Assembly (NCBI RefSeq): GCF_029227915.1
Contig: NC_079875.1
Span: 17,353,001-17,417,000, forward strand
Direction of reading: 5' to 3'
Source of the DNA: Hydractinia symbiolongicarpus
Taxonomy: Eukaryota; Cnidaria; Hydrozoa; Anthoathecata; Hydractiniidae
Length of the DNA stretch: 64,000 nucleotides
The position numbers and the translations under genes are program-made. This document shows positions 1 to 64,000 of the stretch, piece after piece (the first letter of the stretch is position 1; every line of letters begins with the position of its first letter). The notes beneath the pieces are model-generated. The model was given only the letters and a program-made list of their open reading frames with translations, was not told the DNA's origin and did not search any database.

Positions 1-2033
1 TTAATTAAGTTATTTTTGTTACCTTGGATCAATGTATATTTCATTTTATTGTATTATCTCCAAATCAAAGTATGTCTTATGACTCGAATAAATAAGCCCT
101 CACTCTTAAATTAGACTCTAAGTGTCTTCCCTACTATTTTTATTGGCACCTCGTTGTTAAGGTGTTACTGAATTTGAAAGTTTGCAGATGTAAATACCAT
201 TTATCGTCTTAGAACAATCGGTAATCCCGATGGCCATTTTAGTTTTGGCGGTCTCAAACTGTCCCTTTCTGTAATAGTTAAAAACCTGCAATCCTGGAGT
301 CTTAAATAATGACTTGAAACTTGGTATGGTATGTTTAAGACCGATTTGATAAAATGTAGATATGGTTTACTTATAATCATTGTTCCTGAGTTCCTAAATT
401 TAGGCGCTCTTAGAGGCGCTGATAACCATTTTTGACAGCATGCCAATTTTAATAAATGTAATGTGCAGAAAACATCAAAAGCGAGTTTTTCGTTGGAACA
501 AGTCAGGTTTTGTCTAAATCAAACAACAACACCTTCAGATATGCGGGTGTAAATAGGATTAAGTACGCCTTAAATTAATTTAGTTATGTACAAAAAGTAA
601 AAAAACTCAATTTTTTAGTTAAATTTTCGTTAATCGAAAAATTAGAAAGTCTGTACTTTTGTCAGTGGTCGTTTTTAAAATATTGTTTTCTTCAAAATGG
701 CCAAAAATCACAAAACTGTTTTCTCTTATAATTTTTCTGATTAAAGTATTGTATTTAGTCTTGAAAAAGTGTGTTTTGTTTTGGATATTCTGACTTAACA
801 TCCCAGCTCTCAATTTCCATGTTTTTTGATTGACTGTCCCTACTCTCCAGTGAAGGATTCGAAGTATCGTATGTAGAGAAAGGATGTTGTGTGGGTAAAG
901 GGATGACCTAAGAAACGAGGGCTTCATCAGACACACAGGCCTTTCATATACCGCTTTCTGCTCGGGTGTGAGGGAGGACCATATGCTAGCTAGCTATACA
1001 CTAAAAGAACTAATTTTTAGAAGAAGAATCTTTTGAAAATCTAAAAGTAAACCAAAACAAGTGAGTTATTTGTTATCCTATTTTCCCATGTCAATGTGCG
1101 GTTCTAAAATCTTTGTAATATGTGGCGATGTTGATGCTGATTATGAATGTAATTTTGCTACGAGTGGAATAAAAAAGGGTATACAGACAGTGTATACATT
1201 TGTCTTATAAACAGAGCTACCGTGCCTCGTGGTTTGTTCACCTGTGTCTACCATTTTGCTTTTTCATGTGGGAAATCGTTGTTGCTATGGGTAACGCGCG
1301 TACTCTTTGTTATAAAAAGCTGAGTCATTTTTTGCTTTGCTCGATATAATCGCATATTACATTTAAACAGAAATTAATTAGCTATACAAAGTCCGCGTAA
1401 GGTAACCTGATTTTAAGTTAGAATTCGCATTTTAGAATTTTGCTTTAAGCGAAAGGTTAGTAATCAAAAAATAAATAACAAGAGAGATCGATAAATAACA
1501 AACAAAGTAAACATTAACGAGAAATATTGTAAATGCGGTAATCACGAAATACCGGGCTTCCCACACCTGAGAATTGGACGGGACGAAGAAAAATTGTATA
1601 TGGGGAAATTACTTCCTTATGTTATTAACTCTGGGAGGCATTACAATGGCTTTCGCAATTGGATAGATTTCGCAAGTCTGTAAGTGGCTTTCCAGCCTTC
1701 TATGCTTGGTTTTTGCCTAGTTCTTGGACAAAATTGGACTTTAAAGTGAGCAAAGAAGTGAAAAAGGCAGTGCACCCCTTTAATACCCCAATCTGGGAAC
1801 CAAGGTGTGACATCTTTTAGTTTGTTTACAACCTTATTTTTCTATTTCCATCATAACACAGATTCGCAGTTCCTTTAAAAGACGGGCGCAATTGATTATC
1901 ATGGGCGTAGAAAATCCTTGATAATAAAGCAGAGAAAAAATTCAGATCGGCTTAAGAGGATATCACGCTTTTAACAGAGGAAAAAGTGGACTAGTGAATA
2001 TCGTAATATACCGTGTTGCGCACAGCTCTTCGT
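1..2033. other. non-coding stretch, no gene recognised
   Basis: Only short open frames (up to about 105 codons) without recognisable domains or good splice-site context are present. No RNA gene or mobile-element end was recognised. Confidence 0.5.
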
Positions 2034-2911
2034 TTCACCAAATATGGAACAGATTTTAGGAAAATTAATAGCTTGTTATCATTCCCAAAATGAATTCACA
2101 CCACAAATCTTGTAAACTTTTAAGTCATTCAATTTAACCACGCCGAAAAATCTTTTAATTAAATCCACGCCAAATTATCTTCAGAAATTTCATTTGACAA
2201 GCATGTAATAAATATTACCAAGATTGATCATCTGCTTTGAAATAAAAACAAAATGTGTTACTCATCACTTAGGCTCACTACGCTTTCTCTTAAATCTTGT
2301 TTTTTCTTCAAATATGCATACCATTTGCAACTCACACTAACTAGATGTTTTCAGTACTGGTTGTCAATCCAAGGTTAAAAAAAAAAATGCAGGAGAAAAA
2401 CCGTGTGTTCTATTAAAAGTATTCTTGAAGTGTTGTTGTTGATGTTGTTGAGCAACTGCAAAGCGTTTTGTATTCACCAAATATGGAACAGATTTTAGGA
2501 AAATTAATAGCTTGTTATCATTCCCAAAATGAATTCACACCACAAATCTTGTAAACTTTTAAGTCATTCAATTTAACCACGCCGAAAAATCTTTTAATTA
2601 AATCCACGCCAAATTATCTTCAGAAATTTCATTTGACAAGCATGTAATAAATATTACCAAGATTGATCATCTGCTTTGAAATAAAAACAAAATGTGTTAC
2701 TCATCACTTAGGCTCACTACGCTTTCTCTTAAATCTTGTTTTTTCTTCAAATATGCATACCATTTGCAACTCACACTAACTAGATGTTTTCAGTACTGGT
2801 TGTCAATCCAAGGTTAAAAAAAAAAATGCAGGAGAAAAACCGTGTGTTCTATTAAAAGTATTCTTGAAGTGTTGTTGTTGATGTTGTTGAGCAACTGCAA
2901 AGCGTTTTGTA
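2034..2911. repeat. 439-bp tandem direct duplication
   Basis: The segment starting TTCACCAAATATGGAACAG at 2034 recurs at 2473, an offset of 439 bp. The two copies look essentially identical by eye through GCAACTGCAAAGCGTTTTGT, and the first copy runs directly into the second. Such near identity suggests a recent duplication, or an assembly artefact. No coding function is seen. Confidence 0.9.
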
Positions 2912-5900
2912 TTGTTATTGGTCTTTATTACTTTCGAATTTTCTGGATCATATTGCAAAACAAACACAAAAAACGTTCTGAGAAGGCTGCAAATCTTCGG
3001 AGAAGGTTGTTGGGATTGGATATATATAACATAAACATAGTATCGCTCCTAGTTGCGTCTAAAAGTTACATTTAACTCTTATTACGTGCGGAACCTTCAG
3101 ACAATACCAAGGACTAATTTGTTTAGCATCAAGCTGACTCGTCAGAAATCCAGGTTTAGCTATCAAGTCAGGCAGGTCCTTCACTAAGCCGTGCCGTGAC
3201 GCACGCTCCGACTAACAAAAAATCAATAGCCAACGAATCTTCTATGTTCACGATTGTTGCTTATCGGAAAGTTTGGTCATAGTCACGTGTTTATTAAAAG
3301 AATATTGAAAAATTCCTTACCGTATCGTCAAATTCGTTCCAAATTTCGATGTTTCTTTCCACAAGTAGTCACAAAGGTTATTTCTATACTAGATTCACCC
3401 AACTTGAACTTGTTAATGCTAACAGCAGACTTAATACTTACGGTCTTAGGTTATTTGGTTACATATCGACTCTTAAATGCTAATTGTTATTACGGTCATT
3501 ATGGTCATGTTTCTCAATTTTCAGGCACCTTATGGACCATAACATGGATTATTCAGTAACGCGGTTGTGTTAAAATGTGCGACTTGCTTCTTTTGAACGC
3601 TAATCACCTAACCTAGGCATCTTTAAAAGTAGCACTTACGCAGCCTACCGACTGCGGCGAATTGGCGGGTTAATGCTGTTTGCCAACCTGGCAGAAAATA
3701 TGCCATTTTTTCCTGCAAGACATTCACTTCAGCGTCAGAAAATATTCTAATTTTTCACATGATCAACTAGACATTTTGGACCGTGTTTAGGTAATGAAAA
3801 AATCGCCTTTGTTTTATTAATTTTGTGCACGATTGTAGATCCCAGGCACAACTTGACATCAACCAGGAACTGTTTTTCTTTATTTTTTATGTTTGTCTTG
3901 CAATAAAGGAGAGGTAATCAGTTAAATTTCTTTTATAGAAATAGCGTATTGCTATGTGTGAAGATAATTGAGAAATGCATATTCACAAAAGTGGTAGCTA
4001 ACACCAAAATTTGGGAAATTATGTTTGAAAGGGGGAGTGATTTTGGGATGTCAGCATTATAGAATGAGTAAAAACAATGTGTTTTGTTTATATTTCTAGA
4101 TATAGGAAAAGTAAAAATAACGCCAAAATGTTTTTCAAGCCACAGATTCTTGATGCTCCTATTGTTGTCAGTAACTGAAGAAGTTAGTGCAGGTTTCGTG
4201 CTGAAATGTAAATACCTATTGAAAAATATTATGAGTGATTATACAGGTGCTTTCTCTTGGTAAAATGTACTAAAATGTGTTGTATTGAGCCAGTGTAACA
4301 TTTCTTTTCATTTTTATCACCGTACATTGAAGTATTTTTATTGAAGTACAGTTTAAGCTGCCTGAGGATCACTTATCATTGGGGCCCGCGAAACCTGTAG
4401 CAAATAAATTCCTATGCACTGACCATTTCAGAAAATATAATGAAGAAGAACATTAGAGTATTTTGAAAATTCATATTTGCATCCCTATTGTCAATTGTTG
4501 TTTAAATTTGTACATATATTTCTTAGCACTATTCGGCTCATTACTATCTATTTTGCGGTTAATTCAATCTACGCAACTCCTTTCCCAGAACCTCATTTCG
4601 CCTTTTTGATATCAGGGGTGACACGATAAAAAGGCCATATTCCGACCGCTTAGTACATCTAGAAATCTTAGCGTAGACCTCTGCGACATGTCGACAGTTT
4701 TTGTATATTTACTATCCATATAAAACTTCTAGTTTTACAAAATAAACTACAATATTGGTTACATATTTTAGCTAACTAAATTAGTTTCTTATAATCCACC
4801 TAGTAGCTATCTACAACTCTGCTCAAAACTGTTTTAGAGTCACTCTCCTTTCCTTACTAGTTGTTGCTTGAAAAACTTTTCACAGCCGGTTGGTGTGGGT
4901 TAAATATGTTCTTCCTTAATCCTTCCTCTATTACTGTACCGTAATATACACCATCTGTCAATCATGTACAAGATAGGTAAGTGTTTTCCATGGTGGGTAA
5001 ATATTCATTTACTCTGAAGGGTATTTTGATAGTAAGGAAGTTTTTCTTTTCAGGATTCTGGCTAGGTTACCGCGCATGACTACTTGCACGGATGGTGTAG
5101 AAAGTTATTCCATCGCGTTCTAAGTTGATATAGCTTTTCAGCACTAGAAATATTATCTGCATACGCAAAGTGTGCTTTCCATCGTTATTGTCTCATATGA
5201 AACCCAGTAGTAACGTAATCCCGATTGAGTATGCGGACATAAGTGAAAGGACCACCTTGTGTTTTTCCTCAGAAAAATAACTCTTATTTTTACCAAACTA
5301 CTAGAACTGAACCCAGGAATTTGATGTGATGGGACATAACTTTTCTGTATAACGAATTAAAAGTGTTCGAGAAGTCGACACGTAACAGGGCGTTCTTATG
5401 AAAATGTTCACTGAATAATGTATATAACCTAAATGCTGAAAGATTAAAAGGGCCTCGCCTATTTTTAAAAGTGGCAATAAAACAGTGTTGATTTCGGCAG
5501 CTCTTTTTCATGAAAACTGCAGCAGTCGATCTCTCCAGCCTCGTTTTCAAGGCTCTTCCACGTCTATATTATTCTGACAGGAAGCCTCCCTCTCTTAGAA
5601 TGTCAAAGGCGTGAAACGTAAATGAAACGTAAATGAAACGTATAAAACGTAACCAACAAATTTTTTTGTACTATGCTCTTTGACTTTAAAGAAGTTTTTT
5701 ATATTCTAAATCATAAAAAAGGTTATGGCATTACAGCTGACACGTTTGACTTGCTCAAGTACGAAAGAGTCAAATATAGTTGAAACTTTAACGACACAGT
5801 ATTATATCTGCTTCATGAAGATGCTTTCGTGCTACCACAGGGTTGTTTCCTGTTCCCGCCTTCTTTTTTTTTATATTAGCCGCTCGAAATTGTCATCAAT

Positions 5901-7788
5901 TCAAATTATCAACACTTATTTGCAAAAAATAAATAAATAAATATTTTAACTCAAATAAACTTGAATACCCTTGTCTCGCAGGTCGAGTCGGAAATTTTAG
6001 AAGCCGGCATTTGGCTTAATAATAACAAAGTGATTGTTAATACGGACAAACTGAAACTTTCTTTTGGCCTGTAAAAACCGTTTAGAACAAAAAACAGTAG
6101 TTTTTTGCATCCGTATTCCTCTGAAGAGGAAAGTAAAAGTTTAAAGTTTGATCAAATACACATTAGGAGGAGCACATAAGTGACATAAAACAAAAAAATC
6201 CTCATTAAATAGTCGAAGAATTTGTGCACTACTACTACATCTTGCTTAACACCTCACACCAAAAATCTATTAATTATTGCACTTGTCATGCTATATTTGA
6301 CTCCTGCAAGGGCTTGTTGTACCCAATGTCGATTGGAAAAATATGAAAAACGATGAAAATGTGCCTGTTCCCTTTTTTGGGGAGGAAGAGGGTATTATTT
6401 GAGCGGTTTACTAATTAAAAACGATTCTGTGTTAGTTTTAAAGCCATAGTTTTTTAAAGCCAGGAATCACATTGCTTCTGTTTACATGCAGTCAAAATTT
6501 CTCTACCAACAAATTACCACAGCCACCAAACTGGAAAGGCTCCTTAAAAAAGTAGGTTCACATTTCCCTTGGTCGCACGGAGTTAAGCAAAATATTTAGG
6601 GCTGCGAAGATGTAGAATATTAATCTTCAAGACCATTGTGGAAGTCTGCTTCCTTTTTTTAAGACTTCCATCTCTAATTTATTTGACAAATTCTGAGGAA
6701 GATCCCTTTCTAACTTTTGTTTTTGAATTTTTACAAATCTTAAAAAGTTTAATTAAGTTAAAAAGTTTAATTAAGCTGAAGCAGTCTAAGATTTAACATT
6801 TTTTGTTCCTTTTTTGTTATAATATGTTACGCAGACTTTTAATTTCCCTAGAATAAAAATGCCTTACATTGTGTTTGAACTAAAACTTCAAAACGACAAG
6901 TACTAATGGTACTGCTTTTAAATCCTGACTTTTTTTATAAAATGAACTAGACTACACTTTTCTACATTGTTAAAGGTACCTAAAAGGAATATTTTTGAAA
7001 GTACGAGAATTTGATATTTTATAATTTAGAACCACCTTAATCAAGAAACTTCCCATGTGTTTCTGTTTGTTTATCGTCACCGTAAATAATTTATTTATTT
7101 CTTAAAAGTAACGACCTTAAGAATGCCCACTTTGTTTTAGACGGCGCGATGGTATTTATCTACCTACGCAGGACGCACGGCAAAAATTCTGGAACGGAAT
7201 GGAATAACGGAAGCCGGACAATTTTGCTTGACTTTGTGTGGGACACTCTTCCCTACTCATTTCTAACTTTGTACGAAATAGCCCTACGTTGTATGTTTTA
7301 ACCGAATAGATTTAGTTAACACGAGATAGTTTTCAACATCGCTTGGAGTAGGTCATGAGAGCGAAGCAATGTGATTTGATTTTCTCTCTTCCCACTTCCT
7401 GAAGCTGTTTGATTTACGATTGCCCTTTCCTTTTTTCCCTATAACCTTACCTTGTTGGAGCTTTTATTCGCCATCTTGTAATTTTGTAGCTTATCAGTCA
7501 GCTAGCTAAGCACTTTTTTATCGGAGCTGACAGCTGACACCTGAGTCACAAAACAAACATAAAGAGCGACAGACTGGCGTCTAAGTAGTAAGGTTGAAAT
7601 GCTGAAAGTTTGTTGTAGCTACACATTGAACAGTCCAACATTGAACAAAACCAGTAGGTATATACCTCAGTAGAGAGCTACCTAGCTGGGTAGCTAGAAC
7701 TGTTCTAATTCACTGTTCAGAGACATTTTTAGCTACATGTTTTTGTCTTTATTCCATTGTGTAAGTTTTCGTAGTAAAATATATATTA
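2912..7788. other. intergenic stretch with one dispersed-repeat segment, no gene recognised
   Basis: No reading frame here has recognisable protein features. The part around 3420-3660 (wording such as GTCTTAGGTTATTTGGTTA, then GCTAATTGTTATTACG and CAGCCTACCGACTGCG) resembles 18560-18800 inside an ACAP intron and a shorter piece near 27280. It is probably a copy of a dispersed repeat. Otherwise it is AT-rich unique-looking sequence. Confidence 0.45.
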
Positions 7789-7891
7789 CTAGTCAGTGGC
7801 CCTTGGAAAAAGGTTCGCCCGTTCTTTTTATACAACATCGTGCGCGTCTCGGCTACTGGCGGTACTATTTTGCATGGGTATTATAAAATAG
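7789..7891 (+). repeat. dispersed CTAGTCGTTAGCCCGTGGA-type repeat, diverged copy
   Basis: This is one of five copies in the window of a short non-autonomous repeat. The family begins CTAGTCGTTAGCCCGTGGA, continues with GGTTCGCCCGTTCTTTTTAT and ends TATTATAATATAGAT. Here the start reads CTAGTCAGTGGCCCTTGG and the end is TATTATAAAATAGAT. The CCCGTGGA/TCCACGGG hairpin of the better copies has decayed. Confidence 0.65.
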
Positions 7892-8447
7892 ATTATCTTC
7901 TACTTCACCAGCTATTATTAGCATTACTATGTGGTACAATATTTTGTCATCCTAGCTATAGTTTTACAATTTCACCTTACCTTTGATACATTTGATAATA
8001 TTTCAGCTCATATAAGTTTTGTCTTCTTCGAGGACGCAGTAAAGGTTTATCAGAAACATGAATTAAGAACTTGTCAAGATGATTTTGAAAACATAAACTG
8101 CTACTTCAGAGGGGTCCTGCTGTCTCGGAAAAGCACTGTATAACCTTTACCAATATGACTTAAACTCCCACACATTTTAGTTTTGAGGGATGTGGGTATA
8201 TATGTGTGTTAAGACTGAAGTTAACCCAACAAAAATAAGTCCCATTCAGTCATTATGCATGGGGGTGCTAAAATGATTAGGGCGAACTCAGGTGACGTTT
8301 TCAGCAAAATTCCCTTTTTCGTGCTGATAATTCCCAATTAATGTATGTACTTTGCCTGAATCTATTTAGCGTGGTCTAAATTTTATTTCAGGCAATGATA
8401 TATTAATGATATATATGTTTGTGGGAAGATTTTAATTCGTCACAATA
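7892..8447 (+). other. upstream region of the ACAP gene
   Basis: This stretch immediately precedes the ACAP start codon and probably holds the 5' untranslated region and promoter. No TATA box, initiator or splice site could be fixed with confidence. An in-frame stop (TAA, 8433-8435) lies 12 bases before the ATG, which supports the chosen start. Confidence 0.35.
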
Positions 8448-27784
<19,337 letters not shown>

Positions 27785-28394
27785 TAGTTTTTTTTTAAAA
27801 AAAAGAAATTTCTGAAAAAGGTTTAATTAGGAACTTTTTCTAACCTGCAGTTGATACTAACGTGTAGTATACTATAGTGGTTGATTTCGCCTTATACACA
27901 AAGATTTGTTTAATCTGTTTTTTATTTGCAATTCTTGATCCTCTTACCAAGCAACGAATTCTATCCCGCTTTTTTTCTCTTTTAAATCAATTCCCAAAGT
28001 CTCTAAATCCATTTTTTTCTTTTTTTTGATTTGTCAATCCATGACAATTTATTATACAGAATTGTCGGTCTTCTGAGCGAATTTTTCTTTTTGATTATAG
28101 AGATGCATCCATCCTTCAGTGCTAAGTAACCTTTCTTTTAGATGATACGTTCGTTCTTTGTCAAAATTTTTACTTAGACTAAGTACAAATGCTTAATGCT
28201 TTATTCTTCAAATTTTTATATACCATACTCAACACGCGTAGCCAACGCCAGGTTTATACAGCATTTGTATAATTTTGTCTTAATGTCGACGCTTGTTTTA
28301 TATATTTCATTTTTACCTTGGAAATTTCCAAAAATATGATTTCCACAGTGATTTTTATTTTCTTTCATGGAAATCTGCTTTAACAACGAATTCT
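27785..28394. other. region downstream of ACAP, probable 3' UTR at its start
   Basis: No clear AATAAA signal close to the ACAP stop was found, so the transcript end is not fixed. No other gene is recognised. Confidence 0.35.
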
Positions 28395-28690
28395 CCGTGA
28401 TATATATCAGTAGCATATACCAAGCTCCATGATTATATACTAGTAGTGTATATCAGTATCTCCGTGATATATATCATTAGTATATACGACTAATATATAG
28501 CACTTTCCATTATATATACCAAGACCCATGATATATACCAGTAGTATATAAAATTATATTTGTGAAATATTACAGTAGTATATACCAGTAGCTCCGTGAT
28601 ATATGCCCTTGTGTATACCATTCTCCGTAACATATACTACAGACCCATGATATATGCCAGTAGTATATATCGGTATGTTTTGAAAATCAT
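28395..28690. repeat. imperfect tandem repeat rich in TCCGTGATATATACCAGTAG
   Basis: Phrases such as CTCCGTGATATATATCAGTA, CCATGATATATACCAGTAGT and GTATATACCA recur irregularly about every 25-60 bases. The stretch is a degenerate tandem repeat and is very AT-rich. Confidence 0.6.
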
Positions 28691-28838
28691 GTATATATTA
28701 AAAATGGAGAATTAACTTAGAAAAAAAAAGAGACAAACTTTCTTATGTTCAGCTGAAGTATAAACAAAGACCTACATAAGTTGTTTTTTTTAAATATATG
28801 TTATAAAAGAGTAGTTATAATCGAAGGTTGATCATCTG

Positions 28839-28920
28839 GGACATGATAGTAGGCGACATTACCTTGCACGATGATAGAGGAAGAATCTGGCAAAACGTCG
28901 CCTACTAAACTATCATGTTC
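28839..28920. repeat. inverted repeat / potential hairpin
   Basis: The left arm ACATGATAG-TAGGCGAC (about 28841-28857) pairs with the right arm GTCGCCTA-CTAAA-CTATCATGT (about 28897-28918), leaving a 5-nt bulge. The loop is about 35-40 nt. It could be the remains of a small inverted-repeat element, or a structured RNA; I cannot tell which. Confidence 0.6.
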
Positions 28921-28929
28921 AAATAATGA

Positions 28930-29226
28930 TACACCTTGAACAATAATATGAAAACTAAACAGACAAACCAAAATAATATCTTTAATAAGGAGAAGTTATT
29001 CGACGAAGTCTTTATCGATCTGTTAAAGGCTGGTAAAGTTAAAAAAGTAAGATTTTTATATATCCATGATAAATATGTATTTGATATGATCAGGTAATCT
29101 GGGATTATGTCGAATTATACCGGTAGTTGTCATAAAACCGGACATCAAAATTGGGTGTTGTTGCGGAGACATTATTTGGAAGAGATTTTTAAAAAAGGGT
29201 TTGAGCAATTTGTGGATCAGTTTTAG
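28930..29226 (+). pseudogene. unrecognised short reading frame broken by one stop
   Basis: One frame is open from 28930 to 29226 except for a single TAA at 29095-29097. It has an ATG at 28948 and a polar protein-like composition: LFDEVFIDLLKAGKVKKVRF before the stop, and HKTGHQNWVLLRRHYLEEIF after it. A further open stretch in the same phase lies at 29506-29643 (DEKLTFHEIFNDRSLLRLKL), separated by several stops. I do not recognise the family. It may be a decayed gene, a misread exon set or chance. Confidence 0.3.
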
Positions 29227-32200
29227 TTATTAACATAACATTGCAGCGGATAAACATTTGCTGTTTTTATCAAAAATTTTTATTATATACTTCTTTCGTT
29301 GATTTATATTTCTTCTTTTTTTATTTTTTATTTACGGAAAATAAGAACTATATTTTGGTGAATATTCTCTGTTAGAAGACTGATTTTGTACTAAGTAACA
29401 TAAATATTGTTTTTTAAAACGTATATATTATAATATCGCATTGAAGTTTATTATGGAAAAAATATAATTTGAAATACTTTGTTGATTTTATTAACTTGTC
29501 ATTAACTACTCGACATATCCTGTGATAGCGAAGAGCCTGTTGACGAAAAGCTTACTTTTCATGAAATATTCAATGACCGATCTCTACTTCGACTAAAGCT
29601 TCGCTTGAACATTTATCCAGTCAGTTTTATTCAGCCTCCATAAAACTTGAGGTACTGACGTTAAAAAAATCACAGAACTAGCATTTCCAACAGATCTTGA
29701 AATCACGAAGTGGGAGAATATTTTTATGAATAAAAACAACATTTTAAGCAATAAATAAAAAATAAAAAACTAGTGGTTATAAATACCGTCTGAGATAAGT
29801 ATTATATGCTAATTGTAATAATTATACAAAATTATAATGTTAAAGATGAGGAAAATAACGCACAAAAATTCGAACTTATAAAAATGCTCATTAAAGTAGG
29901 AAAATTTAAAGGAAAAATATTGGGTAGAAGCTGGGATTCTGAGAAAATCTTTGACTTAGGATTAGATTTTATGGACCATGTAGCAGATTGTAAGACCCCT
30001 TTTGCTAGGCTCAGAGTACGACACTGAGATATGTTGAAACTTGCATTTTTACCTCCCACTCCCAAATAAGTTTTACCCTCAAAAATGTTTATAACATACT
30101 AGTTAGCCTGTTGAAGTCGACGAATTCGCCTGTCCGACAAATTCTGGTTTTCAGGTTAGCCTGTTGTATAAGTATATATATGGCTTAGTAATTACCCCTT
30201 CATATAATTTTTTTTTACTATATGATTATGTGCTTTTTACAAACTTTTAAGGAGATACAAGGGGTTTAAAACTTTTGCTGACATCAGCAAAAAACAGGCA
30301 ATGTACACAAAACTTTATCCGAAAACTTGTTTACCCATTCCATCTGTGTATAGCGTGAAACTCTGATCAAGATCTTGGAGCATGTGCTTTTGACAAATGG
30401 TTAAGGAAATATACAGGTTTAAAAATTTTGATGACATCCGAAATAACAAATTTTTTGTATAACCATTGCCTTAATCGTACAAATCTGGAAACACTGATCA
30501 AGAAAATGTATAGGACTTTTGATAACGCCATCAAAGTAGTAATTACAAAACAGATTCAAGGATCTTACCCAATTTGGTCCCAGGTTGTCATTAGTTAGCT
30601 GATGTCACCACCTCGTTTTTAAATTATTTGTTCTCAAGACTATGATTGTGTTGTAATAGCTTTAATAATTTAAAATAATTTAAAAACCCAATAAAAATGA
30701 GTTTTTCAAAACGTATTAACCATAAGTTCAAAGCATTTTTGATTTCTCTTTATTTGGTATTACATCACAAGAAAAATCGTTCGAAAGCTGTATTGAGGCA
30801 CAGAACACCTAACCTCTTCCATGTTCTGGTTATATTTGACTTGCATGGGTGCGCACTCTTCTCTCAGTATTCTCTGTAACGATGAAGGTCGAACTGACTT
30901 ATGGCATGGTTCCAAATGGTCTTCCGTCTTTTGTTCGAGTCTCAGTGTAATGCACCAGCCGAGCATAAAAGCGTCAGCATGAAGGAAAGGGGCCGACTGT
31001 AATGTTCTCTATACCTTACATTCTTCGTAATAACAGACTGTTTTTGATCGCAGGCTTCATAAGCTTTGTGTTTTGATGGCTTTTATTGGTACATTCTTTC
31101 AAAATTTAAGAAAAATATATCGTAGATAGACTTTGAAAATAAATAAAAATAAAATAAAATCCCGAACAACTGACCGGGTCAGTGCTAAAACCCTCAGCCA
31201 GGTGACGGCAAACATATATATTTTCAAGTCCAGCCTTAACATTTGAGACAGTTTTTTGGTGACTTTAATAAAAATATTTACTTTACAAAGCACAGACAGA
31301 CACAACTTTTGTATTATTATATAGATTACATTGTCTTTAAAAACTTATTCGTTTGCCATTTTCTGAACAAATTTCTTGCAGACTACAAAAAGTTTAAGGC
31401 AATATTTTTCAACTTTTTATTTTTTCAGTATTTCACTGGTTTACGACCCAAAGAGTTAAACTGTACTGACTCAAATTATACCAGTCGCCCAAGGTTATTA
31501 TTCTCATTGATCTAGAAATATTTCCCATTAAAGCTTGGTTTCCATCTCGCGCTAATTCACGATTAGCTTGTGCGCCAATTGGAGCGAATTTTTTAACACC
31601 TAATAAAAACATCTAAATATCAATTTATTTTGATATTTTCATGTCAGCCAGCGCAATAGTCTCATTGCACATGCCTCAAAGCTACAAAAATTAGATCAAC
31701 AAAAATGCAGTTAGTCAGGCTCATGAGAAGACGAGACTTGATGATACATTTATGTTGTTTTTTTTCTGACGAAAAGGCAAAAAGAAAAGCTGCAACAAAT
31801 TTTGGGTCAGAAAACGGCAAACACTCGAAGATTGTACTTTTCTCCATTTGTGTCACTATTTCTATTTAAATTGTTTGTTAATCACTTAAAAATATTTCAA
31901 ATTTAACCTGGTTTTGATATTATGACATTGCTCATGTCGTACCAAAGGACTGGGTAACAAGAGTCACAGCCATTGTGGTGTTTTTAGCAACTTTATTTCT
32001 GACTTCACCCACATTGACATGACAAGATGTCATTTGGATTTGCGTAGAAATAGCTTGTATAGCTTAACTTAGACAAATAACAGTAATGTTATACAAGTGA
32101 TATTAAGCTAGCTAGTTGTTTTGAAGTGGGAGGAAAGCTTAAAAAAGATAGTTAATAGTTACAGCAGTTAATAGGTCCTTTTCCATCCAAAATTAGTAAA

Positions 32201-32937
32201 GCTAGAAGCTAATTTGCCTTACAAATTCCATAACGGTGTAAACATTGTGTCCTATTGTGTTCTATTAAGTGCAAAAAATACTGTAGCTAGCTACAGTAGC
32301 TAGCTACAGGGAAGCTTTAAGTTAAAATATTTATTACCTAAGCTAGTTCACCTCAATCAAATTTTCAAAGATGTATGACTATCCCTTGAGTCAGATAGCT
32401 CCAAGTCCAACTTTCGGTAAATAATTTTGGAACGTTTTTCAAAAAGCAACGCCAATATATTTAAATTTATCTTTGTGCAGCTAGCTACAACAGCAATTTT
32501 TAGTCTTTTCAGGAGCTTATAGCATTCACAAGCAGGAAAACAGCATCCTTCAAAAATGTTTACTGAACACGAGGTAATATTTCTGTTAGCCTGCAAACCA
32601 TGCACTGCGATAAACTAAAAGTACACAGTATCACCACTAACTCTGCAGCGTCCAGGCTCTGTGCTGTCTCTATCTATATATATATCTATCTTCCATCTAG
32701 CGATTATAAAGATTCCGCCCCGCGTGGCGCTGGCCGAAATTAATAATATTTTTGTTATTTTGGCGCCTCTAAAGAGCTTGAATTAGGGAATAACAGTTAA
32801 AATGCTGTTTTAATTTAAAAGAAAATTAATTTTTCAATAATTCTTAAAAGAGAAGCAAAAATCTTTAAGCAAGCTAAACCAAGCGAAATATTCGAAATAA
32901 CTCAGACGTCAGCAAAATTATTAGTTACTAGTCGTTA
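29227..32937. other. intergenic stretch, no gene recognised
   Basis: Short open frames occur (for example at 29806-30027 and 31243-31515), but none has domain-like sequence. The stretch around 31530-31670 (AAAGCTTGGTTTCCATCTCG) has the look of a dispersed repeat but no ends were identified. No RNA gene was found. Confidence 0.45.
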
Positions 32938-33060
32938 GCCCGTGGAACAATCCACGGGTTCGCCCTTTTTATACCGCATCACGTGCGTCTCGCTACTTGC
33001 GCAGCTAAGCTACCATTTTGCGTGATAGACAGAAAGACGTATACAGGTATTATAATATAG
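32938..33060 (+). repeat. dispersed CTAGTCGTTAGC repeat
   Basis: This copy begins CTAGTCGTTAGCCCGTGGAA, has TCCACGGGTTCGCCC as the second hairpin arm and ends TATTATAATATAG. It abuts directly the 660-bp duplicated segment that begins ACTAGCCGAAATCCCGTGGA. Confidence 0.8.
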
Positions 33061-34379
33061 ACTAGCCGAAATCCCGTGGAAGAATCCACTGAATGTCTCC
33101 ATGAAATGCATGTAGAGGATACCAAACAAAAACATACAGCATGGTAATGTGAATTTTTAAAACTTTGAATCCAACCTCAGTCCTTTGTCTCTTTTTTTAT
33201 AACGGGACGGGAAAAAGAGAGAAACAGTCCTGGGATCGAGATTGCTCACAGCCTGCATTAACTTATATTTATACCCGTTGAAACCAAAACGTTGAAAATA
33301 TAAGCAGGTGCAACAGAAAATAAAATAAAATAAGAATGCAAAATGTCTAACAAAATCTAAGGTGTCTAACGCAATCTGCTAAAATTTATACTTGCATTGC
33401 CATGCCAGAAGTACACCAGGGAAACTAGTATATCAGACATTAGAAAAAATCGTTAAGTCACACAAAAAGGTTATTGCAAAATTTCCACAACGTACAGTTT
33501 CTAATGCATCATACCAAATGTGCCGTGCATGATAACAATGTAGTGTTTCCGAATTTAAGAATCGAATAATTTTTCAAACCATCAAAACGTAACAGATGTA
33601 AACATTGATTTAACTTTGTTTACATTAAGGTTTATTATAACGACATCAACCACTTCGTAGCGTTAAAAACAGTAACAACGGAAAAATTACTTTTTACATT
33701 TTATATAAATTCTTTTCTACGACTAGCCGAAGTCCCGTGGAAGAATCCACTGAATCTCTCATCGAGTCCATAGAACACAGTAATTTGAATTTTTAAAAGT
33801 CACAATTTGCATTATTCTATCTATAACCGCTGAAACAAAACGTCCAAGAAAATTAGCATGTGCAGCAATAAAAAAAGTAAAAATAAAAGAGAAAAAAGCC
33901 CTGGGATTGAGGTTGCTCACAATCTGCATTATACAGAATGTTTAAAAATATAAGCAGGTCCAACAACAAGATAAAGATAAATTAAAATAAAAATGCAAAG
34001 GTCTAACATAATCGAAGGTGTCTAACAATGGTTATGTAGAAAGTTAAATCTGCTAAAACTATATACTTGCTTTGCCGTGCCAGAGATACACCAGGGAAAC
34101 TAGTATACCAGACATTAGAAAAAATCGTTAAGTCACACAAAAAAGATTATTGCAAAATTTACAGTCTCTCCCAATGCGTAAACGTGCCGTGCACGATAAC
34201 AATGCAGTATTTTCGAATTAAGAATCGAATATATTTCAAACGGTAACGTAACAGATGTAAACATTGATTTAATTTTGTTAACATTAAGGTTTATTATAAC
34301 GACATCAACCACTTCGTAGCGTTAAAAACAGTAACAATAAAAAAATTTAATTTACATTTTATATAAATTCTTCTCTACG
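33061..34379. repeat. tandem duplication of a roughly 660-bp repeat unit
   Basis: Two diverged copies lie head to tail, 33061-33720 and 33721-34379. Both begin ACTAGCCGAA-TCCCGTGGAA and share blocks such as CATTAGAAAAAATCGTTAAG, TAACAGATGTAAACATTGAT and GACATCAACCACTTCGTAGC. Small indels separate them. The start AGCCGAA-TCCCGTGGAAGAAT echoes the CCCGTGGA hairpin family next door, so both may belong to one element group. No protein is encoded. Confidence 0.85.
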
Positions 34380-34604
34380 ATATACACGGTATATTTTATA
34401 AGAATAGTGTTTTTTTCGTTTCAGCCTTCATGTTCTTAACTTTACCTGGTGTACTTGCCCATTGCGTTGGAGAGATAAAGATTCAGTTTGTGAGATATAT
34501 ACGCAATAAACAAGCAAACTTCTAATTAAATTTGTGCATCATACAAATTTTTAAAACAAACAATCAAGCTTAGACATATTCTTAGGATATTCTGACCCAT
34601 TGTT

Positions 34605-35639
<1,035 letters not shown>

Positions 35640-36579
35640 CGTTGAAAAACTATGACCACCTTTACACTCTTTGGTTCGCTTACATACCTGTAATCATACC
35701 TTCTACAGTTGAATATTCTGAAGCTGTACTCAGTAGTAAAGATATGCTGGGGAAGTCCACTTTTTATTGGCATTTATTGACTTGGCTAGCTTGGAACTGG
35801 ATTGCTGTCAAGTAGGTTTATTTGCAAAATTTATGTTAGAATGTGACACTGGAAAAGCAATTGATGTTCAACTTCCAATCAGTCCAGCTATATAAAATAT
35901 TATGTGTGAAACTGCAATGAGTGTAAACACTCATGCTAACGTACGGAATACATGGGTTTGGCCTAAGTTTATTTATCAGTATATCGTATGGAAAATCGAA
36001 TCTAGAAAGGCAGAAAATATAGTGAACGATGATGTGATGCACAAAGTTTCTTCTCTGAAAATGGTACTCGACTTATACGACAAGGGAGAGATAGATGTTA
36101 TAAGTATTCAAAAAGTAGTGGATACATTTATGTTTAGGATTGAGTTGGATAATCTATCTACTTGGAATGTATCGCTAGGTTCAGGAAATGCTGCATCAGA
36201 AAATTGACAAAAAACTAATGGATGTTGGATAGATCAAATTAAGGAATGCAAGTATTTGGAGTGTGATAAAAATAAATGGTCACATTGTACCTAAAATTGG
36301 AGTCTTTGTTAAAGCCTTGCATTTAAATCCAAAATATTGGAATGAGCCTGAAAATTTAACCAAGATCTATTTTACGAGGACAGTTCTTTGAAAAGAAATC
36401 CGTACATTTACGTTCCATTTTCAGCTGGATCTCGAAATTGCATCGGTCAAAAATTTGCCATGCTGGAAGAAAAAATATTTCTGTATCACATCATGTCTAA
36501 ATTTCGTTTGGAGTCTGTGCAAAACGTATGCGAAGTAGAAGAATCTTTCGAACTGACTCATAGATTATATCCCAAATAA
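35640..36579 (+). pseudogene. decayed CYP4-like cytochrome P450
   Basis: Nucleotide similarity to the intact P450 at 40461-41948 runs in order from about 35640 (TTCTACAGTTGAATATTCTG matches 40720 onward) to the C-terminus. The N-terminal membrane anchor is missing, several internal blocks are deleted and stops or frameshifts break the frame. The oxygen-binding I-helix motif and the ExxR helix are lost, although part of the preceding VDTFMF block remains. The last 63 codons are still open (36388-36579) and keep the haem-binding block PFSAGSRNCIGQKFA. The end differs from the intact copy (HRLYPK instead of HRSTNGLW). A full-length active enzyme is excluded. Confidence 0.9.
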
Positions 36580-38159
36580 ATACATTTAAAAGGTTACTTA
36601 TGCAAGTATATATTGTTAGAGTTATAACTGTTGTTCTTTTGTAGACTTTTTAGGAATGTATGTAGTAAATTTGGCCAAAATAGACTATTATAGTAAGGTT
36701 TCAACCGTGCCTTTTGTGGTTATTTTCTTTCTAGAATTAAGTCGGCAAAAAGTAGATTAAATCAAAGTCGGCAAAAGGTGAATAATTTCAAAAATTTGTA
36801 GGCAAAATTGGACCTATGTGGAAGTGACTAAATTTTTTGCAGACTTTTATGTTTTGCCGATTTTTGTTATTACCGACATATTTTTTTACCCTTAAGAATT
36901 TTGCTACTTTTTATTTCGTTATTTCTTTCAGAAATTTGGAAAATGCCGAAGTGTTGGCATGACAATCAATTTTTCAAATTTGTTTACAAAGCGATTATAC
37001 AAATATTTTAAAAATCTTAAAATTCAAGCTAATTTTTAACGAATTGAACGAATTTAAGGATGACATTAGAAAGAATACCGAGATTAGCAAAAATGACCAA
37101 GTTGTTTCTTAAGGTGGCAGTAACCCCTTCTTTTAGCTGTCCAAATAGCTAAATTATTTACTCACTGTTTTATGTATACCCTTTTTTCACTATTTCCTAA
37201 ATATATAGACCTTTATACATAATAAAATGATTTGAACTTAACACAAAAATTGCTGAGTGAGCAGAAACTTTTATTTAAAACTGTTTTCTAAATGAACCTT
37301 GGGTTAACCCTGTTAAAACGGTGTGCGGAGTTTTTTTGTTCATTCATATATTTTAACAATAGACATTTGTTTTTTTTTTAAAGTGCATCGAACTCTGTTA
37401 CAAGAAAAATATTCCAAATAAGATATCCGCACATCATAATAATTCAGCCTGGGAATTTCTTAACTTTTAAGGAGGTTTCAAAAAAACTTATAGAGCATGG
37501 ACCCTGTTTTATAATATTTCAGCAAGTGCCCTGGTAATTTATCAACTTACTATTTAAATTTTCTTTATAATTCGCGATTTAAAAATTGACAGTAAAACGC
37601 GTTTCCTGTAAAAAAAACATCTGGAACATATATGAATTTAACATATACTCCCGCCTTAAAAAACAGGTTATCAAGTAAAGCTATAATAAAAAAAACATAG
37701 AAAAAAAACAACAATAAAGCATACACAACAACCTAACAAGTAATCCCCAACAATACCGCCAAATGATAAATAAATTTTTAAATCAAGTTTGTGCAAACTT
37801 GTACATTTCAAATTCCCGCCAATTAAATTAAACAGTATACGAAAAAAAGCACTGCTCTCCATCTTAGGTGATATAAAAGGTGCTTAAAAAAATAACTTGC
37901 TTACCATGATATGAATGAACAGTGACTGTGACGGTCAGCGATGTCTTTAAACACTCTTACAAAGAAGAATTTTTCGAATAAATTTATTACTTACGCAATC
38001 TTCAAACTTGTGTTACAGGAATACCATTTGACAGCACAGAAAATATAGATATGTTTATTAAAACTACATTAGTGTTCATATAATTTACACCTAGTGAAAA
38101 TTACAACAACTTCGGATTAAATTCTATAATCTAAAGTCTCTTTCCGAGTTTATTAAATC
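36580..38159. other. no gene recognised
   Basis: AT-rich sequence with short chance frames only. No repeat ends or RNA genes were identified. Confidence 0.45.
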
Positions 38160-38290
38160 TGCATCGCAGCGACGTCGACGCAATGTTGTGCTGCGGTATA
38201 AATCTGACGTCGGAAATTGCGACGTCTGCCGACGTCTGTTGAAAACCGAAATCTGACGGCAGAAATTGCGACGTCAGACAGACGTGGTTT
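38160..38290. repeat. GACGTC-rich short repeat, two 49-bp units
   Basis: AAATCTGACGTCGGAAATTG followed by CGACGTCTGCCGACGTCTG (from 38200) recurs diverged from 38249 (AAATCTGACGGCAGAAATTG, CGACGTCAGACAGACGTGG). The patch is far richer in GC and CpG than its surroundings. It may be a small element fragment. CREB-type sites (TGACGTC) are present, but regulatory function is speculative. Confidence 0.5.
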
Positions 38291-38644
38291 AAGGGCAAAA
38301 TAATATTATTTACGTGCGGATCATGGAAACATCAATTTACGCAAAACAACAAAGGAAAGGTCAATAAGAAATAGTTATGGAAATATTACAGCTTTTATGA
38401 TGACGTAATCTTACCTATCAAAGTGGGTTAGTTTTTATGAGACTTAAGAAAATTGAGCTTTTTTTTGTTCTGAGTGACTCTTAGCCTCCTAGTTACCCCT
38501 TGTGGCCCCTGAGCCTTCGTTACGAAGTGGCTAATAATTTTGCTGCTATTAACTTCATCAAAAAAGCAAAATGCACTGGGAACGAGGTTGACGTTTGACA
38601 TTAATAATGTAATACAATATTAAGCTGTCTTTTAATGAGGCTAT

Positions 38645-39596
38645 TTGTGGGATAATATTCGTGTATGCTCTTCGTCGCGTCGTAATTGTTTTCTTCGCGT
38701 CGTATTATTCTTGTAGTAGTATGGTTTTTATTGCGTCTTTGTGCTTCTCGTCGTGTAGTGTTTTTCATCACAGCGTGTTCTTCAATGCGTGGTTTTACGT
38801 TTCGTCGTGTCGTATAATTGTTCGTATTGTGTTCGTTACAGGCGTACTTAACTTCATGCTCTTTTACATGAAATAAATAATTCCATGAACTAATTTCATA
38901 TCACCACATGAGCCCCATAAGTGTGGGTCGTGCGTTTTGAGTTAGCTAGCTGGCTAAAATGTTAAAAACTGCAAACTTTAAAAGAAAAAAATTAAAGAAG
39001 GTTCAGAGATATTAGAAAAAATATTACTTAATGGGTTTAAAAGTTTTATTTAATGAAAACAATAAACAGAAAAAGCCGAATTGAAATGTTCAACCTATTT
39101 TATGCTAAAAAAATAGCTTTTAAATGTGTTTCAAACATTATGTATTTTGCAAATAACTCAGCATAAAAAAATACAATTACTCTGACTTACCTAGCTACCA
39201 CAAACAATAAATAATATAAATTATTTACTCTTGCTTTGCTCTGGTTTCTGATACTGCTCAGGTCAATATACAGTGAACAGCAACCTGAAAGCTAACTAAT
39301 CAATTTAAAGATTATGACTCTTCCAGTTTCCCTTCGTTTCATGAAACTTCATAAGGCAGCCAGCACGAATAGTGATTTCATATAAAATTTACACCATTAT
39401 GATACACCATAACCTAAACTACGCAACAAAGAATGAAATACTTCGAAGAAGAGTAAACTCCACGACGAAGAGTAAGTAAAATAACACGCCATAAAGAAAT
39501 CTGCGCCGCGATGAAGGGTACCACGACGAAACGTAAAACCACACAACAAACAGCATTACGACACAATGAAAACTAAACATGGATTTTGTCCCACAA
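38645..39596. mobile_element. putative non-autonomous inverted-repeat element
   Basis: The left edge TTGTGGGATAAT and the right edge TTTTGTCCCACAA are imperfect inverted copies. Inside, GTGGTTTTACGTTTCGTCGT (38789-38808) has an exact inverted partner at 39523-39542, and many CGTCGTG / CACGACG words lie in opposite orientation in the two halves. The arms are unevenly placed, so the ends are tentative. No transposase frame is present; the 71-codon frame in the left arm follows from the repeats. Confidence 0.5.
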
Positions 39597-40189
39597 GTAA
39601 CTTCATAGTTTTTTGCTTATATTCCATATAGGATGCGAGCAAAATTTCTAGATAAGCACTATTTTAGGATATTTTTAACTTGATGTCAAATTTTGCTCTT
39701 ATAGAGTATAAAAAAAGCGTATAAATTAAAAGAGAAGCGTTTTTACTTCTTTTAAAGATAATAGAAACCAGGTTAATTTTATTTACTTTAATTTATAACT
39801 AAGATTAAAAGTATGCTTCACGATTCATGTTTTGCTACGCATATTATTGTTCTCGCACGGGATCTTATTAACTGACAAAACTGATAACACAAGTTGGATA
39901 ACAAGAATGTTGTCAATCCTGATTTTGCGATCATACCATTAGGATAGCTTTGAATTTTTTTAAAGGGGTTCATTGGAAACAAGAATACTGTAGAGACATG
40001 AATAAACTTGTTCATATTTGTCTGAGTGTATTATTATTTTTTTTTGAGATTTTGTCTTAAGGTTTAAATCTTATATTTATTATTGATAATTATTAATACT
40101 ATATAGTTATTAGAGCTGTTTATTTAGAAGTCGAGCCAGCCCAGTTGCAGGACCAGCCCATCTACTGTGGTCTCGCCTAAATGCAATTT
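39597..40189. other. no gene recognised
   Basis: AT-rich sequence upstream of the P450 gene. Nothing assignable apart from the inverted repeat that follows. Confidence 0.4.
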
Positions 40190-40330
40190 TCAGAGGAAGT
40201 TAAAATTTCATTTATATGGAGAGACAAACTGACCCGCTTGACGAGATCTCGCTTTTTTTACCTAAGATCTTGGCAAGCGGGCTGGATGAAACTCCATATA
40301 AACGATAACAAAGCGGGCTAGCTCGCCTAG
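40190..40330. repeat. inverted repeat 130-270 bp upstream of the P450 gene
   Basis: TTTATATGGAG...CCCGCTTG (left arm, about 40192-40240) pairs with CAAGCGGG...CTCCATATAAA (right arm, about 40272-40305) around a short T-rich loop with AGATCTCGC / AAGATCTTGG. It is followed by AAAGCGGGCTAGCTCGCC. The structure looks like a small dispersed element. Its position near the gene's 5' side could matter for expression, but that is inference. Confidence 0.6.
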
Positions 40331-40460
40331 GCTAGTTGGTTTATCTCAAATAATTTAATTCTTTTGTTATAAAAATTATTTTCTGAGAAAATTTTATACT
40401 TCTTTAGGTAACGCTACAATTCATTTCAAGCAGCTTCAAGCATTTTTCAAAACACTGCCA

Positions 40461-41948
40461 ATGTGGACATCAATTATGCTTCAACTTATAATCACATTCA
40501 TTGTGATTATTTTCACCACATGTTTACTTCTTAATCTTTTTTGGAAATACCATATTTCAAAGTTATCCTTCATCCCAAGTGCACCCCATTTTCCATGGCT
40601 TGGAACAGCACCATACCTACATAAGAAGCCACATTTAATGTTTCAACAAATACTGCAGTATTCAAAAAAATATGGCAACCTCTATATCGTTTGGTTCGCC
40701 CATATACCAGCAATATTTTCTTCTACAGTTGAATATTCCGAAGCTGTACTCGGTAGCAAAGATATGCTAAAAAAGTCCACTTTGTATTGGCCTTTGTTGG
40801 AGTGGCTTGGAACTGGATTGTTGACAAGTTATGGAAGCAAGTGGAAACAGAGAAGGAGAGCAATTACACCAACATTTCATTTCACCATACTGAATGATTT
40901 TGTGGAGATATTTACACGCCAGGCGGAATCGTTAGTTTCCAGATTTGACTTAAAATGTAACACTGGAAAAGCAATTGATATCCAGTTTCCTGTCAGTCTG
41001 GCTGTCCTAGACGTTATCTGTGAGACTGCAATGGGTGTTAAAACCAACGCCCAAGAAAGCTCCAATTCAGATTACGCCAAAGCAGTGTTCTCCCTAAACG
41101 GACATCTACAGAAGCGGCAATGGAATCCATGGCTTTGGCCCAAGTTTATTTATCAACTTACACAGTCTGGAAAGAACTATTACAAGGATTTAAAAATTCT
41201 GCATGACTATACCGTAAGCGTCATTAACAAACGCATCGAATCCAGAAAAGCAGCAGATGCCACAACTGGTGATGTGCCGCAAAAAAAGGCTTTCCTGGAC
41301 ATGCTACTCGACTTGTACGACAAGGGAGAGATTGATGTTGAAGGAATTCGAGAAGAAGTGGATACATTCATGTTTGAAGGACATGATACTACTGCTGCAG
41401 GATTGAGTTGGATTATCTATCTACTTGGAAGGTATCCCAAGGTTCAGGAAAAACTGCATCAGGAAATTGACAAAATAGAGGAAAAGAGTGGATGTCTTAT
41501 TGATAAATTAAAGGAATGCAAGTATTTAGATTATGTGATAAAGGAGGGGTTGAGGTTGCATCCACCTGTTGCTCTTTTTGCCCGAGTGCTTGAGCAAGAC
41601 ACAAAGATCGACGGTCACATTGTACCTAAAGGCACTGAAATTGGAGTCTTTGTTAAAGCCTTGCATTTGAATCCAAAATATTGGAATGAGCCAGAAAAAT
41701 TTAACCCAGATCGTTTTGGCGAGGATAGTTTCTCAAAAAGAAATCCGTACATTTACGTTCCATTTTCAGCTGGATCTCGAAATTGCATCGGTCAAAAATT
41801 TGCCATGTTGGAAGAAAAAATATTTCTGTATCACATCATGTCTAAGTTTCGTGTGGAGTCTGTGCAAAAGGAATGCGAAGTGGAAGAATCTTTTGAAATT
41901 ATTCACAGATCTACAAATGGACTCTGGATAAAGTTTTTTTCTAGATAA
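40461..41948 (+). CDS. cytochrome P450, CYP4-like (intronless, 495 aa)
   Basis: This is a haem-thiolate mono-oxygenase anchored in the endoplasmic reticulum membrane. CYP4-clan enzymes typically hydroxylate fatty acids and related lipids, but the substrate here is unknown. Residues about 1-30 form a hydrophobic membrane anchor (MLQLIITFIVIIFTTCLLL). The CYP4-type I-helix signature EVDTFMFEGHDTT is at 299-311, with D309/T310 of the oxygen-activation motif. The ExxR pair is E362/R365 (EGLRLHPP), followed by the PDRF block. The haem loop is FSAGSRNCIG with the cysteine ligand C442. Length is normal and no motif is missing, so it looks functional. The open frame has no introns. A decayed close paralogue lies 3.9 kb upstream on the same strand. 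Confidence 0.95.
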   Translation: MWTSIMLQLIITFIVIIFTTCLLLNLFWKYHISKLSFIPSAPHFPWLGTAPYLHKKPHLMFQQILQYSKKYGNLYIVWFAHIPAIFSSTVEYSEAVLGSKDMLKKSTLYWPLLEWLGTGLLTSYGSKWKQRRRAITPTFHFTILNDFVEIFTRQAESLVSRFDLKCNTGKAIDIQFPVSLAVLDVICETAMGVKTNAQESSNSDYAKAVFSLNGHLQKRQWNPWLWPKFIYQLTQSGKNYYKDLKILHDYTVSVINKRIESRKAADATTGDVPQKKAFLDMLLDLYDKGEIDVEGIREEVDTFMFEGHDTTAAGLSWIIYLLGRYPKVQEKLHQEIDKIEEKSGCLIDKLKECKYLDYVIKEGLRLHPPVALFARVLEQDTKIDGHIVPKGTEIGVFVKALHLNPKYWNEPEKFNPDRFGEDSFSKRNPYIYVPFSAGSRNCIGQKFAMLEEKIFLYHIMSKFRVESVQKECEVEESFEIIHRSTNGLWIKFFSR

Positions 41949-42198
41949 ACATGTCAAAACAGGCGAAAAAAAATATCTAACCTAATTTAGATGAATTGTA
42001 AGTGTTGATATTAGCGATACAAAGAAAATTTATTTTGTAATGGATTTAAAAACAGTTTAATTAGTTACATTAGACTGTTGACCCGATTTATATGAGTTCA
42101 ATTCTTTGGGAATTGTCGAAGGGCATGATTTAATTAAACAAAGGACAAAATTGTGATGCCTAGCAATCTTGTCACCACTTTAGTTAATTGTTGCATAA

Positions 42199-42204
42199 AA
42201 TAAA
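42199..42204 (+). promoter_or_regulatory. candidate polyadenylation signal of the P450 gene
   Basis: AATAAA lies 251 bases after the P450 stop codon. It is the first clear canonical hexamer noted downstream. Use is not proven. Confidence 0.35.
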
Positions 42205-45200
42205 TAGGTCATGGCTGCATATTTAGCATATTGTAATACCCTTTTATATAATGCAATATGATAACAATATACGAAAGGCTTGGATTTTATTACTTTATTA
42301 CACAGACCAGTCATTACAACGATTTTATCCTAGAATTTCCTACAGGTACACGTTTTACGGTAATCAAGTGCAGTTGGAAAGGGGTAAGCTGACATTTCAG
42401 CCCCAATAATTCATTACATCATGGAACAAGTGTTTTTTTAATCGGTAAAAGGAATTTTAAAGTTTTTTTTAAATATTTCATCAACTTGAATCGAATTAAT
42501 ATGATATTTTGATGTTGTATCTTACAGTCTCGATTTTATTACCTGATTCCATCTCATCTGAAACTTTTATATTTTCTTGTTTACTATGAAAGTTATTTTG
42601 TTTTTTTTATGGTGCCATTTTAAAAATGGCTTCCCAAACCAATTAGTAAAGCTCCATATAAAGCCCTGTCAAAATAAGCTGTAAACCCCGGTTATTTTTC
42701 GTTACTAGTATCAGTCAGGTAATAATTTGTGATATTAAGTATTTTCTGGGTTTTTTTCACACGTGGTGTAAAATTTCTTTTATTCTTTAAAAAAAGACAT
42801 TTAAAAGAATTATACATGCACCTTTCTTGTAAATTCTTATACAAGTTTTCACATTAGTGTGTTTTTCCTAACGTAGTGTGTGGTCACATGGTACGTCCAC
42901 TACGTAAAACAAATTTTTCTCGATATTTTTATATGTGTCAAAAGCTAAAGACTTCACTTAAATTTAAGTTTTACCTAAAGTAAGGTCCTTGTTTGGCCGC
43001 ATATAGGTACCACTCCCCTAGAGAAACTGTACTACTATGTATAAAAATACGTGCGCGCTGGAAATTAGAGGAAAGCCAATTACGCTAATTTAGCTGTCAA
43101 AAATGACCTATGTTGGTTAATTAGAGGATGATTAGAAACGTGCATTAAAACCGTTATTTCTATTCCCCTTTTGTTTTTTATTTACCTTTTCTTTCTACTG
43201 TTCCGATTCTATCATATGCAGTCATCTACCAACGACACCTAATGGCATTTTAAAAGAAGGAATTATTTTCAGAGTATTGCAATTAAACAAAAAAGGATCT
43301 ATTTAAACATTCCTTTGATCATATTTTATTGTTGCTTTCATTATGGCTATATAGTTTGTAATTATCAAGTACACATTCATAGTTCTAGTACATCTCATTT
43401 GAGATACAAAAGCTGTGAAAGTAGATTAATTGACCAACTAGACAGCTGCTACAGATTCAAACTTTTATAGTCTCTGGCATGAGTCGGCTGGCATTTAATC
43501 CCAAAACTTTCCGCACTAGAAGTAAACGTTTTATACTTAGATGCTAATATTTTTTGTACCATCTACCGCGTGTTTAAAGCATTTTCCAAACTATCCTGAA
43601 TATCTCAAATGATTTCGATTGGTGAAGAAACAGATTATTTTTGTGAAAGTGTACGAATATCTAAGAAGAAAACTGAGATGATGTAAGACAATACATGTTT
43701 CCCATGATTTTAATGATTTGACTTTAAGATCATATTCAGCGTCATTAATTTGGTGTGTGTATAAATTTTCAACTTCCGGCATGCTGTTTTGGTGGTATCA
43801 ATGTTACGTCAAGTATTCCTAATTTTCGAAACCAACTTTTACTACAAAAGCCTCAGTTTCAACCAGAGGTCAATTATCAATTATCACCTAATTTAAAAAA
43901 ACTGTTTTAAAGCAGCCAATCAAAACTCTTATTTCGCATTTCTAATTTTTTGTCTAGGTGTTGACCAAATAAAAAATACCCCATTCAACAGGCTGTTTGT
44001 TTGCTCTTTGAATCTGAATTCACATATTATCAAGTTTCAGGTAAGAATTTCAAAAATCACATTCATCTTGTTTGTCAAAGTCGAGAAATAGCAGCGCCAC
44101 ATCGAAGAAAACTAATCCAGGAAGGGTGTATTACGTAACTATGAAAAACAACAAATGAGTAAAACGAAATGATAGACAATTTCTAAAGGTCTTTCGGAAA
44201 GAGTCAACTTGTTCTTTTACGGGCGGTAAGCTTCAAGTAAGTGTTAGAGAAAGTGGCAAACATTTAAGTCATTTTGAAGTCATTACGTTGCTGATTGTCT
44301 AAATAATCAAATTGTTACGTAGGAGATCATATCAAAATGGCTTTGCGCCATTAATTGATCTACTGACACGTAGCTAAACACATGGTTCTCACCATGAGTC
44401 AACAACAAGTACATGCAGTGTCCAAAAAGCTAGAATGACAAAAAAATTATACATCTTATACGTTATAGCTAACCCGTCCGAAAGCTTTTGATGACGTCAC
44501 AGAAAATGTGCTCCATGTTGTCTCCTATTAACCTTTTGACGTAAAATGTTTGCTACTATTTCCAAGTTATTTAGATTAAACCATTTAAACACACTGCAGT
44601 AGTTACAAAAGTCACAGACACAAAGTTCTGTTCCGGCTGTCCATCCCTTAACGCATTTGTGTTTCCGTAACACGACGTTTTTCTTGCGAGCAAACAGACA
44701 GAATACGGCTTATATTGATATAGAAAGGCACGAAGGTGCCTTAATTATTAAAGAGTTAATTATGAGCGCTGGATTTTTGTATAGTAGGAACAATACTCAT
44801 TAGCTAAAAGTCACAAAGCAATTAAAGTAGTTAATAATCTATTGAAACATAGTAGAAACTCAAAACAAAAACATACGCGAGCACGCGCAGGCGCATAATT
44901 TATGAGAGTGAGAAATGTTTGAACGTTTTTGGCACGTAATCGACTTATGTTTATGTTGGCAAAGGAGTGTAATTTGTGTCTTTTTTTGTGTTTTTTTTTC
45001 TATTACTTCTTAAACAGGTAGGATGACGCTTTTGTTTTGATTTTAATTTTTTTATGCACAAGAACAAATTGCTGATAAGGATTTATATGCTTTTACTCAC
45101 AGATTTATGTATATTGAATATTTCGTTTAATCAGAACTCAATTTAAATAAATATCAATATATTACGATGGGAACTATCGATAATTTTAATTTTATTGAAG

Positions 45201-47830
45201 GTCAGACTATTAAAGGGGCTACGGAACGGCTGTTGGTTTTCGACTTTAGTGACTTACACGAAAGTCGAGCTCATAGCGGTGGAAAACAAAAATGGCTATT
45301 TTTCCGGCATGTATGTAATTTACAGACTCGAACATTTAGATATATATAGAATTTTTATCTTCTCCAGCCTTGGTCATGTTTTCATCCAGAATGAGTCTTG
45401 CTGAAATATTTCTTTGTAATGTAATTTTTCGAAAAAAAATATTGAACTAAGGAGTAAAGTGCGCCGGTCGGTTTTTTGCGCAAAACGCGTTTGCCGGATT
45501 TTAATATGTGTGGGGGATATACGGAATGTGACATTTTTAACCGGTTCTATTATTCCGCAGTTGGAGGAATATTCAGAGTCATCTTGTTTCAGTTATTTCT
45601 CATGTGAAGTCTCATATGAAAATTTTACAGGTAATATCTGCACAGAGTTTACGATTCCATATCTTAATTCAATAAGTTTCCTCACTCTTTAGTTATAGGT
45701 TTTTTAAACGTAATTGATGTTAACGTTATTTCATATAACCAAGAAGTTTTAAACCTACCTCTGTCTCTCTCTTTAAATCTCCTTGATATAAAATAACTTA
45801 TATTTAAAGGGATCAGTTCAAAGTAGATTTAATTGCTGTCGTAGTCGACGCGGATTTAGCTACTTTGTTTCAACTTAGAGGTTTCTTCCTCCAAGATTTC
45901 ATGTACGGAGGCTTTTTGAAGCCGATAGATAAGTCTTTAAGTCACGCGACTTTACATTGTAGCCTCTTATTAAAAATCATTCTTGAAATTAATTCTCTGC
46001 GGTAGAAAGTTCTGGCTCTTTCAGGACCTTTATACAAAAATACAAGTTTTCTTTCCTAAAGATTTGAATAGCCAATTAAAAATAGCAGTAGTTTTTTCTG
46101 TAGACAATTAAAAATAAAAAATATTTCGCGTAGTTTAGTCAATCTAAGTGCATGAAAAACTCTGCCTTATGTTATGATGGAAAGAAGACTTGATTTTGTG
46201 TGACAAAAATTAAAACTGTGCCCAGATACAGTCGGCTATACACACAATTTGAAGAACAAATTTACCGTCGCTAGAGTGTTATTTTGACGTATTTTCTTGC
46301 TCATTGGTTCGTTGTTGATTTAATCAACGACTTACTTTTTTTCGAATCACATTTAATGCTTTAACTACTAGTTTCTATAACATTTCCTCTTTACATGGTC
46401 CGGCAAAAAGAATCTTTGATTAAAGCCTTTAAATAAACAATTATTTTAATTTGTCGCAAGGGAGTTTGAATTTGTTTTTTAACATCTTAATACTAAATAA
46501 AATTCCTTTTCACTTATTCCCAACAATGGGTGATTAAGAATAATTAACAACTCACTGTGGTGATAATTGGTATTCTCGCCTCATAGGTTCGGCAAAGCAC
46601 GTATACAATACACGTATTTTCGCCTCGTGGGCTTGACAATGCAACATAAAACATAAACCGGCTAATTAAGCGTGATAAACACGCTTGAAAAACATAAATA
46701 CAGCACAATAAGCATCAATTTCCGACTAACTTCACAACTATAAGGAACGGCATGATGATCAGCGACTGGATAAGAAAACTTCACCAGTCCATGGAGCCAA
46801 ACGTGAGAGCTTTATAGCCTTTTTTCGGAGAAGAAAAACCGTGGAGATGACCATTTGTCATGCCATGCATCTTACAATATATATCTTCGTACTCTGTTTT
46901 TTCGCAATTTTTATCATAAACTTGAAGTTTGGTGGTACATGAAAAATAAAAGATATGAAGAACATCAAACATTTTTAGCAAAAGTTTGCGATGCCAAGAC
47001 CAACTGACGATCGAGGAAGAACCCTTAAATACTAACTCACTGCGCATGCGCAGTCAGACCCGCAAAACATTACCGTACAGAATCTGAAAAGAAACTTAGT
47101 TTCCAACAATCTGCAATAGTGAAAACCTCGCATCTAGCGAGTTTGTTTTGATTTCTCCCTTCGTTGCCATATTTTTTTTATTTTTATTTCTCTTTAGATG
47201 CCTGATTTCTTTTAGAATTCTTTAACAACATCTTCTCATAAACTTATTCGGTCAGGGGTTTTTCAATTATATTATGACAATAACTTTTGATAGGCTAGTT
47301 CAAATAGAATCAAACTTATGAGATTTATAGTACGTCACAAAAAGAACAAAATTGCGGCAATAAATTTTTGGTTGCGTCAGCACATTTTCTGTTACATCAT
47401 CCAAAGCTTGAAATTTTTTCAAAATGCCACCGTCTGCTTAAAATTGAATGTTTGCAATCTGTTTGCAAAGTTTCTGAGAGCTTAATAAAATTATTTAGCA
47501 TATTTTGTTTTTTACATAGATCGCCCGAAAAATTGCCAAAAATCGCCCGAAAATCCGTTTTTCCCCGATTTTTGGGTGAAATCCAAATAAATCAGGAAAT
47601 CGGATTAATCAAGTGTTCAAAACATAGAAAATGATTCTTCTTGATGAAATAAAATTGTGTTGTAGTTTCAAGTTCTAAGGACAATCCTAACAAATGTTAT
47701 TACATCTTCCCAGTTATGAAGGTTTCATAGAGATTTTTAGGGGTAGTGCTAAGTAATAGCCAATATCAAAGCCTCCGACAGGCATGGGACTTAAAAATAC
47801 TGAAACTCAGTAAGTATCATAGCCATGTAA
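42205..47830. other. intergenic stretch, no gene recognised
   Basis: Several frames of 60-90 codons occur (for example 45167-45349, 45459-45692, 46781-47047 minus, 47368-47634), but none shows a domain or family resemblance I could support. The frame at 45459-45692 has protein-like composition with cysteines (SSCFSYFSCEVSYENFTG) and could be an exon. I leave it unassigned. Confidence 0.4.
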
Positions 47831-48076
47831 CGTAGCGTTAAAGAGATATTAAAAGAAATCCGTCGGGGAAACCGCACATTACCAGAACAGACATTACCAA
47901 ACATAATCACAAGGAACGCAAAATTTGTAACTGAGAAAATTAAAAAATTACTAAAACAAGTTAGCAGTTTTAAAGACAGAATGAAAGAAATTGGAAATAA
48001 GGAAGTTAATGACAAACTAAAGGACCTGGATAAGGAAGTGAAAAAGTACATTAAACAGACATACATCACGAGATGA
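47831..48076 (+). other. unrecognised charged open frame, 81 codons
   Basis: The frame is open from after a TAA (47828-47830) to TGA (48074-48076). It encodes a Lys/Glu-rich, probably helical segment (KIKKLLKQVSSFKDRMKEIG, then EVNDKLKDLDKEVKKYIKQT). There is no ATG at its start; an acceptor-like CGTAG|C at 47835 could make it a terminal exon. The opposite strand is also open over this stretch. It could be an exon, a retroelement remnant or chance. Confidence 0.25.
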
Positions 48077-48406
48077 CAACAGGCTATGAACAATAATATT
48101 TAAATTGTTGAACTGAAAACACAAACTTTTAATACTAAAAAATGCTGACAGATTAAAAGATACGAACATTTATGTTATCAAGGATTTTTCAGGTGTAACA
48201 AACAAAACCAAAAAGGAACTGTAATTTTGATAATTCCAACGTTTTTCATGAATATTGTACTTGTATTACTCATACAAATTTCTTAACAAGTAGTAGATAT
48301 AACTAATTACTTTGATGAGTATTGTAATTAATTTAAATCTTTTTTAGCAGAAAAAATCTATTAAAGTGATAAGTCACCTAAATGAATTTGCTGACAAGCA
48401 TATTTC

Positions 48407-48625
48407 TTAATTATAAAGGCCACACAGGGCAACACGTTTTCTGATCAGCAGTGAGATATCTATATGTTCAGACACCCTAACTTTAATATGTCGTTGGGTT
48501 TTGCCAACATAAGTAGCATTGCAGCTACTACACAAAAATATACAAACGACACTGGAAGCGGGAGTGTTAGGTATTTGGTCAAAAACACACTTTTTAATTG
48601 TTAATTGGAAATATGTAGCCGACAC
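48407..48625 (-). pseudogene. Penelope-like retroelement fragment, GIY-YIG endonuclease domain
   Basis: The minus-strand frame contains SSCNATYVGKTQRHIKVRVS then EHIDIS. This is the pattern of the GIY-YIG endonuclease at the C-terminus of Penelope-like retroelements (Cys-rich strand, YVGKT, R-x3-R-x2-EH). Only about 50-70 residues remain. No reverse transcriptase was seen in the neighbouring 1 kb on the 5' side, and the frame degenerates after KRV. I infer an old, truncated insertion. A similar domain in another protein is possible but less likely. Confidence 0.6.
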
Positions 48626-49545
48626 TAATATATGGATAAAACAAAAACAATCTGAAAAAAAAGTTTTCTTACGTTTTTTTAGTCCAAATTTTTATCCCTA
48701 AAAAACTTAAATGTAACTAAATCAAAGCAGTTCGTTTATTACATTATATGTATATTATGGAAAATACATTACCTTCTTTTCAGCAGTTAGGATAAATATT
48801 AAAACGATTCAAAGTTAAGAACCAGAAATACAGTTCCAACCAATAAACACATATCTGGAACGCTAAGGAAAATATGTTGTTTCTAGTGCAGATGAAAATT
48901 ACCTCTTTACGACGTTACGGCCGTTCGACAGCCACTTTGTAGTACAAGTTTTATTTTCAAAATCAGGTTTGTGTATCTACATCATAACGCCACACACTAA
49001 ATAATTTAAGTTATTTCTAGTGCATTCAAAACTGGAAAAGACCTCATGTTACGATTTGATTACATTGCAATTTTACAATTTCCAATTTTATGCAAAATTA
49101 ATGGTATGTTGGTGCTAAGAAATCTCAAGAATTTAATACTTTAAATTGCGCCTGATTTGTTTCCAAGGTTCTGCTTTGTATCCTCTTATATTAAGGCGGC
49201 AATCATCATACTCAACTAGACAAACCGTACCTACACTTATTTGGACACCATATTCCCAATCTACTGTTGCTATATCTCTCCATTAATGAATTAATCACAA
49301 TCTTACATTTTAACCATTTTGCTATTTTTTTTTACTATATTGTCATTCCAGAAATTTGAAATGTTTTCTAAAAACGTATTACAAGGATAGGGTTTCAGAG
49401 TTGCATGAAATGAATTGATTGGTTTTAGCAGTAAATTTAAATAATGTTTTATTTCCATGTTTGGCGTGCAGAAATGTCCTTTTATGAATTATTATTTGCT
49501 TTTTAGATTACATGAGAAAACTTTGCACAAAACACCATAGTCGTG
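48626..49545. other. no gene recognised; 5' flank of the glycosyltransferase-like gene
   Basis: AT-rich sequence without recognisable elements. The last part presumably holds the promoter or 5' UTR of the gene that starts at 49546. Confidence 0.35.
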
Positions 49546-50508
49546 ATGAAAGAAGCAGTACGTTACTTTAGAAACTTTTTTACCGCTGTTGCGATTTCTG
49601 TGATTATTCTATCACCATATTGGTTGTACAAACGGTCACAAGTTTCCATTGAGTTAGTAATCAAGTCTGAAAATGTCTTTCTACAAAAGAACAATGATCC
49701 ACCATCTTTAAAAACAGCAGAAGGCACCACACGTAAGCCAAGTCCGGTGAACCTTTGTTCAAATGATATGAAGGACGAACCAGGCTCGTGGATTCTGTCT
49801 TATTCTTTGAACGCTCGAAGAACAAAGAATGCAACCAAACGAATTTCTGTCCTTGCAACTGAAGCTGCTAATTCAGCTACCTACCATGACTGGATGCTGC
49901 GTGTGTACCATGATGGAAGTTTACCAAACAAAACGCAGCATGTTTTGACAAAGATACACAAAAATTTACGTTTTTGTGATGTTAGGAAGATCTTGTTACT
50001 TGGCAATATATCACATTTGAAACGCAATTTTTGGAGATTGTTACCAATAGGCGATAGTACTGTTGACGTGACATGCGTGCGAGATGTTGACAGTCCTTTA
50101 CTAAATCGTGAATTCGACGCTGTAGAGCAATGGCTGGAAAGCGAAAAGTTATTTCACTGTATGCGAGATTCTCCGCAAGAGTCGAAGAGGATAACGAGTC
50201 ACGGATTTTGCTTTCGTAATTACAAAAATAACACTGTCACGGAAATAGTCTTTCAAGAATTAATATCGAATCACGAGAAAATTGATGAAGATTTACTTGA
50301 CGAGCATGTTTGGCCTTTGGTAAAAACAGACGCAATACAGCACGACTCCTATCAATGCACGAAATTTCCACAATCTCATGCTTTTCCCAGCAGGAGGCTG
50401 ACAAGAACAAGCGGGTTTGTTGGATGTAAACGACCATGTTCCAACAGCGTTCCGCCATGCCCTGAAGAATGCAGACCAAAAAAACATCAAGACTGGTCCT
50501 ATTGCTAG
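49546..50508 (+). CDS. type II membrane glycosyltransferase-like protein (intronless, 320 aa)
   Basis: The protein starts with a short cytoplasmic stretch and one membrane segment (about residues 8-27, RNFFTAVAISVIILSPYWLY), as in Golgi type II glycosyltransferases. A stem region follows, then blocks that I associate with an uncharacterised, nucleotide-sugar-transferase-like family of invertebrates and bacteria: WILSYSLNARR (82-92), DWMLRVYHDG (115-124), FWRLLPIGDSTVDVTCVRDV with the DxD-type D180-V-D182, then DAVEQWL and HCMRD. The C-terminus is Cys-rich (HDSYQCTKF, VGCKRPCS, CPEECRP, DWSYC). N-glycosylation sequons occur at about N129, N154 and N228. I start at the ATG 49546; a frame three bases longer would need a GTG. 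The acceptor is unknown, and the block after CMRD is diverged from what I expect of the family. Confidence 0.7.
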   Translation: MKEAVRYFRNFFTAVAISVIILSPYWLYKRSQVSIELVIKSENVFLQKNNDPPSLKTAEGTTRKPSPVNLCSNDMKDEPGSWILSYSLNARRTKNATKRISVLATEAANSATYHDWMLRVYHDGSLPNKTQHVLTKIHKNLRFCDVRKILLLGNISHLKRNFWRLLPIGDSTVDVTCVRDVDSPLLNREFDAVEQWLESEKLFHCMRDSPQESKRITSHGFCFRNYKNNTVTEIVFQELISNHEKIDEDLLDEHVWPLVKTDAIQHDSYQCTKFPQSHAFPSRRLTRTSGFVGCKRPCSNSVPPCPEECRPKKHQDWSYC

Positions 50509-51334
50509 ATTATTCTTCCACTATACCAACAACTCTATATCAGGCTGCATTTTGTTATTTATAAATCACTTAATTATTTGTAAATTTCACATTAGGTAAG
50601 TTTTTTTGTCTATGTTAAGGAAACTGATTAGGAGTGAGTTTATTTTAAAGAATACTGTAAGCACTATTAACCCTCGTTAGGCCGTCCCTTTCTTTGCCAA
50701 ATTTTAATTTTTTATTATTCTTTTTTTGCTATGTTGTATGATAGTTTTCATATTCTTTTGTTAGGAACAACTCGCTAAACCTCTTAGCTTCATACATTCT
50801 ATGACCACAGATATTGAGTATTACTCGAAAATACCCACTAGTGTCTATAAAGATCAGTAAAATATAATGAATTCATGCAGGATTAAGATTAAAAGTAAAA
50901 ATTGCACCTTAATTTTATGCAAATGATAATTGCAAACTTTCGCAGCTGGTCAAAACGTTTCTTTGTCTGATTCGTAGAGGTAAATTCTGGGAGAAATAAC
51001 CGTGCGGGACTTTGAAGGACTGCCCGTTTTAGGAGGTTTTTGGGCTTTAGACTGTCCGTTTTGGAGAGGTTTATTGCAAGGGTTTATTAGTAAATCGTCC
51101 GGGAGGAAATTTTTTGTCCGTCTTAAGGATGTGCCCTCTTTAGAGGATGTCTGTTTTAAGGAGGTTCCACGGTACTTATAGCAAGGTTCTACGTATTAAT
51201 ACTAACAAAGTACGTATCAATTGAAATAGATGGAATTATACATCATAAGAATTTCTATAAAAACCTTTTTTGCAACACGCCCTCACGCAAACATCGATGA
51301 TGAAGAAGTGACTATCGTTAGCGCAATGTCCGAG
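50509..51334. other. no gene recognised; degenerate CCGTTTTAGGAGG repeat
   Basis: Between about 51000 and 51175 short phrases such as CTGCCCGTTTTAGGAGG, CTGTCCGTTTTGGAGAGG and ATGTCTGTTTTAAGGAGG recur every 30-45 bases, ending GTTCCACGGTAC. This is a degenerate tandem or dispersed repeat. The rest is unassigned. Confidence 0.5.
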
Positions 51335-51513
51335 CTAAGCCAGATGTTTACATTCACCGGTATGCATATGGTTTGTAAAAAATACACAGCGATCATTCTC
51401 AGGACCAGTGCATGTTCCACAGGTCCTTGAGCATTGTTGGCGATAGTAAGGATCTTGACAATCTAGGCTAACGTTGCTAAGGAAGGTACATGTGTTGTTA
51501 AGATCAGCGCATA
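51335..51513 (-). CDS. 3'-terminal exon with a ShKT domain (partial gene)
   Basis: On the minus strand a good acceptor (TTTCCTTTCAG, exon edge 51513) leads into a frame that ends at TAG (51335-51337). It encodes six cysteines spaced C-x6-C-x9-C-x8-C-x3-C-x2-C, with the DPYYRQQC and RTCGTC blocks that define the ShKT domain, then a short tail with two more cysteines. ShKT domains occur both in cnidarian venom peptides and as appendages of secreted proteases such as astacins. With only this exon I cannot say which. Upstream exons (signal peptide, any catalytic domain) should lie at higher coordinates, but I could not identify them. Confidence 0.75.
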
Positions 51514-53229
51514 CTGAAAGGAAAAGAAATATGAATTTATATTGCCATTATTTTGTGTAACCTTGACTCTGACTTCAGTAAAATTCTTTTAGAGAAAGTA
51601 AATGCATTTAATCTGAAATGGGAATAGGAGATGAAAGTAAAAACGATAAATATATTAACATCTTAAATATTTCTTTTTTTGTTTTTGACGGGCTTTAAAT
51701 CACCACATGTATTACTTCTCATGGCTTGTAACAACAAAACAATAATAATATTTTTATCTTTCAAATTTTGGTTTGATAAAACTTAATAAAGTTAAGGTAT
51801 GCTCGCATTTTTCAAAGCAATTAAGTTCCTAAAAAAATTAAACTAGACTCAAACTTTCATTCTGCAAAGTAACTCCAACCAAAGATACAATATATATTTA
51901 CCGTTGTTTGGTTTTTTTGCAATAAGTGGAGGGCAACCTTTTTTGCGTACACACACACAGATAGAAAACAGGTATTATTATTATAGAAATTGAGGTCCTA
52001 ATATACGAATAAAATGTTCCGTCTTAAAGTAGAATAGAGTCTTCCTCATTGCTACTATTTTATTGTAAAAAACTATTTGTTTCAAAGTAGATACTTGCAA
52101 TATTATAACGCACTATCAAAACAAAATTACAGAAGGTGGGTTCTCTTCATTGTTTTTATTTTTTATTTATTTCTAATAGCAAGATAGGATATAACCAGAT
52201 GGCAACCTAAGAACTTATCAATGACAAAAGTATAGGTATTGGTATTTATGATGCCATTTCTACAGTGCCAATATTCGTATTCCTTAACCTTTTTGCAAGA
52301 TTTTGACTTACTTGTATATCTGCGATTCACGGTAGCGTTTAAACAATAAAATGATGCTGTTTGGTAAGACGCTGGAAATTCCCACTGGTTATTCCCGCTG
52401 GATATTTTCTGAGAAGCATAAAGTATTCTGCGTACAGCTACTGCATTTCTAACGCTCGGCCGAGTTAAGTACTGACCCTACGCAGTTGAATTCCGTCAGA
52501 TATTTGTCGAACGCTATGAGGGCAATCAGTCGTGTTTAACGAACGGCTGAATTCAATTGTCCATGGTTGAATTAGTGTAGAAAAAGTTATAATAAATTTT
52601 AATCCGACATTGACGGCAAATAATGGCGTGTTTGCCGTTTTTCAAGATTTCGTTTCATAGAATTTTTGCCGGCGTCGAGACATTTCCCAACTTATCATAA
52701 CCTTTTCCGCACTATGTGGGGTATTTCTCGTTCGAATCAAGTTTTTCCCCGTCGTTAGCACTAGTCGTCATAGTGAGGACAAGCTTTTCCGACATTTTCC
52801 CAAAAAAGCGACATTTCAAAAAATTGGAGTTGGCGTTTCCGCGGGACGAGTTCTTAGAAAATTATCGGTGCCGGTAAACTTCCCGTAATATCATAATGGC
52901 GCAGTAAAGGGGAGAAGGGTAAACAAAAAGCGATTTGGTTGTTATCCGGGTTTCAATCTTTAAAAAAACTAGAGTATGAAGGCCAATCATTCCACCAGGT
53001 AATTCCTGTGGGGCATATTGAACAACCATTGTTCTACAAGACAAAAAAAGAATTGGTAAATAAAACTTTAAGGTAAAAGTGTAAAGGTAAAACAAGTAGA
53101 AAATAGCCAGCTAGCCTTATCATTGGCTGACTATAATTAGTTTTTATTATATAATATAGAAACATTACTTTATAGCTAGCTCATAAATTAAATTTTGTGG
53201 TGCTGTTCTGCCCAATCGTTGAACGCGCC
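51514..53229. other. no gene recognised; may hold upstream exons of the ShKT gene
   Basis: A minus-strand open stretch around 52190-52320 (SKSCKKVKEYEYWHC) has a protein-like look, but without clear splice sites or family match I do not call it. Nothing else was supported. Confidence 0.35.
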
Positions 53230-53296
53230 CCGTCTTAAGACTGGCCAGGCCAATCTTCCGACAGTGACAAATGGGTGGCCAGTCTTAAGACTGGAC
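53230..53296. repeat. repeated palindrome CCAGTCTTAAGACTGG
   Basis: CGTCTTAAGACTGG (53231-53244) and the perfect 16-bp palindrome CCAGTCTTAAGACTGG (53279-53294) lie 47-48 bases apart, each followed by similar sequence (CCAGGCCAATCTTCCGACAG versus ACTGCCCAATCTATGGACG). The unit is a short degenerate tandem repeat of palindromic character. Confidence 0.65.
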
Positions 53297-53648
53297 TGCC
53301 CAATCTATGGACGTACGTGCCGAATCTTAGAACAATTGTGGAAGACAAACAGAACAATAATTTTTTTAAAATTCAGGCGCGGATTAGGGGTTAGTGAGAT
53401 AAGTCGCGTGACTAAGTGTAAATTTGACGAAAAATGTTAGCCAAGCGAATGATGTCGACGATCCAGGTGTTGCAGACAGAGCACGTTAAAAATCAGATTG
53501 TAATTTATTTACGGTGAAAAGCCACGGTTCACAGCCCTCTCCATTTCGCCTATGGCGATGTTGACGTCAAAGTTGTGACGTCACTACCATATAGACTGAG
53601 AGGGTTGCAAATTATAGCTTTCAGATTTTGACTGATTCATTTTAACTA

Positions 53649-53769
53649 ATAGTCGTTAGCCCGTGGAAATATCCACGGGTTCGCCCGTCGCAGCTAAGCT
53701 ACCATTTTGCGTGACAGACAGACGGACGGACGAACGGACGGACAGACGTATACGGGTATTATAATATAG
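53649..53769 (+). repeat. dispersed CTAGTCGTTAGC repeat, well-preserved ends
   Basis: This copy reads TAGTCGTTAGCCCGTGGAAA, TATCCACGGGTTCGCCCGTC, then a GACGGACGGACGAACGGACG stretch, ending TATTATAATATAGAT. The stretch between GCCCG and CGCAGCTAAGC present in other copies is deleted here. The CCCGTGGA/TCCACGGG hairpin is perfect. Confidence 0.8.
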
Positions 53770-54379
53770 ATATATATTTTCTGGTTCGTAGAAATTTTCG
53801 GATATGTCTACACTATTTCAATGTGGGTTTGTAAGAACTTGTATACTGATTTGACTTAAGAAACAGCACTTTAAGAATTACTTGTATTTTCAGGACTTCC
53901 AGACACGGTTTGCAAATTTGAGCAATATATTTATCTTAAAAGTAAAGACCTGATTAATATGTTTTTGTATAACCTTGCCACCTAATACACACCAAATTGA
54001 CATTGGTAGAAAAAACATACATACAGACATATGGGAAGACCCATGGACCAATTTTTTAAGATTTTTCTTTGAATTAAGCTATAGAACAACGCCTCGAGAT
54101 TCCGATAAATCAGAATCCAGCAACAGTTTTTCAGTTTAGCACAACTCCAATCATAAATGTAACCATAAAGTCTGTAACACAAGAAAAAATGAATTCAACA
54201 GCTTGTGACTTCACTATTCAATCATCATCTGAATTCATTTCAAAATCAGATAAAAACAAGAAAATGTCATGGACCTCAACACCGACTTGTTCCAGCAAAT
54301 CACAATTTACAGACAACAAAATTAGTACGTTCTCGGTTTACATATTGACAATCATATCACACACAACAAAAATATTTAA

Positions 54380-54572
54380 TAAATAAATAAACAAACAAAC
54401 AAACAAACAAACAAACAAACAAACAAACAAACAAACAAACAAACAAACAAACAAACAAACAAACAAACAAACAAACAAACAAACAAACAAAACAAACAAA
54501 CAAACAAACAAACAAACAAACAAACAAACAAACAAACAAACAAACAAACAAACAAACAAATAAATAAATAAA
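54380..54572. repeat. (AAAC)n microsatellite
   Basis: About 45 units of AAAC, bordered by AAAT units on both sides, with one phase slip near 54490. The Val-Cys-Leu-Phe open frames on the opposite strand are artefacts. Confidence 0.98.
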
Positions 54573-55373
54573 TATGGAATTGAACATCTGAAACATTTTC
54601 CGCCTAAATAATATATATTATACTTTTATCAAAGATACATCACAGCCATCACAACAAAAACAACATAGTCCATCCTTCAAAAATCCAATTTGATAATATC
54701 GGACTACTTCACCATGTAAAGGTGGTTTATTTGTCAACTATCACATTTGTCCACGAACCCAGTGTTCTGCTTTTGTTACTACAAGTAAAACTTTATTGCC
54801 ACTTTTATACAGCTCAATCTCTCAGAGTTAACCAGAACATTTGGAATATCACAGCCATATGACAACATGGTTGTAAAAGAATGTTTCTAATCTGAAGGGG
54901 TTGAGCTGTCTGAATACAACATCAACATCAGTTGAGCCAAAAACACGATGAGCATACGAGAAGTCTCCAGGTAGGCATTATCCTAAAAAGTTATATACAA
55001 GATACATACAATTTTTCATAGCTGTAAAAAAATTAATCCTCATGAGAATATAGTGTTCCAAATTTATATGTGAAAAATTTTGAAAATGCTTAATTGCGAA
55101 GTTTTTACGCTTTATTTTGTAATTTTCTCGACTTTCAAAGACTTCCTTCTATATTTGATATCTACACTAGTTTTACTTGCTTTTGTAGGAAGCAGTGTGC
55201 CATTTCCCAATTCAAGACAGTAAAAAAAGCTTCACAAAGAAGTGGTATCAAATCTGAAAAATATTTAAATAATAAACTAAATTAATAAACTAAAAAATAT
55301 AAGAAAATAATTCTGGACGATACGAACAACGTTAAAGAAGAAGAATATGTTGTCCATGGGCAGAAAATATATA
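54573..55373. other. no gene recognised
   Basis: Sequence between the AAAC tract and the left end of the pogo-like element. Only chance open frames are seen. Confidence 0.45.
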
Positions 55374-55398
55374 CCGTATTTCCTCTAATAAGCGCCGC
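55374..55398 (+). repeat. left terminal inverted repeat
   Basis: Begins CCGTATTTCCTC directly after TA. It runs into a palindrome, AATAAGCGCCGCGGCGCTTATT (22 bp, split by the end of the matched repeat), which the right end lacks. Confidence 0.9.
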
Positions 55399-55419
55399 GG
55401 CGCTTATTTAATTTTTGTG

Positions 55420-55474
55420 ATTTTAGGTGCGGCGCTTATTAGAGGGCGGCGCTTAATAGAGGGCGGCGCTTATT
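55420..55474 (+). repeat. 55-bp direct copy of the right-end subterminal block
   Basis: The segment from ATTTTAGGTGCGGCGCTTAT to GGGCGGCGCTTATT is identical, in the same orientation, to 58069-58123 at the other end. It lies inside the left end of the transposon. Confidence 0.9.
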
Positions 55475-55674
55475 TCGAAATTTCAGATTTCAAGTTTCTG
55501 AAGTTTTTGCCTATTCTTCAAATTCAATCCGTTGGTTGAATGCTATCCTTAGTAAAAGTTTTTTTGATAGATTTGGGGTTCTATAGAGGGGTAAGTAACG
55601 TACGAGAAAGAAATAACGGGTGAATTATCGTGTCTTTTCCTGTTCTCTTTCTATCAAATATAACAAAGATAATT

Positions 55675-57093
55675 TCAAACATCAATTTCTTCGTCGCTTT
55701 CTTGATCAGAGTCAATCAAATGAAACGGCCCGCATGCATCCTCAACATCCGAATCTGTTATGTTCTCAAAAGGATTTATTTGACTCTCTTCCTCTTGCAA
55801 GATATTCAGGGATTCTCTTAGCCGTGATGCCCCATCAGGACAAGCTCCCTCCTTTTTAAAACAGTGGATCTTGTCATCTTCACTACCATCGACTGGAAGG
55901 CTTAAACCGCATGTTTTAAAAGATTTCACGATGAGCTCACTTGACAGCTTTTTCCAACCTTCTAAGATCCACTCGATTACTTTCCTTCGCGGAGGTGGCT
56001 TCATATTACCTGCTTTTGTATATTCGTGGATCCCTTCACTAAGCCATGTATCGTAAGCTTCGGTAACATGAGCTTTGAATGGCTTATTCCACGAAACATC
56101 GGGGGCTTGAATATACGGAGTACAACCACCGGGGACGATAACTGAATCAACATTGAAACTTTTCAAACGTTGCTTGATTGTTTGCATCATGTGGCATTCA
56201 AAGGAATCCCAAGCTAACAATCGCTTTTGAAAAGAAAATTTACCAATAACTGTTTTAATGTATTCTAATGTCAATTCCTCATTCATCCAAGCATTTGAAG
56301 ATGAAGCGATAATACATTTAGATTTGTATTCTTCGTTTAGAGCATTACATTCCCGCTTTGCACCCCCAAAAACGATGAATGGTTTGAGCCGTGTTCCATC
56401 AGCCTTTGCTGTAAGGCACACAGAAACTCTGACTTTCTCATGGCCAGTGGTCTTTAAAGGAATGTCTTTCTTTCCTTTGCTTTCTACAGTTGTCCCTGAG
56501 AGCATGTCAGACCAAATTGCAGTTTCATCCATCGCAATGATTGAACCAGCGGAGTATTTAAATTTTCTTTGTAATCGTCGGCACTGTAAAACATACATGA
56601 CAAGTTTGTCGACCATACAACTAGGATTCTTTTGAGCGGTAGTTGTTCTTCTCCTTAAAGAAAGTCCGTTTCTTTTCATAAATTTTTCCAACCATCCACG
56701 ACTGGCTACAAAGCTCTCTTTTACAGCAGGGTCATCGGTGCTTTTGTCATGGATAATCTTTGCTTTCTTCATTATTAATTTTCGAGAAACTCTAAGCATT
56801 GCTGATCTACGATCCATTATCCAGATGAGTACTTCTTCTTCTAAGTCGTCGTTCGTGAGCTTTCTTCCCCCACCATCAAGTCTTCTTCTTTTCAGTCCAC
56901 CTTTATCAGCAACCCTGGCTTTGATGTCTTCCATTTTTGCTCTCCATTCACGAACTCTCCTCTCGTCAACATTGTATCGCCTTCCTGCTTGGCGATTTGA
57001 ATAATTGATTGCATATTCCACGACTTCCTTCTTCAGATCCAAGGAATAGGATTTGATTTTTTCTCCTTTGTGTGAATTCTCGGTTGGAGCCAT
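55675..57093 (-). CDS. pogo/Tigger-type transposase (472 aa)
   Basis: This DNA transposase should cut and join the element's ends. The N-terminus (residues about 10-55) is a psq-like helix-turn-helix (LKKEVVEYAINYSNRQAGRR, RRVREWRAK). A CENP-B-type DNA-binding domain follows (about 80-150, EEEVLIWIMDRRSAMLRVSR then GWLEKFMKRNGLSLRRRT). The DDE catalytic core has AMDETAIW (D189), LLAWDSFECH (D296) and YIQAPDVSWNKPFK (D332), a DD35D triad of pogo type, closest in feel to Tigger/POGK proteins. The C-terminus is acidic (SDQESDEEIDV). All catalytic residues are present and the frame is intact. I start at ATG 57093 (MAPTEN); the longer frame would begin with GTG. It is divergent to the HIRAN-like gene. 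Confidence 0.95.
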   Translation of the reverse strand: MAPTENSHKGEKIKSYSLDLKKEVVEYAINYSNRQAGRRYNVDERRVREWRAKMEDIKARVADKGGLKRRRLDGGGRKLTNDDLEEEVLIWIMDRRSAMLRVSRKLIMKKAKIIHDKSTDDPAVKESFVASRGWLEKFMKRNGLSLRRRTTTAQKNPSCMVDKLVMYVLQCRRLQRKFKYSAGSIIAMDETAIWSDMLSGTTVESKGKKDIPLKTTGHEKVRVSVCLTAKADGTRLKPFIVFGGAKRECNALNEEYKSKCIIASSSNAWMNEELTLEYIKTVIGKFSFQKRLLAWDSFECHMMQTIKQRLKSFNVDSVIVPGGCTPYIQAPDVSWNKPFKAHVTEAYDTWLSEGIHEYTKAGNMKPPPRRKVIEWILEGWKKLSSELIVKSFKTCGLSLPVDGSEDDKIHCFKKEGACPDGASRLRESLNILQEEESQINPFENITDSDVEDACGPFHLIDSDQESDEEIDV

Positions 57094-57269
57094 GTTATTT
57101 TGCACACACACACACCTCGCTCGCTAGAAATATTTTGTTTATTATACACTAGAACGACTTCATTTTTCGTACCAAAATCAAGCATTACAATAGCTTCCCG
57201 CATTCCATTTTTTCAAAAGGTAAACAAACAATGCAATGACTTCGCTGTACATTCAAGAGAGGGCGAAAC
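57094..57269. promoter_or_regulatory. shared divergent promoter region of the transposon's two genes
   Basis: Only 176 bp separate the two start codons, so both promoters must overlap here unless untranslated exons lie elsewhere. A CACACACACACAC run adjoins the transposase start. A TATTATACA box-like word at 57138-57146 is possible but unproven. Confidence 0.5.
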
Positions 57270-58031
57270 ATGGCTAGAACTATTCCAAGAAACTTTTCAT
57301 TTGCCTTTATTGTGAAGTTTGAAACAAACATACGAGGCCACCATGTCTACAAAGATGTTTGGACTCCAACTCTGGGAGAGAAACTTAACTGCAAACCAGA
57401 CGAAAGAGAAGAGGCCAAAGAATATGATCAAAACGCCATAGGTGTATACAAACTAAAGCCACAGGTTACAGTAAAAGGTGAAGATGAATCCGACAAAAAA
57501 CCTACAGAAGAAAATAAAAAGACAGAATCAGAATCAAGTACTACACCAGCGGTTGAAAACGAGAAAAGTGAACCAAGCGAAACAAACAAAACGAACAAAG
57601 TAACCAAAGCCAAAGGAAGAAAATCAACCAAAGGAAGTAAAGCAGCAAAGGAAACTGAAGCAGTCAAAGAAACTGAGGTCGCGATCGAACCAGTATCTAA
57701 AGAGGTCAATAAAGAAGTTGTCGAAATAGATTCAGACGATCTGGGAGAAAAGGATGATGAGTTTTTAGTCGGACATTTACCCATTGAACTATCCAAACTA
57801 ACGAAACAATTTTTGAAATCTGATAAAAACAACACGATGATCGCAAAAGTAACGGGAAAAAGGAAACGAGAGCTTGGCTTGGTCGTCCCTGCCAAGTTTC
57901 TTTGCTGTTCAACCAACAGTAAAATTGCAAACATTCTTTATGAGGAACTTAATAAGAAGAAATGTAAATTTAGCTATTTAGAACTTAATGTAAATGAATA
58001 TTGCAATAAGAAGACTATAGAGTTCGAATAA
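57270..58031 (+). CDS. transposon-borne HIRAN-like protein with charged linker (253 aa)
   Basis: The two ends of the protein read as halves of a HIRAN-type domain. Residues about 13-62 contain FETNIRGHHVYKDVWTPTLG and EYDQNAIGVYKL, matching the HIRAN pattern (G-x2-VY, GE-L, then the D-x-NAI-V core). Residues about 163-215 contain EFLVGHLPIELSKLTKQFLK and a TGKRKRELGLVVPAKFLC strand, matching its second half (VGHLP-E-S, then a T-G-R-R turn). Between them, residues about 68-162 form a Lys/Glu/Ser/Thr-rich low-complexity linker. HIRAN domains bind single-stranded DNA ends, in HLTF for example. Here a role in handling transposon ends or replication forks is inference. The ATG at 57270 is the first in frame, and the stop overlaps an AATAAA. 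It could also be a captured host gene of this HIRAN-like type. Confidence 0.75.
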   Translation: MARTIPRNFSFAFIVKFETNIRGHHVYKDVWTPTLGEKLNCKPDEREEAKEYDQNAIGVYKLKPQVTVKGEDESDKKPTEENKKTESESSTTPAVENEKSEPSETNKTNKVTKAKGRKSTKGSKAAKETEAVKETEVAIEPVSKEVNKEVVEIDSDDLGEKDDEFLVGHLPIELSKLTKQFLKSDKNNTMIAKVTGKRKRELGLVVPAKFLCCSTNSKIANILYEELNKKKCKFSYLELNVNEYCNKKTIEFE

Positions 58032-58032
58032 A
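58027..58032 (+). promoter_or_regulatory. AATAAA overlapping the stop codon of the HIRAN-like gene
   Basis: AATAAA at 58027-58032 includes the stop TAA (58029-58031). This is a compact layout consistent with a small transposon; a real 3' end would fall shortly downstream, inside the right end of the element. Confidence 0.45.
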
Positions 58033-58068
58033 AGCATTGAAATCTCATTTTCTCTTTCGAATTTTCGA

Positions 58069-58136
58069 ATTTTAGGTGCGGCGCTTATTAGAGGGCGGCG
58101 CTTAATAGAGGGCGGCGCTTATTGGAGGAAATACGG
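58069..58136 (-). repeat. right terminal and subterminal repeats of the transposon
   Basis: The block 58069-58123 equals 55420-55474. The outer 25 bp (58112-58136) are the inverted partner of 55374-55398, ending GAGGAAATACGG before TA. Confidence 0.9.
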
Positions 58137-58886
58137 TACCATTAAATGTAATTCGCCGAAATATTTATAAAAAAAATAAAAAAATTAGGTATATAATAAG
58201 AGATAGCGTTGTAAAGATGAAGTGACATTTCTTGCTAAGAGCAGACCACTCAAAGTTAATGAATAGTGGGTATTTAATGTTTACAGTCTGAAATCTCTAG
58301 CACAGCATCAAAATATTTTTAACAGATGAAGAGTATATATTGCATATATACTGTAAAGTACAAAAAAATAAAAGTCACTTAGTGCTTAGTCTTTGGTAGA
58401 CACCCCGATCCTTTACATTCTCTAACATTACGAGACTAGACTAGAGTTGGTTTCTTTTTTAGTTATTAGCTAGCTGTAAGCTATATAGCTATATACTGCT
58501 TTTTCAATAAAAGAAGCTAACTAGCCACAACAGCTATTACATTTTGGCTATTGCAATGAAAAAAATAAAAGAAAACAAGGAAATGGAAGAGTTTTTTATA
58601 TTACTTAATCCTTTCGGTAGTCATATAATACTTACATATATCATAAATAATTTCTTCTTGGAGCCAAAAAGCAAAGTTTGTTGATAAAATAGTCTGCGCC
58701 TCTTTTTGATACATCACCAACCAATATAGCCGCCAACCCGACACATTCACCATCAAAATTCGTCATATTTTGAAAAGGCGGGATAACGAACAAAAAACGG
58801 AAAATTCGGAGACATTCCTTAACTCACCCGAGCGCAACATAGCGAGTTGACAGCCATTTTATACATAAAACCGGTATTATCAAAAA
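58137..58886. other. no gene recognised
   Basis: AT-rich sequence right of the transposon; nothing supported. Confidence 0.45.
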
Positions 58887-59008
58887 CTAGTCGGTGGTCA
58901 ATGGAAATATTCGTTTGTTTGCCCGTCCTTTTTATACTGCATCAAGTGCCTCCCGCTATTGCGGTACCGCTTTGCGTGTCAAACGTATACCAGCATTATA
59001 ATACAAGA
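58887..59008 (+). repeat. dispersed CTAGTCGTTAGC-type repeat, diverged copy
   Basis: CTAGTCGGTGGTCAATGGAA, GCCCGTCCTTTTTATACTGC and the end CATTATAATACAAGAAT match the family in order, with many substitutions. This is the oldest-looking copy together with 7789-7891. Confidence 0.65.
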
Positions 59009-62000
59009 ATAGCCGGTTGAAAACGGCGTCGTAACGCCGGGGTAAGCCATAAGAGACGAAGGAAAAAATGTAGAAAGAAAAACACACATATAAATCAGGC
59101 CTTAAATGTCTAAGGTGGTAATTCATTTTTGATGTTATCTACAAACATAAAAGAAAAAAATCATCACTTATGCGGATACAAAATTGATAGGCACAGGCTT
59201 GCTGGTCCCTCGAACATTTATGATTTAGCCAAAAGGTTATCTAAAGAATAAAGTATTGGATAATCTTTAATCTCATTGTAGCCAGTTTTGAACCGAAATA
59301 TTGACAATTAAACAATACAACTGTACAATTTCAGAGAGAACCGTAATCATAAAGCAGTTTAATGGTTAAATGAAGCTATGTGCAAACATATACAAAGGTA
59401 CTCCATGTAAAGGGGGCAAAATGAAGAATGGCCGTGTAATAGTAAATACAAAAACTCTCTATACTAAATAGATCTAAAACCATTCTCATTTTGTCAAGAG
59501 GCATCTACTGTTTTCGATTTAATTAAGTACAAGAAATATATAAAATTAGGAAAAAATAGTATCATTAATATAGGAAGTGTTGTACCTCCCATACTCAATT
59601 TTTATAACCCATGACAGAGATGGTGTTTTTGCATGGTTGCCGTTAGAACTAAAATAATTACACTGTTAGAATATATACTATTAAGTCTTCAAAATGGTAA
59701 ATTATCAGAAGTTATCCTGTAACGTTTGGTCTGCCTTATGTTATAAACTCGCCTAAAAATAGACAAGCCAACAATAAGATTTTTTTTTCTTACCTTACAT
59801 TCTCATCCTTGTGTTGAAGAATACGAAAGTTAACATAATCAAACAATAAACAAAACAATCTGTAGAAGTTTGTGCAAAAACGTTACTTCTTCTGATGAAT
59901 GCATTTTTTGTGTTGACAACTTTAGTGTTCTTTCCCACGCGGACAGCACTCGGATTTAAATATTTTAGCTATCTTACAAGACATCCTGGTTCCAAAAAAT
60001 GATATTTCCTCCATACGTTTATATGATTAGATTTCAATTCGCTCCATTATAGCATTTTAATTAGTGTGTAAATGGAACATTGTGAAAAATATCTTTGTTT
60101 ATGCCACATGCACTTAACTTAATTAGGCTTTCTCTTGGGGAGATTATTTGATGCTTCAGAGGAAAAAGAAAGTTATCTTTTAGTTCTTGAAGCAGTTTTC
60201 AAAAGCGTTTTCCTTCAGTGGTTTATTCAACGTCTGTTTGATAGCAGGAGTAGTGTGTTGAATTACCACACTAAAAGTCTTAAATGATCCTAGTAAACGT
60301 TAGGAAAATATGCCAAACACTTGCCGTTGGGAGGTTTTCTCTGTATAAAGGTTCTTTCCAAAACATTTTATATCGCTTCAAATAGTTACTCTTGCATGTT
60401 AGAACAGAGTGAGATCGATGAAGGGCATTAAGAAGATGTTTTTTGGGGGGAGAGAAGAATGTCTAAAAACAATATCATATTGTAAATGTGCCGGCGAAGA
60501 CAAATTGATGCCAAACATGGTAATAATCAAAATAGAGACGAACTTTTAACAGGAATTACTTTTTCCTGAGGGTGGAGTGGAGAGGGTAAGAAAATCTTTT
60601 TGCTGTTTTTTATTCTTTTTTGTCTTCTGAAGTATCTAAAACAGACAGATTAGATGTTTGATACACTAGAAATGAAAAGCTTTCAAATAAGAGGTCCTTG
60701 TAGTTAATCAAGCATTAAGAAGATACGCAAAAATGTAGTCAGAATGTATCACTTTGTACGGATGTTTTTGCTCCTATAAAATAATAACATATCTTACCTA
60801 ATGAAATACAAGGAAGAGGTTTGAATTTGCCAATATTATTAATCTTTGTATAATGGTGAAATACTCTAATTTGTTACAACTTTAAAAGTTCAGTTATTTT
60901 GTTTGTAATCGTGTGAAGAGCTTCTATTGACTTCCATTGACTTCTATTGAAGGGGCATTTGCATCGTATATAATTCTGTTATCTCTTTATCGCTTCCATA
61001 CTCATTTTGGCAGTTCTAATTCACGGAAAAATGAAAAACTTGTACAAATATTATTTAACCGTGGACGTGGAAATAAAGATGGAGATTGAACTCTTTTGTT
61101 TCTATTAAAATCTGTGATGCGATCAGTTGCAAATCTATTCTGTCCTTTTAAATTCTGGCGCGTGTCAGTTTTATTAAATTTCATTGGCTAGAAAACTGTA
61201 ATTATGTTAATAATTAAATTAATTTTTATAATTAGTTTGCTACAGTTTTGCGAAGCGAAATTGTGGAGCACGTTTGCTACGCAAAGTATACCAGGACAAT
61301 TATTGAGATTCTCAAAATTTCGATAGAAAAAAATCATATTAAATCAGCGTAAGAAAATATGACTGAAGTTTTTGTCTACTAGAACAAATAGTTTTTGACT
61401 GAACAGCTGTAATAAAAGTTAGCTAAATGTGGCAATGAGTTGGCTTTGTAGCCACCTACCCTCCTACCCCCTACCCCCTACCCCATTTTTCACTTAATAT
61501 TTCGTACCTTCCCCCAAGTTTTTTTCTCGATTTTCCGTTTACCAAAATCGTAAAACTGAAAAGTAATATCAAGCAATGAGGGAATGGCCTAATTTGACTT
61601 ATCGTGTATCTTACAGACCTGACACAAATACATAGTTTATACCAAGTCATGATAAAAATTGGCCTAGCTGGCATGCTTTTTCTCCTAATATTTCGAGTTG
61701 GAAATCGTGTACCTTTTCTTTGAAGTCACGTTATATTAATTTGAACGTTTATAATGCACCAGAATGTGTTATATTTATGGCTTCATGAAAAAAAGATGTC
61801 TAAATACCAAGTTCTCAGCTTGGATTGGCATGTTGGTGGTATCCGTTTTATGCAGTAGAAGAAAAGTGAGTTGCGAAAGTATGGATGATTTGAAAGTTCT
61901 TTCTATGTTTTTTCCTTGGCTGAGGTAGTTAACTAGATTACTTTTTGGTCCCTGAGACTACCATTGAAAATATTTTTTGCTGTCATCCTTCAATCGAATC

Positions 62001-63847
62001 ATTAGCTAGGTACCTCTAGCTACAGTCAGAAGAAGCAAATTCAAACCACAAGTATTAATAAAATCATTTATTTTTAAACTTTATTATAATATTTTAAATA
62101 TTTCCTAAGACTCAAATTGCTTTTTTTATTGCATCGTGGAAGTAAATTTAAGTAGCCAATCCAAAGCTAACATTCTATAAGGTTTTTGCTCATTTGTGGT
62201 TAAAAACGTTTGTACTGTTGCTACTAGCGTCTTTTTACTGATATATGTTCTAAATCTGAGCTTTATTGTCCAGCAGTGTCTTTACCTGGAAGTTTTACTT
62301 TGTTTACCTACTTTTGCATGTTGTTAAATTCTTTAACACTCGAACCTCGTCATAAATTCTTTAAGAAGTGAGCTATGCACGACGTGTGAAGTTACGAAGG
62401 ACCAAGTGGACTTTTGTTCGATAATGGTTGTGACCGTTAATTTAATTATTGTTTTTGGGAGATTAAGTTTTGACAAATATAAAAACTACTCTTGAATGAC
62501 CCTTTAAGGATGTGAAAGCACATAAAAGACCTTAACCAAATTTCGTGTTTTTCGTAACTTTCGTGTTCAGTATGATAGATTAGTGTGCCTGTGAGTCTTT
62601 CAGTCTAAGGAAATCTTTTTGTGGTGCACTAATATTACTGTCAAACGCTGAATTGCTTGAGGTTTTTTACATTGTGGCAGGGGTTATTTTTAAAATTTCG
62701 AATTTTTGGTACAAAATAAATAAATACCTTAGAAAAAGTTCATTTATTATTTTTTGCAATAATAAACATACTAAACTTATTAATAAATTTATAAGTAGAA
62801 TGGCACTTGTCACACATACTACTCCGTAAATAAACTAATGGACAAATTTACCTCCTCTAAAAGGAAATGTGAAAACGAACGAAAATTTTGTCACAGGAAC
62901 ATTGTATTGTAAACCTTCAAATATTTTCAGCGAACACCAGTCAGTTCTTACTAATTTGTTTTTTATTAAGTTACAGTTAATTCTTCTTGTAATATCAGCC
63001 GACTGTTTCTTATGAGCATGTTTCTTATTATAAAAACACGTTTTTTTTGGTTAACAATAAGTCAGACAAGCTGATATTTAATAGAATGAAACTAGGTCTT
63101 GTGCGTGCACTTTTATGTATAAAAACAATTGTTGTGATTATGCCTGTAACATGGATGATGTTTTGAAGTAATTGTTGTTGTTTTTCTTATGTTTTTTTTG
63201 TTTTGTTTTTTTAGGTCATCTAGCTACACCTAAAAGTTTAATGTATAGACAAGAATGTATTCTAACTGTGCGCGAGACATGATTAAACAAACAAATTAAA
63301 CCCTATATGATGTTGTCATTATTATTCTGTAAATTTTTAGATTTAGCGGACTGGATCCAAAATCACGTTTTTTATTTACAAAAAATGGAAGTTAATTTGA
63401 AATGTTTTGCATTTTAGAATGCTTTTAGACATGTTCAAATCCCACGCAATTAAAATTTCCAGAAGATAGGTTTTGTTTTATTATTTTCTGTACCTGTTTT
63501 CGTCTGATTTGTTCTTGCGTTGTTTTAATGCCTACACAAACTTCCTAATTAAGCCCTACTTTGTTCTCACTTATAAAACTTTACCGTAGTTTAAAAAGAA
63601 GTGCAAAAAAATTCAGATTTTGGTTTGTTCTTATTTTCTAACAAAATTCAGACTCAGGTTGTTAGTTGTAAAACCAGTTTTTTCTTTATTCATCGGAAAA
63701 TATTTGGGTCCTGTCTAGTAGTATAGGGGGGTCCTCAAGTACACACTTTCCCAAAAACCACGGTTAAACTCTCTTAAAAATTCTCACACACAAAACCAGT
63801 TGTGATTTCACAGCTGTTCATCACACCTCAACACGACAAAATCCGCT
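59009..63847. other. no gene recognised
   Basis: No frame above 70 codons and no domain is recognised. Small features only: a CTACCCC run near 61458-61482. No RNA gene was identified. Confidence 0.45.
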
Positions 63848-63960
63848 GATCATCAAGGCATGCGCTGCAACGTGACAAACGTGACCACTACTGATCATCA
63901 ACGCAGGTGCAGCAAGGCTCAGCATATTGACCACTGTTGATCATCAACGCATCAACGTGA
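63848..63960. repeat. degenerate 45-46-bp tandem repeat, 2.5 copies
   Basis: GATCATCAA(G/C)GCA begins at 63848, 63893 and 63939, with similar sequence between (GCAACGTGAC / GCAAGGCTCA; GACCACTACT / GACCACTGTT). Confidence 0.7.
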
Positions 63961-64000
63961 TCCTATTCCCCCAAGGTTGAATTGTGTATGTAGGGGGAAG

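Follow-up and report, generated by a model that had tools for sequence, protein, structure and literature searches.

Within a 64,000-nucleotide stretch of contig NC_079875.1 from Hydractinia symbiolongicarpus (hereafter the window), a pogo-type transposon carries a second open reading frame divergent from its transposase gene, which a preliminary description had called HIRAN-like. Is this gene a working part of the element or a captured passenger, and what might a HIRAN protein do for a transposon? A two-gene pogo architecture of this kind appears to be new: the pogo–HIRAN pair was not found in the open-access literature searched, and the described Passer elements are one-gene systems (PMC9976928, excerpts).

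Anatomy and family placement of the element

The features of the element are listed in Table 1. The inverted arms (55372–55398 and 58112–58138; 27 nt with the TA counted in) are 96% identical, and the 25-bp terminal repeats contain one mismatch. The TA-flanked inverted ends of the preliminary description therefore stand, with repeats that are not perfect. The subterminal 17-bp motif was found at six sites in the window (three mismatches or fewer), every one of them inside the element; shuffled controls (n = 100) gave a mean of 0.01 sites, and none reached six. The left array consists of one inverted motif followed by two full motifs and one partial motif in direct orientation, and 12-bp inverted repeats bracket a 64-bp block within it (55399–55462). 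Reversing this block raises the match between the left and right ends from 37 to 73 of 77 positions. An inversion specific to this copy was considered and dropped, because the same arrangement recurs at all 19 further sites that have a left end (L028 is one repeat unit shorter); it is thus a family feature. An additional subterminal array is present in most other copies but absent from that of the window. The region between the two start codons presumably carries both promoters.

Table 1. Features of the element in window coordinates
Feature	Position	Strand	Remarks
Whole element, pogo transposon of putative Passer type	55374..58136	.	2763 bp excluding TA
Left TA target-site copy	55372..55373	.	
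Right TA target-site copy	58137..58138	.	
Left terminal inverted repeat	55374..55398	+	24/25 match
Right terminal inverted repeat	58112..58136	-	
Left array, 17-bp motifs	55382..55474	.	Mixed orientation
Right array, three 17-bp motifs	58078..58128	+	
Transposase, 472 aa	55675..57093	-	BrkDBD (15–59), HTH_Tnp_Tc5 (81–147), DDE_1 (222–392)
Gap between both divergent start codons	57094..57269	.	176 bp
Second gene, HIRAN-domain protein, 253 aa	57270..58031	+	Divergent from transposase
HIRAN first half, residues 17–61	57318..57452	+	
Charged, repeat-rich insert, residues 64–161	57459..57752	+	Sister families without insert
HIRAN second half with VGHLP, plus C-terminal part, residues 162–253	57753..58031	+	
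AATAAA, putative poly(A)-like signal	58027..58032	+	Overlaps second-gene stop codon

The transposase passes the Pfam cut-offs for DDE_1, HTH_Tnp_Tc5 and BrkDBD (the last narrowly, 23.8 versus 23.4), and its catalytic triad (D189, D296 and D332) is of the DD35D type, which bears out the earlier report of an intact DDD transposase. Tigger elements are defined by a CENP-B_N DNA-binding motif where a second DNA-binding motif is present; in the Pfam scan of this transposase CENP-B_N was absent and BrkDBD was found instead. The element has a TA target and lies within the ranges given for Passer (terminal repeats shorter than 30 bp, transposase of 400–500 amino acids, length of 1.6–4.0 kb; PMC9976928, excerpts). 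By its domains the transposase fits, within the pogo superfamily, the Passer family rather than Tigger. It departs from the 'one ORF only' feature of Passer, with two intact frames in each of the full-length copies. Since we take 'one ORF' to describe the known members rather than to define the family, the element is called a Passer-like variant. Pogo elements are also the source of the CENP-B, POGZ and TIGD genes.

Identity of the second gene

A frame of this length occurred in none of 1000 Markov-simulated sequences of the second-gene region (largest, 151), which, together with the conserved homologues, rules out a chance frame. The HIRAN domain of the protein is interrupted by a charged insert of ∼98 amino acids. 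Against Pfam HIRAN (PF08797; cut-off 24.7 bits) the intact protein scored 16.5 bits, whereas the protein minus residues 64–161 scored 27.2 bits (E = 3.6 × 10−6). Half-shuffled controls (six with the second half shuffled and two with the first) gave a reported HIRAN in one of eight cases, at 12.5 bits. Five of eight unaltered, insert-free relatives passed the cut-off (L035, L053, L054, L055 and L056), L033 and L038 fell under it and L041 gave no match. A family profile searched against the PDB matched the HLTF HIRAN chains 2mzn, 5bnh, 4xzf, 4s0n and 4xzg (E = 1.9 × 10−7 to 2.5 × 10−7), its only matches with E < 0.7; PDB searches with single sequences did not find these chains, and NCBIfam and PHROGs searches returned no useful match for the second gene. 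A single-sequence AF2 model was uninformative on the six-stranded barrel fold (pLDDT 33) because an alignment was lacking. From these comparisons, the element anatomy and the HIRAN identity of the second gene are almost certain. Of the earlier reading, the divergent intact frame and its HIRAN character by sequence profiles are retained, with the amendment that a long insert splits the domain.

The invariant columns of the alignment include the D and A of a YDxNA stretch and also a VGHxP stretch. A G-x-H ... W signature is common to all 11 aligned transposon HIRANs and is missing from an HLTF-like HIRAN exon of the host. At the positions of HLTF N90 and N91 the window protein has A and K; none of the six Passer-type sequences has NN there, and among the 11 aligned only L054 and L056 do. 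These asparagines are a feature of HLTF-type binding and not of the whole HIRAN family.

Copies in the host genome and conservation of the gene pair

The host genome (480.9 Mb in 76 contigs) was searched for further copies. The 11 full-length copies that were fetched differ by a mean pairwise substitution of 0.12%, and both frames are intact between the same ends in all 11, which is the support that the preliminary description had asked for. TA on both sides and differing flanks were found at all 20 places with both ends (the window counted). Judged by these copies, the element is young and recently active, and probably autonomous. Copies with the HIRAN gene alone also occur. Transposase-only copies, which had been named as evidence against a two-gene system if the second gene were unique to this insertion, do exist: L051 has an intact transposase and has lost ORF2. 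It is a deletion derivative of the two-gene form, and the second gene is not unique. A virus, phage or plasmid origin was rejected, with no relatives in viral contigs, phages or plasmids at the sensitivities used; the element ends gave four single matches in prokaryote genomes (257 Gb), about the chance number estimated by hand.

A HIRAN place lies within 1500 bp of the transposase match in 64 of the 90 matches entered, divergently in all 64, where the chance of one that near is about 0.1% per match. Among the best 50 transposase matches, 45 have a nearby HIRAN place by hand count; 26 of the 90 have none, and 42 of 104 HIRAN places are without a transposase match nearby. Two sister families retain the divergent layout. 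Between fam1 and fam2, pN is 0.29 versus a pS of 0.77 for the HIRAN gene and 0.27 versus 0.73 for the transposase, and the remaining five pairs show a similar pattern; purifying selection on both frames had been named as support in the preliminary description. Divergent HIRAN genes also adjoin two quite different pogo-type transposases, between TA inverted repeats. Recurrence of the pair in several distantly related families suggests a second working part and not an accident, and on these comparisons the arrangement is a conserved two-gene pogo architecture. The two-component transposition mechanism suggested earlier is, for its part, a hypothesis.

Candidate roles of the HIRAN protein and comparison with known systems

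In the mechanism that we propose, the transposase would bind the two terminal arrays of 17-bp motifs, presumably via its two helix-turn-helix domains, and would cut and paste the element at TA. The second gene makes a free-standing HIRAN protein that most likely helps the transposon itself, because several lineages have retained it next to a pogo transposase. This protein might occupy exposed 3′ DNA ends, either within the transposition complex or at stalled forks. As a transposon-borne competitor of the host fork remodeller HLTF, it might protect the complex from being dislodged by HLTF and the ends from being passed to resection. The HIRAN domain of HLTF binds 3′-OH single-stranded DNA ends, Cas9 post-cleavage complexes are evicted by HLTF through HIRAN, the isolated domain acts as a dominant negative and mutation of N90/N91 of human HLTF to alanine disrupts HIRAN function (PMC11237066, excerpts). 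Against such shielding, the window's family is without the two asparagines that human HLTF needs. Fish Passer transposases mobilize their elements in human cells without a second gene (PMC9976928, excerpts), so that across the family as a whole HIRAN cannot be a requirement of the basic reaction. The PCNA binding of pogo transposase and the PIP-box strings described below count for the mechanism as well, and the lack of such a string in the window's family counts against it.

We consider a conserved accessory role of the HIRAN protein in the transposon's own life to be highly probable. An autonomous Passer-type two-gene transposon with a conserved helper HIRAN, leaving aside the 3′-end/HLTF step, is probable. 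The shielding step itself is put forward tentatively. A more speculative generalization is that the free-standing HIRAN protein has long been inherited together with the transposase in the pogo superfamily (in this genome alone by a Passer-like, a Tigger-like and a third clade), as a second component that rivals host HLTF and guards cut ends or stalled forks.

An accessory role has to be weighed against passive carriage of a piece of a host HIRAN gene after a single capture, which is very improbable. The host exon mentioned above (C3:13870189, 80.9 bits) offers a source, and L051 keeps an intact transposase after losing ORF2. However, L051 derives by deletion from a two-gene element, the pair has been retained through ∼40% protein divergence under purifying selection in several families, and the host exon lacks the G-x-H ... 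W signature of the transposon HIRANs. A one-off capture is refuted by the sister families, by the 64 paired transposase matches and by the HIRAN genes beside other pogo-type transposases.

Rather than shielding ends, the HIRAN protein could, by itself or together with PCNA, bring the transposase to forks or nicks at a favourable time and place for the jump or insertion, by analogy with the sliding-clamp contacts of other transposons; this reading is possible but doubtful. The pogo transposase binds PCNA, with a PIP-box conserved in Tigger (PMC5371812, excerpts), and fork remodelling by HLTF requires HIRAN (PMC4666394, excerpts). PIP-box strings were found near the C-termini of the L054 HIRAN (1.1% of shuffles), the L055 HIRAN (2.1%) and the L053 transposase (1.4%), but these are three of 22 protein pieces scanned (0.27 expected from shuffles), two of the three are mutually homologous and the scan found none in the transposase or the HIRAN protein of the window's family. 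A role in self-regulation or counter-silencing, in which the HIRAN protein would bind either the transposase or the arrays at the termini to tune transposition or transcription and would not act on DNA ends, is unlikely. The short intergenic region shared by the divergent genes and the absence of the HLTF DNA-end residues from the window's family would agree with this, whereas the invariant YDxNA and VGHxP positions point to a retained domain function. No HIRAN is known to act as a transcription regulator, which also counts against self-regulation.

If the second gene is kept across pogo lineages, some elements would manage post-cleavage ends or forks with a factor of their own; competition with HLTF, if real, would represent a counter-defence by the transposon against the remodelling of forks. 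Stray 'HIRAN' gene predictions in animal genomes may be transposon genes. Since intact copies have amplified recently, the question of function is directly testable in a cell assay.

Compared with HLTF/Rad5 HIRAN, the transposon proteins share the YDxNAI and VGH stretches and the family-profile match to HLTF chains (E ∼ 2 × 10−7), but are free-standing, without an SNF2 ATPase or RING, and add the G-x-H ... W signature; the window's family in addition lacks N90/N91 and has the long insert. The PIP-box pogo/Tigger transposases (PMC5371812, excerpts) resemble the L053-type transposase in its C-terminal string and in a link to replication, whereas in L054 and L055 it is the HIRAN protein that has the string, and the window's family is without it. 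Among Tc1/mariner-related elements, the ciliate Tec and TBE elements likewise have extra frames beside the transposase, but those named in the excerpts of PMC7325037 encode a recombinase, a zinc-finger protein and a product of unknown function, with HIRAN unmentioned there. The closest likeness is to the Passer family (PMC7386202 and PMC9976928, excerpts) in TA sites, short terminal repeats (25 bp), DD35D, BrkDBD with HTH_Tnp_Tc5, a 472-aa transposase and a 2.8-kb element; to the single-ORF plan of the members described in PMC9976928 (excerpts), the window element adds the arrays of the 17-bp motif and, divergent from the transposase, a conserved HIRAN gene.

Structure, class and copies of the element

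The element contains two divergent genes with start codons 176 bp apart (see table). The preliminary description was right that both are intact and lie between flanking TAs; the ends, which it called perfectly placed, are identical at 24 of 25 bp. A 17 bp motif occurs at six sites in the window, all confined to the end regions of the element; 0.01 sites are expected from shuffles. The transposase passes the Pfam thresholds of the DDE_1 and HTH_Tnp_Tc5 domains and, by a small margin, that of BrkDBD, and its catalytic residues D189, D296 and D332 conform to DD35D. As outlined in the excerpted text of PMC7386202 and PMC9976928, Passer elements combine BrkDBD and HTH_Tnp_Tc5 domains, DD35D, TA sites, TIRs mostly shorter than 30 bp and a transposase of 400–500 residues. 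The window element shares these domains, motif and sites as well as the short TIRs and transposase length and matches the published profile, the class being set by described features.

Features of the window and of two further places in the same genome (L-numbers)
Feature	Position	Strand	Remarks
Whole element	55374-58136		TA on both sides; 25 bp ends
Transposase	55675-57093	minus	472 aa
Second ORF (ORF2)	57270-58031	plus	253 aa
Left-end block	55399-55462		64 bp, bounded by 12 bp inverted repeats
Tandem duplication	2034-2913		439 bp, perfect
Tandem repeat	22273-23807		32 bp, 48 copies, 93% matches
Microsatellites	34608-34821, 54381-54572		long; AT and AAAC
Open frame	40359-41948		529 aa; cytochrome P450, judged by eye
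Duplicated left end	L051:730-1194		element's left end tandemly duplicated (444 bp) beside the ORF2-less copy
HIRAN fragment and ORF	L042:2550-4454		fragment 96% identical over 100 residues to L035-type HIRAN, directly before a 507 aa ORF (by eye, resembles a THAP-domain protein of another transposon type)

If the left-end block is reversed, the left end mirrors the right end at 73 of 77 positions. This arrangement is common to the family, and the ends of the sister families likewise bear motif arrays of mixed orientation.

The genome searched comprised 480.9 Mb in 76 contigs, including the window. Copies were sampled as the window and 20 further places fetched by their match to the second protein. 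Both ends were present in 20 of the 21 places (the left end of L020 was not found), with a TA at each side in all 20 and differing flanks. The 11 full-length copies (2759–2826 bp including the TAs) diverge by a mean of 0.12% and a maximum of 0.29%, and all encode complete proteins of 472 and 253 residues, at most one residue per protein differing from the window. The family has therefore moved very recently. Shortened copies comprise L015, which keeps ORF2 and has partly lost the transposase, and the internal deletion derivatives L025–L032. In L051 the transposase is complete and both ends are present, but the start and most of ORF2 are deleted; in L060 most of ORF2 is missing, together with the start of the transposase. 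The earlier proposal of many copies carrying both genes between the same ends thus holds for all 11 full-length copies fetched. The second gene is not unique to this insertion; transposase-only copies do occur (L051), but both L051 and L060 arose by deletion from the two-gene form and do not represent an earlier one-gene stage.

Assignment of the second protein

As encoded, the second protein scores 16.5 bits against Pfam HIRAN (cut-off 24.7 bits), probably because it carries a 98-residue lysine/glutamate-rich insert with short repeats. Relatives in the same genome are without the insert, and on its removal the score rises to 27.2 bits (E = 3.6 × 10−6). Of eight shuffled controls (second half shuffled in six, first half in two), one gave a HIRAN match, at 12.5 bits. 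Five of eight unaltered relatives pass the cut-off (L035, barely, at 24.8 bits, and L053, L054, L055 and L056); L033 (15.1 bits) and L038 (20.7 bits) fall below it and L041 gave no Pfam HIRAN match. A family profile built from 11 transposon HIRAN proteins, including that of the window, was searched against the PDB and retrieved five distinct HIRAN sequences of the fork remodeller HLTF (E = 1.9 × 10−7 to 2.5 × 10−7), the next match having an E value of 0.78; searches of the PDB with single sequences did not find the HLTF HIRAN chains. An AF2 model from the single sequence was uninformative (pLDDT 33). By profile the second protein is a HIRAN-domain protein, as the preliminary description had suggested, with a putative HIRAN fold.

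Conservation and spread of the gene pair

With 90 of 833 candidates scored, the transposase search of the genome gave at least 98 match rows. For the pairing count 90 rows were used, in which two further places are still counted double; the eight excluded were second pieces of places already listed. HIRAN matches (at least 163; 150 of 598 candidates scored) were merged by hand into 104 places among the matches listed. Among these matches a HIRAN place lies within 1500 bp of 64 of the 90 transposase rows, divergently in all 64, where about 0.1% per row is expected by chance; for the best 50 rows the hand count is 45. The 26 rows without a listed partner consist of the near-identical deletion copies L051 and L060 and 24 rows that are 41–61% identical with stop codons inside the match; some of the 26 may have a HIRAN partner beyond the matches listed. 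Conversely, a listed transposase row lies near 62 of the 104 HIRAN places and near none of the other 42.

Two sister families (fam2 and fam3) have the same divergent layout, with transposases 56–60% identical to that of the window's family (fam1); their ends and motif arrays, read by eye, follow the same plan in altered letters. The longest alignment of the fam1 intergenic region with those of fam2 and fam3 is 16 bases. In all six between-family pairs, with the fam3 and L056 transposases entered as truncated frames, pN is 0.24–0.39 and pS 0.71–0.85 for both genes. The ratio is well below 1, its exact value blurred by saturated synonymous sites, and the purifying selection envisaged for both frames is borne out.

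Searching the genome with the Pfam HIRAN model yielded at least 91 matches above the cut-off, with 150 of 251 candidates scored. Among them are a host exon resembling HLTF (80.9 bits) and several groups of copies with equal scores. One representative of each of six kinds of match was fetched (L053–L058). Four (L053–L056) have a pogo-type transposase divergently upstream of HIRAN, and five (L053–L057) are enclosed by TA-starting inverted repeats, from 43 bp and perfect in L054 to only 14 bp in L053. DDE_1 was found in the transposases of L053 (also broken), L054 and L055; the broken frames of L056 resemble L054 (46%) and L055 (45%) over about 200 residues. The L053 and L054 transposases align with that of the window at 20–25% and that of L055 only with that of fam3 (18%); L056 gave no alignment with window-type transposases at E = 10−3. 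No transposase was found in the L057 interval, and neither transposase nor ends at L058. Eight further relatives were fetched; pieces of a Passer-type transposase lie close to five of them and to none of the other three (L037, L040 and L042). HIRAN-only derivatives may be common. HIRAN is the sole gene in the 1.2 kb between the inverted ends of L057; other HIRAN frames have 196 residues (L041, remnant transposase), 194 (L040, transposase missing) and 164 (L044, transposase shortened).

For shared families the HIRAN and transposase trees branch compatibly (fam1 with fam2, then fam3; L053 apart; L054 with L055, then L056). Support is weak at several nodes (0.56–0.83) and the host exon sits on a long branch beside the L054–L056 group, so the trees do not settle whether the transposon HIRANs have a single origin. 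One origin is nevertheless favoured, since a G-x-H ... W signature is common to all 11 aligned transposon HIRANs and missing from the host exon.

Possible roles and comparison with described elements

Tc1-like transposases leave short 3′ overhangs. A free-standing HIRAN protein encoded by the transposon could occupy these 3′ ends and, once bound, would exclude HLTF and so protect the transposition complex. According to the excerpted text of PMC11237066, the HLTF HIRAN domain binds 3′-OH ssDNA ends, HLTF strips Cas9 from cut DNA via HIRAN and the isolated domain is a dominant-negative block of this removal; the HIRAN barrel and its nucleotide pocket have already been described (excerpts of PMC4666394). 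At the positions of the human HLTF asparagines N90 and N91, however, the window's family has A and K; no aligned Passer-type relative has NN, which occurs only in L054 and L056. PCNA is an interactor of the pogo transposase, whose PIP-box is conserved in Tigger, the functional relevance being rated unclear in the excerpted PMC5371812. Of 22 pieces scanned, three contain PIP-box strings (0.27 expected from shuffles): the HIRAN proteins of L054 and L055 and, at its C-terminus, the L053 transposase. Two of these three are homologous to each other; no such string was found in the window's family. The missing NN and PIP-box, as read from the sequences, speak against shielding of 3′ ends in this family. 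Fork targeting and regulation by the HIRAN protein are both live alternatives. Since fish Passer transposases need no second element gene to function in human cells (PMC9976928, in excerpt), the second gene must be an aid outside the core reaction.

The excerpted descriptions give pogo elements one or two ORFs encoding transposases (PMC7386202) and Passer elements a single ORF (PMC9976928). Against these descriptions, and because no report of a pogo–HIRAN pair was found among the open-licence PMC papers listed, those of the whole-word search not containing the term HIRAN, we regard the conserved two-gene architecture as a variant not described in these papers: where Passer elements are described with one ORF, the window element has a second, divergent HIRAN gene.
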